Shown here in pieces: positions 1-64,000 of a DNA stretch of 64,000 bases. Both the position numbers and the translations under genes were made by a program. Source of the DNA: Nitrosococcus watsonii C-113 (GTDB lineage: Bacteria > Pseudomonadota > Gammaproteobacteria > Nitrosococcales > Nitrosococcaceae); contig NC_014315.1 of the NCBI RefSeq assembly GCF_000143085.1, forward strand, positions 2,820,001 to 2,884,000, in the 5' to 3' direction. How positions within the stretch are numbered: the first letter of the stretch is position 1; each line of letters starts with the position of its first letter. Below the pieces are notes generated by a model. The model saw nothing but the letters and a program-made list of their open reading frames with translations. It had not been told where the DNA came from and did not search any database.

Positions 1-2
1 TA

Positions 3-497
3 CTCCATTTCCCTTCCGGCGGCAGCGATGCCCGCTGGCAGCAAAAGCGCGGTGGGCACGATGTGTTCCTTGGCATTGACCATTCGGCCATAACCGTTGC
101 CGACATCACAGAATCCATTGATTTCTACACGTGCTTGCTGGGCTTTCAAGTGGCTGCGCGCTCGCTCAATTCTGGCCCGGAGCAGGCGCACCTTGATAAT
201 GCGCCTGGGGTGCGCGTGGAAGTGGTAGCGCTTCAGCCGGAACAGGCGGGGCCACCACATCTCGAATTGCTCGGCTATGAACGTCCCGCCGGACATCCCA
301 TTCCCGCAGGGGTAAAAGCCCATGATCTCCTAGCTGACCGATTGATCCTAGAAGTGGACGACCTGCCGTCCCTGGCGCAGGCCATCGAAGGCGAAGGCAT
401 TGAATTTATTTCTCCGGGGATTGTCACCTTGCGCGATGGGCATCGCGCGGCATTGCTGCGGGATCCAACCGGCCATATGCTAATGCTTTATGAATGA
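3..497 (+). CDS. VOC (glyoxalase/bleomycin-resistance/dioxygenase) family protein, 5' end outside window
   Basis: Vicinal oxygen chelate fold protein; substrate unknown. The reading frame is open from base 3, and the residues before the first possible start (GTG at 63) still look like VOC sequence (HFPSGGSD...RWQQ). The gene therefore begins upstream and this is its C-terminal part, probably the second of two VOC modules. The visible module runs from GIDHSAITV, whose His is the usual first metal ligand, to HMLMLYE, whose Glu is the usual last ligand. The 3' end overlaps the convergent DUF2254 gene by 10 bases. Family is well supported; function (lyase, dioxygenase or resistance protein) cannot be set. 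Confidence 0.85.
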   Translation, partial: LHFPSGGSDARWQQKRGGHDVFLGIDHSAITVADITESIDFYTCLLGFQVAARSLNSGPEQAHLDNAPGVRVEVVALQPEQAGPPHLELLGYERPAGHPIPAGVKAHDLLADRLILEVDDLPSLAQAIEGEGIEFISPGIVTLRDGHRAALLRDPTGHMLMLYE

Positions 498-1816
498 TTT
501 TGCCCACCCTCATCGACTGGTTGTGAAAAAAAGATGCGGTCTCTGATAGCTTGAATGGGCATGCGATCATAGGCCATGGGGACGCTGCGCTCAGCGGTTT
601 CAATAACAACAGCAGCTTGTTGACGGAGCACCTGATGTCGTTGTGTGTCCGCCGTTAGCTTGGTAAGGGTTTCCAGATGCTGAAGAAGCCGGGTGAGGAC
701 GGCAACATTGCCTTCGGCATTCTGGCGGATTTGATCACAGGCTTCGGCTAGTAGCTGAGAGAAAGTGGGTCCGCGAGCAATAAGACGCAGCCGCCCGCTA
801 TCAGAGCGATAGGTTTTTTCAATATGGCGGCCAATAAGGCGCGCGAGGATCACCCCTAGGAAGTCAACGCAAATAATAGCGGTAGTGGTATCGTTGATAG
901 CAGGTGACAGCGCTTTGAGCGCCACGTCCACAATCTGCCGGATACCGTAGGCCACGTCCTGCTCCACCGTCCGTTTCCCGTTTATGTTGTAGACCGCCTC
1001 CAGTTCTCCAATGAACTCATCATCTGGCGGCTTGCCCGCCACGGATACCAGCGGGGAGGCCTCGATGACAAAGTCGCCGACTTTCTTTTCCATTCGCACC
1101 AGGATGTCCTGGGCGCAGGCGATATCAAGCAGGGCCTCAGTGTCGATCCCTTGAATATAGCCAGATTGCTGCGCTGGAATAGTTACCCACGCCTGGATCG
1201 TCAAGTCCGCATCTACGCGCTCGACGATGGCCTTGCCTATCTCCTCGGGGAACAAGCGGTCAATAGCCTGGAGAGTCTCTTTGGCCGCTGATTCAATAAT
1301 ACTCGTAGCTTGAATGGAGGCGGCAATATGGTGGATGAAGAAGATGAAAAAACCAATGGCTACTAAGGTCAGTACCAGGGCGCCGAATACCGCTAGCGCC
1401 GGAACAAATATTCCTTCGTCGCCACCGCGAATCGCCCGTAGCACTAACAGGCAATAAACAAAGACCCCCACAAAGACACCGAGGACTGTTTGGTTGGCCC
1501 GATCCCGCATGAAATTCCGTAAGATGCGCGATGTATACTGATTCGAGGCCAGGGCTAGCGCGACGACCGTGATCGAAAAGGTAACGCCCGCGACCGTAAT
1601 CATCGAACTGGCGATAGCGGAAAGCAGCGTGCGCGAGCCCTCCGCGTCGGCCCCGAAGAACACCCTGGGCCAATGCTCTGCTAGCTGCTTGCGTTCTACC
1701 GCCGACTCTAGCTCAATGAGCCCCAGCGCAAGTATGATCGCGCCGATGACAATACACGTTGGGATAAACCACAAGCTCTCGCGTAGGACTTCCCATAGGT
1801 AAGTCAGTTTACTCAT
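488..1816 (-). CDS. DUF2254 family integral membrane protein
   Basis: A 442-residue inner-membrane protein of the DUF2254 family, which has no assigned function. Four hydrophobic segments are visible in the N-terminal 170 residues (about 14-34, 64-90, 110-130 and 138-165), followed by a soluble C-terminal half containing the family-like stretch SPAINDTTTAI. I chose the ATG at 1816 because it overlaps the stop of the GMC dehydrogenase as TGATG, which suggests translational coupling. An in-frame start 141 bases further upstream would bury the start inside the dehydrogenase gene. It is the last gene of the four-gene minus-strand operon 5054-488. Confidence 0.85.
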   Translation of the reverse strand: MSKLTYLWEVLRESLWFIPTCIVIGAIILALGLIELESAVERKQLAEHWPRVFFGADAEGSRTLLSAIASSMITVAGVTFSITVVALALASNQYTSRILRNFMRDRANQTVLGVFVGVFVYCLLVLRAIRGGDEGIFVPALAVFGALVLTLVAIGFFIFFIHHIAASIQATSIIESAAKETLQAIDRLFPEEIGKAIVERVDADLTIQAWVTIPAQQSGYIQGIDTEALLDIACAQDILVRMEKKVGDFVIEASPLVSVAGKPPDDEFIGELEAVYNINGKRTVEQDVAYGIRQIVDVALKALSPAINDTTTAIICVDFLGVILARLIGRHIEKTYRSDSGRLRLIARGPTFSQLLAEACDQIRQNAEGNVAVLTRLLQHLETLTKLTADTQRHQVLRQQAAVVIETAERSVPMAYDRMPIQAIRDRIFFSQPVDEGGQNHS

Positions 1817-3462
1817 CAAAGCATGCCTTGCGCCGCCATCGCCTGGATTCGATCGGCGGTGCGGCAGGCAATGGCCTGAATTGTCAGCGATGGATTGACG
1901 CCACCGACAGTGGGAAACACCGAGCCGTCGCAGACCCACAAATTGGGAATGTCCCACGAGCGGCAGTCAGCGTCGACGACGCTGGTGCTCGGCTCATCGC
2001 CCATGCGCGCGGTGCCGCCCAGATGGCAGGTATCGTCGCTCTCGGCCCAGATGTCGCGAGCGTCGATTGCAGCGAGGCTTTGGGACATAAAATCGATCGC
2101 ATGTCTCACCAACGCCTGATCGTTTTCGCAAAGCGAGTAGGTGACCCGGGCGATGGGTAATCCGTACTGGTCCTTTTCATCGGCAAGGGTGACGCGGTTG
2201 CGCTCCTGGGGCAACACTTCGCCAACGATTTTAAGCCCCGCCTGGTGGTTATATTTTTCCATCTCGGCGAGCAACGCCTCGCCCCACAGGCCGTGATTGC
2301 TAGCCTGCGACCTGGCCCAGGCTTGTGGCAGCGGACCTTGGGCCATGTAGGCGTAACCGCCGAAGAAATCCTTGCCCTCATCGGTGTAGTTCCAATGCTC
2401 CGTCAGCGTCAGAGAGGGCGGTCCCTTGTACCAGCGAATCTCATCTTCCATTACGCCAAAGACGCCTTGGTTGGTCTGCGCCATGAGATACTTGCCCACC
2501 AGCCCAGAGCTATTCGCTAAGCCATCGGGATGACGTGTGCTTGCCGAATTCAGCAACAGCCTGGGAGTTTCAATCGCATAACCCGCGACCACGACATTGC
2601 GCGCGCGCTGGAAGCGCCAGGCGCCTTCGCGATAATAATGCACACCGGTGGCGCGTCCGGCGTCATTAGTTTCGATGCGACCGACCATGGCTAGATCCCG
2701 GATCTCCGCGCCCGCCTTTACGGCGCGGGGAATCCAGGTGATCAGTGCGCTCTGTTTGGCATTGGTGGAGCAGCCCGTCACGCAGAAGCCCCGATAGGCG
2801 CACGGATGGGAGAGGCCGCGCGGCGCGGACACCGTGGCAAGGGGTGTTTCCGACCAGGGAATACCCATGGCCTCGCAACTCTTCGCTAGCACCCAGCCAG
2901 CGGCATTAATCTCGTGGGCGCGGTAGGGATAACGCGGCCGCGGCGGACCCCAGGGATAGGTCACCGGTCCGGCGATTTTCAACGCCTGTTCGACTTCGGC
3001 GTAATAGTGCCACAACTCGCGCCAATCGAGCGGCCAGTCAGCGCCATAGCCGAGCAAGGTACGCGATTTGAGCCGCTCAGGACCCATGCGCAGCGATACC
3101 ATTGCAAAATGCACCGTTGAGCCGCCAACTGCCTTGCCGCTATTATTGCTGCCCAGCATCAGTGGATTATCGCCGTCGCAAAGGCGCTCGTCGGTCCAGT
3201 AGAGTTTGCCTTGATGGGTTTCGTCGGAGGCGAATTCCTCGAGCGGACGCCACCATGCGCCGGCGTCGAAACCAATAACCGAAAAACCCGCTTCGGCCAG
3301 CTTGGCCGCCAATGTGCCGCCACCGGCGCCGGTGCCGACGATGACGAAATCGACTTCCTCATTCTCGCCGAATTGCCGCATTGGCACCCAGCCACCGAGC
3401 CGTAGGGGATCAGGAGCGCGCCCATTCTTGCCGCGCGGCGTGCGTAGGGCGTCATCCGACAT
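1816..3462 (-). CDS. GMC family FAD-dependent oxidoreductase (membrane-bound dehydrogenase large subunit)
   Basis: Flavin-dependent dehydrogenase of the glucose-methanol-choline superfamily, 548 residues; it probably oxidises a sugar, alcohol or polyol. The FAD-binding glycine motif GTGAGGG is at residues 43-49. A Cys-rich stretch (CAYRGFCVTGC) lies mid-protein, as in gluconate 2-dehydrogenase large subunits. The C-terminal active-site region has CHLGGTARMG and the GGVNPSLTIQA motif with its Asn. The start at 3462 is preceded by GAGG at good spacing; the gene overlaps the small-subunit gene by 11 bases. The pairing with a subunit-3-type protein supports a membrane dehydrogenase complex, but no cytochrome c subunit follows. 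Substrate unknown. Confidence 0.9.
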   Translation of the reverse strand: MSDDALRTPRGKNGRAPDPLRLGGWVPMRQFGENEEVDFVIVGTGAGGGTLAAKLAEAGFSVIGFDAGAWWRPLEEFASDETHQGKLYWTDERLCDGDNPLMLGSNNSGKAVGGSTVHFAMVSLRMGPERLKSRTLLGYGADWPLDWRELWHYYAEVEQALKIAGPVTYPWGPPRPRYPYRAHEINAAGWVLAKSCEAMGIPWSETPLATVSAPRGLSHPCAYRGFCVTGCSTNAKQSALITWIPRAVKAGAEIRDLAMVGRIETNDAGRATGVHYYREGAWRFQRARNVVVAGYAIETPRLLLNSASTRHPDGLANSSGLVGKYLMAQTNQGVFGVMEDEIRWYKGPPSLTLTEHWNYTDEGKDFFGGYAYMAQGPLPQAWARSQASNHGLWGEALLAEMEKYNHQAGLKIVGEVLPQERNRVTLADEKDQYGLPIARVTYSLCENDQALVRHAIDFMSQSLAAIDARDIWAESDDTCHLGGTARMGDEPSTSVVDADCRSWDIPNLWVCDGSVFPTVGGVNPSLTIQAIACRTADRIQAMAAQGML

Positions 3463-4093
3463 GTTCATTGGCCTCGCGCGCCTTGGTTTCTTCGCCGGGT
3501 TTGGCTTCCACCGCTTCCCACGGATCACGGCGATTGTAGTACATCCGCACATAGCCCCGGGGGCTCGCAGGGCCACCGAAACCGATTTCGTTCCAGGAGG
3601 TTGGATGGGAATAATAAGCAGAAAGGATATCGTGGGCGACGCGGGTGGAGAAAAACGTAGCCGCCGACATGCCGCCCCATGCTGGGCCGTCAAGCTTGCC
3701 CGCCTGCATCGCCTGTAGCAGCAGATCCTGCTCTGCGGCGACGAGCTGGTGGAAGCGTTGGTGGTGTTTCGTCACCGCGGCCGTATCCAACGCGGCGAGC
3801 CCCCGTTGCCACGCTTCCTGCATTTTCGGCATCCCGACCTGACGATAGCCGTCGCGTTCGTCGTTGGCCATTTTGCGGTCCACCAGGGCCGCAATCGGAA
3901 CGGGCGCACGGTTTTTCGGCTGCGGCACGATGCGGTCGCAGAGCGCGGTCAGCGTTTGCCATTCCGCAGCATTGAAAAAACGCGGCTCGTCCGCCGTGGC
4001 GAGCCGCGCGGCAATCACGCGGCGGGTTGGCTCGTTCCAGGAGGGCGTGTCGCGCTTGGCGAGCACGTCGTAGCCGGGGTAAAGGTCAGGCAT
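3452..4093 (-). CDS. Gluconate 2-dehydrogenase subunit 3 family protein
   Basis: A 213-residue protein of the small (gamma) subunit family that accompanies GMC-type membrane dehydrogenases. Recognisable features are the N-terminal FFNAAEWQTLTALCDRIVP segment and the C-terminal YYSHPTSWNEIGFGGPASPRGY. Many family members carry a Tat signal; none is visible here, so assembly may differ. The ATG at 4093 sits nine bases after GGAGG; an alternative ATG at 4099 is too close to that site. It overlaps the preceding membrane-protein gene by 8 bases and the following GMC gene by 11 bases, a tight operon. Confidence 0.85.
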   Translation of the reverse strand: MPDLYPGYDVLAKRDTPSWNEPTRRVIAARLATADEPRFFNAAEWQTLTALCDRIVPQPKNRAPVPIAALVDRKMANDERDGYRQVGMPKMQEAWQRGLAALDTAAVTKHHQRFHQLVAAEQDLLLQAMQAGKLDGPAWGGMSAATFFSTRVAHDILSAYYSHPTSWNEIGFGGPASPRGYVRMYYNRRDPWEAVEAKPGEETKAREANEHVG

Positions 4094-5054
4094 CGTCATG
4101 TTCCTCCAATAAACTGAGGGCGGCAAGGCCAGCAAAGGCAAGACCGGTGAAACTGGGCGGCGCCGGTATGGGTGGGCCATTAAGCACATTTTGGCGCCAG
4201 TTACGCCAACCACCCATGTTGCGGGACACGCCGTAGATATGAAAGCCCGCGCCGGCGAAACCCATCAGCGCGGTCAGACGCAGCCACCAGCGGGTGAGGC
4301 GGCGTGGCGGTTTCGGGTGACTGCCCGCGGTTTCGGCCAGCAGCGCCGCCGCCAGCGGAGGCGCCGTCACTGGCGCGTACATGAACGGATCGTGAAAGGC
4401 GCCGCGAAAGTGCAGTAATCCTGCTTCGGCGGCGGTGGCCGCCATGCCAGCGCTGGAGAGCGCGGCCAGCGCGCGGCCAGCTCGTAAACCAAAAACCCGG
4501 ACCGGTTTGCCGGACTCGTTCTCGCGCAAGCGTTCGGAGTAATAGCCCAGCAACCCCGAGAGAGCGACGGCGGCAGGTGCGCCGAGCGGTGAACCGTAAA
4601 ACAGATTCTGCCAGGAGAAGCCACCCGGCCGCTTGCTGACGTTGTAGATGTGAAAGCCGGTGCCAATGAAACCCGTCAGCGCCGCCGCTAGGTAGATAGC
4701 GTCGCGGGTTTTATGCACCGCGGGACGACTATCAGCGGTGCCATGGGCACTGACCGCCAGAGTCAATGCCGAGACGATCAGCGGCGTATACATCGCTTTG
4801 TTTTGAAACGAGCCGCGGTAATGCTCAATCGCGCTGTCCAGCAATGTGGACGTTGCGATCAATCCCGCGGCGCGGTTTAGACGCCGCGCCGCTCTGACGG
4901 TTGGTGGCGGGTCGACGGGGGAAAGTGTGTGATCCAAATAGGGGCGCCTTTTCGTCCTGGCGGCAACCTTTTGATGCCGCAGCAGCGCCGCGCCTCCAAG
5001 TCCAAGCGCAAGGGTAACAAGGACGCCGGTTCCTAGTTGCTGGTCGGTAAGCAT
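4086..5054 (-). CDS. Integral membrane protein with internal duplication, first gene of the GMC operon
   Basis: A 322-residue polytopic membrane protein that I cannot assign to a named family. The sequence is an internal duplication: HYRGSFQN...MYTP followed by GTGFHIYNVSKRPGG in the first half matches HFRGAFHD...MYAP followed by GAGFHIYGVSRNMGG in the second. Each half keeps two histidines at or near predicted membrane segments, and the protein has no cysteine, so it cannot be a c-type cytochrome. Its place directly before the small and large dehydrogenase subunits suggests it anchors the enzyme or accepts electrons; heme b binding by the paired histidines is only a guess. An AAGGAAAG-type ribosome site precedes the ATG. 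Confidence 0.75.
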   Translation of the reverse strand: MLTDQQLGTGVLVTLALGLGGAALLRHQKVAARTKRRPYLDHTLSPVDPPPTVRAARRLNRAAGLIATSTLLDSAIEHYRGSFQNKAMYTPLIVSALTLAVSAHGTADSRPAVHKTRDAIYLAAALTGFIGTGFHIYNVSKRPGGFSWQNLFYGSPLGAPAAVALSGLLGYYSERLRENESGKPVRVFGLRAGRALAALSSAGMAATAAEAGLLHFRGAFHDPFMYAPVTAPPLAAALLAETAGSHPKPPRRLTRWWLRLTALMGFAGAGFHIYGVSRNMGGWRNWRQNVLNGPPIPAPPSFTGLAFAGLAALSLLEEHDDA

Positions 5055-5402
5055 TGATTCTTTCCTTGTCTGTAACTAGTGTTGATAAATACTAGTTGAT
5101 ACCAAACCATACTGCTAGGACTAGCAGAATGAGGCTGTGCGGCGGGCACCGTAAGTGAGTTGTGCAGTCGCGGAATAGACGTGACCTGGATGGAGGCAGC
5201 GCCTTCTCCCCGTCCTGAAAGGATACCTTGATTATGACCCATGGTGATGCTTGCCAGGTGCAAATTGTGCAAGCTACTGATCGCGCCGCACCGCATGAAG
5301 GACAGCAAGGAACAAGCGGCACTTATCCGGAGCGAAAATAATGAACAGACAGAAAAAAGTCCTGATTCTAAGTATTAAGTATCCTTACCACAGGAGGCAA
5401 TT
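5055..5402. other. Divergent intergenic region
   Basis: 348 bases between the divergent GMC-operon and ASRT genes. No convincing gene: the minus-strand frames here lack family resemblance. It must hold both promoters, and the ASRT ribosome site (CAGGAGG) is at its right end. No conserved RNA motif was recognised. Confidence 0.5.
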
Positions 5403-5780
5403 ATGAGCACGCGCATCGGAAAAACATGCTGGGCGATTGCCGAAGGCTACATCCCCTCCAGCAGCACCGGGCCAGCGCCCCAAATGACCAGCCACGAAAC
5501 CGCCTGCATTCTTAACGCTACCGACCAAGCAGCCCAAATCACCATCACCGTTTACTTTAGCGATAGGGAACCCATTGGCCCTTACCAATTGACCATCCCC
5601 GCCCGACGGGCCCGTCATGTCCGCTTTAATGAGCTACATGACCCAGAGCCTATCCCAAAAGATACGGATTACGCCAGTATCATTCAATCCAATGTGCCGA
5701 TTGTGGTGCAGCACACCCGGCTGGATTCACGCCAAGCAGAATTAGCGTTGTTATCAACTATGGCTTATGCTAGTGAATAA
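5403..5780 (+). CDS. Sensory rhodopsin transducer (ASRT) family protein
   Basis: A 125-residue soluble protein matching the Anabaena sensory rhodopsin transducer family (PF07100). Family sequence is clear along its length: IGKTCWAIAEGYIPSSS near the N terminus, the SHETACILNATD segment, YFSDREPIGPY, PARRARHVRFNELHDPEPIP, and the C-terminal VPIVVQHTRLDSRQ. In Anabaena the protein binds a light-sensing rhodopsin; distant homologues occur without rhodopsin and may bind other ligands or DNA. No rhodopsin gene is in this window. The ATG follows CAGGAGG at ideal spacing. It appears to be monocistronic. Confidence 0.92.
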   Translation: MSTRIGKTCWAIAEGYIPSSSTGPAPQMTSHETACILNATDQAAQITITVYFSDREPIGPYQLTIPARRARHVRFNELHDPEPIPKDTDYASIIQSNVPIVVQHTRLDSRQAELALLSTMAYASE

Positions 5781-5868
5781 GGGCCAGTGGAAGCTATAGA
5801 GTCGGCGGCATGTGCAACAAGTTAGTAAAGACAAAACTTCATCGCTTAGCTATGGGAGATGATGCTCC

Positions 5869-6783
5869 TTAATCAGGGTGCTCATTAGAAAATATTTTTT
5901 CAGCGTGGGCGTTCCCTGTTTCACTCTTTTCTAAACCTAGTTCCCTCGCGGTTTCTTCTACTTCGGTCTCTTCTGCTACTTTGGCCGACTGCACGGCATG
6001 ACTAAATTTGATAATGGCCACGAAAAGCACCCCACCTACGGCATTGCCCAGGGTAGTCCACCATAGAAAGCGTCCAAAATCCCCAACCGTTATTCCTTGG
6101 GCGGCAAAAAGCCCTGCCAAAATCTCCACCGTTCCCACGATGCAATGGGGCAAGTGTCCTAAACCAATGGCGGATGTCACTAGCCATACGATAAAAATCT
6201 GGCTGATAGTTTCAGTCGCTGCTTTTACCAGCCAGGAAAGTAATCCCATCAACCAACCCGCCAAGATTCCCCCCAGCAAGAGCACCGCCCCGCTGTGGTT
6301 CGTCAGCCGCTGAGCCAGGTGTCCATACGCTTCCGGTGAAGCTACCTCCAAACCGAGTCCCACCAACGTAGCAAGCAGGGCGAATATGGTCGCGCCCACA
6401 AGATTTGAAAAATAAACCAAGCCCCATAACCGTACCAGGGCGGTTACTTTTGCCTGCTTAGCGAGCACGGGAAACACAGCAAGGGTAGTGTGCTCGGTAA
6501 ACAGTTCCGAGCGGCCAATGACCACAAAAATAAAACCGACCGCATACAGGTTGGCTACTAGGATCTCCACAATTGCAGACGGAAGCTGGTTTTGCACCAG
6601 CGTGAACATCACGGCCATGAGAAAAACGCTGAAACCAATATCAAGGCCCGCGGAGAACCCGGACAAAAGCAGTCCCCCCGTGGATCGCTTTAGTTCTCCT
6701 TCGCCTTGCAGAATTTCACCAAGCAAAATTTCACGATAAGACTTCTGCGTTTCTCTTGGAAAATCCGAGCTATCCGATTTCAT
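5869..6783 (-). CDS. Formate/nitrite transporter (FNT) family protein
   Basis: An FNT-superfamily channel of about 304 residues, closest in style to the YfdC branch. After a hydrophilic N terminus (KSYREILLGEILQGEGEL) there are six hydrophobic segments, with the half-helix region GFSAGLDIGFSVFLMAVMF and the GRSELFTEHTTLAV loop typical of the family. The C-terminal 40 residues are charged (AEETEVEETARELG). The ATG at 6783 is my choice; a TTG at 6816 would add 11 residues, and neither has a strong ribosome site. Transport of formate, nitrite or another small anion cannot be told from sequence. It appears to stand alone. Confidence 0.88.
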   Translation of the reverse strand: MKSDSSDFPRETQKSYREILLGEILQGEGELKRSTGGLLLSGFSAGLDIGFSVFLMAVMFTLVQNQLPSAIVEILVANLYAVGFIFVVIGRSELFTEHTTLAVFPVLAKQAKVTALVRLWGLVYFSNLVGATIFALLATLVGLGLEVASPEAYGHLAQRLTNHSGAVLLLGGILAGWLMGLLSWLVKAATETISQIFIVWLVTSAIGLGHLPHCIVGTVEILAGLFAAQGITVGDFGRFLWWTTLGNAVGGVLFVAIIKFSHAVQSAKVAEETEVEETARELGLEKSETGNAHAEKIFSNEHPD

Positions 6784-7059
6784 GGAAAATGTGCTTTTAT
6801 AAAAAGCTTTTTTCAAATATACATTTCAACGCTGTGAACTCTTGTTACAAGACAACGGAAAAGCTAACACTACCTTCCATACTTAATAATAGTAAGTAAA
6901 GCGAAAAGTATCCAAGCTAGGATGCCAGCAATAATCGCAGCCGGAAATTTTTTTGAATTGTCACCTCCACCTTTCCCGACTCAAAAATCTAGACAACCCG
7001 TTAAATAGTAAGCTAGGCTTTGATTAAGGATTGATTTAATTTATTGATAACGGCTTCAT

Positions 7060-7443
7060 ATGCAGGAAAAGAGTAAAGAACAATTAGCGCTTGACCGCAC
7101 CGAGTTGGCTTTCCACCGTAACTTACTCGCCGAACAGCGAACCTTTAGCGCCTGGATGCGTACGGGGATCGCGGCGATAGCCCTAGGCTTTGCAGACATT
7201 AAACTGCTGGCGGAAGCCGAGCCGAAGTGGGCGGTTTATGCCGCCGGCATCATCCTAATTGTGATTGGCATGGCTATTCATATCTTCAGTTTCTGGGGCT
7301 ATTACAGGACTTTCCGTAATTTAAAGCGAGAGAGGCTCCCTCGACTACCTATTTGGTCGGTTGCGCTTATTACCTTTTCTCTCTTTATTGCTGGGTTACT
7401 CATATTAATTTTGCTCCTTGCAGGACTCATTAACCCTCCTTAA
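7060..7443 (+). CDS. DUF202 family small membrane protein
   Basis: A 127-residue inner-membrane protein of the DUF202 (YidH-like) family, function unknown. The signature LALDRTELAFHRNLLAEQRTFSAWMRTG is spread over residues 9-36. Three hydrophobic segments follow, at about residues 34-50, 59-80 and 97-122. Length and topology are usual for the family. No strong Shine-Dalgarno precedes the ATG at 7060. Upstream is the divergent FNT channel gene; downstream on the opposite strand is chaB. No operon partner. Confidence 0.85.
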   Translation: MQEKSKEQLALDRTELAFHRNLLAEQRTFSAWMRTGIAAIALGFADIKLLAEAEPKWAVYAAGIILIVIGMAIHIFSFWGYYRTFRNLKRERLPRLPIWSVALITFSLFIAGLLILILLLAGLINPP

Positions 7444-7594
7444 TTGGATTAATGCAGAAATAACCACTCGCTATTCACTATTAACATTTCATTCGCTTTT
7501 AAGAAAAGGATAAGTGCTATGATAAAAGCTTCCCCGGAACTGTGGGGTATTGGGGTATGCATGGAATTCCTAGTGAAGGTAGATAACCATCAAA

Positions 7595-7825
7595 TTATTT
7601 GTTTTTTCGCACCCAGCGATCATCTTTTTTCTTATACTCATTCTTTATCGCCGTCCAGGCTACTTTATGGGAGACTTCTTCCCGGGATTGGTCACCCCGA
7701 CGCTTAACCGGATCGGCGTACTGCTCCCAAGCACTATTGTAGGCTTCTTTATAAATTTCCTGCCCATGTTTAGGTAGATTATCCTTAACCGAATCAGGCA
7801 ACTCCCCTAAGCTTTTATAAGGCAC
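7595..7825 (-). CDS. chaB: ChaB family protein
   Basis: A 76-residue basic protein of the ChaB family. Characteristic sequence: MPYKSLGELPDSVKDNLP at the N terminus, then KEAYNSAWEQYADPVKRR and a final KKKDDRWVRKN. E. coli ChaB was named for a proposed regulatory role with the ChaA cation antiporter, but its biochemical function is unsettled and no chaA is seen here. The start is GTG at 7825, fixed by a strong AAAGGAGGAG ribosome site seven to eight bases upstream. Monocistronic. Confidence 0.9.
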   Translation of the reverse strand: MPYKSLGELPDSVKDNLPKHGQEIYKEAYNSAWEQYADPVKRRGDQSREEVSHKVAWTAIKNEYKKKDDRWVRKNK

Positions 7826-8115
7826 GATATCTCCTCCTTTCTGATAGCGTATAAACGTGATTGATAGCGTCCCATTTATCTCACAAATAATAGTCTATTA
7901 GGAAGAATTTTCACCCCCGCAAAGTGATTTTTTTTCTCAGACAACAAATATTTTTTATTATCCTTAATCAAACAACAATGAAACCTCCTAACCCCAAAAT
8001 AAAATTACCTTCTACTTGCAAATACTCTTTCTGAATCTATACTAACCGTTTAATACTTTTACCAGAATGAAGGCTGAACTGCAGATTTCATAACTATCCC
8101 CCCAACTTCTAAAGA

Positions 8116-9000
8116 ATGACCAAGATGGCAAATAACAATCAGGAGCCAAAACCTCCTTTTCCAGAGCAGCATCAAGAAAAACCTGGGCAAGAATCCGAAT
8201 TACAGCCCCAGCCCCATTATTCAGCTCCCTTATATAAAGGTGCGAATAAATTACAAGGGCAAGTGGCCTTAATTACGGGGGGCGATTCGGGCATTGGACG
8301 GGCGGTCGCCGTCCTGTTTGCCCGGGAAGGTGCAAACGTCGCCATCATCCATCTTGCCGAGGAAAATACCGATGCCCAAGAAACCCAACGGGCCGTTGAA
8401 GCCGAAGGACAAAAAGCATTATTAGTCTGTGGTGATGTGAGTGACAGGGCCTTCTGCCGAAGCGCCGTGGAGCAAACTATCCAGGAATTCGGCCAGCTAA
8501 ATATTTTAGTGAATAATGCCGCCTATCAGCAGCACCAGAAGAAACTAGATGAGCTTACGGAACAGCAGTGGGATCACTCCTTCAAAACCAATATTTATGG
8601 CTATTTTTATATGGTGAAGGCGGCGATACCTCATTTGAAATCAGGAAGCGCGATTATTAATACGGGGTCAATTACTGGCCTTGAGGGCAACGGCGCACTG
8701 CTAGATTATTCTTCTACCAAAGGCGCTATCCATGCATTCACCAAATCCCTAGCCCAAAATCTGGTAGAGGCCGGTATTCGTGTCAACTGCGTATCTCCAG
8801 GTCCGGTCTGGACACCACTCAACCCAGCAGATAGGCCCGCCGAGGAAGTCAGCCAATTTGGCGCTCAAACTCCCTATCAGCGACCCGCTCAACCCGAGGA
8901 AATCGCCCCTGCTTATGTTTATTTTGCGTCAACAGCGGATTCCAGTTATGTCACTGGCGAGATATTAACCCTGCTAGGCGGTAGTACGCGGGCGGGATGA
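8116..9000 (+). CDS. SDR family NAD(P)-dependent oxidoreductase (YghA/YhdF-like)
   Basis: A 294-residue short-chain dehydrogenase with a Pro/Gln-rich N-terminal extension of about 45 residues, typical of the YghA group of general-stress oxidoreductases. The cofactor motif TGGDSGIG is near residue 57, NNAAYQ follows mid-protein, and the catalytic Tyr/Lys pair is in DYSSTKGAIHAF. The C-terminal YVTGEILTLLGG is also typical. Substrate unknown; glucose or aldehyde/alcohol activity is a common default annotation only. It stands alone between chaB and the DsbA-like gene. Confidence 0.88.
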   Translation: MTKMANNNQEPKPPFPEQHQEKPGQESELQPQPHYSAPLYKGANKLQGQVALITGGDSGIGRAVAVLFAREGANVAIIHLAEENTDAQETQRAVEAEGQKALLVCGDVSDRAFCRSAVEQTIQEFGQLNILVNNAAYQQHQKKLDELTEQQWDHSFKTNIYGYFYMVKAAIPHLKSGSAIINTGSITGLEGNGALLDYSSTKGAIHAFTKSLAQNLVEAGIRVNCVSPGPVWTPLNPADRPAEEVSQFGAQTPYQRPAQPEEIAPAYVYFASTADSSYVTGEILTLLGGSTRAG

Positions 9001-9052
9001 TTGAATCTCTTTTTAAGAACGCACAATAATTTTTGCAAGGCCGCGGGTTACC

Positions 9053-9691
9053 TTAACCTCCAGCTTGCCGCACATCCAATAGTTCCTTAATTTGTATTAA
9101 GGCTATGGAGGCATCCTGATAACTGAAGTGGATAGGATGATACCTTTCCGCCTGGTGGAAAATTAAACTAGGAAATCCCTGGGCGCCAGTTTGCCGCGCG
9201 AATTGTATTTGCCGAAATAACTCTTCCTGGGTTGCCGCTGAATTTAAATCGGCTATAAAGCATTGTTGATCCAACCCTAGCTCCATGGCCAATTCCATAA
9301 GCGTACTATCATCAGAAGGGTTACGCGCTTGAAGATAGTAGGCTTGCTGTATTAGCAGGATCATGGTTTCCCCAAAGGAGGCTTCCTGCTTTGTCGCGGC
9401 AATCACCGCACGGCAAGCTGGATAAGTAGAACGGCGTGGTTGGCATTGAGCCCAGAAATCAAAATTAAACTCAGTTCCCGGCACCTGTTCTTTTATCGTT
9501 CTCCAAATTCCTTGAATTTTCTGTTGCAGTTCAAAAGGCATGGGCTTATTCGTATCGGGCGCTAGCCCCCCCAATACATATTGGATAGGAATACTTTCAG
9601 GAAGAGACTCGCGTATTTCTTGCCAAACCGAACGAAAGGCCCAACACCAACTGCACATGGGATCGTGGACATAATAAAGAATCGTTGGCAT
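9053..9691 (-). CDS. DsbA-family thiol oxidoreductase
   Basis: A 212-residue thioredoxin-fold protein of the DsbA superfamily. The active-site CSWC is at residues 13-16 right after the first beta strand (ILYYVHDPM), the helical insertion follows, and the cis-Pro loop is QGFPSLIF near residue 170. There is no signal peptide, so it is probably cytoplasmic, like the FrnE/2-hydroxychromene-isomerase-like branch. It may act in thiol redox control or as a glutathione-type transferase; sequence does not decide. No neighbour points to a pathway. Confidence 0.85.
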   Translation of the reverse strand: MPTILYYVHDPMCSWCWAFRSVWQEIRESLPESIPIQYVLGGLAPDTNKPMPFELQQKIQGIWRTIKEQVPGTEFNFDFWAQCQPRRSTYPACRAVIAATKQEASFGETMILLIQQAYYLQARNPSDDSTLMELAMELGLDQQCFIADLNSAATQEELFRQIQFARQTGAQGFPSLIFHQAERYHPIHFSYQDASIALIQIKELLDVRQAGG

Positions 9692-9724
9692 CGGTAAAAA
9701 CTTAAATAAAGTAGCACTCTCTTA

Positions 9725-9901
9725 TCAAGTAGCTCGGAAACGCGCCATAGCCGCAATTATAAATATAAGGGGAATACTCAGTTCAAAAACTTCTTCCACG
9801 GTTTCCACCAACCGCGCCATGTTATCGCTAACGATGATATTCACGCTTGCAAGTTTTCTCCATCCAGTATTTTGTTTATCAACATAAGCAATATCCCCCA
9901 T
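9725..9901 (-). CDS. Possible 58-residue small membrane protein
   Basis: A short open frame in the otherwise empty 9692-10013 gap. The ATG at 9901 follows TTTAGGAATCG, a fair ribosome site. The product begins MGDIAYVDKQNTGWRKL and ends in one hydrophobic segment (IPLIFIIAAMARF) close to the C terminus, resembling a tail-anchored small protein. No family is recognised. Support is only start context and the single hydrophobic helix. Confidence 0.35.
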   Translation of the reverse strand: MGDIAYVDKQNTGWRKLASVNIIVSDNMARLVETVEEVFELSIPLIFIIAAMARFRAT

Positions 9902-10013
9902 CGATTCCTAAAGCGGATGGTTCTGCTTTATAAAGAAAAGCTAAATGCCGAGCGATGGAAAGGAGCAAAATAACAACGCTACTATTTCCTGGGAAACGGT
10001 TGGAGAAACAACA

Positions 10014-10754
10014 TTACACCAGGGGGATGAGCTGCTCTAGCAGCCGACGAACTTTCTCCACCCCTCTATTAAGATTTTGTTCGATACTCGCCATCTCAAT
10101 CAGACTTTCTCCGCGACCGGCTGCCTGGTTGGCAACAACCGCGATTGCCGCGTAGCTTAGCTCTAACTCTCGTGCAAGAACAGCCTCGGGCATGCCGGTC
10201 ATGCCCACCACATGACAGCCGTCCCGTTCCAAACGATCAATTTCCGCCGCCGTTTCTAGGCGAGGTCCTTGGGTGGCGCCATAGGTCACCCAATCGGCCA
10301 TGCTTAACCCAGCCGCCGCTGCGGCCTTAAGCAGCAAGTTCCGCAATTTCGAACAATAAGGATAGGTAAAATCAACATGGACAACCTCTCTGAGGTCTTC
10401 TTCAAAAAAAGAATGGCCACGACCCCAAGTATAATCAATAATCTGATCAGGAAGCGCAAGTTCGCTCACAGCAAGCTTGGCGCTAATACTCCCCACCGCA
10501 GCAACGGCTACCACCCGGGTGATACCTATTTTTTTGAGAGCCCAAAGATTGGCGCGATAATTAATCTTGTGAGGCGGAATCGTATGCCCGGAACCGTGGC
10601 GAGGTAAGAAAACCACCTCCTTACCGCACAGTTGACCATAGGTGAGGGGGCAGGAAGGCTCCCCAAAAGGAGTATGCACCACTTGTCGCCGGGTAATTTC
10701 TAGATCTTTCAGGGTAGTCAGCCCGGTGCCGCCGATAATTGCAAGATCCATCAT
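10014..10754 (-). CDS. S-methyl-5'-thioinosine phosphorylase (PNP/MTAP family)
   Basis: A 246-residue nucleoside phosphorylase of the purine nucleoside phosphorylase/MTAP class II family; it splits a nucleoside with phosphate. It begins with DLAIIGGTGL, has the phosphate-site PRHG, and the substrate region MTGMPEAVLARELELSYAAI followed by ANQAAGRG. Methylthioadenosine phosphorylases usually have a DYDCW-type loop at that last position, whereas the NxAAGR form is what I associate with methylthioinosine phosphorylases. That makes the inosine-type substrate more likely. It follows hpt by 13 bases on the same strand, which fits purine salvage: the hypoxanthine released would be the partner's substrate. 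Confidence 0.82.
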   Translation of the reverse strand: MMDLAIIGGTGLTTLKDLEITRRQVVHTPFGEPSCPLTYGQLCGKEVVFLPRHGSGHTIPPHKINYRANLWALKKIGITRVVAVAAVGSISAKLAVSELALPDQIIDYTWGRGHSFFEEDLREVVHVDFTYPYCSKLRNLLLKAAAAAGLSMADWVTYGATQGPRLETAAEIDRLERDGCHVVGMTGMPEAVLARELELSYAAIAVVANQAAGRGESLIEMASIEQNLNRGVEKVRRLLEQLIPLV

Positions 10755-10767
10755 AACAATCTCCCTA

Positions 10768-11334
10768 TCATTCCTTTACCGCGTAAATTCCAGGCGCATT
10801 GCGGAGATATTCCTTATAATCCATACCATATCCAAATAAGTAGCGATCGTCGGTTTCAAGTCCCGCAAAATCCGCCGGGGCGCCCTGCTTGCGCTTATGT
10901 TGCTTATCCACTAGCACGGCACTGTAAACCTTTGCGCCTTCTCCTTGGCAATATTCCCTGATGGCGGTTAACGTGTGTCCCTCATCAAGAATATCATCCA
11001 CTATCAGTACCACCCGATCCTGGAGAGGAACTCTGGGCTTGCGTAGCCAATGCAATTCCCCGCCTTCGGTAGCACCCTGGTAACGGGTCACATGGACATA
11101 ATCCAACTGCAACGGAAAATCAAGCCGTGGCAGAAGACACCCGCAAGGAATCATCCCCCCCACCATACAACATAGCAACAAGGGATTACGGCCACTTAGC
11201 TCCGCCGTAATTTCTCCGGCGAGCCGATCCAGCGCCGCTTCTACTTGAGACTGTGTATAAAGACAGTCTGCTTCGCTATAAAGCAGTTGGATCTTCTCCA
11301 AACTATCTCCCATAGTTGGGGCTTCTCCAGTCAA
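10768..11334 (-). CDS. hpt: Hypoxanthine-guanine phosphoribosyltransferase
   Basis: A 188-residue type I phosphoribosyltransferase that converts hypoxanthine or guanine plus PRPP to IMP or GMP. The PRPP-binding motif VVLIVDDILDEGHT is at about residues 107-120, preceded by the CCMVGGMIPCG loop and VHVTRYQG. An internal ATG (codon 8, MGDSLEKIQ) is a possible alternative start. The gene is directly upstream of the thioinosine phosphorylase, so one transcript would make hypoxanthine from methylthioinosine and recycle it to IMP. The patatin gene upstream ends 15 bases away and may be in the same operon. Confidence 0.88.
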   Translation of the reverse strand: MTGEAPTMGDSLEKIQLLYSEADCLYTQSQVEAALDRLAGEITAELSGRNPLLLCCMVGGMIPCGCLLPRLDFPLQLDYVHVTRYQGATEGGELHWLRKPRVPLQDRVVLIVDDILDEGHTLTAIREYCQGEGAKVYSAVLVDKQHKRKQGAPADFAGLETDDRYLFGYGMDYKEYLRNAPGIYAVKE

Positions 11335-11349
11335 GAGGTAACGCTGAGG

Positions 11350-12318
11350 TTACCTTATTAACATAGCAAGTTCCGAGCGAATCCGGGCTACGGCTTCTTG
11401 TCCTTCAGCGATGGCCTCCTCCGCCCGGTGAAAATCTAACAGCGCGAGATCGGTAAGGCGAGGCGTGATGGATAGGTCGGGCGGATCTCCCGCCAAACGG
11501 CTGCGGGTAATATGCACTTGCATGATATTAATACTATTGGCGACGATATCAAGCAAGGAAGGAGGAGTATCCATCGCCTGACTCTCATTTTGTCCTCCGG
11601 ATTCTCCCCAAAAATTGGCCCACAAGGCTTGTGTTAGAGCAGAGCCCAAACCCCGAGAGTTCGTCGCGGCCAGGAGGCGGGATTGATCCGCCGAGCGCAC
11701 CACCCGCCGGCCCAGCAAACCGGCATTGAGATCTACCGCAATGACTCGCGCCGCACCTAACGCCCGGCAGACACTTACCGGTACGGGATTGACCAAGCCG
11801 CCATCCACTAACCAATGACCGCTCCAGTTTACGGGAGTCAATAATCCGGGTAAAGCGGCGGAAGCATGCACCGCCTCCAGTAAAGGGCCTTGTTGCAGCC
11901 AAACTTCCCGGCCATTTTCCAGATTAGTCGCCACGGCTGCAAAAGGCATGGGCAAGTCTTCAATCGCCTGATAGGGAAAACGCCGGGCCAAGAATTTAAA
12001 GAGCTTTTTACCCTCGATAAGCCCGCCACGAAGCCGAATATCAAAGAAGCCAACCGTGTCTCTCCATGTTAGAGAACGAACCCATTGTTCCAAGTCATCC
12101 AGAATCCCAGCTCCATAGGCCGCCCCCACTAACGCCCCGATAGAGGAACCCGCCACGACATCGGGAACGATACCATTTTCCGCCAAAGCGCGGAGCACGC
12201 CAATATGGGCCCAGCCACGGGCAGCGCCACCCCCTAAGGCAACCCCGATACACGGAGGGGATTGCGGGTTATTAGGGATGGTTATTTCAGGTCCATGATC
12301 AGCATTCTCTGAGATCAA
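11350..12318 (-). CDS. Patatin-like phospholipase family protein (RssA-like)
   Basis: A 322-residue serine hydrolase of the bacterial patatin family. The oxyanion-hole glycine-rich motif GVALGGGAARGWAHIGVL is near residue 25, the nucleophile elbow GSSIG near residue 60, and the catalytic Asp in DGGLVNPVP near residue 173. No signal peptide or outer-membrane domain is visible, so this is the compact cytoplasmic RssA/YchK type rather than a secreted toxin. Lipid substrate unknown. It lies upstream of hpt on the same strand with a short gap. Confidence 0.88.
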   Translation of the reverse strand: MISENADHGPEITIPNNPQSPPCIGVALGGGAARGWAHIGVLRALAENGIVPDVVAGSSIGALVGAAYGAGILDDLEQWVRSLTWRDTVGFFDIRLRGGLIEGKKLFKFLARRFPYQAIEDLPMPFAAVATNLENGREVWLQQGPLLEAVHASAALPGLLTPVNWSGHWLVDGGLVNPVPVSVCRALGAARVIAVDLNAGLLGRRVVRSADQSRLLAATNSRGLGSALTQALWANFWGESGGQNESQAMDTPPSLLDIVANSINIMQVHITRSRLAGDPPDLSITPRLTDLALLDFHRAEEAIAEGQEAVARIRSELAMLIR

Positions 12319-12503
12319 TGGAAAGCTCCTCCAAGATCTTATCCTCCAAGTGTCCGCCCTCGTCCAGTGGCAATATCACCCAAACTTACAGTAGTCTATG
12401 TTAAAAACTTATTTTTTATATCATCCGTTTGCTAGGGTGGCAAATAAACACCTGCATAACGCAAACGTCTTTTAAAGACAAAAAACATATAGGTAATAAA
12501 AAC

Positions 12504-13415
12504 ATGCGTGAATTTGCCCGGTTTATTATGCGGGGCCGTCTCTACGCAATAGCTACCGCGGGATTGTTCGGCGCACTTGCTGTTGCGCTCCCTCCCCTAT
12601 CTCTCTTTAGCGGCGCCACCGTCGGCTTAACGACCTTGCGCCACGGCATGAAAGAAGGACTGGCCATTACCGCAGGCGCGGCCTTAGTGGTGGCAGTGAT
12701 ATTCTTAGCCATCGCGGGAAGGGCAGACTTATCCCTTCTCCTGCTGCTGGGATTATGGCTCCCCAATACCCTGGGGTGTTGGATTTTGCGGATCACGCAA
12801 TCCCAAGCTTCCACCCTGTTAATGGTTGGAGGCTTCTCTGCCTTGTTTGTAGTAAGCATGCATGCGTTAACAGGTGATGTCATCGCTTGGTGGCAGCAAT
12901 GGATTGAACAGGCCATAACTCGGGCGAACATCAAGGATGTTACGGTTGACCAGCTCGCTCAAGAAGGCGCGCTTACCTTGATGAACGGCCTGGTGGCCAT
13001 GGTTTTTGGTCTTAATCTCATGTTGACCATTCTGCTGGCCCGCTGGTGGCAATCCCTTCTCTACAATCCTGGAGGCTTTGCGAAAGAGTTCTATGAGTTA
13101 CGGTTGCCCCGCAGCCTTACCTATCTCACCGTACTTCTCTCTGCTCCGGTGCTTACGGGCGTTCTCGGTGAGAGAGGCCACCTATTGACCGATCTGTTTA
13201 TCGTAGCGGTCATGATGTATTTATTTCAGGGATTAGCCGCCATGCATAGCATGACAGCTACCCGTAATTTATCCCAATGGTGGCTGTTGCCTATCTATCT
13301 AGGGCTTTTCCTGATGCCCCCTCATTTTATCATTGGGCTGGCCCTGGTCGGAGTCGTGGATGGCTTGATCAATCTTCGCGGCAATCCTCCCCCTCCGCCG
13401 CCTGCCAAGGCATAG
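12504..13415 (+). CDS. Polytopic membrane protein, DUF2232/YybS-like
   Basis: A membrane protein of about 303 residues with at least seven hydrophobic segments, ending in a proline-rich tail (NPPPPPPAKA). The pattern of short N-terminal helices (LPPLSLFSGATVGLTTLRHG) followed by paired C-terminal helices (WWLLPIYLGLFLMPPHFIIG) resembles DUF2232 proteins, often coded near small-subunit ribosomal genes in gammaproteobacteria, but no such neighbours are present. I place the start at ATG 12504, after an AGGTAA site; a frame start at 12429 would add 25 polar residues. Function unknown. Confidence 0.65.
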   Translation: MREFARFIMRGRLYAIATAGLFGALAVALPPLSLFSGATVGLTTLRHGMKEGLAITAGAALVVAVIFLAIAGRADLSLLLLLGLWLPNTLGCWILRITQSQASTLLMVGGFSALFVVSMHALTGDVIAWWQQWIEQAITRANIKDVTVDQLAQEGALTLMNGLVAMVFGLNLMLTILLARWWQSLLYNPGGFAKEFYELRLPRSLTYLTVLLSAPVLTGVLGERGHLLTDLFIVAVMMYLFQGLAAMHSMTATRNLSQWWLLPIYLGLFLMPPHFIIGLALVGVVDGLINLRGNPPPPPPAKA

Positions 13416-14209
13416 CGTAGACGGCCGAATTTTGATATTCCTGAATCGCTCACCAGGCACCACCGGAGGTGGGTAACCGCCTCCGGCTTCCACAAAGCAC
13501 AGCATCAGTTTCCATACTCCAACGTTACTTCCGCTTACTTTGCCAACACGCCGCCCTCCTCGGCCTGCGATCATATCGACGGTAAAACTTAATCGCTTTT
13601 TTCCGCTGCCTACTGAACCAGCCAAATAGCCAATCCACGTCCAGCCACTACGGCACTTCCATTTCTCCAGACATCAAGTTGGCCTATCATCCAGTTTTCC
13701 AACCATACCGGCTCACTGCAAACTCAAGAGTTCTTATCTTACCGGTCTCAGCAAATAGGTTTTCTAATGATTAAAGCGCTGCGCATAGACGCCCCTCAGC
13801 TGCTGCATCTCCTGCGAGATTGCCCAACTTCATTAAAACAGTTGCAAACAGCGCCAAAGAATTCCTACTAAAACTCTCTCTTCTCATCCTCCAGATAGAT
13901 ATCCTTGTACCTATCTCCTCTCAAGCTCACATGATACAACACACTCGCAAAACCCCCGATGGTAGACCTTTCCTCTCCCTGTTCCATAGGAACGCTCTCG
14001 TGCCTGACACTGAACAGGCTCCCGTACTTGCTCAAAGAGCTTAGGTTGAAATTTAAGTTTTAAAGTTCATATGTATATCACCCCTTGGCAAAATTAAAGA
14101 CCTTGAGCTATAAGTATGATATTGGCGATTTTTTCCTGTGTATAGATAAGGCGCAGGTTAGACAATCTATTTCATGTTCGGCAGCGCAACCCACGATGGA
14201 GTTAGATCT
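13416..14209. other. Long gene-poor region with a transposase remnant
   Basis: About 800 bases without an intact gene. A 7-bp GC-rich inverted repeat (CCGGAGG...CCTCCGG, 13463-13486) lacks a T-run and is not a clear terminator. Frames over 13299-13625 on the minus strand have no family resemblance. A decayed tyrosine-transposase fragment lies at 13800-14045. This marks the left edge of the accessory block. Confidence 0.5.
13800..14045 (-). pseudogene. Degenerate REP-associated (Y1/IS200-like) tyrosine transposase remnant
   Basis: Read on the minus strand at about 13955-13880, one frame gives VLYHVSLRGDRYKDIYLEDE, which resembles the N-terminal signature of REP-associated tyrosine transposases (xLYHVTSRGdrrexIFxDDeDR). 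A stop follows directly after KREF, and the next stretch continues only in another frame. No start codon, catalytic Tyr region or complete domain remains. I read it as an old, dead fragment. The match is by motif memory only. Confidence 0.45.
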
Positions 14210-14842
14210 GTGAATGTGCTCGTATTCGGTGCATCGGGTGCGACCGGCCGTGAGGTAGTTAAGCACGCACTTGAACGCGGGCACTCCGTTGCCGCGTTTG
14301 TCCGTGACCCCGGCAAGTTTGAGATCAAGCATGCCAACCTGGCCCTGGCGGTCGGCGACGCGACGGAGTATGTGTCGGTTGAACATGCCTGCACGGGTCA
14401 GGATGCCGTCGCGAGTGCGTTGGGATCCGGCAATTCCCTGGGTTCGCACCCGACTTTGACCGATGGTGTCCAGAACATCATTCGAGCTATGGATCACGCA
14501 GAAATTCGCCGTTTCGTGTATTTGTCGATGCTCGGGGTCGATGGCAGCGGCTGGCAGCTCGGCTTAGTGGACCGATTCATCGTGCTACCGCTGCTGTTGC
14601 GCAACGTAGTGAAAGATCACGCGAGAGAGGAAGCGCTCATCAAGCAAAGCACGTTGGATTGGGTGATCGTGCGTCCTCCACGATTGACGAACGGACCGTA
14701 CACAGGGAGATATCGAAGCGGCGAGGATGTCAGGGAGAGAACGCTCCTGGCGTCAATTTCGCGTGCTGACGTGGCCGATTTTATGGTGAAGCAGTTTACG
14801 GGCGATCGCTATGTGCATGGAACACCGGCGGTACGGGGCTGA
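14210..14842 (+). CDS. NAD(P)H-binding SDR-type protein (NmrA/YwnB-like), cassette gene
   Basis: A protein of about 210 residues with an atypical extended-SDR Rossmann fold. The cofactor motif VFGASGATGREVV is at the N terminus; FVYLSMLGVDG and the conserved DWVIVRPPRLTNGP follow. Such proteins act as NAD(P)H sensors or reductases; the substrate is unknown. I prefer the GTG at 14210, eight bases after GGAG; an ATG at 14174 would add 12 residues. The gene ends some 80 bases before an attC-like core (GTTAGCT at 14923), and the following two genes are also single-gene units, so it looks like a gene cassette. Confidence 0.82.
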   Translation: MNVLVFGASGATGREVVKHALERGHSVAAFVRDPGKFEIKHANLALAVGDATEYVSVEHACTGQDAVASALGSGNSLGSHPTLTDGVQNIIRAMDHAEIRRFVYLSMLGVDGSGWQLGLVDRFIVLPLLLRNVVKDHAREEALIKQSTLDWVIVRPPRLTNGPYTGRYRSGEDVRERTLLASISRADVADFMVKQFTGDRYVHGTPAVRG

Positions 14843-14884
14843 TCGATAATCATGCAGCCAGCGGCGGCACCGAACAGGTCGTCA

Positions 14885-14929
14885 ATCCAGTGGACGCGCT
14901 GCGCGCGCCACTGATTTCTGGCGTTAGCT
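14885..14929 (+). repeat. attC-like site (partial)
   Basis: CCAGTGGACGCGC pairs imperfectly with GCGCGCCACTG and is followed by a GTTAGCT core box at 14923. The 5' core box is not clear. It separates the SDR cassette from the MAPEG cassette. Confidence 0.45.
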
Positions 14930-14948
14930 GAAACGGTGGAACCTTGTC

Positions 14949-15581
14949 GTGCTAGACGTAAAACAGAAAGGCGTGTTGCGGGGCATGCTTATTGGTACAG
15001 CTTTTGCTCTAGCTATTACTGTATTAGGTTCATGGCTCAACCCATTTTCGTTCTGCCCGAACATGAGCGAACTCGCACGATTAAATGTCGCCATCAAAAA
15101 TAGCTTGTTACCGGCGATTTGCTTGGCTATTGCTATCGGACGTCTAGCTAAGCACCGCTTCTTTAGCCCTGAAGATATTGATGGCGGAGACCTGACAGAG
15201 GCAACAGAGCAGGCAAAATTGTTGCAATCATTATTGCAAAATACGCTTGAGCAGTTTGCTTTCGCGGTGGCAGCGTACTGCGCTTGGGCTGTTGTGATGC
15301 CGTCAGCATGGTTATCTGTTGTGCCTTTGGCGGCTGCAGCTTTCATCGTGGGACGCATTTTGTTTTTTATTGGATATTCGCGCGGAGCATCCGCAAGAGC
15401 TATTGGCTTTACCTTGGCGTTTTACACCTCAGCAGCAATGTTGGTCTCCGTAACTGCAACCGTCTTTGTGCAACTTATTACAGCTAATAGATCGCTGCAG
15501 TTGGCCGCCCAAAGCGCTGGTGCGCTTGGTTTCCCTCCGCGGCCTGCGGCCGCTCCGGCGGCAACTGAGCTTCAGTGTTAG
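14949..15581 (+). CDS. MAPEG family membrane protein, cassette gene with attC-encoded tail
   Basis: A 210-residue protein of the MAPEG (eicosanoid/glutathione membrane enzyme) superfamily. The family core is NTLEQFAFAVAAYCAWA followed by GRILFFIGYSRG, with four hydrophobic segments; in the family these form a trimeric membrane glutathione-dependent enzyme. The last ~30 residues (from about NRSLQLAAQS to ATELQC) are encoded within the attC-like site at 15482-15583, and the TAG stop lies in its core box. That tail is therefore an accident of cassette structure rather than part of the fold. The start follows a weak ribosome site. Confidence 0.8.
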   Translation: MLDVKQKGVLRGMLIGTAFALAITVLGSWLNPFSFCPNMSELARLNVAIKNSLLPAICLAIAIGRLAKHRFFSPEDIDGGDLTEATEQAKLLQSLLQNTLEQFAFAVAAYCAWAVVMPSAWLSVVPLAAAAFIVGRILFFIGYSRGASARAIGFTLAFYTSAAMLVSVTATVFVQLITANRSLQLAAQSAGALGFPPRPAAAPAATELQC

Positions 15582-15583
15582 CG
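15482..15583 (+). repeat. attC-like site
   Basis: Left core AGCTAAT (15482), left arm CGCTGCAGTTGGCCGCC, right arm GGCGGCAACTGAGCTTCAG, right core GTTAGCG (15577). The arms pair with bulges, as in integron attC sites. It overlaps the 3' end of the MAPEG gene. Confidence 0.75.
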
Positions 15584-15601
15584 TTTGTAATGGAGGGAAG
15601 C

Positions 15602-16228
15602 ATGGACCCGTTAGTAATTGTCGGAATGATCGGCGTGGCAACTACAGCGATTGCCTCGTTTCTAAGCTATAGACTTGGACGTCAGTCTGAGTTTGCCATG
15701 GCTGAATGGATGCGCGAGGTACGCTCATGGGGAGCGCAGGTGGTATCCGCGTTATCTGACGCAGCGTATGGAATAACCAATCAACGGGGCGAATCAAAAG
15801 ACGAATCGCAATGGGTTAAACAGCTTTCTGTTCTTATTGAAGTTGGCCGATTCTATCTGCCAAACCAACATCAAGATCAGTACGGCCTAGATAAACCTCT
15901 GGCTTATCGGGGATTTCGCCACGCGACTCTAGACCCCTTGGTGGCGGCGATCAGAGTTATTCAGGGTGCGGCGCCTACTAGTATAGACAAGGGCCAGGTG
16001 CTTTGGGAACTTAGGCGGGAATTTGTGTCAAGCTTATTCGAAATACTTGGTCCCGATCATCACAATAGAATGATTGCAAAAATAATCCGAAAAAGCCATA
16101 GCTCCCGAAGCAATGATCTGCCATTAGGGGGGCTTCTACCTAGAAACGGGACTATTCCCCTTGGTTCTAAAGCAGTGCTCGACACGGTGGTTAAGCGGAT
16201 TAGATCTAAAAGCACATGTCAGAGCTAG
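15602..16228 (+). CDS. Hypothetical cassette protein with N-terminal membrane anchor
   Basis: A 208-residue protein of unknown function. One N-terminal hydrophobic segment (PLVIVGMIGVATTAIASFL) is followed by a cytoplasmic-looking domain starting SEFAMAEWMREVRSWGAQVV. I have a general memory of similar anchored proteins in integron cassettes but cannot name a family. The ATG at 15602 follows GGAGGG at good spacing and lies 20 bases after the preceding attC core; the stop is 18 bases before the next attC core. This is the classical one-gene cassette layout. Confidence 0.7.
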   Translation: MDPLVIVGMIGVATTAIASFLSYRLGRQSEFAMAEWMREVRSWGAQVVSALSDAAYGITNQRGESKDESQWVKQLSVLIEVGRFYLPNQHQDQYGLDKPLAYRGFRHATLDPLVAAIRVIQGAAPTSIDKGQVLWELRREFVSSLFEILGPDHHNRMIAKIIRKSHSSRSNDLPLGGLLPRNGTIPLGSKAVLDTVVKRIRSKSTCQS

Positions 16229-16245
16229 ATGTTCGTGGATTCCAA

Positions 16246-16326
16246 GGCTAACAATAGCGTCAACACGGACGTCTTAACCTTTCGCTTTGCTCCGGGTAAA
16301 GACGCCGGTTACGCTTAGCGTTATAT
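16246..16326 (+). repeat. attC-like site
   Basis: Core boxes GGCTAAC (16246) and GTTATAT (16320). Left arm AGCGTCAACACGGACGTCTT matches the complement of right arm AAAGACGCCGGTTACGCT with a few unpaired bases, the asymmetric pairing expected of attC. Confidence 0.75.
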
Positions 16327-16495
16327 GTTTCAAAATTCAAGGTAGCGAAGGGGCTCGGGCTAAACTAAAGCTTACTACCTAACCAATCTCGCAGTGAGAG
16401 TTGGTTGCAATCAGCCCTCTAACGAATCGCAGCAGGTGACGTTTGACTCGTTAGGCCCGAAAACAAGTTTAGCATTTTTTCTTACCGAGAAAACA

Positions 16496-16942
16496 ATGTC
16501 AGAAACTGTAGATAATATTCTCATAGAAGCAATCAACGATGAATACAAGGCACGTGCAACATACCGCCATGTCATTCGTAAGTTCGGTGAAATACGTCCC
16601 TTCATTAATATCGTAGATGCGGAAAGCCGGCATATCGAAGCATTGTTACCTTTGTTTCAAAAATAGGGTGTTGCTGTTCCAGAAGATAATTGGGCTTCAC
16701 GAACTGAAGCGCCTCAAGCTGTTCTGGAAGCCCGTCAAATTGGAGTCGAGGCGGAAATCGAAAACGCAAATATGTATGATAGGTTACTTCAATCGATAGC
16801 AGATTATCCAGACGTTCAGAGAGTACTCATTCAATTACAAAGAGCATCCATGGATAATCACCTTCCTGCCTTTCGCCGATGCGTTGAAAGAGGCGGAAGG
16901 CAGGGGCAAGGTTGGCAACAGCGCCATCGCCACGATGCCTGA
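16496..16942 (+). pseudogene. Ferritin-like (DUF2202-type) protein interrupted by an in-frame amber codon
   Basis: One reading frame of 149 codons codes for a small four-helix ferritin-like protein. The helix-1 metal ligand region INDEYKARATYRHV and the ESRHIEALLPLF segment are followed by a second half with EARQIGVEAEIENANMYDRL. A TAG at 16664-16666 splits it exactly where a Tyr codon would be expected (QK-stop-GVAVPEDNW). The frame continues undisturbed on both sides and is free of other stops, so the mutation is recent, a sequencing error, or the stop is read through. An attC-like GCCTAAC box starts 12 bases after the final stop. Confidence 0.75.
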
Positions 16943-16954
16943 GACCAACTAATC

Positions 16955-17190
16955 GCCTAACAAAGCAACCGCAAGAGGTAATCGCCCCATGGGATGAATT
17001 TCAAGAACTCGCAGAAATTCTGGGCTTAGATTTAGATTCAGAAGCTCTGGAAGATTTGAGACAAACTCGTGAGGACAGAGAGAGTAGAAAATGTGACGCC
17101 TACATAGATCTGCATAGTATCTGATCATGTATACAATGGTGGTACATCACCATAGACCATATTGGACCGCGTGGCGATGTATTGTAGATT
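16955..17190 (+). pseudogene. Truncated and internally deleted second copy of the RelB/RelE pair
   Basis: From about 16965 the sequence is a near-copy of 18861-19284. It covers most of the antitoxin (IPWDEFQELAEILGLDLDSE in the intact copy) and then the first bases of the toxin (GTATACAATGGTGGTACATC). After those the toxin jumps directly to its last ~30 bases (ACCATATTGGACCGCGTGGC). The antitoxin start is lost at the left junction, where an attC-like GCCTAACAAAGC box (16955) abuts the copy, and about 200 bases of toxin are missing. Neither product can be functional. Confidence 0.8.
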
Positions 17191-17212
17191 ATTTTGAAGT
17201 AAAGGAACTAAA

Positions 17213-17488
17213 ATGGGAAAAGAAACCAGCTTGTTCAAAAGTGAAGAATCGAAGAAACGGGCCGAAGTGAGTGAGTTTCTGCGCCAAATTGCTGAAAGAA
17301 TCGCAAAGGGTGAAGTTGTCTTGCGACAGGGAACAGAAGAACTTGTGCTACAAATCCCAGAGAATCTGATTTTGGAGGTCCAAGTCGAGAACGAGGATAA
17401 GAAAACCAGAGGCCTCCAACATAGCTTGGAGATAGAGATAAAATGGTTTGATAATGATGGGTCAAGCGGTCCATTAGAGCTAGGCTGA
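17213..17488 (+). CDS. Amphi-Trp domain-containing protein
   Basis: A 91-residue protein of the amphi-Trp domain family, function unknown. Recognisable features are ETSLFKSEESKKRAEVSEFL at the N terminus, the central LRQGTEELVLQIPENLILEV and the C-terminal LEIEIKWFD with the conserved Trp. Length is usual. AAGGAAC eight bases before the ATG is an acceptable ribosome site. It lies between the deleted RelBE copy and the alcohol dehydrogenase; a common transcript with the latter is possible, though about 235 bases separate them. Confidence 0.82.
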   Translation: MGKETSLFKSEESKKRAEVSEFLRQIAERIAKGEVVLRQGTEELVLQIPENLILEVQVENEDKKTRGLQHSLEIEIKWFDNDGSSGPLELG

Positions 17489-17722
17489 AGCAGCAACAAG
17501 CTACGATTGATTTAGGCAACGGTCTGAATCAGATGATGATGGGAAGATCGAAGATGGATGAAGACAAGTTTCGCAATCTCAAGAGACCGAGATATCCGCT
17601 GCTGGATTTCATTAAAGATGCGCTCCCTTGGGCGGATAAATGACTGCACGTACGAACACCGGTTCATGGGTAGGATGGATGATCCATTTTGTTTAATGGT
17701 ACCGAAAGCTGAGGAGGTTTCC

Positions 17723-18778
17723 ATGAAGGCATTCGTAATGTTAAACATCGGGCAAGTGGGGGTCGTTGAAAAGGATCGGCCGATCTGTGGGCCTCTGGAC
17801 GCGATCCTGCGCCCGACGAAGGGGCTAATCTGCACATCTGATGTGCATACCGTCCATGGTGCGATTGGAGAACGGGAGAACCTCACCCTGGGACATGAAG
17901 TTGTCGGCGTGGTCGAGGAAGTTGGAGCGTTGGTTGCCAACTTCAAACAGGGAGACCGGGTAGCGGTTGGTGCTATCACCCCGGACTGGGGTTCAGACGC
18001 TGCGCAGGGAGGCCATTCGTCGCAGTCTGGTGGAGCACTGGGAGGCTGGAAGTTTGCCAATATCAAAGACGGCACCTTTGCCGAGTACGTGCATGTCAAC
18101 GAAGCGGACGCCAACCTCGCGCTGATCCCCAAGGGTGTGCCAGACGAGTCGGCTGTGTATGTGTGCGACATGATGAGCACTGGATTCATGGCCGCAGAGA
18201 ACGCCAAAATCCCCATCGGTGGCACTGTCGTAGTCTTCGCCCAGGGACCTGTGGGCCTCATGTGCACTGCGGGGGCACGACTGCAGGGTGCCGGTTTCGT
18301 AATCGCTGTTGAAAGCGTGCCCAAGCGCCAGGAGCTGGCCCGGCACTTCGGGGCTGACAAGGTGGTGGACTTTACCAAGGTGGACGTGGTAGAGCGGATT
18401 CTTGAGTTCACGAACGGCGAAGGCGTGGATGCGGCCATCGATGCGCTAGGCACATCCAAGGTGCTCCAACAGTGCGTCAAGGTGACCAAGCCCGGCGGTA
18501 TGATCTCCAACGCTGGTTACCATGGTGACGGCGAGTTTGTCGAAATTCCCCGCGTGGAGTGGGGCGTCGGAATGGCGGAGAAGGACATCGCCACGGGTCT
18601 CTGCCCAGGCGGACATCTACGGCTCTCCCGTCTACTGAGGTTGCTGGAAACCGGGCGGATCGATCCCACTCCGATGACTACCCATACCTTTGGATTCAAT
18701 GAAATCGAGAAGGCATTCCGCATGATGGAGAAAAAAGAGGACGGTATGATCAAACCGATGATTGATTTCGAAGCCTGA
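17723..18778 (+). CDS. Zinc-dependent secondary alcohol dehydrogenase (TbADH/CbADH-like)
   Basis: A 351-residue medium-chain dehydrogenase that resembles the NADP-dependent secondary alcohol dehydrogenases of Thermoanaerobacter and Clostridium along its length. Catalytic zinc ligands are C37 (LICTSDVHT), H58-E59 (LGHEVVG) and the Asp in CDMMSTGF. The Rossmann segment reads FAQGPVGLMCTAGARLQGAG, and the C-terminal EWGVGMAEKDIATGLCPGG is diagnostic of the group. It probably interconverts secondary alcohols and ketones in the cytoplasm. The ATG at 17723 follows GAGGAGG; earlier in-frame starts are not supported. Its accessory context suggests transfer. Confidence 0.9.
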   Translation: MKAFVMLNIGQVGVVEKDRPICGPLDAILRPTKGLICTSDVHTVHGAIGERENLTLGHEVVGVVEEVGALVANFKQGDRVAVGAITPDWGSDAAQGGHSSQSGGALGGWKFANIKDGTFAEYVHVNEADANLALIPKGVPDESAVYVCDMMSTGFMAAENAKIPIGGTVVVFAQGPVGLMCTAGARLQGAGFVIAVESVPKRQELARHFGADKVVDFTKVDVVERILEFTNGEGVDAAIDALGTSKVLQQCVKVTKPGGMISNAGYHGDGEFVEIPRVEWGVGMAEKDIATGLCPGGHLRLSRLLRLLETGRIDPTPMTTHTFGFNEIEKAFRMMEKKEDGMIKPMIDFEA

Positions 18779-18779
18779 A

Positions 18780-18810
18780 GAGTTCTGTCAAGTGCGCAGG
18801 CCCGTTAGGC
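18780..18810 (+). repeat. Right half of an attC-like site
   Basis: AGTGCGCAGGCCC followed by GTTAGGC (18804) just after the dehydrogenase stop. The left arm is missing. Together with the solitary GCCTAAC box at 16955 it may be one attC split by the 16.96-18.78 kb insert. Confidence 0.4.
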
Positions 18811-18830
18811 GCTGTGGAGTAAATGACCTG

Positions 18831-19028
18831 ATGAACATTCATAAAAAAATAGTTGTTGACGAACAAGGCAATCCGCAAGAGGTAATCATCCCATGGGATG
18901 AATTTCAAGAACTTGCAGAAATTTTGGGCTTAGATTTAGATTCAGAAGCTCTGGAAGATTTGAGACAATCTCGTGAAGACAGAGAGAGTGGTAAACGCGA
19001 CGCCTACATAGATCTGGATAGCATCTGA
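18831..19028 (+). CDS. RelB-like antitoxin
   Basis: A 65-residue acidic antitoxin (MNIHKKIVVDEQGNPQEV at the N terminus; the C-terminal half is a charged helix with LEDLRQSREDRESGKRDAY). The beta-strand start followed by an IPWDEFQELAEIL helix resembles Phd/RelB-type DNA-binding antitoxins. It is two bases upstream of the toxin gene. In-frame starts upstream would read through a preceding attC half-site, so the ATG at 18831 is preferred. A truncated duplicate lies at 16955-17190. Confidence 0.78.
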   Translation: MNIHKKIVVDEQGNPQEVIIPWDEFQELAEILGLDLDSEALEDLRQSREDRESGKRDAYIDLDSI

Positions 19029-19030
19029 TC

Positions 19031-19300
19031 ATGTATGCAATGGTGGTACATCGCCGGGCTGCTCGTTATTTGAGAAAACTGTCTCAAGATCAGCAAGTCA
19101 AAATAAAACATGTACTGACCCAGATGAAGAACGGTCCGCTTGGATTATCAGGTATTAAGAGTATGGTCGGTGATTGGGCAGGTTATCGTAGAATACGAGT
19201 GGGCAATGTTCGGATCATTTTTTGGATTGATGAACTCAAGAATGTCGTCTATGTAGACCATATTGGACCGCGTGGCGATGTATACAAGAATAAAGCCTAA
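19031..19300 (+). CDS. RelE/ParE family toxin
   Basis: An 89-residue mRNA interferase-type toxin. It has the RelE pattern: HRRAARYLRKLSQDQQVKI helix, the QMKNGPLGLSG loop, then DWAGYRRIRVGNVRIIFWID and a final VVYVDHIGPRGDVY strand. Basic residues R and K expected in the ribosome-bound active site are present. It is co-transcribed with the antitoxin just upstream (2-base gap). A copy lacking most of the coding region sits 1.9 kb upstream. Confidence 0.85.
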   Translation: MYAMVVHRRAARYLRKLSQDQQVKIKHVLTQMKNGPLGLSGIKSMVGDWAGYRRIRVGNVRIIFWIDELKNVVYVDHIGPRGDVYKNKA

Positions 19301-19569
19301 TAGATCCATGCACGTGGACCGCTTCCTTCGGTCGCGGCAGGCGATCAGTTTGATAGGTCTAAGTTGCACCCACGGCCGCTACGGTGGCTCGAAGCGCCGT
19401 CTACCTCCCGTCGGAGCGGACACCAGGACACCACTACGCGGCTTTGCCCCCGTGCTCGCGATGTGCTCATCCTGAGCGCCCGCCCCGCGCCGGGTATCGC
19501 TCAACTTCGACCCGATAGCGCTTCTTGGACATCATCAGGTAAAATTCGGCCATAGCCAAGACCAATAAG

Positions 19570-19820
19570 TTGATAGAGAAAATCCTACGAGGCCGATCAG
19601 ATGCCAGCATAGGCGTTGAAGAGTTGCGCTCATTGCTGAAGAGCCTGGGCTTTGAAGAACGTATTCGCGGTAGTCATCAAACCCTATCAAGTTCATTAAG
19701 TACGTACTGTTATTCTGAAATATCGGCTAGGAGTCGATGGCGACGCATAAATACGAAGTGATTATTTATTGGAGCCAAGAAGATAAAACGTTTATAGCTA
19801 GGGTGCCGGTACTGTATACG
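19570..19820 (+). pseudogene. HicA/HicB toxin-antitoxin remnant
   Basis: From 19570 (TTG) the frame encodes KILRGRSDASIGVEELRSLL, then GFEERIRGSH, a clear HicA N-terminal half. It then drifts out of frame before the active-site histidine region is complete. At 19737 an ATG starts MATHKYEVIIYWSQEDKTFI, a typical HicB beginning, which stops after 28 residues. Both genes are therefore broken; order hicA then hicB is the normal one. The 258 bases to the next gene contain no recognised domain. Confidence 0.65.
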
Positions 19821-20078
19821 TAGGGCGCTCATCGAAGGAGTGCATGGACGCACGACGACCCCCTGCCTGCTGCAGGCAGGCGTGGAGGAGTATACCCACC
19901 GGCGGTGGCTTATGGCTACTAAAGGATTCCTGAGAAACGCGGATGGCAGCAAGGCGAGTGCGACCGCCTGCCTATGCGATGCACGCAGACAGGTCGGGAA
20001 CAGCCAAGCGAGACTTAGCCGCAAACTCCAAGAAGCGGAGAAGATCTGAGCCACATATCGAAGAAGGAGCAGGCATAC

Positions 20079-21107
20079 ATGTCCCGTAAAATTTCTATTT
20101 CTATCGTGCTCATTGCCCTTCTATCTCTCCTGGGTTTTGGCGCATGGACGGTGTTGTTCAAACCTGCCGGCGGGCCGCCCGTGGGGTTCGCCCGTGGCAA
20201 TGGCCGGATCGAGGCGGACCTTATGGATATCTCGCCACGCCTGGCCGGACGGGTGGCCGAGATCAGGGTGCGGGAGGGTGAGCGAGTACGGTCAGGCGAT
20301 GTTCTGGCAGTGATGGACACAGCCGAACTAAATTCGCAGCTGATGCGCGCCGAAGCGGCGGTGGCCAGCGCTGAGGCGACGGCCGGGGTGGCGACGGCAC
20401 AGGTGGCCGAGGCCGATGCGAAACTAGCGCTAGCACGCAGTGAACAGGCCCGCGCTGAAACGCTGAGTAAGCGCGACATGCTTTCGTGCCAGGATCTCGA
20501 CATCCGCCGCACCGAGACGCAGGTGGCCGAGGCCGCGCTGACCGCCGCCAAGGCCAACCTGCGGGCCCGGCAACGCGCCGTCGACGCTGAAGCCGCAGCG
20601 CGCGCAGAGATCGCGACACGCATCGCCGACAGCACCCTCTACGCCCAGGGCGCGGGGCGAGTGCTTTACCGTCTGGCGCAGCCAGGCGAGATCCTGAGTA
20701 GCGGCGGCAAGCTACTGACGTTGGTCAGCCTTGAAGATGTCTACATGGAGTTCTTCCTGCCCGCCACTGAGGCTCCGCGCGTCAGGATCGGCGATGAGGC
20801 ACGCATCGTCCCGGATATCATGCCCCACACTGCCGTACCCGCAGTGGTGACCTTCGTCTCGCCGCAGGCCCAATTCACGCCCAAGCAAGTGGAAACTGAG
20901 GCTGAGCGCAAAAGCCTGATGTTCCGTATCCGCGTGAGCATTCCGCCCGAACTGGTCGCGGCGCGGATGGATCAGGTCAAGACCGGCGTGCGCGGCGTCG
21001 CCTGGGTGCGGCTGGTGAAAGACGACGGCAGTCTACCAAAGTGGCCGGAGGGGCTGACTCCACCGCTGCTCGCTACACCCACTCAATCCTCCACAGAGCA
21101 ACCATGA
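20079..21107 (+). CDS. HlyD-family periplasmic adaptor subunit of an ABC exporter
   Basis: A 342-residue membrane fusion protein with an N-terminal membrane anchor (ISIVLIALLSLLGFGAWTVLF), a biotinyl-lipoyl half (GRVAEIRVREGERVRSGDVL), a long Ala-rich coiled-coil hairpin (residues ~85-180) and a beta-barrel domain. It would link the inner-membrane exporter to an outer-membrane channel. Its stop overlaps the start of the RbbA-like gene as ATGA, so the three genes 20079-24990 form one operon like E. coli yhiI-rbbA-yhhJ. The ATG follows GAAGGAGC. Confidence 0.88.
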   Translation: MSRKISISIVLIALLSLLGFGAWTVLFKPAGGPPVGFARGNGRIEADLMDISPRLAGRVAEIRVREGERVRSGDVLAVMDTAELNSQLMRAEAAVASAEATAGVATAQVAEADAKLALARSEQARAETLSKRDMLSCQDLDIRRTETQVAEAALTAAKANLRARQRAVDAEAAARAEIATRIADSTLYAQGAGRVLYRLAQPGEILSSGGKLLTLVSLEDVYMEFFLPATEAPRVRIGDEARIVPDIMPHTAVPAVVTFVSPQAQFTPKQVETEAERKSLMFRIRVSIPPELVAARMDQVKTGVRGVAWVRLVKDDGSLPKWPEGLTPPLLATPTQSSTEQP

Positions 21108-23863
21108 CACAATCCACGCCGGTTGCCCATCTTGAACGCGTCAGCCACCACTATGGTAAGGTTGCCGCGCTCCACGATCTGACGCTGACGCTGCCGGCTG
21201 GACAGATGGTGGGTTTGATCGGCCCCGATGGTGTAGGCAAATCGACGCTGATGGGTTTGATTGCGGGTGCCAAGCGCCCACAGCAGGGTCAAGTACTCAC
21301 TCTGGACGGAGACATGGCTAATAAGCGTCACCGCGCCGCCGTGGGCGGGCGCATCGCCTATATGCCCCAGGGACTGGGGCGCAATCTCTATCATGATCTC
21401 AGCCTACGCGAGAATCTGGAATTTTTCGGTAAGCTGTTCGGCCTGGATGGGGCCGAGCGCGCCGCGCGCATCGAGCGGTTGACGCGCGCCACTGGCCTGT
21501 ATCCTTTTCTCGACCGGCTCGCGGGCAAGCTATCCGGCGGAATGAAACAGAAGCTGGGGTTGTGCTCGGCGCTGATCCATAGCCCTGATTTTCTCCTACT
21601 GGACGAACCCACCACCGGCGTCGATCCGTTATCGCGCCGCCAATTCTGGGATCTCATCGATGCCATTCGCGCCGACCGACCGCAGATGAGCGTACTAGTG
21701 TCCACGGCCTATATGGAAGAAGCCGCGCGCTTTGACCACCTGGTGGCGATGAACGCGGGCAGTGTGCTGGCCGAGGGCAGCCCCCAGGCACTGATGAACC
21801 AGACTGGCACCGGATCGGTTGGTGAAGCCTTTGCCGCGCTGCTGCAACCGGGCACGGCCATTACCGACATAGCCACCGACCGTGCAGCGGATACCGCCCT
21901 GCCAGACACAAGTAGTGAACTGGCGATCCGCGCCCGTGCCCTCAGTCGGCGCTTTGGTGACTTCACCGCCGTAGATGCGGTTAGCTTCGACATCGCACGG
22001 GGGGAAATTTTTGGCTTTCTCGGCTCCAATGGCTGCGGCAAGACCACGACCATGAAAATGCTGACCGGCCTGCTGCCCGCCTCGGAGGGTGAGGCATGGA
22101 TCTGCGGTCAACCGGTGGATGCACAGAACCTGAATGCTCGCCGCCGCGTGGGCTTTATGTCGCAGACCTTTTCGCTTTATGGTGAACTGAGCGTGCGCGA
22201 AAACCTGTTGCTGCATGCACGCCTCTTTCATCTCGGCCGGACACTGACCGAGCAACGGCTGGCTGACCTAGTGCCCCGCTTCGGCCTCGAACCCTACCTG
22301 GACCAGCGCGCCGACGCGCTGCCCCTGGGCTTGCGCCAGCGACTGTCCCTCGCGGTAGCGGTGATTCACGCGCCGGAGATCCTGATCCTCGACGAGCCGA
22401 CATCGGGCGTCGACCCCCAGGCGCGCGATGACTTTTGGCGACTCTTGTTGGATTTATCACGCAACGAGGGCGTGACCATCTTCATCTCGACTCATTTCAT
22501 GGACGAGGCCCTGCGCTGTGATCGTATATCGCTGATGCACGCTGGCCAAGTGCTGGTCACCGACACGCCGGCGGGAATCATCCGCTCGCACCATGCCACA
22601 ACCCTGGAAGAAGCCTTTATCGCCTCTATCTCCGCCAAAATCCCCCCAGAGTCCGCCACGGGCGCGACGCTGACTATCGCTCCCGCAAGCGCCCGTGTGG
22701 CCCATGATGTCTTTGGCTTCAGTCCACGCCGTCTACTCGCCTTTACCGCACGGGAGACATTACAAGTGCGCCGTGATCCAGTGCGGCTGGCCTTCGCCTT
22801 TCTGGGTAGCGCACTGCTGTTGTTAATCATGTCGTTTGGCATTTCCCAGGAGGTGCGCAATATCCCCTTTGCCGCCCTGGATCAGGATGACAGCCCCGAA
22901 AGTCGCGCCTATCTCTCGACGTTCGAGGATTCGGTCTGGTTTCGGGGCCATGCGCCGCTGCAAGATGTCGAACAACTGGAACGCCGCCTGGCCAGTGGTG
23001 AACTGGCACTGGCACTGCAGATCCCACCCGCTTTTGGCATCGAACTGCGGCGCGGCTCTGGGGCTGAAGTAGCGGCGCTGATCGATGGCACCGATACTGG
23101 GCGCGCGGGCACCATCGAAAGCTATGTCTCGGCTGCTCACGCCTATGTGCTGGCGGCGGACGCAGGCCCAGTGCCCGCGCTCGATATGCTCGCCCAGAAG
23201 CCAGCAGCCAGAACCCCACCGGTGGTGCTGGAACCGCGCTTTCGCTATAATCCGGCGATGGCCAGCTTGCCCGCGATTGGCCCTTCGATCCCACCGTTGT
23301 TACTGCTGCTAATTCCGGCGATCCTGATGGCTGTCAGCGTGGCGCGGGAAAAGGAAATCGGGACCATCACCAATTTCTACGTCACCCCCACCGGCCGGGC
23401 CGAGTTTCTGCTCGGCAAACAACTGGTCTATATCGGCATCACGCTGTTGAACTTCGCGATCCTGACGGCGCTGGTGGTCCTGGTGCTGGGGGTGCCGCTG
23501 CACGGTGACCCGCTGCTGCTAGTGCTGGCATCACTGGTTTATGCGGTGGCGGCTACCGGCTTTGGCTTGATGGTTTCAATGATGACAGCGACCCAGGTCA
23601 CCGCGGTGTTTGCCACCACCATCCTGTCGGTCATGCCGACCCTGCAATTTTCCGGGATGATGGAGCCTGTTTCCTCGCTCCAGGGCCCGGCGCGATTGCT
23701 GGGCACCTTCTGGCCCACGACCTGGTACATGGCGATCAGTGTCGGCAGTTTTACCAAAGGACTGGGGCTGGCGGATCTGAGCGGGGCACTGCTCCGACTA
23801 GCAGCTTTCGGCCCGGTATTCACCGGACTGGCCATCCTCGCGCTGCGCAAGCAGGAGCGGTGA
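21104..23863 (+). CDS. rbbA: RbbA-like ABC transporter: two ATP-binding domains fused to an ABC-2 permease
   Basis: A 919-residue fusion matching E. coli RbbA (YhiH). The first ATPase has Walker A GPDGVGKST, signature LSGGMKQKL and Walker B LLLDEPTTGVDP. The second has GSNGCGKTTT, LPLGLRQRL and ILILDEPTSGVDP. From about residue 545 comes an ABC-2 permease with a large periplasmic loop and five or six helices near the end. RbbA was described as a ribosome-associated ATPase, but its architecture and its HlyD and permease neighbours indicate export. The start at 21104 forms ATGA with the HlyD gene. Confidence 0.9.
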   Translation: MTQSTPVAHLERVSHHYGKVAALHDLTLTLPAGQMVGLIGPDGVGKSTLMGLIAGAKRPQQGQVLTLDGDMANKRHRAAVGGRIAYMPQGLGRNLYHDLSLRENLEFFGKLFGLDGAERAARIERLTRATGLYPFLDRLAGKLSGGMKQKLGLCSALIHSPDFLLLDEPTTGVDPLSRRQFWDLIDAIRADRPQMSVLVSTAYMEEAARFDHLVAMNAGSVLAEGSPQALMNQTGTGSVGEAFAALLQPGTAITDIATDRAADTALPDTSSELAIRARALSRRFGDFTAVDAVSFDIARGEIFGFLGSNGCGKTTTMKMLTGLLPASEGEAWICGQPVDAQNLNARRRVGFMSQTFSLYGELSVRENLLLHARLFHLGRTLTEQRLADLVPRFGLEPYLDQRADALPLGLRQRLSLAVAVIHAPEILILDEPTSGVDPQARDDFWRLLLDLSRNEGVTIFISTHFMDEALRCDRISLMHAGQVLVTDTPAGIIRSHHATTLEEAFIASISAKIPPESATGATLTIAPASARVAHDVFGFSPRRLLAFTARETLQVRRDPVRLAFAFLGSALLLLIMSFGISQEVRNIPFAALDQDDSPESRAYLSTFEDSVWFRGHAPLQDVEQLERRLASGELALALQIPPAFGIELRRGSGAEVAALIDGTDTGRAGTIESYVSAAHAYVLAADAGPVPALDMLAQKPAARTPPVVLEPRFRYNPAMASLPAIGPSIPPLLLLLIPAILMAVSVAREKEIGTITNFYVTPTGRAEFLLGKQLVYIGITLLNFAILTALVVLVLGVPLHGDPLLLVLASLVYAVAATGFGLMVSMMTATQVTAVFATTILSVMPTLQFSGMMEPVSSLQGPARLLGTFWPTTWYMAISVGSFTKGLGLADLSGALLRLAAFGPVFTGLAILALRKQER

Positions 23864-23865
23864 TC

Positions 23866-24990
23866 ATGCAGCGTCTAGCCAATATCTTCTGGTTGTTCGG
23901 CAAGGAGTTGAAAAGCGTGCTGGGCGATCCAGTCATGGTGATCCTGATTGTGTGGTCTTTCGTCGTCGCCGTAATATTAGAGGCCAGCGGTGCCGGTGAC
24001 ACGGTACGCAACGCCGCTATCGCCGTTGTGGACGAAGATCAGTCTTCCCTCAGCAGGCAGATTTCCGCAACGCTGATACCGCCCTGGTTCCAGGAACCGG
24101 TGGCCATGAACCCTGATCAGGCCAGCGCTGCCATGGACCGGGGGCAAATCATGTTTGCACTGTCCTTTCCACCGGATTTTGCCGCCGACGTGATGGCTGG
24201 AAAAGTTCCCGCCGCGCAACTTCTGGTGGATGCTACCGCGGTGTCGCAGGCGGAGCTCGGTACCGACTACATCAGTAATATCGTGCAATCGGAAACGCGC
24301 GCCTTTCTGACCGGCAGCCCCGACGCCCCCGACCCGCCGCTGCGGCTGGAATTGCGTCGTGCCTTTAACCCCAACGGCAATCCAGTCTGGTTCAAGGCCG
24401 TGTCCTCATTGCTCAACCAACTATCGCTACTGACTATCGCGTTGACCGGCGCGGCGATGCTGCGCGAACGGGAACACGGCACCATCGAGCATCTAATGGT
24501 GATGCCACTGACCCCCGTGGAAGTGGCGCTGTCCAAGGTTCTGGCAACGATGGCGGTGGTGTTGTTAGCGTTTATCGGCTCGCTTCTTTTTGTCGTGCAA
24601 GGGGCATTGCAGATACCGGTGGCAGGATCGGTGCCGCTGCTGGTCGCGGGTGCGGCGATTTATCTATGGGCAGCCGCCGCGATTGGCATGTTCTTGGGCA
24701 CCATAGCGCGCAGCATGGCGCAGTTCGCGCTGCTGGTAATCATGGTGATCATCCCGATAATCATGCTTTCGGGCGGCATGGGTGCAGTGGAAAGCCAGCC
24801 CGAGATCGTCCAGCGCCTGACACTGGCGTTGCCTTCCCGCCATTTCCTCGCCTTTGCCAAGGCGGTGGTATTTCGCGGCGCGGGTATCGAATTGGTCTGG
24901 CCCGAACTCGTGCTAATGGCCGGGCTAGGTACCGGCTTCTTCGGGGCAAGCCTGGCACTATTTCGCCGCTCGATGAGCCTCAACGGTTAA
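23866..24990 (+). CDS. ABC-2 type permease (YhhJ-like)
   Basis: A membrane permease of about 374 residues. One N-terminal helix (DPVMVILIVWSFVVAVILEAS) is followed by a periplasmic domain with the ABC-2 YhgE-like features (SSLSRQISATLIPPWF), then five C-terminal helices including GAAMLREREHGTIEHLMVMP, a conserved ABC-2 loop. The ATG at 23866 is eight bases after AGGAG; a GTG at 23860 overlaps the RbbA stop and is the alternative. It completes the HlyD-RbbA-permease exporter; the substrate is unknown. Confidence 0.88.
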   Translation: MQRLANIFWLFGKELKSVLGDPVMVILIVWSFVVAVILEASGAGDTVRNAAIAVVDEDQSSLSRQISATLIPPWFQEPVAMNPDQASAAMDRGQIMFALSFPPDFAADVMAGKVPAAQLLVDATAVSQAELGTDYISNIVQSETRAFLTGSPDAPDPPLRLELRRAFNPNGNPVWFKAVSSLLNQLSLLTIALTGAAMLREREHGTIEHLMVMPLTPVEVALSKVLATMAVVLLAFIGSLLFVVQGALQIPVAGSVPLLVAGAAIYLWAAAAIGMFLGTIARSMAQFALLVIMVIIPIIMLSGGMGAVESQPEIVQRLTLALPSRHFLAFAKAVVFRGAGIELVWPELVLMAGLGTGFFGASLALFRRSMSLNG

Positions 24991-25072
24991 AGCACGCACA
25001 AGTATGCCTGCCTGCAACTCGTCATGGACCCGTGAGTTCAATACTGGCTTTTTGAAAAATCTCCGTTCATCC

Positions 25073-25498
25073 TCAATCCGGCAGAACCTTCACCGAGCGC
25101 CGCGCCTGCTTCTGTTCTCCACGGCGGCGTTTCTCTTCCAGACGCCGTTGCCTGGCAGCTCGCGAAGGCTTGGTCAAACGCCTCGGTTTGGGTTTTTCCG
25201 CCGCCTGCCGTAGGAGGACGACCAGACGCTTGATGGCATCCTGGCGATTACGCTCCTGGCTGCGAAATCGCTTGGCGGTTATCAGCAACTCCCCTTCCCT
25301 GGTAAGCCGGTTGCCCGCCAGTTTCATCAACCGTTGGCGGACATCCTCGGGCAGGGAGGAGGAATGGGCGGCATCAAAGCGCAATTGTACCGCTGTCGCT
25401 ACTTTGTTCACATTTTGACCACCTGGGCCGGAGGCCAGCACAAACTGGAAGTGGAGTTCTTCCTCTTTGAGCTGAATGTGCGGCGTTACGGTAATCAT
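25073..25498 (-). CDS. arfB: Alternative ribosome-rescue peptidyl-tRNA hydrolase ArfB (YaeJ)
   Basis: A 141-residue class I release-factor-like protein that frees stalled ribosomes. The catalytic GGQ is in ASGPGGQNVNKVATAV at about residues 23-38, and the C-terminal tail is strongly basic (KPSRAARQRRLEEKRRRGEQ), as needed to enter the empty mRNA channel. It has no codon-recognition domain, so it acts without a stop codon. Length is normal for ArfB. Single gene, convergent with the exporter operon. Confidence 0.92.
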   Translation of the reverse strand: MITVTPHIQLKEEELHFQFVLASGPGGQNVNKVATAVQLRFDAAHSSSLPEDVRQRLMKLAGNRLTREGELLITAKRFRSQERNRQDAIKRLVVLLRQAAEKPKPRRLTKPSRAARQRRLEEKRRRGEQKQARRSVKVLPD

Positions 25499-25602
25499 TT
25501 GACATCCTCCCCGGCCTGAAGATCAGAGATTCCTACATTGCTCCGGCGCGGCATTGAACTTGCCGCTGGCTCAGGGACAACTCCCGGCGCGCAACTAAGA
25601 TT

Positions 25603-26250
25603 TTATTTTCCAGCCTTATCCGTTGCTAGTAAGGACGCTAATGCCGGCCAGATATTATCTAGCATTAACGTCTGGGCCTCGGCGCGGGGATGAATACCAT
25701 CCGCTTGCATTAACTCCGCCTGAGTGGCGATCCCCCGGAGGATGAAAGGCGCGATTGTTACCCCGTATTCATCTTTCAGATCGGTAAATAACTGCTCAAA
25801 ACGCTCGGTATATAAAGGTCCGTAATTAGGCGGCAGACGCATTTTAACGAGCAGCACCTGAGCGCCGTTTTGCTGGGATTTTTCAATAATCCGGGCAAAA
25901 TTTTGGCGTATTTCCGCCAGGGACAAGCCACGCAAGCCATCATTGCCTCCCAGTTCAATCACCACAATTTCCGGCTGATGGGCGGCCAGCAGGGAATCCA
26001 GGCGGCCAAGCGCCCCCCGGGTGGTTTCGCCGCTAATACTGGCATTCACCACCTGATAAGGGTAGCCTTTACGTAGTAATCGTTCCTGAAGACGGGCCAC
26101 CCAGCCTTGCTCCAGGGAAAGACCATAGCTGGCGCTAAGACTGTCTCCCAGAATGACAATGGCGGGTTGAGCCGCAGCTCCTGGGACGATGGGCTGAAGC
26201 AGTAAACCCACTAATATACTGAATCGAAATATGGCGGATAATTTCATCAT
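25603..26250 (-). CDS. tesA: GDSL-type arylesterase/lysophospholipase (TesA-like)
   Basis: A secreted SGNH hydrolase of about 215 residues. A signal peptide (MMKLSAIFRFSILVGLLLQP, then cleavage after PGAAA) precedes the block I GDSLSASYGL with the nucleophile Ser. Block III is GGNDGLRG, and block V DGIHPRAEAQ holds the Asp-His pair. Such enzymes hydrolyse thioesters, aryl esters and lysophospholipids in the periplasm. It diverges from ybbA as in E. coli, and its start (ATG at 26250 or 26247) overlaps the start of ybbA by about 17-20 bases, an unusually tight divergent arrangement. Confidence 0.88.
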   Translation of the reverse strand: MMKLSAIFRFSILVGLLLQPIVPGAAAQPAIVILGDSLSASYGLSLEQGWVARLQERLLRKGYPYQVVNASISGETTRGALGRLDSLLAAHQPEIVVIELGGNDGLRGLSLAEIRQNFARIIEKSQQNGAQVLLVKMRLPPNYGPLYTERFEQLFTDLKDEYGVTIAPFILRGIATQAELMQADGIHPRAEAQTLMLDNIWPALASLLATDKAGK

Positions 26251-26950
26251 ACGCGCAGAACACCTTAGCAAACGGGTGGAAAGCCCAGAGGGCCTACTAA
26301 CCATACTAGATGATATCAGCTTTTCCATCGCCCCCGCTGAAGCCTTGGCGGTGATCGGCGCTTCCGGTTCCGGCAAATCTACCTTGCTGGGGCTGCTGGC
26401 TGGTCTGGACACGCCAACCTCCGGGCGGGTTATTTTGGACGGCGTCGACTTGCAGACCCTGGATGAAGACGGGCGGGCTCAGTTACGCAGCGACCGGGTG
26501 GGTTTCATCTTTCAGAGCTTTCATCTCCTGCCCAATCTCACCGCTCTGGAAAACGTTATGCTGGGCCTAGAGCTAGGGGGGCACACTCAACCACGGGAAG
26601 CCGCCTTGGCAGAGCTAACAGCCGTTGGCCTAGGCGCTCGAACTGGCCACTACCCTAATCAGCTCTCGGGCGGCGAGCAGCAACGGGTCGCCATCGCCCG
26701 CGCCTTTGCGCCCCGCCCATCCATCCTCTTTGCCGATGAGCCTACTGGCAATTTGGACAGCCAAACCAGCGCTAAAATCAGCGATCTCCTGTTTACCATG
26801 AAAAAAGAACATGGCGCCACGCTGGTGCTGGTCACCCATGATAAAACCCTGACCAAGCATTGTGACCGTACCCTGGCCCTGGATAATGGCCGCCTGCTAC
26901 CCTCCTCTTCTAACCGTCGGTTACTACTGCCCTGGAAGCAGACGTCATGA
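26231..26950 (+). CDS. ybbA: ABC transporter ATP-binding protein YbbA
   Basis: A 239-residue ATPase of the MacB/LolD-type group. Walker A is GASGSGKST, the Q-loop is in FIFQSFHLLPNLTALENVML, the signature is LSGGEQQRVAIARAF and Walker B is ILFADEPTGNLD. It works with the large permease that follows, whose start overlaps its stop (ATGA at 26947). No good ribosome site is seen before the ATG at 26231, and the divergent esterase gene overlaps it, so the true start may be a little further in. Confidence 0.9.
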   Translation: MADNFIIRAEHLSKRVESPEGLLTILDDISFSIAPAEALAVIGASGSGKSTLLGLLAGLDTPTSGRVILDGVDLQTLDEDGRAQLRSDRVGFIFQSFHLLPNLTALENVMLGLELGGHTQPREAALAELTAVGLGARTGHYPNQLSGGEQQRVAIARAFAPRPSILFADEPTGNLDSQTSAKISDLLFTMKKEHGATLVLVTHDKTLTKHCDRTLALDNGRLLPSSSNRRLLLPWKQTS

Positions 26951-29436
26951 AAATATTAGCGTTCTCCCTTGCTACCCTGAAGCGGGACTGGCGTTCTGGC
27001 GAGATTCGGTTAATCGCCATGGCCCTTATCATCGCGGTGAGCGCCGTTACCACCGTTAATTTTTTCGTTGAACGGCTGCGCCAGGCCATGGAAACGGAAG
27101 CCGGGACGGTGCTAGGCGGGGATCTGGTGGTGGAATCCCGCGAGCCGTTGCCCGAAACCTTTATCACTCAGGCTCATACCCTGGGGCTGAAAACCTCCCA
27201 GACTGTCTCCTTTCGGAGCATGGTGCCCGCGGGCGATCGGCTACAGCTCACGGAGATCAAAGCCGTTGAGGAAAATTATCCCCTACGGGGCCAGTTAATG
27301 GTAGGGGAAGATCCCTTTACGGAACCTGGGGTAACTAAGCAAACCCCATCCCCTGGCACGGTATGGATGGATCCACAGCTCACCCAGACCCTCCAACGAA
27401 CGGTGGGCGATGACATTGATCTAGGACAGTTACGCTTAGTAATAGACAAACTCTTGTTCCTGGAACCGGATCGGGGCGCTCAGGTTTTCAATATCGCCCC
27501 CCGGCTGTTAATAAATTTTAAGGATGTGAAGCGTACCGACTTATTGCTGCCGGGAAGCCAAGCCCGCTACCGCCTGCTCCTGGCGGGTCCCTACCGGGAC
27601 ATCCTGTCCTACAAACACTGGGCCAAAGTCCATGCGCCGGACAATGTGCAGGTGATGGGGGTCCGGGATGGACGACCCGAGTTGCGGACCGCCCTTCAGC
27701 GGGCCGATCAATTCCTGACCCTGGCGGCCTTGACAAGCGTTTTCCTGGCGGGTGTAGCCATTGCCATTGCAGCGCGGCGATACGCGGATCGACACCAGGA
27801 CAACTGCGCCATCATGCGCTGCCTGGGCGCGACTCAAGGATGGATTATCCAAACCTATGCCATGACCATGCTGTGGCTGGGACTCATCACCAGCCTGCTC
27901 GGTTGCCTGGTGGCCTGGCTCGCCCAATCGGTGCTGGCTTATCTCATGATTCAACTCTTTCAAAGTGAACTGCCCCCCGCCTCTCTCTTGCCCCTGCTGA
28001 CCGGTACCCTGACGGGGCTCATTGCTCTGCTCGGCTTTGCCTTGCCGCCCCTGATGCGGCTCAAGGATGTACCACCTTCCCGGGTACTGCACCGGGATAG
28101 GGAAAGTGCTCAGCAGGGTGGCTATAGGGTCTATGTAGGCGCGCTCATCGCTATTGCGGCGCTTATTCCCTGGCAGTCAGGAGAAATAACCCTAACCCTC
28201 TATGTCCTTGGCGGCAGCCTCTTGACTGTCGCGGTGCTGGCAACTTGCTCCTGGCTACTTATCAACGGTCTCAAATTGCTGCGCCCACGGGTGGGCGTGG
28301 CCTGGCGTTATGGTTTCGCCAGCCTGGCGCGGCGGGCGGGAAGCAGCATCGTGCAAACCATCGCCCTGGGACTGGGGATCATGGTGATGCTGCTACTCAC
28401 CGTGGTACGCTCTGATTTGCTGGCGAACTGGCAGGCTAATCTCCCTCCCGATGCGCCTAATCATTTTGTCATCAATATCCAGCCGGATCAGGTCGAAGAC
28501 ATGCAAACCTTTTTTGCTGAGCAAGGCCAACCCGTGCCCCGGCTGTATCCCAATATCCACGGCCGCTTAATCGCTATCAACGAGACCCCTATCACAGAGA
28601 AAGATTACCGCGACCCGCGCGCTCAACGACTGTCACAGCGTGAATTTCACCTCACTTGGGCCGCTAAATTCCAAACTGATAACCACATCGTGGCCGGCGA
28701 CTGGTGGTCCTCCCAACCCTCACCCCCGCCTCAGTTTTCGGTAGAGGTTGATCTGGCCGAAACCCTCGGAATCAAACTGGGCGATTCCCTCACCTTTCAG
28801 GTAGCCGATAAAAAAATTGAGGCCCCGGTCAGCAGCTTGCGGACTATTGAATGGAACTCCTTTAATCCCAACTTTTTCGTCATGGCTTCACCAGGATTGC
28901 TGGACGATTCTCCTGGCACCTATTTGACCAGTTTTTATTTGCCGGAAGGCAATAACGCGCTCCCAACCGCCTTGGTAAAGCAATTTCCTAGCGTCACCAT
29001 TCTCGATGTAAAAGCATTGATGGCCCAAATCAGAACTATCATTGATCGGGTCACCTTGGCCGTTGAATTTATTTTTATTTTCACCGTAGCCGCGGGGCTG
29101 GTGGTGTTATTTGCCGCTATTCAATCCACCAATGATGAACGACGCCATGAAAGCGCCGTATTTCGAACCCTGGGAGCAAGCAGAGGCACTATCGTGCGCG
29201 GTCTAGCGGCGGAATTTCTCTCCCTGGGAGCGGTAGCAGGAACCGTAGCCGCCATTGGCGCCCTTGCTATTGGCTATGTACTGGCGGAACGGGTACTGCA
29301 TACCGGCTTTCAGTTCAACGGCTGGCTGCTTATTCTCGGCTTGCTGGCCGGCAGTCTGGGCGTGAGCCTTGCCGGCCTTTTAGGCACCCGCTCGGTGCTG
29401 CAAGTACCACCCTCGCAAACATTGCGGCAGGTCTAA
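26947..29436 (+). CDS. ybbP: FtsX-like ABC transporter permease YbbP
   Basis: An 829-residue inner-membrane permease with ten predicted helices arranged as two FtsX-like units: one N-terminal helix, a large periplasmic domain, three helices around residues 250-380, and a second periplasmic domain before the C-terminal trio. The FtsX loop motifs CAIMRCLGATQGWI and SAVFRTLGASRGTI are clear. With YbbA it forms a two-gene transporter thought to extract or move envelope lipids or proteins; the divergent TesA-like esterase is a conserved neighbour. Substrate unknown. Confidence 0.9.
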   Translation: MKILAFSLATLKRDWRSGEIRLIAMALIIAVSAVTTVNFFVERLRQAMETEAGTVLGGDLVVESREPLPETFITQAHTLGLKTSQTVSFRSMVPAGDRLQLTEIKAVEENYPLRGQLMVGEDPFTEPGVTKQTPSPGTVWMDPQLTQTLQRTVGDDIDLGQLRLVIDKLLFLEPDRGAQVFNIAPRLLINFKDVKRTDLLLPGSQARYRLLLAGPYRDILSYKHWAKVHAPDNVQVMGVRDGRPELRTALQRADQFLTLAALTSVFLAGVAIAIAARRYADRHQDNCAIMRCLGATQGWIIQTYAMTMLWLGLITSLLGCLVAWLAQSVLAYLMIQLFQSELPPASLLPLLTGTLTGLIALLGFALPPLMRLKDVPPSRVLHRDRESAQQGGYRVYVGALIAIAALIPWQSGEITLTLYVLGGSLLTVAVLATCSWLLINGLKLLRPRVGVAWRYGFASLARRAGSSIVQTIALGLGIMVMLLLTVVRSDLLANWQANLPPDAPNHFVINIQPDQVEDMQTFFAEQGQPVPRLYPNIHGRLIAINETPITEKDYRDPRAQRLSQREFHLTWAAKFQTDNHIVAGDWWSSQPSPPPQFSVEVDLAETLGIKLGDSLTFQVADKKIEAPVSSLRTIEWNSFNPNFFVMASPGLLDDSPGTYLTSFYLPEGNNALPTALVKQFPSVTILDVKALMAQIRTIIDRVTLAVEFIFIFTVAAGLVVLFAAIQSTNDERRHESAVFRTLGASRGTIVRGLAAEFLSLGAVAGTVAAIGALAIGYVLAERVLHTGFQFNGWLLILGLLAGSLGVSLAGLLGTRSVLQVPPSQTLRQV

Positions 29437-29494
29437 AAGCGCAGGGGAAAAGGCGGGAACCTCCTTGTTCCTGAGAATGCCTCCTTGTTGACTT

Positions 29495-31447
29495 TTATTG
29501 CGGCGGCACGCAAAAGGCAATGCCCTCATCTACCCAGCCTTGGTCTAATAAGGGCGTGAGCAAGGCCCGGTCGGTCACAAAGCGGTGGTTGCTCTCCTCC
29601 CCCCGGGCAAAGCCATTGTTATAAGCCCGGTAGACGGGGGCGAAGGTCTCCGGACACTGCCGCCCTTCCCCCTTCCCCTGGGCGGGGATGGCCATAAAGG
29701 CATCGCCCTCGAAGTTCCAGCGGGGCGCGGTGGGGGGCGTTTGGGCTTGCAGATCCATCAACAAGCCGCACTCCTGGGGAGAGGGGGTAAAGAAATGGCT
29801 ATTAGGGCCAGGAGAGACGGAGCCATAGAAACGGCACAGGTACACTCCCACGTTACTGCCTAACAGGCTCCAGGCTTGAAAGGTATGGCCGGTGCGCTCC
29901 CAGCCAGGTCCCGCCATACCCCTATCTATCATCTCGATTTCCCAGGGGAAGGGGGTCATGAAGTAGTGGCCCAATTCGGTGTTGAAAAATTCCACCACCG
30001 TGACCTCGCCCCGCGCCTGTTCGACTGGTACGGCTTGACCCTCCCCGAAGCAATCGGTCTGGGGGCAAACAAAATAGCCGGCGGCGCTCACGCCTATCAG
30101 CAGGCCGTCCGTATAAACCACCGTATGGGGAATAGCCAACAGGCCCTTACTCAGGGGTTTCCAAGCTTTCCAGGTACTGAAAGGCACCGGGCGCACTTTG
30201 ACCCCCGTGTCGGTGCCCGCCACCAGCAGCGGTGGCAGGGGCGCCTTCTGGGGCACGAAAACCAGCCCATGGACCGGCTCCTGTAAGGCAGTCAAGTGCC
30301 AGGACACCCCCCGATCTTCGCTCTGGTATAGTCCTTGCTCAGAGAGGGCGTAGGCCACCTGGGGATCGCCCGGATCATGGACCACCCGCACCGTATCGAC
30401 CGGAAAGCTGCCATCGTCCACCCGCTGCCAGGTGGCGCCTAAATCCAGAGATTCCCGCAGTTCCGCCGGACGGTCAAAAAACTCGGAGGTAATCGCCCAC
30501 AGTCCCGTGCCTTCCGGATTAGCCAGCAGATTATAGCGATCGTCCCCAAGTCGATGATTTGCCACTTGTTCCTGCCAGGTGAGGCCATCATCCTCACTGT
30601 GGTAAATAAACTGTTGGGCGGGACCCCGAATCCCTACGAAAAGGGAACCCCCTGCCCGTACCGGCGGACCAGTGAAGGCGGCGTTATTCAGACCCAACAC
30701 ACTGCGGTCGGACCAATTAAGGGCGTCGATGAGCTCGCCCTCGGGGGATAACCGCAACATCCCATAGAGGTCAAAAACCAGGGTACTGCCATCGTCAGCC
30801 TCGATGGCGTTAAAATCGGACACATTCAGATAAGTAGGCTGAATATTAGGCGGATCGAAGACCTCCTCCAGGTCCGAGGAGCCCAGATCGGGATCGGGGG
30901 TTTCCGGGGGAGAGTCCTGAAGGGGTAGCAGGATCTCCATCGCCGTTTGGGGCGGGTGAATCCGAAAGACCCCTCGTGGACGCAGTTGCAGGGGATCAGG
31001 CTCGAATTTATCGGAATACTGCAACCACACGCTATCTGTTCTCACCAGAGGGGTCAAGGCGGGGGCCAGCAGCTCCGACCGGCCTAAGGAATTAGAGTTA
31101 ATAAAAATTTGAGGGTTGACGCAGGAGACCTCTTCCGGACACAAAGGACGCCATGGGGCCCCTTGGGTGGTGCTTGGCTCTGCAGGCGTGATCCCAATTC
31201 GAAAGCCCTCTGCTCTTAGCGCAGCGATATCCGCCTCATCCAGGTAAACTTCCTCTATCGTATAAGTGCGGCTTTCGGGGTCGAAAGTCAGGCTGGTTCT
31301 AAATAAATTACCCGCCGGGTCTTCGTCCACATAGACGGGCGGCAACACGGCGGGGTCCACCTCTTCTGTATGGATAGCGGATTCATCTCCATAGGAAGAA
31401 GTACCAAGGGTTGCGACCCATAACAAAACAATCCACAAATAACGCAT
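29495..31447 (-). CDS. Secreted protein with sialidase/BNR-like repeats and a C-terminal DUF5648-like region
   Basis: A 650-residue exported protein. The signal peptide is MRYLWIVLLWVATLGTSSYG. The middle part has BNR-like motifs (YHSEDDGLTWQEQV, LYQSEDRGVSWH, RESLDLGATWQRV) typical of beta-propeller sialidase-like domains. The C-terminal ~170 residues contain repeated EFFNTELGHYFMT / CRFYGSVSPG...HFFT / YRAYNNG...HRFVT motifs that resemble the DUF5648 fold. No catalytic residues are obvious, so binding or structural roles are as likely as hydrolysis. Standing alone, it is probably expressed from its own promoter. Confidence 0.75.
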   Translation of the reverse strand: MRYLWIVLLWVATLGTSSYGDESAIHTEEVDPAVLPPVYVDEDPAGNLFRTSLTFDPESRTYTIEEVYLDEADIAALRAEGFRIGITPAEPSTTQGAPWRPLCPEEVSCVNPQIFINSNSLGRSELLAPALTPLVRTDSVWLQYSDKFEPDPLQLRPRGVFRIHPPQTAMEILLPLQDSPPETPDPDLGSSDLEEVFDPPNIQPTYLNVSDFNAIEADDGSTLVFDLYGMLRLSPEGELIDALNWSDRSVLGLNNAAFTGPPVRAGGSLFVGIRGPAQQFIYHSEDDGLTWQEQVANHRLGDDRYNLLANPEGTGLWAITSEFFDRPAELRESLDLGATWQRVDDGSFPVDTVRVVHDPGDPQVAYALSEQGLYQSEDRGVSWHLTALQEPVHGLVFVPQKAPLPPLLVAGTDTGVKVRPVPFSTWKAWKPLSKGLLAIPHTVVYTDGLLIGVSAAGYFVCPQTDCFGEGQAVPVEQARGEVTVVEFFNTELGHYFMTPFPWEIEMIDRGMAGPGWERTGHTFQAWSLLGSNVGVYLCRFYGSVSPGPNSHFFTPSPQECGLLMDLQAQTPPTAPRWNFEGDAFMAIPAQGKGEGRQCPETFAPVYRAYNNGFARGEESNHRFVTDRALLTPLLDQGWVDEGIAFCVPPQ

Positions 31448-31579
31448 TATTGCTCCTTAGTTGGGCGACTACTTTTGGGTGAGCCATATTCTAAAAGATA
31501 TATTTATTGTACTTTTTTTCTAGTATACCTTGGCGATGACTCATCCATCCATCAACGTAGTAGGCGCTTAAGAGTCAAG

Positions 31580-31658
31580 GTAGGGCGGGAAAGCGTAGCG
31601 CATCCCGCCATGAATAAAGATGGATTTCGGCGGGATGCGCTCCGCTTTCCCGCCCTAC
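31580..31658. repeat. REP/MITE-like palindrome
   Basis: A near-perfect inverted repeat: GTAGGGCGGGAAAGCGTAGC...CGCATCCCGCC on the left and GGCGGGATGCG...TTTCCCGCCCTAC on the right, 30-bp arms with a 19-base loop. It resembles the short GTAGGGCGGG palindromes dispersed in many gammaproteobacterial genomes. A frame read through it is not a gene. Confidence 0.8.
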
Positions 31659-31692
31659 GTGCTACGTGCTTTCCTATCAAATCAAAAGGTAC

Positions 31693-32427
31693 TTATAAGG
31701 ATAGATAGGCCACGGCGAGACTGAGGCCCACAAAGCCGCCTGCAAAGGACAGAGTTGAAATCCAGCGTGATGGCTGTGGCCGATCGCCCTCCGGAATCAT
31801 ATCCTCGATGGTGGCCAGCAACAGCAGGCCGACGATAAAGGCAAGCGCGGCATGCTGAACGAAATCATTCTGTCCGCCCAACAGCCAAAAACCTATCGTA
31901 GCGCTGGCTGCTACCAGCAGGAACATAGAAAAACAAAGCAGCCAGCGCCGACCGCGTGGCACCTTATTTTCCTGAAGATTCTTAGTGGTCGCAAAACCGC
32001 CGGGAATATTAGCCACTGCCTGGGTCAGGCCGATCAGCAGGCCAAGACCACTGGTGACCGCCGAACCCGCGCCGGTCATCAGGCCATCGCTAAACAGATC
32101 AGCACCGATAACAGTATAGACCATCAAAGCCCCAGTGCGGGTTCCGCCAAACTGACCGCGCAGCGCTCCAGCACCCTGCCATAATAACAGCGAGAACCCA
32201 GCGCCAAACAGGAAAGCAATGACAATGATCCACATGGGGATTGTCTCAAGGATGCGTGGCATTAAATCGACCGCAACCAGTGCGATCGCAATACCCGCGG
32301 CGCCATGCAAAGCAGCCCCAATAACCCAGCGCGGGGAGTGTAAACGCTCCGCAAGGGCAACACCCATTAGATTACCGGCTGCTGGCAGCAGGGCGTAGAG
32401 CAGCACAAGCAGAAAATCGGTGAGCAC
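31693..32427 (-). CDS. ZIP family metal transporter-like protein
   Basis: A 244-residue membrane protein with eight hydrophobic segments that resembles ZIP transporters. The first helix pair is LLYALLPAAGNLMGVALAER; the metal-site helices carry ADLFSDGLMTGAG (position of HN.. in classic ZIPs) and the following ..ANIPGG..., and TIEDMIPE lies near the end. Several of the usual His ligands are replaced (HSDG to FSDG), so metal selectivity or even transport is uncertain. Single gene; nothing in the neighbourhood suggests a metal. Confidence 0.75.
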   Translation of the reverse strand: MLTDFLLVLLYALLPAAGNLMGVALAERLHSPRWVIGAALHGAAGIAIALVAVDLMPRILETIPMWIIVIAFLFGAGFSLLLWQGAGALRGQFGGTRTGALMVYTVIGADLFSDGLMTGAGSAVTSGLGLLIGLTQAVANIPGGFATTKNLQENKVPRGRRWLLCFSMFLLVAASATIGFWLLGGQNDFVQHAALAFIVGLLLLATIEDMIPEGDRPQPSRWISTLSFAGGFVGLSLAVAYLSL

Positions 32428-32837
32428 GGTCTCCTTACTTAGTACCTAGGGGGACTGAGAAGAAAACTCATGCTAGTTGACAGTAGGGCTACTTGCAAGC
32501 CATGACTGCTCATAAAAGTCCAGAATAAAATCTGACAACCTGAGCTCATTCAAGCCATCCACACCGATAGATAAGGCAGTCCTAGTCAGCTCTTGCGCGC
32601 GTTTCACGGCTGGCTTGGATCTACTGGCAGGGAGCAATTTGCCGGGCGCCTCCCCTTTTCTGCGTGTAACCGCTACACTGCCGGTAAATCAGCACAACCC
32701 GGTCAAACTCTACGCCATCACCGGGAGTGACTTAGATGCCATTGGAACCGCTTGGCATTATCGCTGAGGCTAGAGGCTTTAAACCATGGAGATTTTGTTT
32801 CATGTTTACTGGCTATTAATTTTCCCTTATCGTTCTT
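32428..32837. other. Intergenic region with a start-less open stretch
   Basis: A plus-strand frame is open from 32516 to the stop at 32767 (ending SDLDAIGTAWHYR) but has no early start codon or ribosome site. It may be the end of a lost gene. Nothing else is recognised; the mtfA promoter must be near the right end. Confidence 0.35.
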
Positions 32838-33632
32838 ATGCTAATCCTTTCACTTGCCCACACGCTTAAAGCTTACTGGCGGCGGAAAATTATCAACCGC
32901 CACCCTATTCCCCTCGACCAGTGGGAAGCAGCGGTAGCTTGTCTGCCCCTTCTCCAAGGTCTCAGCCTAGCGGAATTAAGCCATCTTCGAGATCTAAGCA
33001 CCTTATTTTTACACCATAAATCCATTTATGGCGCTCAGGGTTTCAAAGTTAATGAGAAAATGCGCTTGATAGTGGCAATGCAGGCATCGCTCCTTATTCT
33101 CTATCTGGATTGGGACGATTACCGGCATTGGCATACAGTGCTTCTTTATCCAGGAGCATTCGTGGCTAAGCATGAAGAACGGGATGAAAGCGGTATCGTC
33201 CACGCGGTGCAACACCCCCTGATCGGAGAGTCCTGGCACCGGGGGCCAGTCATTCTTTCCTGGGATGATGTAGCGCATACACTGGTGCCCTCCGAGTCAT
33301 CAAGCAATGTGGTGATTCATGAGTTTGCCCATCTTTTGGACATGGGCAATGGAGTGGCTAATGGCATGCCACCCTTGCACCGCACGATGAACCGTCGCAC
33401 CTGGACATCCGTTTTCTTTCAGACTTATAAAAACCTGAACGAGCGCTGGGCAGCGGGAGAACCCATCCCGCTGGATTCTTATGCCCTAGAGAGCCCCGCC
33501 GAGTTCTTCGCCGTTGCCAGCGAGGTCTTTTTCGTTTCTCCCCAAAAACTGCAAACCGCGCTTCCTCAGATCTATCACCAACTACAACTGTATTACCGCC
33601 AAGATCCCGCCAGTCGTACCCTACTCTTTTAA
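32838..33632 (+). CDS. mtfA: Zinc-dependent peptidase MtfA (M90 family)
   Basis: A 264-residue protein of the MtfA/M90 family. The zinc motif HEFAH is in NVVIHEFAHLLDMGNG at about residues 155-171, and the third ligand is the Glu in SYALESPAEFFAVASEVFF. In E. coli MtfA binds the repressor Mlc (DgsA) and is an aminopeptidase. N-terminal family sequence (RRKIINRHPIPLDQWEAAV) is present. Cytoplasmic; no signal. It precedes the CarS-like gene by 76 bases and may share a transcript with it. Confidence 0.9.
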   Translation: MLILSLAHTLKAYWRRKIINRHPIPLDQWEAAVACLPLLQGLSLAELSHLRDLSTLFLHHKSIYGAQGFKVNEKMRLIVAMQASLLILYLDWDDYRHWHTVLLYPGAFVAKHEERDESGIVHAVQHPLIGESWHRGPVILSWDDVAHTLVPSESSSNVVIHEFAHLLDMGNGVANGMPPLHRTMNRRTWTSVFFQTYKNLNERWAAGEPIPLDSYALESPAEFFAVASEVFFVSPQKLQTALPQIYHQLQLYYRQDPASRTLLF

Positions 33633-33665
33633 ATAGCCGCTTAAAAAAGAGTGCGTTTATGCTAT

Positions 33666-33698
33666 TTTCCTGATATTTTTTGGAAAAACATCAGGAAA
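33666..33698 (+). promoter_or_regulatory. Inverted repeat covering a ribosome binding site
   Basis: TTTCCTGAT (33666-33674) and ATCAGGAAA (33690-33698) are perfect inverted arms of 9 bases. The right arm contains the AGGAAA ribosome site of the GTG start at 33709, so a hairpin in the mRNA would hide it. Confidence 0.45.
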
Positions 33699-33708
33699 GA
33701 TTGACCCT

Positions 33709-34191
33709 GTGGATTTGCTTTCTCCGCTGCTACTGTTAATGGTGGCCAATGGTGCTCCGGTAGTAACCGCCTTGCTACTGAAAAACCGTTTCAACCAGCC
33801 CCTGGATGGGAATCTCCATCTCCCGGACGGCTACCCCCTCTTTGGCGCCTCTAAAACTATTCGGGGTATTGTCGCTGCTCTCCTGGCAACCGCCTTCATC
33901 GCTCCCCTTCTCAACTTCTCCTTCATAACCGGCACGCTGGTAGGCTTTTGGGCCATGGTAGGAGATCTCCTGTCCAGTTTCATTAAACGGCGCTTGGGAC
34001 GACAACCTTCTAGCGCTCATATGCCTGGCTTGGATCACATTCCCGAGTCTCTTCTCCCTCTTTGTTTTTTACGGAGCCAAATGAACTTATCTTGGCCAGA
34101 TTTAGTGCTCATTATCCTGGCCTTTGCCTTGCTTGACCTCTTCCTGTGGTATTTATTGAAGCGGCTTTATCCTCTCTTCCATTCCCGCTAG
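33709..34191 (+). CDS. CDP-archaeol synthase (CarS)-like membrane protein
   Basis: A 160-residue membrane protein of the CarS/DUF46 family (PF01864), related to CDP-alcohol-forming cytidylyltransferases. Typical sequence: ANGAPVV at the N terminus, FGASKTIRG, and SSFIKRRLGRQPS followed by PGLDHIPESL. Four or five helices. Archaeal members make CDP-archaeol; the role of the short bacterial ones is not established. The start is GTG at 33709, with an AGGAAAG site eight bases upstream that lies in a hairpin. Confidence 0.8.
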   Translation: MDLLSPLLLLMVANGAPVVTALLLKNRFNQPLDGNLHLPDGYPLFGASKTIRGIVAALLATAFIAPLLNFSFITGTLVGFWAMVGDLLSSFIKRRLGRQPSSAHMPGLDHIPESLLPLCFLRSQMNLSWPDLVLIILAFALLDLFLWYLLKRLYPLFHSR

Positions 34192-34280
34192 CGGCACGTA
34201 AAAGAGGATGAGACGGCTCCAAAAAAGGAATCGAACTGCTGTCTCTAGGGCCGCCACATACATAGTCCTTAAAAAAGCAT

Positions 34281-34360
34281 AATCGTGGATCTGACGGGCA
34301 AGTTTTCCCCCATACATAGACACGCAGCGTCTATGTATGGGGAGGCTCTGCCAGTCGAAT
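34281..34360. repeat. Palindromic repeat element, divergent copy 1
   Basis: Begins AATCGTGGATCTGACGGGC and ends GCTCTGCCAGTCGAA. The inner stem is CCCCATACATAGAC / GTCTATGTATGGGG. It is the leftmost member of the family described at 43942-44079, and marks the left edge of the cassette-rich region. Confidence 0.7.
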
Positions 34361-34423
34361 AACTGTTCAGAGACATCGGCTTGATTATATGATTATAGAT
34401 TGGGCTAGACTGACCATATACGC

Positions 34424-36168
34424 TTACTGCGCTTTATAGACAGTCTGACCCTCCTTGATCGTTTCCAATACACGTATGTTCATGATCATTGCTGGGTCAA
34501 CCTGTGTCGGATCTTGGTCCAATATCACAAGATCGGCCAGCTTGCCCTTCGTAAGCATACCCTTACTATCCTGCTCGAAATATTGCCAGGCCGCCCAGTC
34601 GGTGATTGACTTCAGCGCCTGATAGGGACTAACGCGCTGGTCCGGCCCGATTATCTCGCCACTGCGGCTGGTCCGGTTGACTGTAGTATGAAGAATCATG
34701 ATCGCGCTCGGCAGAGCGACGGGCGCATCATGATGCTCGGTGAATCGCATGCCACGCTTCAGGGCAGAGGCGGTCGGCGAGATGCGTGCTGCTCGTTCCG
34801 GACCGAGGGTCTCATCCCGATGCCAGTCACCCCAATAATAAGTATGCATGGAGAAAAACGATGGCAGGATGCCAAGTTTTTTCATCCGCTCGAGCTGACT
34901 CTCGCGGACAGTCTGTGCATGGATCATCACGGTACGACGGTCATCCTTGCCATATTTCTCGCTAGCCACGGCGACGGCATCAATCATCGCTTCAGCCGCT
35001 GCATCGCCGTTACAATGCACCAGCAGTTGCCAGTTCTTCTGGTATGCAAGGTTAAACAGTGCCTGTCTCTCCTTGTCGCTCGGAATGGCCGGGTATCCTG
35101 TATAACTATCCGGTTTTTGGGAAGGCGGATTAAGATAGGGTTTGCTGAGCCAGGCCGTTTTGCCTTGCGGCGAGCCATCCAGACTCAGCTTTACACCCGC
35201 CACCCGAAAATGATGAGTGTAGCCCTCATGAATTCCAACTTGCTTGATGTACGCGGTTTCTGATTGGAGATCGGGATAGACTGCAACATCGATTTTAAGC
35301 TTGCGCTCATGGGCAAGTTTTCGCCACGTCTCAGTCGCTGCCTTATTAGCTCGACCCTCCTGCGCCGTAGTAAAACCGTGCTGAGTGTAGGCATCTACTC
35401 CAGCCAGGGCAATTTTCTCGTTGGCTTCCGAATCGAGAGCTCCCAGGATTTTGAAAATCGGTCCGAAGGAGGCCATCTCCTCAAGCACTCCGTTCGGAGT
35501 CCTGCCGTCGTCCTGACGGCGAATTACGCCACCAGTCGGATCCCTAGTTTCAGCCGTGATTCCGGCTAATTTCAGTCCTTTATGGTTCATCGTGGCCAAG
35601 TGGCCGGATTGATGGATGATCACCACTGGCAACTCGGTGGATACCTGATCCAGTTCCGTCGCCGTGGGATGACGTGCTTCCGCCAGCCGTGAATCATCGT
35701 AGCCGAAGCCAATGATCCAGCCTGATTTCTTCATAGCGGCGGCATTTTTATCCCGCCATTTTTTGAGCAGCGCCACGAGAGATGCCACGTCCTTACCATC
35801 ACCATCGGGGGTGGTAGTAAATTGGCTGCGAGTTTCTGAAAGCCAGCATTGAACACATGGCCGTGGGCATCGATGAACCCCGGCAGCAGCGCCCTGCCGT
35901 CGAGGTCGATTTTTCTCGCCGCCGCACTTGCTAAATGCTCGGCCTGCGTTTTAGTACCAACGAAAAGGATGCGGCCATCCTTAACAACTAGGGCCTCCGC
36001 ATAGCTCGGAGCACGCCCCTCCATAGTAAGTATCGAGCCGCCATAATAAAGGGTGCTACTCCCCCTATCAGACGCTGCCTTTGTGGAGCCGAAGGCCAGT
36101 GTCATGAGTAGAGTTCCCGCCGTCAATGACAGCAGAAATTTGCTAGGTATGCACATACTAACTTTCAT
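34424..36168 (-). pseudogene. Secreted YtcJ-like amidohydrolase split by a single-base frameshift
   Basis: Amidohydrolase-3 (YtcJ) family metal-dependent hydrolase in two frames. The first frame (36168-35731) has a signal peptide (LLSLTAGTLLMTLAFGSTKA) and the metal-site strand ending LLPGFIDAHGHVF. The second (from 35788 down) continues with DDSRLAEARHPTATELD, LVHCNGDAAAE, VMIHAQTV and the C-terminal GKLADLVILDQDP. The break lies at a run of five G on the plus strand (35807-35811): one frame reads PPPMVMVRTW, the other PDGDGKDVAS, and joining them needs a one-base change there. Either a pseudogene, a slippage-switched gene or a sequence error. Confidence 0.8.
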
Positions 36169-36517
36169 TTTGTTATCTTCCCAAGCTTTGTAGCCAACGC
36201 CACGATTACCTTGTTGTAGGCATCAATTGCAAAATGTTGAATCACCAATACGAGTGACGGCTATACCTAATGCTTTGGAGATATCGACTTTAAAAAGCTT
36301 TACAGGGATTTTTTGGATAATTAAGTCAATATTTTGAACGTCCTTCGCTTCAATTTGCCGCTGCTTCACCGGCGGGCGAAGCACATCCATTGCAATCTTG
36401 GATTGGGCAAAACCTAGATTAGCGGCAAGACCGGACAGACGATGCTATGGCAGAAACGCATTGACACCGCATATATGGCATTATATGGTCTCATATTTCT
36501 TGCTATTCTCTCCCGAA
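36169..36517. other. Intergenic region with the methyltransferase promoter
   Basis: 349 bases between the divergent amidohydrolase and methyltransferase genes. No conserved protein sequence was recognised on either strand. A consensus-like promoter occupies 36461-36489. Confidence 0.45.
36461..36489 (+). promoter_or_regulatory. Sigma70-type promoter of the DNA methyltransferase
   Basis: A perfect -35 TTGACA (36461-36466), 17-base spacer and -10 TATGGT (36484-36489). Transcription would begin near 36496, about 22 bases before the chosen ATG at 36518. Confidence 0.6.
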
Positions 36518-37234
36518 ATGAGCGTTTACAGTCATACACGAGACGCTGGAGACCTTCTATCCGTTTCCGCGAAGAAAACCATTCCTTTTGACCAAAAAAT
36601 CAAAATGGATGGCCTGAAATTTCTTGGACGCCTCGTTGATAATTCGGTGCCAGCCGCGTTCTTTGACCCCCAGTATCGGGGCGTGATGGATAAGCTCAAG
36701 TACGGGAACGAAGGATCTCGCCAGCAGTTGCGAGCGCAGATGAAACAAATGCCGGAAGAGACAATATTTGATTTTGTTTCAGAAATTGCTCGAGTGCTCT
36801 GTCCTTCGGGACACTTGTTCCTTTGGATTGACAAGTTCCATCTGTGCGAGGGGACTTCGAGCTGGTTCGACGGAACGCCAATGAAAACTGTTGACCTGAT
36901 TACTTGGGACAAGGAGCGGATTGGTATGGGGTACCGTTCACGTCGCAAAGCTGAGTATTTACTTGTCGCCCAAAAGAAACCTGTCCGCGCGAAAGGCGTT
37001 TGGACGAACCACAGCATACCTGATGTTTATCAAGAGAGGTTTCAGCGTAATATGTCGTTTGCACATCCTAAGCCAATAGGACTGCAAGCAAAGCTAATTG
37101 ATGCCGTAACGAACTCCGGTGATGTCGTGATCGATCCTGCGGCAGGTTCTTTTTCGGTGCTCGCGGCGGCGCAACAAACAGGGCGCAAGTTCCTCGGCTG
37201 TGACATAGCATTAGGGGAATTCGAATGGTCTTGA
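36518..37234 (+). CDS. Solitary DNA (adenine or cytosine-N4) methyltransferase
   Basis: A 238-residue amino-methyltransferase. The catalytic motif IV is FFDPQYRG (DPQY instead of the usual DPPY), and the AdoMet motif I is [13 protein letters not shown] near the C terminus, so motif order is IV...I (beta-class-like). Between them, [17 protein letters not shown] and [14 protein letters not shown] fit the family. The protein is short for a beta-class enzyme and no restriction gene is adjacent, so it is an orphan. The ATG at 36518 is chosen because it follows the promoter just upstream; starts at 36398 and 36485 lie before or within that promoter. Confidence 0.8.
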
Positions 37235-37340
37235 TGTCTTCTTCGCGCGGGCGCGCAGATGGCAAGTCAAACTACCGGTAGGCACGGGAGTTCGCTCTAC
37301 CGCCCAACAACCAAGTTCACCGGCAAAATAAAGCTGCATA

Positions 37341-37390
37341 GCGACGCGGAGTGGCGCAGGCAGCCGTTTGAGAGAGTCATCTCCTCGATT
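37341..37390. repeat. Degenerate half of the palindromic repeat element
   Basis: GCGACGCGGAGTGGCGCAGG and the following GCAGCCGTTT...TCATCTCCTCGATT match the right half of the ~138 bp element with several changes. The left half is absent. Confidence 0.5.
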
Positions 37391-37405
37391 TATGCCGCAC
37401 AGCGG

Positions 37406-37466
37406 CGCGAACGCCAGAAATCAGCGGCGCGGCTTTGCCGCGTCCGACTGCATGCGCTTGTTAGCG
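37406..37466 (-). repeat. attC-like site
   Basis: On the minus strand: core CGCTAAC (37466), arm AAGCGCATGCAGTCGGACG, loop arms GCGGCAAAGCCGC, and far core GTTCGCG (37406). It overlaps the 3' end of the antitoxin gene 37421-37738. Confidence 0.7.
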
Positions 37467-37738
37467 GATACGTCTTTGAGCGAGCCTGATATGTACTTAT
37501 GAATAATGCTTGATACCAGGGTTTGATAGGGAATACCTTCTTCTGATGCTTTCAGTTGAACGGCCTTCAAATCCCTATTGGAAATTCTAATATTTATCCG
37601 TTTGTCTTTGCGTACTGTGTTCTTTGCCGCACTGACTAGTTCAGCCCTTCGTTTTTTGGTAAGGACTGATTCAAATTCGCCGGCTTCGACAGCTTTGAGA
37701 AGCTGCTGCTCTTCTTTACTTAATTTAACATTACTCAT
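37421..37738 (-). CDS. Ribbon-helix-helix (CopG-like) antitoxin with attC-encoded tail
   Basis: A 105-residue antitoxin. The RHH DNA-binding part is RINIRISNRDLKAVQLKASE followed by GIPYQTLVSSIIHKYIS; the N-terminal half is charged and would contact the toxin. It pairs with the BrnT-like toxin upstream (ATGA overlap at 37735-37738). The last ~15 residues, ANKRMQSDAAKPRR, are encoded by the attC-like site and are not part of the fold. Confidence 0.82.
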   Translation of the reverse strand: MSNVKLSKEEQQLLKAVEAGEFESVLTKKRRAELVSAAKNTVRKDKRINIRISNRDLKAVQLKASEEGIPYQTLVSSIIHKYISGSLKDVSANKRMQSDAAKPRR

Positions 37739-38013
37739 GTATCGTCTCCAAGATAAAGCTTTGTAAATTTTCGGCTAGGGATGATTGTTTTTAGAAATAT
37801 TTCGTCCTCATTCTCGACGTATGGGACAAGATAGACGTAGTCTTCAACTGCTACGACGAAGATTCGTTGATGAGAGTAGTCTTGTGTATTTGGGTGGGCA
37901 ATTTCGTCCAGCAGGCCACCGTTTTCAATATAGAAGACAACTTCCTCGAAGGACATTCCTCGGTCAATAAGCAAGATCTCGTTCTTCTCTCCATTCCAAT
38001 TGTAGATCTTCAT
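37735..38013 (-). CDS. BrnT-like toxin
   Basis: A 92-residue RelE-superfamily toxin of the BrnT/DUF4258-like type: MKIYNWNGEKNEILLIDRGM then SFEEVVFYIENGG, DYSHQRIFVVAVEDYVYLVPYVE and the terminal FLKTIIPSRKFTKLYLG. It should be a ribonuclease neutralised by the downstream antitoxin. The start is preceded, 50-120 bases upstream, by the palindromic repeat copy at 38064-38131. First gene of the two-gene operon. Confidence 0.82.
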   Translation of the reverse strand: MKIYNWNGEKNEILLIDRGMSFEEVVFYIENGGLLDEIAHPNTQDYSHQRIFVVAVEDYVYLVPYVENEDEIFLKTIIPSRKFTKLYLGDDT

Positions 38014-38063
38014 GTGAAAGAGAGTAACATGGATGTGTGCATTATGTCATCAAACCAAACTTC

Positions 38064-38131
38064 CACAAGGCGAGCTCCTGCATACATAGGCGCACGGCGT
38101 CTGATGATGCAGGGGGTTCTGCCAGTCGAAC
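38064..38131. repeat. Palindromic repeat element, hairpin part
   Basis: CTCCTGCATACATAGGCGC...GATGATGCAGGGG then TTCTGCCAGTCGAAC. The left terminal inverted repeat is degenerate (GGCGAG). It ends in the GTCGAAC box that is also the far core of the attC at 38125-38199. Confidence 0.7.
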
Positions 38132-38199
38132 GGGCATTCGCGCCGGTTTGAAGCTGCAAAGCGGCAGAAAACCGGTCGCTATGCAACCATTGGTTATGC
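38125..38199 (-). repeat. attC-like site whose core supplies the higA stop
   Basis: On the minus strand: GCATAAC (38199-38193), arms GCGACCGGTTT and AAACCGGCGCG, far core GTTCGAC. The TAA in GCATAAC is the stop codon of the HigA gene ending at 38194. Confidence 0.75.
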
Positions 38200-38508
38200 C
38201 CTAGGCCCGGTTTCTGGCACAGAGCCCCACGGACGGATATTTTTCAACTGATCTTCAAGAGTATCCTTTGCAATCTCTGTGTCGTAGGCTGCTTGAGCCC
38301 GCAACCAATAACCGTTGGAAAGACCAAAAAAACGGCAGAGCCGGAGATCCGTGTCTGCAGTTATCGAACGCTTTCCGGCAATAATCTGACCGATTCTCTG
38401 AGCCGGCACTCCGATTTCTTTAGCCAAGCGGTATTGAGAAATCCCCATAGGCTCCAGAAATTCTTCTTTCAGCAACTCGCCTGGCGTTACAGCATCAATG
38501 TTCCGCAT
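38194..38508 (-). CDS. higA: HigA family antitoxin
   Basis: A 104-residue XRE-type helix-turn-helix antitoxin: VTPGELLKEEFLEPMGISQY then RLAKEIGVPAQRIGQIIAGK and DLRLCRFFGLSNGYWLRAQA. It represses its own operon with the toxin HigB, whose gene lies 10 bases upstream. The stop codon is formed by the attC core GCATAAC, which implies that the gene is a cassette. Confidence 0.88.
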   Translation of the reverse strand: MRNIDAVTPGELLKEEFLEPMGISQYRLAKEIGVPAQRIGQIIAGKRSITADTDLRLCRFFGLSNGYWLRAQAAYDTEIAKDTLEDQLKNIRPWGSVPETGPRA

Positions 38509-38518
38509 GAGCTACCTC

Positions 38519-38800
38519 CTAATAATGGTAATCAACAATTTCGACATCTTCCGCACCGGCCTTCGTCCAACGAAAGCAAACCCGGAACCGCCTGTTGATT
38601 CGAATGCTGTGCTGACCCTGGTGGTCACCAGACAACGCTTCCAACCTATTGCCGGGCGGTACTTTAAGATCATCAAGCTGACTGGCAGCCTGGAGTTGCC
38701 TGATCTTCCTCAACGCAACACGCTCAAAGTTGACAAAGCGCTTGATGCGACGACCGTTTGCCAGCTTTTCGGTATCCTTACACTTGAACGATAGGATCAT
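38519..38800 (-). CDS. higB: HigB-type toxin
   Basis: A 93-residue RelE-superfamily mRNA interferase: ILSFKCKDTEKLANGRRIKR, then LDDLKVPPGNRLEALSGDHQ and the core HSIRINRRFRVCFRWT...VEIVDYHY. The two conserved Arg of INRRFRVCF are in place. It is followed by higA. About 70 bases upstream of its start is the palindromic element 38871-38951. Confidence 0.88.
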   Translation of the reverse strand: MILSFKCKDTEKLANGRRIKRFVNFERVALRKIRQLQAASQLDDLKVPPGNRLEALSGDHQGQHSIRINRRFRVCFRWTKAGAEDVEIVDYHY

Positions 38801-38870
38801 GACTTAATAATAACGCAACGAGACAATAACGCAAAACGTTACTATTGAGTAAGCTCTTAGTGAAGGGCAC

Positions 38871-38951
38871 AATCGAGGAGTTGATGGGTGGGTTCTCCTG
38901 CATACACAGGCGCACGGCATCTGATGATGCAGGAGGTTCTGCCAGTCGAAC
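38871..38951. repeat. Palindromic repeat element
   Basis: Starts AATCGAGGAGTTGATGGGTG, has the hairpin TCCTGCATACACAGG...GATGATGCAGGA and ends GTTCTGCCAGTCGAAC. The right-hand part (GACGCGGAGCGGCGCGGGCA) continues to about 38985 without a recognisable right terminal repeat. Confidence 0.75.
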
Positions 38952-39018
38952 GGTTGTTTGCGACGCGGAGCGGCGCGGGCAGCCGTGTGGCGCCGTCGGC
39001 TAGAGCGCCGAGTTAGGC
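38945..39018 (-). repeat. attC-like site
   Basis: On the minus strand: GCCTAAC (39018-39012), arms GGCGCTCTAGCCGACGGCGC, and far core GTTCGAC (38951-38945). It lies 13 bases after the stop of the HigA gene 39031-39327. Confidence 0.7.
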
Positions 39019-39030
39019 CAAATATAAGCA

Positions 39031-39327
39031 TTAAGCAACATGGGTTTTCACAGGCGTAACGTGAATATCGGCGCAATGCTGACGAGTTTGCCAGAGATCA
39101 TAGGCGTTCTGCAGCCTGAGCCAGTGAGCGGCATTCGGCTTGCCGAATGCCATTTCAAGCCGCAACGCCATCTCCGGCGTAACTACACCACGACCGTTGA
39201 GTACCTTGGAAAGAGTCTTTCGACTTATACTCAAATGACGGGCAGCCTCAGTGACCGATAGCCCCAAAGGCTCAATTACCAGTTCTCTTAGAATCTCGCC
39301 TGGATGAGCGGGATTATGCATATTCAT
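39031..39327 (-). CDS. higA: HigA family antitoxin
   Basis: A 98-residue HigA antitoxin ([20 protein letters not shown], then [20 protein letters not shown] and [20 protein letters not shown]). The helix-turn-helix is at about residues 22-45. Its toxin gene lies 13 bases upstream. It is one of three HigBA pairs in the region; their sequences differ enough that recent duplication is unlikely. Confidence 0.9.
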
Positions 39328-39339
39328 GAGCCAATCTCA

Positions 39340-39618
39340 TCAGTGATAATCTTCGTAATTCACAGTTTCTGCATCACGGCCCACAAAGCGAAACGTCACG
39401 CGCCAGTTGCCACTGACCTTAACCGCCCAAACACCCTCACGATTACCCTTAAGTTCGTGTAATCCAAGACCGGGCAAATTCATGTCCTCCGAACCTTCCG
39501 CTTGATCCAGGTTAGAGAGGATTAGCCGCAGTTGCGTAGCATGTTTCGCTTGAATGCCCGACTTGCTACCAGTTTGGTAAAACCGTTCCATGCCTTTGTG
39601 AGCAAAACTCCTAATCAT
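39340..39618 (-). CDS. higB: HigB-type toxin
   Basis: A 92-residue HigB toxin: MIRSFAHKGMERFYQTGSK, GIQAKHATQLRLILSNLDQA, and the core VWAVKVSGNWRVTFRFVGRD ending NYEDYH. The Arg of NWRVTFRF is the usual catalytic residue. A pair of palindromes just upstream (39627-39663) probably binds the HigA complex. Confidence 0.9.
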   Translation of the reverse strand: MIRSFAHKGMERFYQTGSKSGIQAKHATQLRLILSNLDQAEGSEDMNLPGLGLHELKGNREGVWAVKVSGNWRVTFRFVGRDAETVNYEDYH

Positions 39619-39626
39619 TAAGGATT

Positions 39627-39665
39627 GTAACCGCTGAGGTTACGGTATGCAACCTTGTAGGTTAC
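39627..39665 (-). promoter_or_regulatory. Two operator palindromes upstream of higBA
   Basis: GTAACC-GCTGA-GGTTAC (39627-39643) and AACC-TTGTA-GGTT (39651-39663) share arms and the five-base spacer, centred about 22 bases apart on one face of DNA, 8-45 bases upstream of the higB start. Likely HigA binding sites. Confidence 0.6.
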
Positions 39666-39909
39666 GCCCCCTAGATACGAGGTCTAACGACCAGAAGCAT
39701 TGGATTAACTCTGATAATACATCAACAATTTCGTATGCTTTATGATGGAACTCAGCAAGCTCAGCTACAGTGTAGGAAACAAAGCCCCTTCTATGCTTCT
39801 TCCTTTCAGGGATGCCTCCGGAGAAGTTCGTGCCGAAGATTTCATCGTCATTACTCCGTGACCAGCAAAAATGAGCGAATTTGTTTCTGGCTGATCTGAG
39901 TTGCGTAAT
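39640..39909 (-). pseudogene. Truncated cassette protein with a HEPN-like RxxxxH motif
   Basis: An 89-codon minus-strand frame, open between a TAG at 39912-39910 and a TAA at 39642-39640, has no start codon. It reads ITQLRSARNKFAHFCWSRSN near the beginning, then FVSYTVAELAEFHHKAYEIV. RNKFAH fits the Rx4-6H motif of HEPN-type RNases and the flanking pattern resembles RNxxAHxxW in HEPN-like proteins. I take it as the 3' remnant of such a gene. It overlaps the higBA operator. Function and family are inference. Confidence 0.45.
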
Positions 39910-40007
39910 CTAATTATTTATGCGGTCGCAAGACAGAACACCACGGGTTTACCCGTGGATGAATGAGCCCGGCTGCGGTATGTTGTGGATTTATTTTTGT
40001 TTCACTG

Positions 40008-40040
40008 TATAATGTGTATTTATTAACTAATTATACACAT
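40008..40040 (+). promoter_or_regulatory. vapBC -10 box and operator palindrome
   Basis: TATAAT at 40008-40013 is followed by the inverted repeat ATGTGTAT (40012-40019) / ATACACAT (40033-40040), which ends 7 bases before the antitoxin ATG. The layout suggests autorepression by VapBC. The -35 is weak (TTGTGG at 39983). Confidence 0.6.
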
Positions 40041-40046
40041 ATTCCC

Positions 40047-40241
40047 ATGAGAACAAATATTGTAATTGACGATAAATTGATGGCAGAGGCTTTAAAAGCT
40101 ACCGGTTTAAGAACCAAAAAGGAAGCTGTAGAAGAAGGTCTCAAACTACTGGTTAAGCGGAATAAACAACAGGCTATCCGTAAGCTTCGAGGTAAGTTGC
40201 ATTGGGAAGGTGATTTAGAAGAGCTGAGAGGGGGCAAGTGA
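40047..40241 (+). CDS. vapB: VapB-type antitoxin
   Basis: A 64-residue antitoxin of the VapB/type II RHH group: MRTNIVIDDKLMAEALKATG then LRTKKEAVEEGLKLLVKRNK. The N-terminal ribbon-helix-helix binds DNA; the C-terminal tail KLHWEGDLEELRG would fill the toxin groove. The ATG at 40047 is chosen because the operator lies just before it; upstream in-frame starts would be in the promoter. GTGA overlap with vapC. Confidence 0.88.
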   Translation: MRTNIVIDDKLMAEALKATGLRTKKEAVEEGLKLLVKRNKQQAIRKLRGKLHWEGDLEELRGGK

Positions 40242-40639
40242 TTCTTGCCGATACCGGTGTTTGGATAGATTACTTCAACGGTGCAGTAAACGAAAAAACT
40301 GATCTCCTTGATTTTGCGCTGGATGAAGGGACCATTGCCATGGGGGATCTAATTCTTTTGGAGATACTCCAGGGTTTTCGCGAAGATAGCGAATATAATA
40401 AAGCAAAGCGAACTTTGACCACTCTCGACCAGTACGAGTTATTTGGTCGACATATGGTTGATAAGTGTGCCGATAATTATCGATTTCTGAGAAAAAAGGG
40501 AATTACCATCAGGAAAACTGCCGACCTTATAATTGCTACATTTTGCATTGATAACAGATTTCAGCTGCTATTTTCTGACAAAGACTTTGCCCCTTTCGCG
40601 GACTATTTAAATCTGGAGCAGTTTCAACCAAAAACATAA
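40238..40639 (+). CDS. vapC: VapC-type PIN-domain ribonuclease toxin
   Basis: A 133-residue PIN-domain toxin. Acidic active-site residues are visible: D5 in LADTGVWIDYF, the Glu in LLEILQGF, the Asp in KTADLIIATFCI, and the Asp of FSDKDFAPFADYL. GTG start at 40238 overlapping the vapB stop. The TAA stop lies in an ACATAAC box, the left core of an attC-like site that is now split by two insertion sequences. Unlike most neighbours this cassette is on the plus strand. Confidence 0.9.
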   Translation: MILADTGVWIDYFNGAVNEKTDLLDFALDEGTIAMGDLILLEILQGFREDSEYNKAKRTLTTLDQYELFGRHMVDKCADNYRFLRKKGITIRKTADLIIATFCIDNRFQLLFSDKDFAPFADYLNLEQFQPKT

Positions 40640-40663
40640 CGCCACGCATCACCGGCAGCAAAA
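40634..40663 (+). repeat. Left arm of a split attC-like site
   Basis: ACATAAC (40634-40640), containing the vapC stop, followed by GCCACGCATCACCGGCAGC. The right arm and core (GTTATGC) are at 42014-42042, beyond two insertion sequences. Confidence 0.55.
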
Positions 40664-41093
40664 GTGGACACCATTGTGGTGGACTGATTGGCTTAGAACT
40701 CTATGGGTGAACGATACCCCAAAGACGAGTGAAGGCGGTAACGATTGTAAAACTCGACGTAGCTGCGCACTGCGGCGCGCAGTGCGTGATCGGTAGTGAA
40801 GTGCTGGCGGTGATACCTGTCTGATTTCATCGTCTTGTTCCACGACTCCATGTGCGCATTGTCAGTCATGCGGCGCGGTCGGTTGAGGCTTTGCACCAAA
40901 TCGGTGCGGGCCAATGCCCGCTTGTACTTGTCCGCCAGAAACTCCACACCGCGGTCGCTGTGTACCAGGGTTCCTGGCGGCGGCTGGCTTAGTCGAACAG
41001 CCACCGACTTGAATTCAGCGCTGTAACGGTTCGTGGTACGAGGGCCAGGTTTGACCATGGGACACTCCTGAATGGTTAGGTCAAGGTGTCCAC
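40664..41093 (-). mobile_element. Internally deleted IS3-family insertion sequence
   Basis: A 430-base element bounded by inverted ends GTGGACACC(A)TTG (left) and GGTGGACACC-TTG (right, minus strand). It encodes 121 residues on the minus strand (41058-40693). The first ~25 ([20 protein letters not shown]) are the start of OrfA; they run in frame into the end of the OrfB catalytic domain ([48 protein letters not shown]). About 600-700 bases between are missing, including the first catalytic Asp. It cannot move on its own but keeps both ends. Confidence 0.8.
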
Positions 41094-41112
41094 CAAAGCG
41101 GAGGAACTATAG

Positions 41113-41646
41113 TCATTTCATTGAATTATAAGACAATATAAGTTGGTCGATTGTTGTGTTTTGAGGGATGGATTTTCTCCTTTTTTTCATGGCGCCGAAT
41201 GTTTTTTCTATGGGGTTAAAGTCTGGCGAGTAAGGCGGCAATGGTATGACCATGTGATAAGCCGGCGCCACGAACTTCTGAATACGTTTATGCTTGTGGA
41301 AGCTGGCGTTATCCATGACGATGATGGTGGGTTCATCCAGCTTTTTCATCAGGCATCGCTCAATCCATGTTTCCACAAGAGCTGCTGTACATGAGCCTTC
41401 AAAAAGGATGGGAGCCAGCCATTTTTTCTGACGTCCCGATGCATTGTGACGTTGCGCCATGATCAGATTGGTTCTGCGCTTGCGTTTTCCGCTCACAAGA
41501 CCAAGAATTTTTTGCCCCTTTGTTACCCAGCCCATATCTCTATAGCAAGGCGCATCAAAGCCAGTCTCATCAATGTAAATCAGGTTCTTAAAGCCCCTCA
41601 TGCGATGCTCGGCGCGGAGCTTTTCCAAATACTCCTGCCTTTTCAT
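41113..41646 (-). CDS. IS630-family transposase, catalytic (DDE) part
   Basis: A 177-residue segment with the IS630 catalytic triad: IYIDETGFD, TIIVMDNASFHKH and SPDFNPIEKTFGAMKK. It lacks the DNA-binding part, which is in the preceding frame. The frame is +1 relative to that one and stays open back to a run of eight A (plus-strand T at 41674-41681): SERCTMKRQEYLEKLR is continuous with IVKK across the run. Slippage there would give a full transposase. ATG at 41646 may allow separate expression. Confidence 0.85.
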   Translation of the reverse strand: MKRQEYLEKLRAEHRMRGFKNLIYIDETGFDAPCYRDMGWVTKGQKILGLVSGKRKRRTNLIMAQRHNASGRQKKWLAPILFEGSCTAALVETWIERCLMKKLDEPTIIVMDNASFHKHKRIQKFVAPAYHMVIPLPPYSPDFNPIEKTFGAMKKRRKSIPQNTTIDQLILSYNSMK

Positions 41647-41659
41647 AGTACAGCGCTCG

Positions 41660-41986
41660 CTATACCCGCGCTCTTTTTTTTACGATGCCCAAGCGCTTGA
41701 GCGCATAGTGCATTCCGCTCACAGCAACGCCAAAAATCTCAGCACGCTCATGCAAGAACATATCGGGATGGTCCTTAACATGTTTCTTTAAAGCCTCTTT
41801 ATCAATCTTGCGATCTCTCGAACCATGAATTTTCGGGGTTAAATCTTCCATATCAAGCCATCTGTATAGAGTAGAGCGGGAAAAACCGAAAAGACGGGAT
41901 GCTTCAACCTTACTGCCGCCGTTTTTTATGTACGAGAGCGCGGCCTCTCTCAAATCAAGTGAATAAGTCATGCTAAAGCATAACAT
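41660..41986 (-). CDS. IS630-family transposase, helix-turn-helix part
   Basis: A 108-residue N-terminal transposase part: MTYSLDLREAALSYIKNGGS, then KVEASRLFGFSRSTLYRWLD and the second helix-turn-helix region HERAEIFGVAVSGMHYALKRLGI. It ends five residues after the A8 run. The usual IS630 N-terminal domain binds the inverted ends. A true start at the third codon group (MTYSLDL, 41971) is likely. Confidence 0.82.
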   Translation of the reverse strand: MLCFSMTYSLDLREAALSYIKNGGSKVEASRLFGFSRSTLYRWLDMEDLTPKIHGSRDRKIDKEALKKHVKDHPDMFLHERAEIFGVAVSGMHYALKRLGIVKKRARV

Positions 41987-42013
41987 GTCCCATAATTAAA
42001 TGAAATAACTATA

Positions 42014-42042
42014 TCGTCCCCTGCTGGCTGGCCTTGTTATGC
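42014..42042 (-). repeat. Right arm of the attC-like site split by insertion sequences
   Basis: On the minus strand GCATAAC (42042-42036) followed by AAGGCCAGCCAGCAGG. The TAA stop of the gene 42044-42397 is directly adjacent. The other arm is at 40634-40663. Confidence 0.55.
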
Positions 42043-42043
42043 A

Positions 42044-42397
42044 TTAGTTGCAGTAGGTTGAGCTTCCTACCTTTCTGCAAGTTGTACCGTCAGAGCCATA
42101 GGTAGCGTTTCCAATCCGGCGTACAGTGCTACCGTCTGAATTATACAGAGTGTTCCCGATTTGCCTTGAGGACGAACCATCGGAGTTATATGTGCTATTG
42201 CCAATTCTCCTGGATGAACTGCCATCGGAGCCGTAGGTGGTGTTGCCGATGCCTCTATAGCTCGTTCCATCTGAGCCATAGGTTGTACCCCCGATATTTC
42301 GATAAGAAGTTCCAGACTGGCCATGCAGATATTCCTCTGCTTGAACGATGCCAGAGATAAAGATGCTTGCAACTATAGCCAATATTACTTTTTTCAT
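42044..42397 (-). CDS. Secreted protein made of 15-residue repeats, cassette gene
   Basis: A 117-residue exported protein of unknown function. The signal peptide is MKKVILAIVASIFISGIVQA. The mature part has five tandem repeats of 15 residues of the type GNTTYGSDGSSSRRI (variants GGTTYGSDGTSYRGI, GNSTYNSDGSSSRQI, GNTLYNSDGSTVRRI, GNATYGSDGTTCRKV), closed by GSSTYCN with a Cys. The pattern predicts a beta-rich solenoid or fibre. The stop adjoins an attC-like core, and the next attC lies 26 bases before its start. Confidence 0.7.
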   Translation of the reverse strand: MKKVILAIVASIFISGIVQAEEYLHGQSGTSYRNIGGTTYGSDGTSYRGIGNTTYGSDGSSSRRIGNSTYNSDGSSSRQIGNTLYNSDGSTVRRIGNATYGSDGTTCRKVGSSTYCN

Positions 42398-42422
42398 AGG
42401 ATGTACTCCTTTCTGGTTGATT

Positions 42423-42485
42423 GCATAACGACCAAGCTAACCACCGCCGACGAAGGAGGCGTCCGAGTTGAGCACCGAGTTAGGC
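42423..42485 (-). repeat. attC-like site (63 bases, canonical)
   Basis: On the minus strand GCCTAAC (42485-42479), arms TCGGTGCTCAACTCGGACG and GGCGGTGGTTAGCTTGGTC, and GTTATGC (42429-42423). Boxes, spacing and asymmetric arms are those of a short attC. The HicB stop is three bases from the first box. Confidence 0.82.
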
Positions 42486-42487
42486 AT

Positions 42488-42703
42488 TTATCCTCCGGAA
42501 CAACCTTTTACTCGCTTGCCGTTTATTAGGAATTCACATTCAAAATGACGAATAACATCTTCAACAACCTCACATAATTCACCGTATAGTCTTACTGGAT
42601 CATCTCCGTGAATTCCTGTAATCAAGCCAGGGCATTTTCCAATATAAGTTTGATCTTCTTCACTCCACTCGACCCATTTATGATACTGATCGATCTTTTT
42701 CAT
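42488..42703 (-). CDS. HicB-like antitoxin
   Basis: A 71-residue HicB-fold antitoxin (YHKWVEWSEEDQTYIGKCPG, then LITGIHGDDPVRLYGELCEV). It lacks a C-terminal DNA-binding domain, as short HicB proteins do. Its ATG overlaps the stop of the upstream hicA frame (ATGA at 42700-42703). The toxin gene has a frameshift, so this may now be an orphan antitoxin. Confidence 0.75.
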   Translation of the reverse strand: MKKIDQYHKWVEWSEEDQTYIGKCPGLITGIHGDDPVRLYGELCEVVEDVIRHFECEFLINGKRVKGCSGG

Positions 42704-42905
42704 TTCTTCACCGTTTCTATGGCTTGTTTCATCTGCTTTTCTTGATAAGGTTTCGCGTCGTCACCCCAGCCTTTCCGCTGAGCGTCACGGCACTGGCATA
42801 CTTGGTATGCGCAAATTTGCGATGCGATCCTTTACCGCCACCTGAGATTTCGTAAAACCCAACTTCTTTTAGATCTTGGATAAGCTCTCTAATTTTTCTT
42901 GCCAT
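42700..42905 (-). pseudogene. HicA toxin gene with a one-base frameshift
   Basis: From ATG 42905 the frame gives MARKIRELIQDLKEVGFYEI, then GGGKGSHRKFAHTKYASAVT, a good HicA with its active-site His in GSHRKF. After LSGKAG it runs into VTTRNLIKKSR and a stop. The expected end (GDDAKPYQEKQMKQAIETVK, then K and TGA overlapping hicB) is in the next frame, starting at the GGGG run near 42763-42766. A one-base change there restores the gene, so it is recently broken or misread. Confidence 0.75.
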
Positions 42906-43049
42906 GTTTGCAAATTCAATCTACGGCAGCAAACCGCGCGATACCTAACAGTTAAATAGTTCAACATCTATGCCCTGGATTCTCTCGCCAAGCCTCTTTT
43001 GCAGGTAGTGACAAACTCAGCTTCTGTTGGTGATGGTTGTGTATCGTAA

Positions 43050-43169
43050 CCTTTTTTTCTGGATAATAGATATGCGGCATCTGATGATGCAGGAGGTTCT
43101 GCCAGTCGAACAGTTGTTCGCGACGCGTAGCGGCGCAGGCAACCGTTTAGCGTAGTCAACTCCCCGATT
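43050..43169. repeat. Palindromic repeat element, left end altered
   Basis: From CTGGATAATAGATATGCGGC through GATGATGCAGGAGGTTCTGC and GTCGAAC to the right terminal repeat GTCAACTCCCCGATT (43155-43169). The left terminal repeat is replaced by unrelated sequence. Confidence 0.7.
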
Positions 43170-43184
43170 CGCGCCGCGAAGCGG

Positions 43185-43256
43185 CGCGAACGCCCGCATT
43201 TGCGGCTGGTTTGGAGCGCAGCGGAAAACCAGTCCGACAACATGCGTTTGTTATGC
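43185..43256 (-). repeat. attC-like site
   Basis: On the minus strand GCATAAC (43256-43250), then AAACGCATGTTGTCGG, arms ACTGGTTTTCC and CTCCAAACCAG, and far core GTTCGCG (43191-43185). It follows the stop of the 43260-43916 gene by three bases. Confidence 0.78.
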
Positions 43257-43259
43257 GAG

Positions 43260-43916
43260 TTACTGGCCAAATGTTGTTATATCAAATTGCGCTGCAAAGT
43301 CAGCAGCTAGTGACTTAGGGTCCACGCCGTCTCTATGCGCTCTTTGTAATGGCTCATGTTCCATGAAATCTATGAGGCTGCTGCCTTTATCGTCGGTTTT
43401 AAGCTGAGGATTGATAACTCCAGCCTCCTCCTTAAATTTCGTGAGCCATGCCTCCCAAGTTAAACCTACCTCACTGCCCAGTAACTCATCAATTTCATTA
43501 GAAAGTGGCGAGTCTTCGAACTCTTGAGCAATTTCAGAAAAAACTGCGACAGCACCTTCGAGTAGTTGATGATCTAAGCTGTTTAATGGATATAAACGTC
43601 CATTTTTTTCTAATTCAGATAGAATATTGCCTAACGACATTACAACCGCATTACCATTTAAGTCGCCACTATCAAATACCTGAGTAGCATTTGCCAAGGC
43701 TGAAGCTGCGACGGCAATTTTGTGAGGTCTTTGCCCAAACTTTCCATCGAAAATATCGGGCTTAGACTCCCATACTAATTCAATGAATTTATTAGCCGCC
43801 TTGGCTGGGTCTAAATCAAATAAACCTACCCTAGCCTGATGTTCCAGAAGATTCTGAACAACTACAGCTGCTTCACTTTTTTTATACGTGCTTTTTATTC
43901 CGCTAAAAAGCCCCAT
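43260..43916 (-). CDS. Hypothetical cassette protein
   Basis: A 218-residue, mostly acidic and helical soluble protein beginning MGLFSGIKSTYKKSEAAVVV. No signal peptide, membrane segment or catalytic motif is visible, and I recognise no family. The ATG at 43916 follows AAGGGG. The gene is bounded by the palindromic element 26 bases upstream of its start (43942) and by an attC-like site directly after its stop, so it is one complete cassette. Confidence 0.65.
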   Translation of the reverse strand: MGLFSGIKSTYKKSEAAVVVQNLLEHQARVGLFDLDPAKAANKFIELVWESKPDIFDGKFGQRPHKIAVAASALANATQVFDSGDLNGNAVVMSLGNILSELEKNGRLYPLNSLDHQLLEGAVAVFSEIAQEFEDSPLSNEIDELLGSEVGLTWEAWLTKFKEEAGVINPQLKTDDKGSSLIDFMEHEPLQRAHRDGVDPKSLAADFAAQFDITTFGQ

Positions 43917-43941
43917 AACTTCCCCTTATTTTATATTGCAT

Positions 43942-44079
43942 AATCGGGGAGTTGACGGGCGGGTTCTCCTGGATAATAGATGTGCGGCATCTGATTATGC
44001 AGGAGGTTCTGCCAGTCGAACGGTTGTTCGCGACGCGTAGTGGCGCGGGCAGCCGTTTAGCGTAGTCAACTCCCCGATT
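43942..44079. repeat. Palindromic repeat element, full 138-base copy
   Basis: Perfect 15-bp terminal inverted repeats: AATCGGGGAGTTGAC (43942-43956) and GTCAACTCCCCGATT (44065-44079). Between them is a long stem, GGCGGGTTCTCCTG with CAGGAGGTTCTGCC, then GTCGAACGGTTGTTCGCGAC and GCGCGGGCAGCCG. Near-identical copies are at 46913-47049 and 55376-55514. No coding capacity. Confidence 0.85.
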
Positions 44080-44094
44080 CGCGCCGCTGCGCGG

Positions 44095-44197
44095 CGCGAA
44101 CGCCTAAGCTCAGCCGCCGCCGGAGCGGGCGGAGCCCGCGGAGAGGACCTTACCCGCGCCAGCGGGTAAGGTGGTCGGCTGCAGCGCTACGTTATGC
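44095..44197 (-). repeat. attC-like site whose core supplies the higA stop
   Basis: On the minus strand GCATAAC (44197-44191), arms GTAGCGCTGCAGCCGACC and GGCGGCTGAGCTTAGGC, and far core GTTCGCG (44101-44095). A second inner palindrome CTTACCCGC/GCGGGTAAG forms the loop. TAA of GCATAAC ends the HigA gene. Confidence 0.8.
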
Positions 44198-44485
44198 AAC
44201 GTCAAATTCAATTCTCTCGACTGTATCGAGATTTACCGTGCGCTTTACCTGCCAAAGATTATAGCTGTCCTGCATGGACAACCAACTTTCAGGAGAACGG
44301 CCTAGTGTTTTGGAGAGACGGAGCGCCATCTCCGGACTGACGCCACTATTGCCTTGGAGCAAACGGTTAAGTGTGGATGGCGATACCCCGAGCTTTGCTG
44401 CCAACGTGCGCCCCGTGATGCCAAAAGGCTCCATATACACTTGCCGGACAAATTCTCCAGGATGCGGGGGATTGTACATAGACAT
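44192..44485 (-). CDS. higA: HigA family antitoxin
   Basis: A 97-residue HigA antitoxin: MYNPPHPGEFVRQVYMEPFG, then ITGRTLAAKLGVSPSTLNRL and SPEMALRLSKTLGRSPESWL. Helix-turn-helix at about residues 25-46. The start overlaps the toxin stop as TGATG. Its stop codon is the TAA inside the attC core at 44191-44197, direct evidence that it is a mobile cassette. Confidence 0.9.
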   Translation of the reverse strand: MSMYNPPHPGEFVRQVYMEPFGITGRTLAAKLGVSPSTLNRLLQGNSGVSPEMALRLSKTLGRSPESWLSMQDSYNLWQVKRTVNLDTVERIEFDVA

Positions 44486-44763
44486 CAGTGATAATCCTCA
44501 TAGTCCAAAACGAAGGCATTGCCGTCACGAAACTCAAACGTAAGACGCCAGTTTCCGCTGATCCAGATCGACCAATGCTCTTCGTTCGCGCCTTTCAGCG
44601 AATGCAACTTGAAACCCGGGATATCCATATCCTGAATAGTAGTCGCTGTATCCAATGCGATGAGCTGCATCCGCAGTCGCTTCGCATGTTGAGGTTGAAT
44701 ACCAGCCTTTGTCCCAGACTCAAAGTACTTCTTGAGCCCTTTGTGGCGAAATGACTTGATCAC
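44485..44763 (-). CDS. higB: HigB-type toxin
   Basis: A 92-residue HigB toxin (IKSFRHKGLKKYFESGTKAG, then IQPQHAKRLRMQLIALDTAT and HWSIWISGNWRLTFEFRDGN, ending DYEDYH). GTG start at 44763. The conserved Arg in NWRLTFEF is present. Upstream, 44764-44984 contains a start-less frame (with YPEVRPCVGILKQNNRIKPV) that may be the remnant of another cassette gene. Confidence 0.9.
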   Translation of the reverse strand: MIKSFRHKGLKKYFESGTKAGIQPQHAKRLRMQLIALDTATTIQDMDIPGFKLHSLKGANEEHWSIWISGNWRLTFEFRDGNAFVLDYEDYH

Positions 44764-44984
44764 ATATAAATCATACCGCGTTGCGCATCACGCGACAAGA
44801 CATAACATTCGACATAACCGACGGGCTTGATGCGGTTGTTCTGTTTCAGAATGCCAACACACGGACGCACTTCTGGATAGACGACGGATGCCATGACTCA
44901 ATGAGTCCCTTTCTGTGTTCGGTGGACTCTGCGTAGATTACTTGGAATCACTACCGCAGATCCAGCAGTTCATTTTTTTCTTAA

Positions 44985-45054
44985 ACATAATGACCAAGAT
45001 CACCTGACGCGAGCCACTTATCGGTAAGCGGTCGAGTAGAGCACCATGTTAGGC
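44985..45054 (-). repeat. attC-like site
   Basis: On the minus strand GCCTAAC (45054-45048), arms ATGGTGCTCTACTCGACCG and the mirrored CTCGCGTCAGGTGATCTTGG, far box ATTATGT (44991-44985). Arm layout is like the site at 42423-42485. Confidence 0.65.
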
Positions 45055-45162
45055 GCTTTTCTGCACAATAGAATGTCGCTTGGGGAAATTTTATATTAAT
45101 TTACAATTTATAAAATAACCTCATTTCCTCCGCTTATATAGCTGATTATCCCTGCATGAAAA

Positions 45163-45417
45163 TCACTTTTTATAATGCAAATTAGTATCAATTTTCCATT
45201 TTTGATAGCTAATCCAAGCACATAACAGTAAAACGAACCCTATCGTAAGAAGAAAAGGATTAATTTCCACTCCTCTTGACCAGGGCCCACCCAAACTCAT
45301 TTCTCCTGATCCTGATCGCGCAGGAGTATATGAAAATCCAAGAGAAAGAATCCCTCCAGCGAAACACAGAAATAAATGCAGAAGTCTATTGGATACTAAC
45401 TTTTTTATTCCTTTCAT
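45163..45417 (-). CDS. Small membrane protein, cassette gene
   Basis: An 84-residue protein (MKGIKKLVSNRLLHLFLCFA at the start) with two hydrophobic segments, residues ~10-28 and ~54-70, separated by a short loop rich in Gly and Ser (PARSGSGEMSLGGPW) and ending in a basic tail. The ATG at 45417 is preferred; an in-frame start at 45501 would read through the attC-like site at 45448-45545. No family is recognised. The gene starts 31 bases after one attC and ends 109 bases before the next. Confidence 0.6.
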   Translation of the reverse strand: MKGIKKLVSNRLLHLFLCFAGGILSLGFSYTPARSGSGEMSLGGPWSRGVEINPFLLTIGFVLLLCAWISYQKWKIDTNLHYKK

Positions 45418-45447
45418 ATTCTTAGCCTCATCGGTTGTCCATCTAAA

Positions 45448-45545
45448 GCATAACGCCTGAAGCTCAGTTGCGCCGGAGCGCGAAGCGCGGAGGGAACCCA
45501 AAGCGCGCCAGCGCTTTGGGCGTCAACTGCAGCGACTTGTTAGGC
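45448..45545 (-). repeat. attC-like site (98 bases)
   Basis: Plus-strand view: GCATAAC (45448), arm GCCTGAAGCTCAGTTGCGCC, loop palindrome CCCAAAGCGC/GCGCTTTGGG, arm GGCGTCAACTGCAGCGACTT, core GTTAGGC (45539-45545). All attC elements are present. One of the clearest sites. Confidence 0.85.
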
Positions 45546-45551
45546 GCGAAG

Positions 45552-45800
45552 CTATTCACTTTGGGCGCCACCGTAATGACTCGGCGGACGATATGCTTGA
45601 AGCGCCACGGTTAGAAAAGAATGCTGTCGTTTCGGCCTATATTGCAACGGAGCCACCTGGCTGTTTAAGCGGTTTATTTGAACGAGGCCAATATATCTGA
45701 ATTTTGCAGCAGCTTCACAGGCGGATACCAGAATTTGAGATGGTAGGGCAATACAGACCGGTATATTCCGAACCCACTTATTGGCAACGATTATGCCCAA
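45552..45800 (-). CDS. Doubtful cassette gene
   Basis: An 82-residue minus-strand frame (IIVANKWVRNIPVCIALPSQ near the start) ends six bases before an attC core, the position expected of a cassette gene, but no family or ribosome site supports it. A second frame upstream (about 45950-45790, VLIIKSFPVVIVAASVRRIR) ends where this one begins, so the cassette may carry one frameshifted gene. No function can be given. Confidence 0.35.
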   Translation of the reverse strand: MGIIVANKWVRNIPVCIALPSQILVSACEAAAKFRYIGLVQINRLNSQVAPLQYRPKRQHSFLTVALQAYRPPSHYGGAQSE

Positions 45801-45959
45801 GAACTTCCCGCTGCCGACTTCGCCTGGCCGAAAGCACGAATGCCAAACGAGAATAGGGTGATAGCCTCAAATTTGCGTATACGCCTGACCGAAGCAGCAA
45901 CAATAACCACCGGGAATGACTTGATGATTAGCACGGTATTGCTATTGCCGAAACCCGCC

Positions 45960-46031
45960 GCCTAATCGGGGAGTTGACGGGCGGCAACGGAGCGCAGCGT
46001 AGTTGGCGTCCCGTTGACCACTTTGTTAGCT
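45960..46031 (-). repeat. attC-like site sharing the terminal repeat of the palindromic element
   Basis: Plus-strand view: GCCTAAT (45960), AATCGGGGAGTTGAC (45964-45978, identical to the element's terminal repeat), arms GGGCGGCAACG and AGTTGGCGTCCC, core GTTAGCT (46025). It suggests the repeat element derives from an attC. Confidence 0.75.
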
Positions 46032-46052
46032 TGTATACAGCATTCGCAGTGT

Positions 46053-46877
46053 TTAATCATCGGTGCTCTCAAAATGACGTCTCATAGCCTCCCGTTCGGC
46101 ATCTCTATCCTCCGAAGAATAGATGTTAATGTTCATTCTTTTAGAGGTCATTGTTGTTTGAGAACCTTCGAGAACTCTCCTGATTTTCTCGATCTCTTTA
46201 TAAATATTATGATTTGGGTCGCCGCCGCCAATTTCTGAAATCCCTTTAAATTCCGAGAAATCAATTAAAGATTCAGACTTATATTCTCGGCCTTCTACAT
46301 CCTCATAACTTATTGCAACTGACACCTTTATATTAAATACCGCATCTCCCATTTTTTCAGCGTACTCTATGAAGCTGAAAACAAAGCTTCGTCTTTCTTT
46401 CCCAGATCCCAAGGAAACAATGCCATTATAAAGCATATTTAGACTAAGGAGTTGGGCTATGAGTTGCCGCTCATTTTTTTCGTTTTCTCCGATAGCATCT
46501 GGCTTAATATCAAATTTGATATTTTTGGCGGCACCTTTACCGTTATTTTCGATGTGTACGTTAATAAACTGGAACGATGCTGGAGCCGGAAGAAGATAGA
46601 ATTCAACATTTGGACGCAGCGCCTCACGCCTCAACTCTTCAATCTGCTCTATCTGGGCCGCTCTCAAACGCCAAGTTTCCATCGCAAGAATAAACGTCAG
46701 GACAGCAATGGCCACTGTTGCAAGCGCAGCGACCCAGGATGATATCGAGTCAGCGGTCAATTCAAGCTGAGCTTGGAAGCTCGGCCCTAGAACAACCCCA
46801 CCAATGAAGATCAAAGGTAAAAGCAGGACTCCAAGAAGCCCAATGGGAAGCCAAAAAACGTTTTCCTTTTTTTTCAT
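46053..46877 (-). CDS. Hypothetical inner-membrane-anchored cassette protein
   Basis: A 274-residue protein with two N-terminal hydrophobic segments (LPIGLLGVLLLPLIFIGGVV and WVAALATVAIAVLTFILAME), a short coiled coil (RLRAAQIEQIEELRREALRP), then a beta-rich cytoplasmic domain beginning FYLLPAPASFQFINVHIENN. I recall similar uncharacterised anchored proteins from cassette arrays and defence-like islands, but no named family. The start at 46877 lies 36 bases after the palindromic element 46913-47049, and the stop is 22 bases before an attC core. Confidence 0.65.
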   Translation of the reverse strand: MKKKENVFWLPIGLLGVLLLPLIFIGGVVLGPSFQAQLELTADSISSWVAALATVAIAVLTFILAMETWRLRAAQIEQIEELRREALRPNVEFYLLPAPASFQFINVHIENNGKGAAKNIKFDIKPDAIGENEKNERQLIAQLLSLNMLYNGIVSLGSGKERRSFVFSFIEYAEKMGDAVFNIKVSVAISYEDVEGREYKSESLIDFSEFKGISEIGGGDPNHNIYKEIEKIRRVLEGSQTTMTSKRMNINIYSSEDRDAEREAMRRHFESTDD

Positions 46878-46912
46878 TGAGATACCTAAGTCACCGACAA
46901 CGAGATCAAGCT

Positions 46913-47049
46913 AATCGGGGAGTTGACGGGCGGGTTCTCCTGGATAATAGATGTGGGCATCTGATTATGCAGGGGGTTCTGCCCGTCGAACGGTTGTTCG
47001 CGACGCGTAGCAGCGCGGGCAGCCGTTTAGCGTAGTCAACTCCCCGATT
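46913..47049. repeat. Palindromic repeat element, full copy
   Basis: AATCGGGGAGTTGAC (46913) and GTCAACTCCCCGATT (47035-47049) bound a 137-base copy almost identical to 43942-44079, with the same GGATAATAGATGTG loop variant. Confidence 0.85.
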
Positions 47050-47075
47050 CGCGCTGCGCAGCGGCGCGAACTATT

Positions 47076-47320
47076 GATTATCAAGCAAATCTACCTGATA
47101 AATTGATATTGCCAGCTTTTTCAGGCACTTTTGCCCTGATAATACCCAAAACATGTATATTTGCCTTGATAACCTGATATTAGCCATAAATTCATGCAAG
47201 TTCGCCTGCATATTCGTTAGAATATTATCCACAGAGATATCAAAAACAGTAGGCCAACTTTTAATAAGTTCGTCTTCTTACCGGCAAACTTTAATCATCC
47301 TGGGAAAAGAAGAAGAACAG
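47076..47320. repeat. Leader-like repeat, copy 1, with GCC(N)TGATAA motifs
   Basis: AT-rich sequence beside the right end of the first cassette block. It has TACCTGATAA (47091), GCCCTGATAA (47135) and GCCTTGATAA (47162), then TTCGCCTGCATATTCG and CCGGCAAACTTTAA. A related copy is at 56890-57110, beside the second block. Within the 47050-47429 gap no gene is seen. Confidence 0.6.
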
Positions 47321-47429
47321 AAGCGGATTAAAGAAAATTAAGGACAATGGCGGCGGGGCGTGCTTGACCCAGAGATGGGTAAGCAGGTACTTCGGAGTTC
47401 GACTCGAAGGAGAATTTTCCAACGATTTT

Positions 47430-48449
47430 TCAGGCGCAGCGAAGCCGGTGCAGGGTGATTTCGGGTGGGCAGTTGAAGCGGACATCGACGATAGAAACCC
47501 CCGATCCCACCGATGTGTAACCTTGCATCTGGCGGTACCGCCAAGGCCCAGCGCAGATCCGGCGGGGGCAGCGAGCATTGACCATGACGGGGATACCCCC
47601 CGGCAAGCAGATCTGGCCGCCATGGGTGTGCCCGCAGAACATGGCATCAAAGTCACAATGGGCGGCACGTTTATAGACTTCCGGGGAATGGGCCAGCAGA
47701 ATTCGGGGAACGGATTCCGGAATTTGCGCGCAAGCTTTTTTCAGATTATCCGCACGATAATAATGAGGATCGTCAACCCCGGCGAGATAGAAACCCACCC
47801 CATCCCGCTCGATGGGTACCGCTTCGTTAAGCAGCATCCGCACACCCATGGCTTCCAGTCCAGGAACCATGCGGAGGCTATCATGGTTACCGAGTACGCC
47901 GTAGACTGGCGCTTCAAGATGAGTTCGCAGTTGTGCCATGGCCTCTATGGCTGGCTGATAAGGCCCGTATGTCTTCGCCCGTAAATCCCCGGTGATGACA
48001 CATACATCATATTTTACCTTCTGAACTTGCTCAATCAGCACCTGGGGAAGTTGTCCGTTCATGTCCAGGTGCAGATCGCTTAAATGCAATAGCGTATATC
48101 CCTCAAAAGAAGGTGGTAAACCCTTTATAGGAATATCATTATGGCGGACCCGAAGGGCCAAGGCATTGCGTTTACCTCGCCCGTGAAGCGCCAAACATCG
48201 CAAGGTGGTGCGAATAAAAAAATGAAGGGAATACCAATTCTCGATATGAAAAGAATCCTGCTCCTGGGAAGAGACACGGGTTTTATAATTCCCTTCGGTG
48301 CCCAGGCGCTGTTTAAAGTGGAAGGCGCCAACGCGCTGTTCAAGTTGTTTTAAAGCCAGAAGTTCCTGATCCGGAGATAGAGGTCCCTTCTCTTCCCGTG
48401 CCTCTATTCTCTCTGCAGACGAAGTATATCCATACGTTCTTTGTTTCAT
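47430..48449 (-). CDS. Metallophosphoesterase (YaeI-like)
   Basis: A 339-residue calcineurin-type phosphoesterase. The metal-site motifs occur in order: HLSDLHLDMNG (DxH), VITGDLRAK (GD), VLGNHDSLRM (GNHD), ILLAHSPE and CGHTHGGQICLP (GHxH). The N-terminal 110 residues are a family-poor extension. No clear signal peptide. YaeI-type enzymes act on phosphodiesters, possibly cell-envelope lipids or nucleotides; the substrate here is unknown. It lies between the two cassette blocks with the M48 peptidase gene and looks like ordinary chromosome. Confidence 0.88.
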   Translation of the reverse strand: MKQRTYGYTSSAERIEAREEKGPLSPDQELLALKQLEQRVGAFHFKQRLGTEGNYKTRVSSQEQDSFHIENWYSLHFFIRTTLRCLALHGRGKRNALALRVRHNDIPIKGLPPSFEGYTLLHLSDLHLDMNGQLPQVLIEQVQKVKYDVCVITGDLRAKTYGPYQPAIEAMAQLRTHLEAPVYGVLGNHDSLRMVPGLEAMGVRMLLNEAVPIERDGVGFYLAGVDDPHYYRADNLKKACAQIPESVPRILLAHSPEVYKRAAHCDFDAMFCGHTHGGQICLPGGIPVMVNARCPRRICAGPWRYRQMQGYTSVGSGVSIVDVRFNCPPEITLHRLRCA

Positions 48450-48480
48450 CTTGAGATGGTTAAATCAAAATAGCATAGAG

Positions 48481-50091
48481 CTAATCAGCAGCAGGTTGAG
48501 CTTGGATGACTTTAGCCTGAATCTGTTCCAGGGCACGTGGATCTGAAAGCGGCCCCAGATTCGTATTGAGGCGCGCGGTCTGGCCCGCGGCAAGAATCCC
48601 TTGAAACGCTTGCTTATGGGACTGGACGTGCCCCTGGGAATCCAGATAACGCACTTCAATGCCAATATCGCGGACGGGGAGCGGTGTCTGATTAGTCACT
48701 CGGACAACAAGATAGCCACGCCGATTTAACTTAACCTGAGTCGCCAGATATTTTTGGGGATTATTAGGCAAATCCAGGTAAACTAAAGCGCTTCTTGCTT
48801 CAAGGCCCAAAGGGGTTTGGGAGTCGGCTACCTTTTGATAGTAGGTCATGGCGCCTTGCCGATCTCCTTGAGTCAGAGCTAAATCACCTAAGGCTTTATT
48901 AGCGCCTTCCGTAGGTAAAAGGGCTATACTCTGCCGCAGATCCTGACGGGCCTTTTCTGAATGACCTAATGCTTTGTTCACCAAACCCCGCTGGTTATAA
49001 AAATAAAAGAAATGATCATTGCGCTTAATGGCCCGATTATAATCGGCCAGAGCTTCCTGATAGCGTTCTTTTGCCAGATGGACATCGCCGCGCAAGCCAT
49101 AGAACAGAGCTTCGCGGGGCTCTTTAGTAATGGCCCGCTCCGCCAAACCCAGCGCCTGCTCCAGGTTACCCTCTTGAAGTGCTTTGCGACCTTGATCATA
49201 AGCAGCATAGGCTGTTTCTACCTGTTTCAGAGGAGCAAGCTTGGCCTGGTAGCGCTCCGCCCCTAACTCACCTCCGGCAGGCAAAGTACGGGCAGTCATC
49301 TCATTGGCCTCCACCCGCTCCAGGGAAGGAGGATGGCTCGCCAATAACCCTGAAAGCCAATTTTCCTGTTGTCCCTCGGAGAGACGAACGAAAGTTTCCT
49401 GCAAGCTCACCGCCGCCCAAGGATCATAGCCGGCGCGGGACATATAGCGCATGCCATAAAGATCCGCTTCCCGCTCCGCATCGCGGCTATATTTCCGATT
49501 GACCAATTGCGCTGCCGCCTGCGCGCCACCCAACACCAAAGGAGTGTATTTACTCGCTCCCGTTGCCACCACTGAACCTAACACCGCCCCCTTCAATAAT
49601 AAATCACGCTCCATGCCTTGGGCGCTATGACCGGCTGCGGCATGGACGATCTCATGGCCTAGCACCGCCGCTAGTTCAGCTTCATTGTTTAGCTCGGTCA
49701 ACAAACCCCGGTTGAGGGCAATTTTACCGCCCGGCAAGGCCCAAGCATTAGGAGTGGAATCGTTAATAACCGAGAATTCATAGGGCAGCGAACGATCGCT
49801 CACGGCCGCCAGACGTTGGCCCACCTGGTTCACATAGGCCGTGAGTGCAGGGTCCGCCGTATAATCCCCTCCTTGCATCTGCCGCATCGTCAAATAATTC
49901 TTCTCCCCCATCTCAATTTCCTGGGTTTCAGAGACCAACGACAGCTCCCGCTCACCTGTTACCGGATTAACCGCGCAGGCACTAAGCAGTGCAGCAGCTA
50001 GTAGCCACCAAGCGAAACCTACTCGCCCTACTAGAGAAATCGCCGGATGCCGGGCACGATGAGTCGCCCGCTCCCCATTCCTTGCTATCAT
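48481..50091 (-). CDS. M48-family metallopeptidase lipoprotein with TPR repeats (BepA-like)
   Basis: A 536-residue periplasmic zinc peptidase. The lipobox LLSAC puts a lipidated Cys near residue 39. HEIVHAAAGH is the zinc motif at about residues 147-156, with the third ligand in DAEREADLYGM. TPR-like repeats follow (ALGLAERAITKEPREALFYG; EALADYNRAIKRNDHFFYFY). A C-terminal beta domain (residues ~440-536) is extra compared with BepA. It probably handles outer-membrane protein quality control. The start may be later than 50091 because the N-terminal region before the signal is long. Confidence 0.88.
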   Translation of the reverse strand: MIARNGERATHRARHPAISLVGRVGFAWWLLAAALLSACAVNPVTGERELSLVSETQEIEMGEKNYLTMRQMQGGDYTADPALTAYVNQVGQRLAAVSDRSLPYEFSVINDSTPNAWALPGGKIALNRGLLTELNNEAELAAVLGHEIVHAAAGHSAQGMERDLLLKGAVLGSVVATGASKYTPLVLGGAQAAAQLVNRKYSRDAEREADLYGMRYMSRAGYDPWAAVSLQETFVRLSEGQQENWLSGLLASHPPSLERVEANEMTARTLPAGGELGAERYQAKLAPLKQVETAYAAYDQGRKALQEGNLEQALGLAERAITKEPREALFYGLRGDVHLAKERYQEALADYNRAIKRNDHFFYFYNQRGLVNKALGHSEKARQDLRQSIALLPTEGANKALGDLALTQGDRQGAMTYYQKVADSQTPLGLEARSALVYLDLPNNPQKYLATQVKLNRRGYLVVRVTNQTPLPVRDIGIEVRYLDSQGHVQSHKQAFQGILAAGQTARLNTNLGPLSDPRALEQIQAKVIQAQPAAD

Positions 50092-50470
50092 GGGCTCTTC
50101 ATATCCTTCGTCCAGAAAAATTTGATATAGAACTGTGTTCCCAACATCCCCGCCACCCTGCTCACCTTCCCCTTAGACCGCGCAGAACAAAGGCTACAAG
50201 TTTAGCTGAATATATGAATATTAGGCCCTCTTATTAAAGATAGGCTCTGCGAGGATTGCACACTATGAAATAATTTTAGCAAAGAATCACTAAAATTTAC
50301 GGGTGATATGTTCCTCTCACATTTCCTATCTCGTGCTGACACTATTTAGGAGACCGCCGGGATTGATCGATTCAACTAATCGTTGGAGAACGGATAAAAT
50401 CACGAAAGCCAAGAAAAGCCAGAGCAAATAATACAATGCTACCCCTCTCCCCCCACAAAAGGTTATCAAA
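50092..50470. other. Divergent intergenic region
   Basis: 379 bases between the divergent peptidase and the secreted-protein gene. No ORF of note, hairpin terminator or RNA motif was recognised. It must hold two promoters. Confidence 0.5.
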
Positions 50471-52666
50471 ATGAGATATCGAGCATTTCACGCTGCTACT
50501 GCTCCCTCACCGCTGGCGCGTCTATTATTAGCGTCATGTCTGTGCGCGTGGAACCTTTGGGCGCAAGCTATCGAGTGGCCCCAGGAAATCACGACGAGCG
50601 AGGGCATCATCACCGTTTATCAGCCGCAACCGGAAAGCCTGAATGGCAATGTGCTGAAAGGCAGGGCCGCTATGTCCCTGAAACTCAAGGGCCACGATGA
50701 GCCCATCTTCGGCGCATTCTGGTTCGATGCCAAGATTGCTACCAACCGGGATACGGGAATCGCGATCATTCACGATGTCAAGGTCACGAAGGTCCGTTGG
50801 CCAGAATCTAAGGATGCGGGCGAACAACGCTTCACGGCTGTGGTGGAAGCCGCGGTGCCTGAAAATGGTTTCAAAATCTCGCTGGAACGGCTGAGCGCGA
50901 GCCTCAAGGCTGCTAATGTCGAAAGAAAAAGCCTTGAAAATCTAAACAACGAGCCGCCCAAAATTTTATTTCGCCAGAAACTGGCGGTATTGCTTCTCTA
51001 CGATGGTGAGCCTAGGTTTTCGGCTATTGAAGGCAGCGACTATGAGCGCGCCCTGAATACGCCTTTCCTGGTTGCAGGTAAGCAACATAGCCAAGATTAT
51101 TATCTATCGAACGGTACCTTCTGGTACCAGGCCCGGGACCCAATGGGCCCATGGACGCCAACCAATTCGCCACCTCCAGATCTGGTGGGCATGCTGCCGA
51201 AACAAAGTGATGATGAGCCACAAACGAATTCACCACCGGCCATCGTTACGGCATCGCAACCGACTGAACTCATTGTCACCCAGGGTCAACCCGACTGGCA
51301 GTCCTTGCCCGGTGGCCAATTGCTTTACGTGCAAAACACCGAGACGCCATGGCTACGGGAACTCTCAACCAACAATATGTACGTGCTGCTATCGGGGCGC
51401 TGGTATCGCTCAAAAGTCCAAAATGGACCCTGGACCTTCGTCCGCGCAGATGAATTACCGGACAGTTTCAAAAACATACCACCAGCGTCCGACATCGGGG
51501 GTCTGCGTACCTCGGTTGCGGGTACCGAGGAAGCCGAGGAGGCGGTGCTGGATGCGCAGATTCCCCAAACGGCGGCAATTAAACGAGAAGAGGCCAAGCT
51601 TACCGTAAAGTACGACGGTTCTCCCAAGTTCGAAAAGATTCCAGGCACTGGCGTAGCGTATGCGGTTAACACAGGGGCGCAGGTTTTGCTGATTAATAAT
51701 CGCTACTATGCGGTCGATAACGGCGTTTGGTTCACAGCCTCGTCGGCTAATGGGCCATGGGTGGTTGCGGTTTCAATTCCGTCCGAGGAAATTCAAAAGA
51801 TCCCGCCAAGCTCACCCGTCTATAATACGACCTACGTGCATATTTATGAGGCGACGCCCGAAGTCGTCTATGTGGGCTATACACCCGGCTATCTGTGGTC
51901 GTTCCCCTACTACGGCGTGCCAGTGTATGGTACGGGCTGGCTTTACCCGCCCTACTACGGCCGTTGGTATTACCCGCGGCCATTCACCTGGGGCTTCAAC
52001 GTTGGCTATAACCCTTGGACCGGCTGGAACTTCGGCCTAAGCTGGTCGAACGGCTTCTTTAGTTTCGGCATGCACTGGGGCGGTGGCTACGGCGGCTTCT
52101 ACCGGCCCTGGGGTTGTTGCGGCGGCTGGTACGGCGGCGGCTATCGTCGACCCGTGCTCATCAATACCGGCAATATAAATATCGGTAACAACATCAACAT
52201 TGGCAACCGCGCAACGATCAAAAATCGTATCGACCGCCACGCCAACTTCAATCTCCACCATTCTCGGACCAATCTCTATCATCGGCTGGAAAATCGTACC
52301 CGCAATGCCGACCGAGCCACGATCCTAGGCAATCGGAAACAGGCGCGGCCGGCCGTCAACCGAGCAAATAATGTCTTCGCCAGCCGCGACGGCAATGTGG
52401 CCAGGCGTGTCAACGGCGCGTGGGAAAAAAGGGAGAATGGTCAATGGCAGCGCGACCATCTAACATCCGCAACGCGGCAGCGTGCGCTACCGGCCATAAG
52501 AGAGCAAGCGACACCCGAGATGCGGCAACGGCTACAGTCAACAATTCAATCCCAAAACTTCAATCGTTTAAACTTGAATCTCGCCCACCAGGCGAGGCAG
52601 CGTGGCGCGAGGCGGGAAGCAGCGCGCCCACTCAACCTGCGAAGATCATTGGGTCGTTGGCGATGA
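50471..52666 (+). CDS. Large secreted protein with Gly/Tyr-rich and basic Asn-rich C terminus
   Basis: A 731-residue exported protein of a type often labelled carbohydrate-binding family V/XII in databases. A signal peptide (LLLASCLCAWNLWAQA) precedes two similar beta modules with LSNGTFWYQARDPMGPWTPT, LLSGRWYRSKVQNGPWTFVR and VDNGVWFTASSANGPWVVAV: three Trp-containing xGxWYxxxxxxGPW repeats. A Gly/Tyr/Trp-rich stretch follows (GGGYGGFYRPWGCCGGWYGG) and then a basic Asn-rich tail. Likely periplasmic or surface-associated. No catalytic site seen. AAAGG precedes the ATG. Confidence 0.75.
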   Translation: MRYRAFHAATAPSPLARLLLASCLCAWNLWAQAIEWPQEITTSEGIITVYQPQPESLNGNVLKGRAAMSLKLKGHDEPIFGAFWFDAKIATNRDTGIAIIHDVKVTKVRWPESKDAGEQRFTAVVEAAVPENGFKISLERLSASLKAANVERKSLENLNNEPPKILFRQKLAVLLLYDGEPRFSAIEGSDYERALNTPFLVAGKQHSQDYYLSNGTFWYQARDPMGPWTPTNSPPPDLVGMLPKQSDDEPQTNSPPAIVTASQPTELIVTQGQPDWQSLPGGQLLYVQNTETPWLRELSTNNMYVLLSGRWYRSKVQNGPWTFVRADELPDSFKNIPPASDIGGLRTSVAGTEEAEEAVLDAQIPQTAAIKREEAKLTVKYDGSPKFEKIPGTGVAYAVNTGAQVLLINNRYYAVDNGVWFTASSANGPWVVAVSIPSEEIQKIPPSSPVYNTTYVHIYEATPEVVYVGYTPGYLWSFPYYGVPVYGTGWLYPPYYGRWYYPRPFTWGFNVGYNPWTGWNFGLSWSNGFFSFGMHWGGGYGGFYRPWGCCGGWYGGGYRRPVLINTGNINIGNNINIGNRATIKNRIDRHANFNLHHSRTNLYHRLENRTRNADRATILGNRKQARPAVNRANNVFASRDGNVARRVNGAWEKRENGQWQRDHLTSATRQRALPAIREQATPEMRQRLQSTIQSQNFNRLNLNLAHQARQRGARREAARPLNLRRSLGRWR

Positions 52667-52795
52667 GCAATTATGCCCCCTGCGGAAAATAAGATGGCCG
52701 TGAAAAGGATGGCGTTATTCAAGGTTATATTCTTAATTGTAAGAATTGAAACTAACCATTTTTCTTTGGAATAAATCACACCTTTTGCGGCGCGG

Positions 52796-52807
52796 AACTC
52801 CCCGATT
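52796..52807. repeat. Solitary end of the palindromic element
   Basis: AACTCCCCGATT, preceded by CGGCGCGG, matches the right terminal repeat of the 138-base element. It sits at the junction where the toxin fragment below begins, the left edge of the second cassette block. Confidence 0.4.
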
Positions 52808-52831
52808 TCAGCCTGGGGAGGAAGGGCTGCT

Positions 52832-52942
52832 GATGCGTTGATAATCCTTGAAGGATTTGAAAAGAAAATAAATAAGACACCAAAGAAAATAATAGATATC
52901 TGTAAAGGTCGAATTAAGGAATATGAAAATGAAATTGAGTAA
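52832..52942 (+). pseudogene. C-terminal fragment of a Gp49-like (HigB/DUF891) toxin
   Basis: A plus-strand frame encodes LIILEGFEKKINKTPKKIID and runs to a TAA overlapping the start of the next gene. This is the end of a phage Gp49-like RelE-superfamily toxin (xLLHGFxKKxxKTPxxEIxxA). The N-terminal two thirds are missing: the sequence left of about 52830 is unrelated. The antitoxin downstream is intact, so the pair is disarmed. Confidence 0.7.
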
Positions 52943-53264
52943 ACAAAAGAAACTTGAAAAAGCTGGTTGGAAAGTCGGAACTGTTAATGAGTTTTTAGGC
53001 AATCCTCAAGAAGAGTCTGATTATATAGAAATGAAATTGGCTCTCAGTCGGACCTTGAAGAAAAGAAGAATAAAGAAAAGGTTAAGCCAAGTAGCTTTGG
53101 CGAAAAAAATTTCTTCGAGTCAATCTAGGGTTGCAAAAATGGAGTCGGGTGATCCATCTGTATCAATAGATCTGCTAATGAAGTCCTTGCTAGCCCTAGG
53201 TGCATCTAAAAACGAACTGGCTAAGGTGCTGACCAGTAAATATAGTCGGGAAACTGACGGGTAA
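52923..53264 (+). CDS. XRE-family antitoxin (partner of the Gp49-like toxin fragment)
   Basis: A 113-residue helix-turn-helix protein: SDYIEMKLALSRTLKKRRIK then RLSQVALAKKISSSQSRVAK and SVSIDLLMKSLLALGASKNE. N-terminal basic segment. Its start overlaps the end of the toxin fragment, the usual toxin-first order. Its 3' end runs into the palindromic repeat at 53245 (last residues YSRETDG come from it). With the toxin lost it is an orphan antitoxin. Confidence 0.82.
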   Translation: MKMKLSKQKKLEKAGWKVGTVNEFLGNPQEESDYIEMKLALSRTLKKRRIKKRLSQVALAKKISSSQSRVAKMESGDPSVSIDLLMKSLLALGASKNELAKVLTSKYSRETDG

Positions 53265-53323
53265 GTTCTCCCGCATACATAGGCGCACGGCATCTGATGA
53301 TGCAGGAGGCTTTGCCAGTCAAA
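53245..53323. repeat. Palindromic repeat element, hairpin part
   Basis: GTCGGGAAACTGACGGGTAA, hairpin TCCCGCATACATAGG...GATGATGCAGGAGG, ending TTTGCCAGTCAAAC. No right terminal repeat. It abuts the attC-like site at 53318. Confidence 0.7.
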
Positions 53324-53392
53324 CGCCTAGCATCACTGGCAAAATTGAGAGCGTGGCGAGCAATTTTGTCCGAGTGCACGCCATTGTTATGC
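53318..53392 (-). repeat. attC-like site
   Basis: On the minus strand GCATAAC (53392-53386), arm AATGGCGTGCACTCGG, inner arms ACAAAATTGCTC and CTCTCAATTTTGCC, far core GTTTGAC (53324-53318). Confidence 0.7.
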
Positions 53393-53457
53393 CAATTCTC
53401 TGATGAACCTAAATCGCAAAAGGGTCATCTGTAGCGCCAGAAGAGTTACTAGGGTTA

Positions 53458-53655
53458 TCAATAGGTCATCATGATCGATGACAAGCCGTTGAAAATAACA
53501 ATACGAAATCTACCTGTAGATTTTTCATCCAGGGCAGAAGCAATCTTAAGGGAAGAAGAAACGGAGTGAGTTGAGGGAAACCAAAGACACCAAGCCGTGG
53601 CGACCGCCACCAGCACCACACCCACAAGCATGAAAATTATGCCGAATGTGTCCAT
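53458..53655 (-). CDS. Possible small membrane protein
   Basis: A 65-residue frame whose N-terminal half is one strong hydrophobic helix (FGIIFMLVGVVLVAVATAWC) followed by a polar tail. Its start overlaps the end of the antitoxin gene upstream by 19 bases. The region encoding the tail (53465-53585) is repeated, in decayed form, at 57119-57230 beside the second leader-like repeat. No family recognised; may be the first gene after the antitoxin in one cassette. Confidence 0.35.
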   Translation of the reverse strand: MDTFGIIFMLVGVVLVAVATAWCLWFPSTHSVSSSLKIASALDEKSTGRFRIVIFNGLSSIMMTY

Positions 53656-53972
53656 GGTTTTTCGCCAGGCTCAGCGAAATTTTGAATGCGGACCTCCCCA
53701 TCAGGAAATCGCGCGATAATGTCGAGCTCGCCTCCCATGGCTCGAATATGGTTTCGCAAAGTTGACAGGTACATGTCTGTACGCTTTTCCATTTTCGCGA
53801 TAGCTGGTTGTTGAACCTGCAACACTTCCGCAAGAGTCTGCTGCGAAAGTCCACGCGCCAGACGAAGCTCCTGCAGCGGCATTTCTTGCAGCATCGCTTG
53901 GGCCTTAGCTTGTGCTTTAGCTTGAGCATCGGCGGTCATGCTTGCCCGGAGTTTTGAAAATTTCTTAGCCAT
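53637..53972 (-). CDS. XRE-family antitoxin
   Basis: A 111-residue helix-turn-helix antitoxin. An N-terminal Ala/Gln-rich helix (ADAQAKAQAKAQAMLQEM) precedes LQELRLARGLSQQTLAEVLQ and VQQPAIAKMEKRTDMYLSTL; the C-terminal part GGELDIIARFPDGEVRIQNF is typical of HigA2/RelB-type partners of RelE-like toxins. Its toxin gene directly upstream is deleted in the middle, so it is an orphan. ATG at 53972 is preferred over the TTG three bases earlier. Confidence 0.85.
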   Translation of the reverse strand: MAKKFSKLRASMTADAQAKAQAKAQAMLQEMPLQELRLARGLSQQTLAEVLQVQQPAIAKMEKRTDMYLSTLRNHIRAMGGELDIIARFPDGEVRIQNFAEPGEKPWTHSA

Positions 53973-54199
53973 CAATTAAATCCTCTCGCCTCAGTTCATT
54001 TAAATGCTCGTCATAGAGCCTATCCGCAACGGGCACATTCTTGTTATACCATTGCTCATCGCCAGTTTTGTCATCGCCCAAGAGCAAAATTGTCGCTCTT
54101 CTTGGATCAAAGGCACACAACAGCAGAAATCTGCTCCTCTTCTGTGAGACCTAACCACCACTCTTCAAATTCATCCGTGTATTCGACTTCCCAGCTCAT
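53965..54199 (-). pseudogene. RelE-like toxin gene with an internal deletion
   Basis: From ATG 54199 the frame gives MSWEVEYTDEFEEWWLGLTE, a normal HigB2/RelE-like beginning, and stops after 30 residues. The next frame continues with LCAFDPRRATILLLGDDKTG, then WYNKNVPVADRLYDEHLNEL, the normal end, and overlaps the antitoxin start. About 50 residues between them are absent and the join is out of frame, so the toxin is dead. Confidence 0.78.
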
Positions 54200-54353
54200 G
54201 AAGCTATCATTCCATATTAGGAATATTCCGCCAAGGGAATGACACCAAAGCGCTTCACGACTCGATGAGTTGCTTCTAGGCGGTTAATCGGGTCGAAATT
54301 GAATCTATAGTCGTTATTGCGGACTGTAATTAATTGATTTTTCATACCTGAAA

Positions 54354-54399
54354 CGTTTTGTTACAATTTACCTCATTTGTGGCGTTTTGCTACAATTAA
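54354..54399 (+). promoter_or_regulatory. Direct repeats upstream of the ParD-like/RelE pair
   Basis: CGTTTTGTTACAATTTA (54354-54370) and CGTTTTGCTACAATTAA (54383-54399) are 29 bases apart, just before the antitoxin ribosome site AGGAGG. Likely operator half-sites or tandem promoters. Confidence 0.55.
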
Positions 54400-54423
54400 G
54401 AAAATTCTTAGGAGGACATCAAA

Positions 54424-54645
54424 ATGGCTACTAATAGCATACGTTTAGATCAGCATCTTATTGAAAGAGCGACCATTATAGCCAAAGCGCTTAATCGCAC
54501 GCCTCCCAAACAAATTGAGCATTGGGCAAAAATCGGTGAAATGATGGAAGATAATCCCGATTTGCCCTATGAGTTTGTCAAGCAGGCTATTATTGCAAAA
54601 GCAGAACGAGAAGCCGGGAAACTAGATGCCTACGATTTTGGCTAA
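54424..54645 (+). CDS. ParD-like antitoxin
   Basis: A 73-residue antitoxin of the ParD-like family (PF11903-type): SIRLDQHLIERATIIAKALN, then RTPPKQIEHWAKIGEMMEDN and a C-terminal toxin-binding tail DLPYEFVKQAIIAKAEREAG. AGGAGG lies nine bases before the ATG. It overlaps the toxin gene by 20 bases. One of the few plus-strand pairs in this block, with its own operator repeats. Confidence 0.85.
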   Translation: MATNSIRLDQHLIERATIIAKALNRTPPKQIEHWAKIGEMMEDNPDLPYEFVKQAIIAKAEREAGKLDAYDFG

Positions 54646-54925
54646 AGCCACCCGTGTCTTACAGTCCCCAACGTTTAAGAAAGCAGTAAAAAAGCTTAAA
54701 GCCAACCAGAAAAAAGATCTCGACACAGCCGTCAAGGATTTGATGGCCAATCCCGCGCTTGGGGAACAGAAAAAGGGAGATCTCTCATTCTTACGTGTAT
54801 ACAAATTTAAAATGAACAAGCAACTGATTTTGCTTGGATACAGCTTTGATGATGGCGCCCTCGTTCTCGAATTGCTGGCCCTAGGCTCGCACGAAAACTT
54901 TTATCGCGATATCAAGCAGCGCTAG
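54626..54925 (+). CDS. RelE/ParE family toxin
   Basis: A 99-residue toxin: SPTFKKAVKKLKANQKKDLD, then IMANP-like VKDLMANPALGEQKKGDLSF and the core LRVYKFKMNKQLILLGYSFD followed by VLELLALGSHENFYRDIK. The family GSHENFYRDLK ending is diagnostic. Translation is probably coupled to the antitoxin (20-base overlap). Intact. Confidence 0.88.
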   Translation: MPTILAKATRVLQSPTFKKAVKKLKANQKKDLDTAVKDLMANPALGEQKKGDLSFLRVYKFKMNKQLILLGYSFDDGALVLELLALGSHENFYRDIKQR

Positions 54926-54933
54926 TAAGTTGT

Positions 54934-55014
54934 CATCGGGGAGTTAACAGGCGGGCTCTCCCGCATACATAGGCGCACGGCATCTGGTGATGCAGGAGGT
55001 TCTGCCAATCGAAC
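54934..55014. repeat. Palindromic repeat element, hairpin part
   Basis: ATCGGGGAGTTAACAGGCGG, hairpin TCCCGCATACATAGG...GGTGATGCAGGAGG, ending TTCTGCCAATCGAAC. Right terminal repeat absent; continues into an attC-like site. Confidence 0.75.
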
Positions 55015-55066
55015 GCCTCGCATCATCGGCCCGGCTTTGCCGCGTCCGTCTGCATACGATTATCAG
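55008..55066 (-). repeat. Degenerate attC-like site
   Basis: On the minus strand CTGATAATC (decayed core), then GTATGCAGACGGACGCGGC and far core GTTCGAT. The arms resemble those of 37406-37466. It touches the stop codon of the 55063-55344 gene. Confidence 0.5.
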
Positions 55067-55344
55067 AGGGCATTTGTGTTACCTTTAAATAAGAACGTTG
55101 TTAGCTTGTACGAAACCACACCAACAACTGCGCCAACTGTGCCCCCAAAAAGTTGTGCAATAAGCCACATTGATGCTCCACCTCCTTCATATGCAGTGAA
55201 GTATTCTGTGTAAAGAAGCGCTGCCAATAAGGCAAACCACGGCACAGCACCCGCAACATAAATCGCCCAATTCTTTTTCAGCAAAGTGGCAGTTAAAAAA
55301 CCAGTCAACGTTGAACCGCCAATTAAAATTAACCAAACATTCAT
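55063..55344 (-). CDS. Small membrane protein, cassette gene
   Basis: A 93-residue protein with three hydrophobic segments: VWLILIGGSTLTGFLTATLL, YVAGAVPWFALLAALLYTEY, and LIAQLFGGTVGAVVGVVSYK. Short loops, Gly-rich last helix and a basic end. No family recognised. The start is 31 bases downstream of the full palindromic element 55376-55514, and the stop adjoins a decayed attC. A complete one-gene cassette. Confidence 0.6.
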   Translation of the reverse strand: MNVWLILIGGSTLTGFLTATLLKKNWAIYVAGAVPWFALLAALLYTEYFTAYEGGGASMWLIAQLFGGTVGAVVGVVSYKLTTFLFKGNTNAL

Positions 55345-55375
55345 AGTGATTTCTTTATTTTATCTCCCGCCCTCT

Positions 55376-55514
55376 AATCGGGGAACTGACAGGCGGGTTC
55401 TCCTGCATACATAGATGCACGGCGTCTGATGATGCAGGGGGATCTGCCAGTCGAACGGTTATTCGCGACGCGGAGCGGCGCAGGCAACCGTTTGAGGTAG
55501 TCAACTCCCCGATT
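55376..55514. repeat. Palindromic repeat element, full copy
   Basis: AATCGGGGAACTGAC (55376) and GTCAACTCCCCGATT (55500-55514) bound a 139-base copy. The left repeat differs by one or two bases from the other full copies; the hairpin has the TCCTGCATACATAGATGCAC variant. Confidence 0.85.
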
Positions 55515-55529
55515 CACGCCGCACAGCGG

Positions 55530-55604
55530 CGCGAACGACCAGCATAACGGGACGGCTTTGGAAGGTAGCGGAAAAGTCATTCTCTGTTGGTGCCAATGTT
55601 AGAA
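55530..55604 (-). repeat. attC-like site (imperfect)
   Basis: CGCGAAC (55530) and GTTAGAA (55598) enclose arms ACGGGACGGCTTTGG / TCATTCTCTGTTGGTGCC that pair poorly. Position, directly after the palindromic element and before the next gene's 3' end, is the reason for the call. Confidence 0.4.
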
Positions 55605-55636
55605 GGTAAGCACACCATATGGTTGGATTAGCCAGC

Positions 55637-56041
55637 TTAAAACCGGGAATCATTCTCACATGGAACGCCATCGTGATCTCCATCCATTTTAGTATTTGGA
55701 CAATTTCTAGCAAAAAATTCTGCCTCAGCTCTTGACTTCATCTGACTGCAGTATTGCCGTCCATCGCATCTAAACCCGGAAGCTTTATGGTCATCTCTTT
55801 TAAGAATAGAAAATTTTTGAACTGTCAATGAGCCCTCAATCGGCTCTACTTTCTCACATACAGTGCCTTGTGGAATGTCGCCATATAAAACTCGGCCATC
55901 TTTCGTAATGCACTTTACTTGCTCATTAGATCCGAATCCGTTTGCAAATTCCCTTATAACTGTCAATTCACCTTGCCTATAGAGAAAGCTACCGTACCAT
56001 CCGGCAATTATAATCATTGCAGTTACAATTATTTTATTCAT
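55637..56041 (-). CDS. Excalibur calcium-binding domain protein, cassette gene
   Basis: A 134-residue exported protein. An N-terminal anchor (IIVTAMIIIAGWYGSFLY) is followed by a middle domain and a C-terminal excalibur domain: CDGRQYCSQMKSRAEAEFFA, then CPNTKMDGDHDGVPCE with the Dx-DxDGxxC calcium loop and four Cys. Such domains occur in surface or periplasmic proteins with nucleases; no nuclease domain is seen here. ATG at 56041. Confidence 0.82.
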   Translation of the reverse strand: MNKIIVTAMIIIAGWYGSFLYRQGELTVIREFANGFGSNEQVKCITKDGRVLYGDIPQGTVCEKVEPIEGSLTVQKFSILKRDDHKASGFRCDGRQYCSQMKSRAEAEFFARNCPNTKMDGDHDGVPCENDSRF

Positions 56042-56153
56042 CGCAAACGCATATTCTCCTTTTCCGGCTAAATTCTAACGGGTTGAAGTTGAGCGGCAGC
56101 CCGCGTAGCGGTTTGACGGTCGGTTTGATTCACTTGTTCACGACGCGTAGCGG

Positions 56154-56218
56154 CGCGAACGCCGACCTTCACCGGGCGCGACCGAAAGGAGCGCTCCGCG
56201 TGCAAGGCATTGTTAGGC
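56154..56218 (-). repeat. attC-like site whose core supplies a stop codon
   Basis: On the minus strand GCCTAAC (56218-56212), arms AATGCCTTGCACGCGGAGCG and GGTGAAGGTCGGC, far core GTTCGCG (56160-56154). The TAA of GCCTAAC is the stop of the 56213-56851 gene. Confidence 0.78.
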
Positions 56219-56851
56219 AACTGTTGAACTCTCAAATTCTTTACAAAGCATAATTATGCCGGGGTAAACGCCTTGATAACGACGTACAGTGGTGGATAGG
56301 CGATCCGAAAAACACCATGCCATGGCATCATAAAACGGGTTTTTCTGGCAATCTCCAAGTATTTCAAGCAGCCCAGCTTTGATGTTTTCCAAATCTAAGT
56401 TTGATTGAAAAAAGGGGCATGCAAAAATAACCCCGACTTTTTCAATGTTCTGATACCTTTTCTTCGTGGCAATAGGTGGATTCTCTACAGCCGAAACTTG
56501 TTCCAATGCTTCATCCAGGCTTGATTTTGCAGAACGAATAAGTGATCGACTATCTCCTTGTATCCACTTACATTCCACAAGAATCGATTTATCTCGACTT
56601 GGATCAAAAAAACAAATATCAAGGTAACCGCCTTTTTTACCACGACTGACATATGCTTCAAGCAGAACGCCGTATCCACATTTCGCAGCAGCAATGCCAA
56701 GCATTCCTGAATTTGTCCGTTCCAGTTGCTCATGTACAGCATCTTCATAGTCCATTATTTCACTGAAACGAGTTAATTCAGCAATCCACTGTAAACAGAT
56801 TACTCGCCAGTCTGACAGTAAGCTCGCTGGCGCTATAAGTAAACCTTCCAT
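56213..56851 (-). CDS. Hypothetical PD-(D/E)XK nuclease-like cassette protein
   Basis: A 212-residue soluble protein. The stretch GKKGGYLDICFFDPSRDKSI followed by LVECKWIQG has the D-x(11-15)-ExK pattern of PD-(D/E)XK nucleases, with a preceding helix containing GYGVLLEAYVSRG as in Holliday-type and restriction-like folds. No other known domain. Nuclease function is inference. The ATG at 56851 gives a compact protein; an in-frame ATG at 56899 lies at the edge of the leader-like repeat. It is the first cassette next to that repeat, and its stop is in the attC core. Confidence 0.6.
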   Translation of the reverse strand: MEGLLIAPASLLSDWRVICLQWIAELTRFSEIMDYEDAVHEQLERTNSGMLGIAAAKCGYGVLLEAYVSRGKKGGYLDICFFDPSRDKSILVECKWIQGDSRSLIRSAKSSLDEALEQVSAVENPPIATKKRYQNIEKVGVIFACPFFQSNLDLENIKAGLLEILGDCQKNPFYDAMAWCFSDRLSTTVRRYQGVYPGIIMLCKEFESSTVA

Positions 56852-56889
56852 CTCCAAGCCTTCAACAATCTTGTTGCCTAACAATTTAT

Positions 56890-57110
56890 TCCCAGGCAAA
56901 TACGCCCTGATAAGCAGAAATTACAGGTTAATTCAGGCGTTTTTGCCATGATAATGCCTATTCAGGTCAGTTTGCTTCGATAACCCGATATCAGCTTAAG
57001 ATTCAAGCAAATTTGCCTGCATATCGAATTGGAAATCATCCGCTAGGATATCCTTCGTCTCCTTGCCAGCAAACTTTAACCGTCGGGCAGGGAACCTATC
57101 GCGGCGGTTT
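56890..57110. repeat. Leader-like repeat, copy 2, with GCC(N)TGATAA motifs
   Basis: GCCCTGATAA (56908), GCCATGATAA (56943) and GCTTCGATAA, then TTTGCCTGCATATCG and CCAGCAAACTTTAA, alignable with 47131-47310. The continuation 57119-57230 is repeated in decayed form at 53465-53585. No intact gene in 56900-57233. Confidence 0.6.
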
Positions 57111-57233
57111 GTCGGTCATCATGCCCCATGACGACCCGTTAAAAATAACAACACGGAAGCTATCCGGATTTTTCAGGGTAGAAGCAATCTTTAAGAGAAG
57201 AAGAACTGGCTTGGGTTGAGGGAAACCGGGAAG

Positions 57234-58232
57234 TTAAATCAAATTTCTCAGCATCAACTCGGGAGGGTGGGGATTCAGATAATATTGTTGATTGACGTAG
57301 GGGTTGGGGTGACGGCGGAAGTGATGCTTGAGCAAGGTCATCGGCACAATTAAAGGCACTAAACCCAAGCGGTAGTTTTCCATGGACTCCAGCAGTTCCG
57401 CCCGGTCCGCTTTATCCAGCTGGGTGCGTAAAAAGCCTAGCAGATGCATCAATACATTGGTATGGCCCTTGCGGGTGGCGCGCCGTTGCAAGGCGCTCAT
57501 CAATTCCGCCTCATAGGACGACACTAATGTTTCCAGGGACTCGCTGCCAGCCTTCGCCACTAAACGTCCCAAACGCCGGTACGCCGCTTGACTATGGGCC
57601 ATGACCATAAATTTATGCCGGCTGTGGAATTCAACCAGGGCGGCGGGCGTTATCCCCGCCGCCCCTATTTGCCGCCAACGGTAGTGCACGAAAACCCGCT
57701 CAAAAAAGTTCTCCCGCAGTACTGGATCGTTCAAGCGCCCCTCTTCTTCTATTGGCAACCACGGCCGCCGCGCCATGAAAGCTTGGGCATACAAGCCGGT
57801 TCCTGTCCGGGAAGGCGCGCCACCCGCGCCGTGAACGCGCACCCGTTCCATTCCGCAGCTGGGGGAGTCTTTTTTTAATATATAGCCGTCAATATCTCCC
57901 AGTGCGTCGGCCATGGCTTTCCCGAACTGATGCAAGGGGTCGGTGACATCCAACTCCGGATGCCGAACGCCCCTGGCCCGCAGCCCTTGGCCAGTTTTGA
58001 CTATCCGAATGGGTTCCCGTGGCGTTCCCATGCCAATCGCCACCTCCGGGCAAACGGGGACAAAGTCAAAGTAGGCATTCAAAGCTTCGGTGATATAGGT
58101 ATCGCGCTTATGGCCACCATCAAAGCGAACTCTCTCCCCCAACAAGCAACTGCTTATAGCGAGGCGCAGGCGAGGCATGGCAGGGGAAGAGAGGGAGGGC
58201 GGAACTTCACCCCTGGGAGAAATAGGGTCCAT
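57234..58232 (-). CDS. DUF523 and DUF1722 (YbgA-like) protein
   Basis: A 332-residue two-domain protein. The N-terminal DUF523 domain has ISSCLLGERVRFDGGHKRD, VCPEVAIGMGTPREPI and KKDSPSCG with conserved Cys; the C-terminal DUF1722 (YbgA) domain has HSRHKFMVMAHS and LLESMENYRLGLVPLIVPMT. The family is linked in some bacteria with DNA photolyase and stress genes; biochemical role is not settled. The ATG at 58232 follows AAGAAG; an internal ATG at 58178 (MPRLRLAIS) is also possible. Core chromosome resumes here. Confidence 0.9.
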   Translation of the reverse strand: MDPISPRGEVPPSLSSPAMPRLRLAISSCLLGERVRFDGGHKRDTYITEALNAYFDFVPVCPEVAIGMGTPREPIRIVKTGQGLRARGVRHPELDVTDPLHQFGKAMADALGDIDGYILKKDSPSCGMERVRVHGAGGAPSRTGTGLYAQAFMARRPWLPIEEEGRLNDPVLRENFFERVFVHYRWRQIGAAGITPAALVEFHSRHKFMVMAHSQAAYRRLGRLVAKAGSESLETLVSSYEAELMSALQRRATRKGHTNVLMHLLGFLRTQLDKADRAELLESMENYRLGLVPLIVPMTLLKHHFRRHPNPYVNQQYYLNPHPPELMLRNLI

Positions 58233-58297
58233 GGGTCTTCTTTGTTAAAGGATAAAGTAAATCGAAACGGCCCAGGCGGGCGATATTTTCCTTAAGC

Positions 58298-59155
58298 TTA
58301 ACAAGCCCGCCACTGCCCAATCACCACCCGGGGCAAACCAGCCAAATCACAAAAATCCGTTACCTGCTGGTAGCCTAGCTGGGTGAATAGAGCTAACAGG
58401 GACGGTCCCTGATCATAGCCATGTTCTAATAGCAACCACCCTCCATCAACAAGATACTCTCGGGCAGCCCTGGCAATATGGCGCATCGCTCCTAAACCTT
58501 TATCCTTTGCGATCAAGGCGATATCAGGCTCAAAGGCTAAACCATCCTGGGTTAGATGGGGGTCCCCTTCGGCAATATAGGGAGGGTTGCTGGCAATGAG
58601 GTGGAAGCGTTCTCCCGCTAATGGAGCGAACCAATCGCCTAACCGGAAGGTTACATTGTCCAGCCCGAGGCGATATCCATTGCTCCTGGCCACTTCCAGA
58701 GCCGCCGCTGAGATGTCGGTTGCGATTACCCGCGTCCGAGGCCGCTCGCTCCCCATGGCAAGGGCTATAGCGCCACTGCCCGTTCCCAAATCAGCAACGT
58801 TAAATGCCCGCTCTAAATCCAGCCGCTGGAGGGCCAATTCCACCAGTTGCTCCGTTTCCGGACGCGGGATCAACGTTGCCTCTGTGACTTGCAAATTAAG
58901 AGACCAAAATTCCTGCCAGCCACGAATATAAGCCAAAGGTTCGCCTCTGGCCCGGCGCTGCAATAGCTGTTGGAAGCAGGCCCACTGGGTTGGCGTCAGC
59001 CGTTTATCAGACCAAGTATAAAGATAACTTCGTTCTACCTTAAGTAGGTAAGCTAGCAGCCTCTCAGCCTCTAAACGCCCGCCATCCCCAGAGATTAAGC
59101 GATCTTCAGCGAATTTAATTGCCTTGGCTATTGAACAATCAAGCGTCACGACCAA
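58298..59155 (-). CDS. prmC: Peptide chain release factor N5-glutamine methyltransferase
   Basis: A 285-residue enzyme that methylates the GGQ glutamine of release factors RF1 and RF2. The N-terminal helical domain has LAYLLKVERSYLYTWSDKRL; then FWSLNLQVTEATLIPRPETE, AdoMet motif ADLGTGSGAIALAM and catalytic NPPYIAEGDPHL. prfA, which usually precedes it, is not in the preceding 460 bases. The start is TTG at 59155 or GTG at 59149; neither has a strong ribosome site. Confidence 0.92.
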   Translation of the reverse strand: MVVTLDCSIAKAIKFAEDRLISGDGGRLEAERLLAYLLKVERSYLYTWSDKRLTPTQWACFQQLLQRRARGEPLAYIRGWQEFWSLNLQVTEATLIPRPETEQLVELALQRLDLERAFNVADLGTGSGAIALAMGSERPRTRVIATDISAAALEVARSNGYRLGLDNVTFRLGDWFAPLAGERFHLIASNPPYIAEGDPHLTQDGLAFEPDIALIAKDKGLGAMRHIARAAREYLVDGGWLLLEHGYDQGPSLLALFTQLGYQQVTDFCDLAGLPRVVIGQWRAC

Positions 59156-59399
59156 ACTTATCCATTAAAAAATGGTCTATAAGCTAATTTAGGGGTTGCA
59201 TTTTATGAAATGACTAATTATATTACTAGGTAAGTCAGCTAATGGACGATCCAGTCATGGTAACCCTTATCCTGATAACTGAGGTTTCGCTTTTTTTCCC
59301 TCACAATCGACGGGAAAAGAGATGAACCTTTATATTCTTGCAACCCACTCCCTTCCAGCTAGTTTTCCTCGCTCCAAAAAGCTTGGATTCGCATATAAC

Positions 59400-59503
59400 T
59401 ATAATATTCTTAAATTCTTATAGAACTTAGCATTTATAAAAAAAATAATGTAGAGAGAGAGGTTCAAAACCTATTAAAAGGCTCCCATTGGAGCCTTTTT
59501 TTT
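59400..59503 (+). ncRNA. Candidate small RNA ending in an intrinsic terminator
   Basis: A TATAAT box at 59400-59405 is followed from about 59412 by an AT-rich stretch, a small hairpin AGGTT-CAA-AACCT, and a strong terminator (AAGGCTCC / GGAGCCTT plus T8 at 59478-59503). No plus-strand gene precedes the terminator, so it may end a short RNA of about 90 bases. The -35 region is weak. Alternatively the hairpin belongs to the minus-strand response regulator. Confidence 0.35.
59478..59503 (+). terminator. Rho-independent terminator
   Basis: Stem AAGGCTCC (59478-59485), loop CATT, stem GGAGCCTT (59490-59497), followed by a run of T to 59503. Best read on the plus strand. Confidence 0.8.
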
Positions 59504-59512
59504 ACCCGGCAT

Positions 59513-59553
59513 AAAAAAACGCCCGAACAGATCTTCTCTTACCCATTCGGACG
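59513..59553 (-). terminator. Rho-independent terminator of the response-regulator gene
   Basis: On the minus strand CGTCCGAA (59553-59546) pairs with TTCGGGCG (59527-59520) and is followed by T7 (59519-59513). It lies 61 bases after the response-regulator stop. Confidence 0.75.
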
Positions 59554-59613
59554 TCAAACAATCACATCTGCTGTGCTTATCTCTTACTCATTTCCATCTT
59601 AGTGTCCCCGGGC

Positions 59614-60654
59614 CTAGTCTCTTCCCCAGGGCCATTTCCAAAAACTTGATCGAGCTTTCTGGGCTTGCTCTGCGGCGTATGCGGCATCTTCCTCCTGTAT
59701 AATCTCATCCATGATACCTTGAATGACAGTCCGACCCTGTGCTTGCAGGTAATGAGAGAAATGGATGCCCACCTGTTTTTCGGCAGCGGTCGCTACACTT
59801 TGTTCAACAGTTGCCAGCAAAGACTTATGGAACTGAGCCTCCTGCTCCTCCAAGAAGCCCGCTACCGTTTGGGCACTAACGGAACGCATAGTTTTGACTG
59901 TTTCTTCAGCCTTACTTGCTATTTCCTGGTTGGCCTTTAAAATAGCTGTTTCAATCATCGCTTGGGCTTTTTTCTCGGCCCGTTCCTGCGCGACTTCTAG
60001 CATCCTATCAGCGATGCCTTGAGAAACGGTCTCGGCGGTTTCCCTTGCAATTCGTTCGGCCAATTCGGTCACTTGTTCTTCAATGAGTCGACGGCTTACC
60101 TGATCCGCTGTTTCCCGCGCAATACGTTCCGCCAGTGCTTGCGCAGCCGCGGAAGCTTCAGCGACGGCCCTTTCCACAATCTCTTCCGTAGCCAGCGTAA
60201 CGGTGCTGCTCTCAGCATCAGCTTCCGCTTCGTGGATAGAGGTAGCGATCACCTCCCTAATATCGCCTACGGTTGCTGACTTAGCCTCGATTATCGTTTC
60301 TTTAAGCACTCGATCCAGGTTTTCTTCCCCTGTCGGTTTTGCCAGCACATCTCTTGCACCGACCTCCAAGGCAACACCTCGATCCGCCGCTCCTTCCTTC
60401 CCGGTGCACATGACGACAGGCAATGAACGCGTGGCTTCCCGCGACAAAATAGTGCGAGTTGCTTCCAACCCACCCATGCCAGGCATCATAACATCCATAA
60501 AAACGATATCAGGCCGATGATTCTCCAAGTATTCCAGAGCTTCCTCGCCAGAGGCGGCATCATCCACATCAAAATCACGGCTTTTGAGTAATTTGGACAT
60601 GGCGAGTCGGGCAACCTTGGAATCATCAACAACTAAGGCGGTATGTGAGGCCAT
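59614..60654 (-). CDS. Response regulator with a long helical output region
   Basis: A 346-residue protein. Residues 1-120 are a receiver domain with ALVVDDSKVARLAM, the phosphoacceptor Asp in DIVFMDVMMPGMGG, the Thr in VVMCTGKEGA and the Lys in VLAKPTGEEN. The remaining ~225 residues are an uninterrupted Ala/Glu-rich alpha-helical region with heptad-like repeats (LAERIARETADQVSRRLIEE, LAERIARETAETVSQGIADR), ending in FWKWPWGRD. There is no DNA-binding or enzymatic output domain, so signalling may be by protein contact. No kinase gene is adjacent. Confidence 0.88.
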   Translation of the reverse strand: MASHTALVVDDSKVARLAMSKLLKSRDFDVDDAASGEEALEYLENHRPDIVFMDVMMPGMGGLEATRTILSREATRSLPVVMCTGKEGAADRGVALEVGARDVLAKPTGEENLDRVLKETIIEAKSATVGDIREVIATSIHEAEADAESSTVTLATEEIVERAVAEASAAAQALAERIARETADQVSRRLIEEQVTELAERIARETAETVSQGIADRMLEVAQERAEKKAQAMIETAILKANQEIASKAEETVKTMRSVSAQTVAGFLEEQEAQFHKSLLATVEQSVATAAEKQVGIHFSHYLQAQGRTVIQGIMDEIIQEEDAAYAAEQAQKARSSFWKWPWGRD

Positions 60655-60815
60655 AAACTTGCATCCTTCTTTTTCTCATAGTAGAGAGACCAGTGATAGT
60701 AATTTTTAAATTAAATTCTCAAGGCTTACTATCGGACCGGCGACTACAGACTTGAGACATAAAGCGTGAGCCCGTTCTAAAAACTTTATATAGAAAAAAT
60801 AATTTTCCCTTCCCC

Positions 60816-62180
60816 TCATTTGATCCAGAGAGTCTTCTGATTAGTAAACTCCCGCATCCCATGCCACGACAGTTCCCGTCCATAACCAGAACACTTGATC
60901 CCGCCAAAGGGCAAGCGAGGATCGCTTTTTACCAGCCCGTTGACAAAAGCCGCTCCGCATTGCAGTTGCAGAGCCAGGCGCTCAGCCCGGGAAGCATCTT
61001 GGCTCCAAACGCTACCTCCAAGGCCGTAACGGGAGGCATTGGCCATGGCCACCGCTTCTGTTTCGTTCGCTACGCGGATAATAGCGGCCACGGGGCCAAA
61101 AAGTTCCTCATCGAAGGCTGGCATGCCTGGCTGAACTCGATCCAGGATAGAAGGGGTATAATAAGCGCCTGGCCCTGGTAGCGGCCGGCACCCCACAACC
61201 GCCATCGCCCCCTGCTGAATGCTCGCCGTCACCTGTTGCTGAAGCCCCGCACGCAGATCCAATCGGGCCAATGGCGCCAAGGTAGTCTGTTCATCCAGCG
61301 GATCACCCGGTCGCAGCGCTTCTAAATCAGCTTGAAAGCGGGCAATAAACTCATCCGCTATCTCCTCCATAACGATAAAGCGTTTAGCGGCAATGCAGCT
61401 TTGCCCTCCATTGATAAAACGGGACTGCACCGCCACGGGAACCGCCTGCTCTAGATCAGCGTCTGCCAGCACAATAAAAGGATCCGCGCCCCCCAGCTCT
61501 AGCACTGTTTTTTTTAAGTGCCGGCCTGCGCACTCAGCAACCTTACGCCCGGCCGCCTCACTGCCTGTGAGGGTTACGCCCTGGACTCTCGGATCAGCCA
61601 TTATCTTCGCCGTCTGGGATGAACTCGCCAGTAAGGTACGAAATACCTTTGGAGGAAAACCCGCCTCAAGCAAGACCTGCTCAATGGCAAGCCCGCACTG
61701 GGGGACATTGGAAGCATGTTTCAGCACTGCCGTATTTCCCACCACGAGGGCAGGCGCACAAAAACGAAAGACCTGCCAGAAAGGAAAATTCCAGGGCATA
61801 ATCGCTAGCACGGTACCCAACGGCTGGAGCGCAACATAGCTGCGGCGGGCATCGCTTTCGATCACCTCATCGGCAAGAAAACGGGGGGCATGCTCCGCAT
61901 AATACTCACAGACCCAGGCGCATTTTTCGATCTCCGCCCGGGCCTCGCCGAGTAGCTTGCCCATCTCCAGGGTAATCAGCCGGGCCAAGCCTTCTTTTTG
62001 CTCCCGCAACTGCTGGGCCGCCGCCCGTAATAAATGGCAACGCTCCGAAAGATCGCGGGCAGCCCAATGAGGACTTACCTCTTGGGCCTGCTGAAGGGCG
62101 CTATCAATAGCCTCCTGATCCCAAGCATCAAAGGTTTTGAGGGATTGGCCGGTGGCGGGATTAACGGATTCAAAAGCCAT
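60816..62180 (-). CDS. NAD(P)-dependent succinate-semialdehyde dehydrogenase
   Basis: A 454-residue aldehyde dehydrogenase of the GabD/Sad group that oxidises succinate semialdehyde to succinate. Motifs in order: MPWNFPFWQVFRF, VTLTGSEAAGRKV, KTVLELGGADPFIVL with the general-base Glu, the nucleophile in NGGQSCIAAKRF, and the C-terminal LPFGGIKCSGYGRELSWHGM. It has an AAGGAGAAC ribosome site before the ATG. No transaminase (gabT) is adjacent. Cytoplasmic. Confidence 0.9.
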   Translation of the reverse strand: MAFESVNPATGQSLKTFDAWDQEAIDSALQQAQEVSPHWAARDLSERCHLLRAAAQQLREQKEGLARLITLEMGKLLGEARAEIEKCAWVCEYYAEHAPRFLADEVIESDARRSYVALQPLGTVLAIMPWNFPFWQVFRFCAPALVVGNTAVLKHASNVPQCGLAIEQVLLEAGFPPKVFRTLLASSSQTAKIMADPRVQGVTLTGSEAAGRKVAECAGRHLKKTVLELGGADPFIVLADADLEQAVPVAVQSRFINGGQSCIAAKRFIVMEEIADEFIARFQADLEALRPGDPLDEQTTLAPLARLDLRAGLQQQVTASIQQGAMAVVGCRPLPGPGAYYTPSILDRVQPGMPAFDEELFGPVAAIIRVANETEAVAMANASRYGLGGSVWSQDASRAERLALQLQCGAAFVNGLVKSDPRLPFGGIKCSGYGRELSWHGMREFTNQKTLWIK

Positions 62181-62385
62181 GCTGAGTTCTCCTTAAGGCG
62201 AAAAAAACAATCCAATTTATCAGTATAGAAGGCTAGACTGCCGCCTGGCTAAAAGGAAACAGGACTTATGTTCGCAACATATTGAATAGCAGGGTAATCT
62301 TTAGATGATGTAAAGTAATCGCGTTATAATTGAGCCCATCCTGACTTTAATCTTGAACTAAGCGTAACGGAGCACAACTATACTG

Positions 62386-63357
62386 ATGAACATACAGACC
62401 GTCTGCATCCTGGGAGGTACAGGCTTCGTGGGCCGGTGGCTAAGCGCCCACTTGGTGGAGCAAGGCTATAAGGTGCGGGTACTTACCCGGCACTGGCAGC
62501 GGCACCGTGATCTACTCGTCCTGCCGGGCTTGCGGCTTAAGGAAACCGATGTTCACGATCCGGCCCAGCTTGCGGCTCAATTTAAGGGCTGCCAGAGCGT
62601 CATTAACTTAATTGGCATCCTCAATGAAAAAAGATATAACGACGGCCATGGCTTTCGCCAGGTGCACGCCGATCTCCCAGAAAAAGTGGCCCAGGCTTGT
62701 CTAGATGCGGACATCAAGCGGCTGCTGCACATGAGCGCACTCAACGCCGACGCTAACCAGGGCGCTAGTTATTATCTGCGCAGCAAAGGGGAAGGGGAAA
62801 ACCGCGTTCTAGCCTTAGCGAAGCAGGGACTTGAAGTGACGATCTTCCAGCCTTCTGTTATTTTTGGCCCTGGAGACAGCTTTTTCAACCGTTTCGGTAC
62901 TTTGCTCAAACTTTCACCCTTTATCTTTCCCTTGGCTTGCCCAGAGGCTCGCTTTGCTCCCGTCTACGTGGGGGATGTAGCACGAGCCTTCGCCCGCACC
63001 CTCGCGGATAAAGAAGATTTTAGCCAGCGCTATGAGCTATGCGGTCCCAAAATTTATACCCTCAAACAACTGGTTGAATATACGGCCCAGGTACTGGAGC
63101 TCAAACGGCGAGTCATCGGGCTTTCCGATAAACTTAGCCGTATTCAGGCCAGCATCTTTGAGTATGTGCCAGGGAAACCTTTTTCCAAGGATAATTATGC
63201 CTCTTTACAGGCACCCAGTATTTGTCACCAAAATGGACTGCATGAGCTGGGGATTGCGCCCACGGCTATTGATGCCATCGTCCCGGGGTACTTAGGCCAA
63301 GCTAACCAAAGATCCCAGTACCTTGAACTACGGCGGCATGCCCAGCGTGACGAATAA
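62386..63357 (+). CDS. NDUFA9-like NAD(P)-binding protein (complex I accessory subunit family)
   Basis: A 323-residue atypical SDR protein: ILGGTGFVGRWLSAHLVEQG at the N terminus, INLIGILNEKR, HMSALNADANQGASYYLRSK with the replaced Tyr/Lys centre, and VTIFQPSVIFGPGDSFFNRF. This matches the NDUFA9/39-kDa branch; bacterial members are of unknown role and may reduce quinone-linked or isoprenoid substrates. It is 27 bases upstream of cca and probably shares its transcript. Confidence 0.85.
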   Translation: MNIQTVCILGGTGFVGRWLSAHLVEQGYKVRVLTRHWQRHRDLLVLPGLRLKETDVHDPAQLAAQFKGCQSVINLIGILNEKRYNDGHGFRQVHADLPEKVAQACLDADIKRLLHMSALNADANQGASYYLRSKGEGENRVLALAKQGLEVTIFQPSVIFGPGDSFFNRFGTLLKLSPFIFPLACPEARFAPVYVGDVARAFARTLADKEDFSQRYELCGPKIYTLKQLVEYTAQVLELKRRVIGLSDKLSRIQASIFEYVPGKPFSKDNYASLQAPSICHQNGLHELGIAPTAIDAIVPGYLGQANQRSQYLELRRHAQRDE

Positions 63358-63384
63358 ACCAGTTCGCACCTAGAAGGTCCTGCT

Positions 63385-64000
63385 ATGGAAACTTATCTGG
63401 TAGGCGGCGCCGTCCGTGACAAGCTCCTGGGACGTCCCGTCAAGGAGCGGGACTATGTGGTCGTGGGAACCACCCCAGCTCACCTGCTCGCTCAGGGCTA
63501 CCGTCCGGTGGGAAAGGATTTTCCAGTCTTCCTTCATCCCCAAACCCAAGAGGAATACGCTCTGGCCCGGACCGAGCGGAAGACCGGGCCGGGCTATAAG
63601 GGCTTTGAGGTGCATGCCACTCCTGATGTTACCCTGGAGGAAGATTTGCAACGCCGGGATCTGACTATCAATGCTATTGCCGAGGCCGCCGACGGCAGTC
63701 TTTTAGATCCCTTTGGAGGACAGCAGGATTTAGCGCGGGGAATTTTGCGTCATGTCTCGCCGGCTTTTGCGGAAGATCCGGTTCGTATCCTTCGGGCGGC
63801 CCGCTTTGCCGCCCGCTTTGATTTTAAGGTGGCCCCCGAAACATTGGCCCTTATGGAAGCAATGGTGACCGCCGGCGAGGCTGATCACTTAGTGCCCGAA
63901 AGGGTGTGGAAGGAACTAGAACGGGCCTTGGGTGAGTCCTATCCCAGGCGCTTTTTTGAAATCCTTAGGGCTTGCGGGGCTCTGGCACGGATTTTCCCTG
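63385..64000 (+). CDS. cca: CCA-adding enzyme (tRNA nucleotidyltransferase), 3' end outside window
   Basis: The first 205 residues of a class II CCA-adding enzyme, which adds or repairs the CCA tail of tRNA. The nucleotidyltransferase core [20 protein letters not shown] holds the metal aspartates in [36 protein letters not shown] and the flexible-loop [12 protein letters not shown] follow. The window ends inside the gene, so its C-terminal domains (HD or not) cannot be judged. Confidence 0.95.

Follow-up and report, generated by a model that had tools for sequence, protein, structure and literature searches.

Three consecutive genes on the + strand, each ending at an attC-like site, raise the question of what structure they belong to: a mobile cassette array, an ordinary gene cluster, or the remains of a complete integron. 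They were analyzed within a window of 64 kb (bases 2,820,001-2,884,000 of contig 1, C1) of the source genome G000, which comprises 3,373,286 bases in 3 contigs, and compared with three other Nitrosococcus genomes, G001, G002, and G003, which we take to be N. halophilus, N. oceani, and N. wardiae, respectively. An earlier note on this DNA had described a small + strand array of three cassettes, with the SDR, MAPEG, and hypothetical protein genes as one-gene units. The array is real, as judged by matches to an attC model and by the pairing of the R'' boxes with their own cassette starts, and the genes do form single-gene units, all on the + strand. The description held for the array of three cassettes but was incomplete, missing the array's own attI and truncated intI; the locus is very probably a small chromosomal integron whose integrase gene was destroyed. 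Its cassettes and genes are as follows:

14177-14923, + strand: cassette 1, reaching from the core of attI to the G within R' of attC1
14210..14842, + strand: gene for an SDR-type NAD(P)-binding protein (Pfam NAD_binding_10, PF13460, E 2.9e-47, read from 14174)
14924-15577, + strand: cassette 2, core to core
14949..15581, + strand: gene for a MAPEG-family membrane protein (PF01124, E 3.6e-11)
15578-16320, + strand: cassette 3, core to core
15602..16228, + strand: gene for a hypothetical protein with a hydrophobic N-terminal segment (by eye) and a soluble part

The G+C content is 58.6% for cassette 1, 50.5% for cassette 2, and 49.0% for cassette 3, with 52.2% for the window. An Rfam search of the window at gathering thresholds gave no match; therefore, we built our own covariance model (R1) from 11 aligned attC sites, all outside the window (eight from G000, two from G002, and one from G001) and including four sites of the intact integron of G000 (C1:70.9-77 kb). 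In this seed alignment 88.4% of cells conform to the R''/R' and L''/L' pairing, both sides have changed in 11 of the 18 pairs, and shifting the partner by one base lowers the pairing to 30-39%. The covariance search, which the earlier note had proposed, recovered all three sites on the + strand:

14869-14929, + strand: attC1 (R1 25.7 bits, E 7.9e-4 in 64 kb)
15482-15583, + strand: attC2 (R1 40.5 bits, E 2.9e-7 in 64 kb)
16246-16326, + strand: attC3 (R1 21.1 bits, E 0.0011 in 7 kb, with filters off only)

The previously given coordinates agree exactly for the second and third sites, and the first starts at 14869 rather than 14885. By the model attC3 is the weakest of the three, since it was reported neither by the filtered run over the whole window nor by the whole-genome run; despite its low score, it is backed by the relation between R'' and the start of its own cassette. 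In the whole-genome attC runs, 150 out of 1002 to 1384 candidates were scored for each genome, which makes their counts lower bounds. At E of 10 or less, R1 reported 11 sites in the window, attC1 and attC2 among them, and the other nine, spread over 37.4-56.2 kb, are all on the - strand. The distance of 21 kb to this main array and its opposite strand had been described correctly, the nearest main-array attC being at 37406-37466 on the - strand. The sequence of attC2 is 85% identical to 45457-45543 (- strand). Single-strand DNA folds of attC1-3 gave z-scores of -2.3 to -3.8 against dinucleotide shuffles on both strands. Each gene is followed on its own strand by the R''-L''...L'-R' architecture of attC, the arrangement expected of a cassette array. 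Hairpin scans produced many false matches (of the three sites, two scans picked up attC2 alone and a stricter one picked up none), and they were therefore used for collecting seeds and not as evidence.

The core boxes differ between the three sites, as had been noticed, and such differences are what mobile cassettes should show. Cleavage by the integrase IntI falls between the G and the TT of the R' core, so that an R'' box is expected to match the start of its own cassette and not the neighboring R'. For attC1 and attC2, R'' pairs at 6/7 positions with its own cassette start versus 5/7 with the adjacent R', and for attC3 at 6/7 versus 4/7, giving 18/21 versus 14/21 in total. The own-start assignment is the best of 24 possible ones, the next best reaching 17. 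Two other arrays of G000 gave 34/35 versus 24/35 and 30/35 versus 26/35; for the three arrays pooled, own starts account for 82/91 and adjacent R' boxes for 64/91, and 82 was reached in 0 of 20,000 permutations. Exceptions were observed beside the intact intI, where one of the five sites favors the neighbor (5 versus 7) and another pairs equally with both (5 and 5). In the array studied here, complementarity of R'' to the core of its own cassette, as expected of mobile units with G/TT cores at their ends, was found at three of three sites.

Upstream of cassette 1, three further features were identified:

13559..13978, - strand: remnant of a decayed transposase gene of the Y1 type (IS200-like), recognized by DNA similarity to G001 genes and replacing the rest of intI
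13979..14070, - strand: 5' stump of intI, ~92 bp, about the first 30 codons
14137..14182, + strand: attI, with the core G/TTCGGC at 14176-14182

With an attI and a truncated intI of its own, the locus amounts to a decayed integron rather than a bare array. As regards the attI, positions 14137-14181 are 84% identical over 45 bases to C1:72136-72179, the end of the attI of the intact integron (L012, L020, L021), whose attC sites are also found by R1; that integron differs in having a full-length IntI, a longer spacer between intI and attI, and other cassettes. With up to 3 mismatches allowed, the attI motif GCAGGTTAGNCANTCTATTTCATGTT occurs once in the window (14153-14178, 0 mismatches) and 0 times in 100 shuffles. 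The larger - strand array is thus without it, and the three-cassette array is the only one in the window that carries it. Nine intI/attI regions were aligned, eight of which reach the end of attI: six, the window included, end in ATTTCATGTT, one in ATTTCATGAT, and one in ATTTTATGTT. In the window, the end reads ...GCAGGTTAGACAATCTATTTCATG/TTCGGC and falls precisely at the start of cassette 1. By sequence, then, an attI adjoins the first cassette as in an integron, and in place of the full-length intI of a complete integron there is only the stump at 13979-14070; the presence of two or more attC sites with no functional intI in the vicinity is also what defines a CALIN.

The complement of the intI start codon was located by eye at 14068-14070. 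Positions 13980-14132 share 77% DNA identity with C1:71823-71976, which spans the 5' part of the intact intI and the sequence upstream of it, and the stump was also aligned with six other intI 5' regions. Besides this stump, no IntI match was found at the window region of G000. The window stump alone gave no significant protein match to two IntI queries (E 1.1 and 0.48), and the orthologous stump of G002 matched IntI at E 4e-9 and 3e-11; the queries counted were L012 and L045, the longest frame of L044 being left out as it does not read as an integrase. The transposase fragment, whose right boundary (13978) was set by eye on the alignment, resembles G001 genes at L042, L037, and L040, with a 276-aa member matching Pfam Y1_Tnp (E 5.8e-13). 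A promoter driving the cassettes (Pc) was sought between 13900 and 14210, which holds no + strand consensus site, by a scan without power over chance (4 found and 2.3 expected in 13900-16500).

The same platform was found in G002. With gaps left out, identity at the orthologous site is 91.5% for the DUF2232 flank, 81.3% for the intI/attI part, and 82.8% over 412 aligned bases for the transposase fragment; for the whole platform with gaps counted it is 70%. The junction between intI and transposase is the same in both genomes, from which we infer that intI was probably cut before the split from G002. The cassettes beside attI are HicB and GFA in G002 and SDR, MAPEG, and hypothetical in the window. 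The first G002 cassette starts exactly at the attI core, with which its R'' pairs 7/7 (by eye). R1 scores at this site are low, namely 19.7 bits (E 0.013) for the attC of an addiction-module gene and 13.3 bits (E 0.4) for that of HicB, and no attC was found by R1 behind GFA at E of 2 or less. The addiction-module gene connects the right end of the two arrays, as the window retains a relic of it:

16339..16450, + strand: remnant of a lost last cassette, in which the antidote gene of an addiction module survives at its 3' end and its attC in the left half

This relic is 89.7% identical over 107 aligned bases to 14237-14343 of the G002 locus L063, which carries an intact copy of the gene (PF21716, E 6.7e-24). 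In G001 and G003, the DUF2232 gene is followed by other genes and the platform is absent from this site; window positions 13400-17300 have no DNA match in the stretches at the DUF2232 site of these genomes (L064, L065). The MAPEG and hypothetical proteins have no protein relative in G001-G003, and the DNA of the array, by which the SDR gene was also looked for, matches these genomes only in attC2-like stretches. A stable chromosomal cluster of the three genes in relatives, named earlier as the finding that would speak against an array, was sought in the three genomes of the genus and not found.

Relatives of the cassette genes were collected from 368 other genomes sampled from the class. For the SDR gene, the GTG at 14210 is the preferred start, the ATG at 14174 falling within attI, and for most of the best relatives the alignment begins at the first or second residue of the protein read from 14210. 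At E 1e-20, 16 of the 368 genomes contain SDR relatives, with 41-48% identity for the best eight. MAPEG relatives were found in eight genomes, three of them at 46-50% identity, and relatives of the hypothetical protein in three, the best at 37%. The latter protein has no Pfam family over the cut-off (best HIG_1_N, E 0.056), no match in NCBIfam (E 0.1), PHROGs (E 0.01), or PADLOC (E 0.01), and no relative by a pattern scan of the genome collection or by a plasmid search; the loci of its relatives (L148-L150) contain no attC at E of 2 or less. The MAPEG relatives on plasmids are distant (18 records, all under 60% identity).

Whether the same genes serve as cassettes elsewhere, a check suggested together with the original description, was answered in part by an attC scan of 24 loci of MAPEG and SDR relatives, two loci of the source genome being left out. 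A MAPEG relative forms a cassette in G396 (L124), with an attC of 24.7 bits at its stop codon (E 0.0017). Less firmly, the SDR gene is a cassette in G416, where an attC (25.6 bits) precedes the relative and half an attC lies behind it, as judged by eye. All three genes together as cassettes were not found among the 368 sampled genomes; relatives of the MAPEG and hypothetical proteins co-occur in G312, and those of MAPEG and SDR in G396, in both cases on separate contigs. Among 45 further MAPEG loci from named genomes, an attC at the 3' end at E of 0.5 or less was found in two, L177 (E 0.002, at the MAPEG stop codon), which appears to be the same locus as L124, and L151, where sub-threshold R1 matches of 17.4 and 17.1 bits (E 0.10 and 0.12) flank the relative; most MAPEG relatives have no neighboring attC that is recognized by R1, though this model represents sites of Nitrosococcus. 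In total, R1 gave 10 matches at E of 0.5 or less at these 45 loci, in L151, L153, L154, L157, L177, and L187. A hairpin scan of the 45 MAPEG 3' ends gave two low-score matches (L175 and L186) and was not used as a count, since it missed the known L177 site.

The MAPEG frame of the window passes through attC2 and stops inside its R' box, so that the last ~33 residues are translated attC. Three MAPEG relatives end about where the attC begins, and the stop codon of the relative at L124 lies within the R'' box; the window frame misses it and continues through the attC hairpin. At 15482-15581, the frame has thus lost a stop that at least one relative has in the R'' box of its attC. Of the eight genomes counted above for MAPEG, G335 gave a weak match confined to this attC-derived tail, and six attC sites are located there. 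As a separate observation, the six-attC array of that genome (L128) scores 44.7-68.2 bits with R1, as good as the sites of the genus itself.

The only full-length intI of G000 without stops is located at C1:70943-71881, ~0.57 Mb from the array if the chromosome is circular; its product scores 483.9 bits to TIGR02249 (cut-off 265). In G002, no intI over the family cut-off was found, only fragments. Matches to the attI region number three in G000, four in G001, six in G002, and five in G003, counts that include several short matches, at least two of them too short to count as attI (25 bases in G001 and 27 bases outside the core in G002). A second integrase lineage, 46% identical to the intact IntI, was observed in G000 at L022 9607-10569 (C1:2117612-2118565), its frame being interrupted by two TGA and two TAG codons; attC sites adjoin it on the - strand. 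Another attI is located at L066 9187-9231 (within C1:2745187-2745277) and is followed by four attC sites at E below 0.001, the cassettes resembling HicAB pairs by eye. No IntI match was found by tblastn beside this attI; the sole row covers aa 1-36 of the L045 frame, upstream of its integrase part.

From the attC sites, attI, intI stump, shared junction, and different G002 content, all of which can be read in the DNA, we infer a mode of insertion, an order of events, and a possible supply of integrase in trans. Cassettes would have been inserted at the attI (14137-14182) by site-specific recombination at G/TT, each new one being placed next to attI, which would give the order attI-SDR-MAPEG-hypothetical followed by the older addiction-module relic. 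Before the split from G002, the local intI would have been cut to ~30 codons, a transposase fragment replacing the rest. The array would now be either frozen or mobile only in trans, via an integrase encoded elsewhere.

Two explanations dispense with an integron platform at this site. Three co-directional genes with short gaps might form an ordinary cluster or operon with hairpins between the genes that look like attC only coincidentally; the E-values of the attC model, the own-start complementarity, and the attI contradict this, as do the absence of the MAPEG and hypothetical proteins from the three sister genomes and the restriction of the DNA matches there to attC2-like stretches, and we give the idea almost no credence. 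A loose CALIN, arising by off-target insertion by a distant integrase or cut away from its integron by rearrangement, would likewise have no platform of its own. It would account for the lack of an intact intI near the array, the only full-length, stop-free copy being that at C1:70943-71881, yet it is very improbable in view of an attI with the right core directly before cassette 1, an intI 5' stump in the canonical divergent position, and the same arrangement at the orthologous site of G002.

Within the preferred explanation, an integron with a destroyed integrase gene, it is a further question whether the array has exchanged cassettes since. The intI/transposase junction is common with G002 and the cassettes differ, so that a change of cassettes after the loss of intI is possible, and IntI acting in trans may have made it. 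Possibly, instead, different parts of a longer ancestral array were lost. In that case the array would have been inert since the loss of intI, the two species shedding different parts by deletion or by RecA acting between similar attC sites; we regard this as an even question, one whose probability overlaps with that of the preferred explanation itself. The right-end relic common to G002, the similarity that attC sites within the genus can show (85%), and the lack of an intI over the family cut-off in G002 are consistent with an inert array. The exact placement of the first G002 cassette at the attI core, with 7/7 pairing of its R'', argues against it, as do the precise core junctions of the three window cassettes, which are expected of IntI but not impossible for RecA between attC copies. 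More broadly, genomes of the Nitrosococcus type may contain a dispersed integron, in which several attI platforms per chromosome, most of them without an integrase, are filled and emptied in trans by a few intact IntI at most, an idea we hold only tentatively and rather doubt. If it were true, the three-cassette array would be its clearest case, since the truncation of its intI apparently predates the divergence from G002 and yet the two genomes carry different cassettes at attI.

Integrons whose integrase is dead are already known, and the array is of such a kind, as follows from the share of intI pseudogenes and the proposed CALIN origins in the portions of the literature available to us. 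There, about one in three intI genes was classed as a pseudogene, and about a fifth of the bacteria with integrons carried two or more intI (Nemergut et al., 2008, PMC2426708); the definition of CALIN is accompanied by three proposed origins, the loss of intI among them (PMC8618304); and cassette arrays without a local integrase are stated to be movable in trans (PMC12444791, on Xanthomonas integrons). As in integrons with an inactivated intI (PMC2426708, PMC12444791, as far as these sources were available), which was lost there by mutation or truncation, attC cassettes are kept here after truncation of intI, and variable cassettes occupy one chromosomal site. Unlike in those accounts, a Y1-type transposase fragment lies at the truncation point, ~30 codons are left, and an intact integrase is encoded elsewhere in the genome. 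With CALIN, as defined in the accessible part of PMC8618304, the array has in common that its three attC sites have no functional integrase gene next to them, but it retains attI and a recognizable intI stump, which makes the loss of intI, one of the proposed origins, directly visible. Thus, an array filed as CALIN may be a platform with attI still present. The site represents one stage of integron decay at a defined position in two species, with stump, attI, and last cassette in common and different cassettes in the middle, and it allows one to ask whether an integron without integrase still exchanges cassettes via an integrase encoded elsewhere. Less usual, it seems, is how many attI-like places each genome of the genus contains. 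In the accessible parts of the literature on Nitrosococcus integrons, gene cassettes, and attC, no treatment of this locus was met, and no work on several attI sites in one genome was found by title. The "Nitrosococcus mobilis" of the integron literature is presumably another organism. The part of PMC2426708 that was available writes Nitrococcus mobilis.

Several minor observations concern the rest of the window. Two of the attC matches on the - strand lie beyond the main array, at 53318-53392 and 56154-56218 (30.2 and 31.7 bits), so the main array may extend to 56 kb. Between 37376 and 55514, a repeat ending in AATCGGGGAGTTGAC is present in 11 copies (up to 2 mismatches) versus 0.08 expected, and in places it starts, by eye, in the R' box of an attC of this array. 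It looks like a small palindromic element landing in attC sites, and similar stretches also occur in L021, L022, and L023. Just behind the three-cassette array, the 511 bp at 16442-16952 are 92% identical to C1:2739624-2740134, with an internal stop in common; the segment is ferritin/rubrerythrin-like by eye, its first frame has no Pfam match, and its second copy follows a different array that also has an attI. Finally, 16959-17151 is a decayed copy (92%) of 18862-19055, part of a toxin-antitoxin pair whose intact copy (18762-19300) matches Pfam RelB-like and ParE_toxin, and the decayed and intact copies flank the Amphi-Trp and alcohol dehydrogenase genes.
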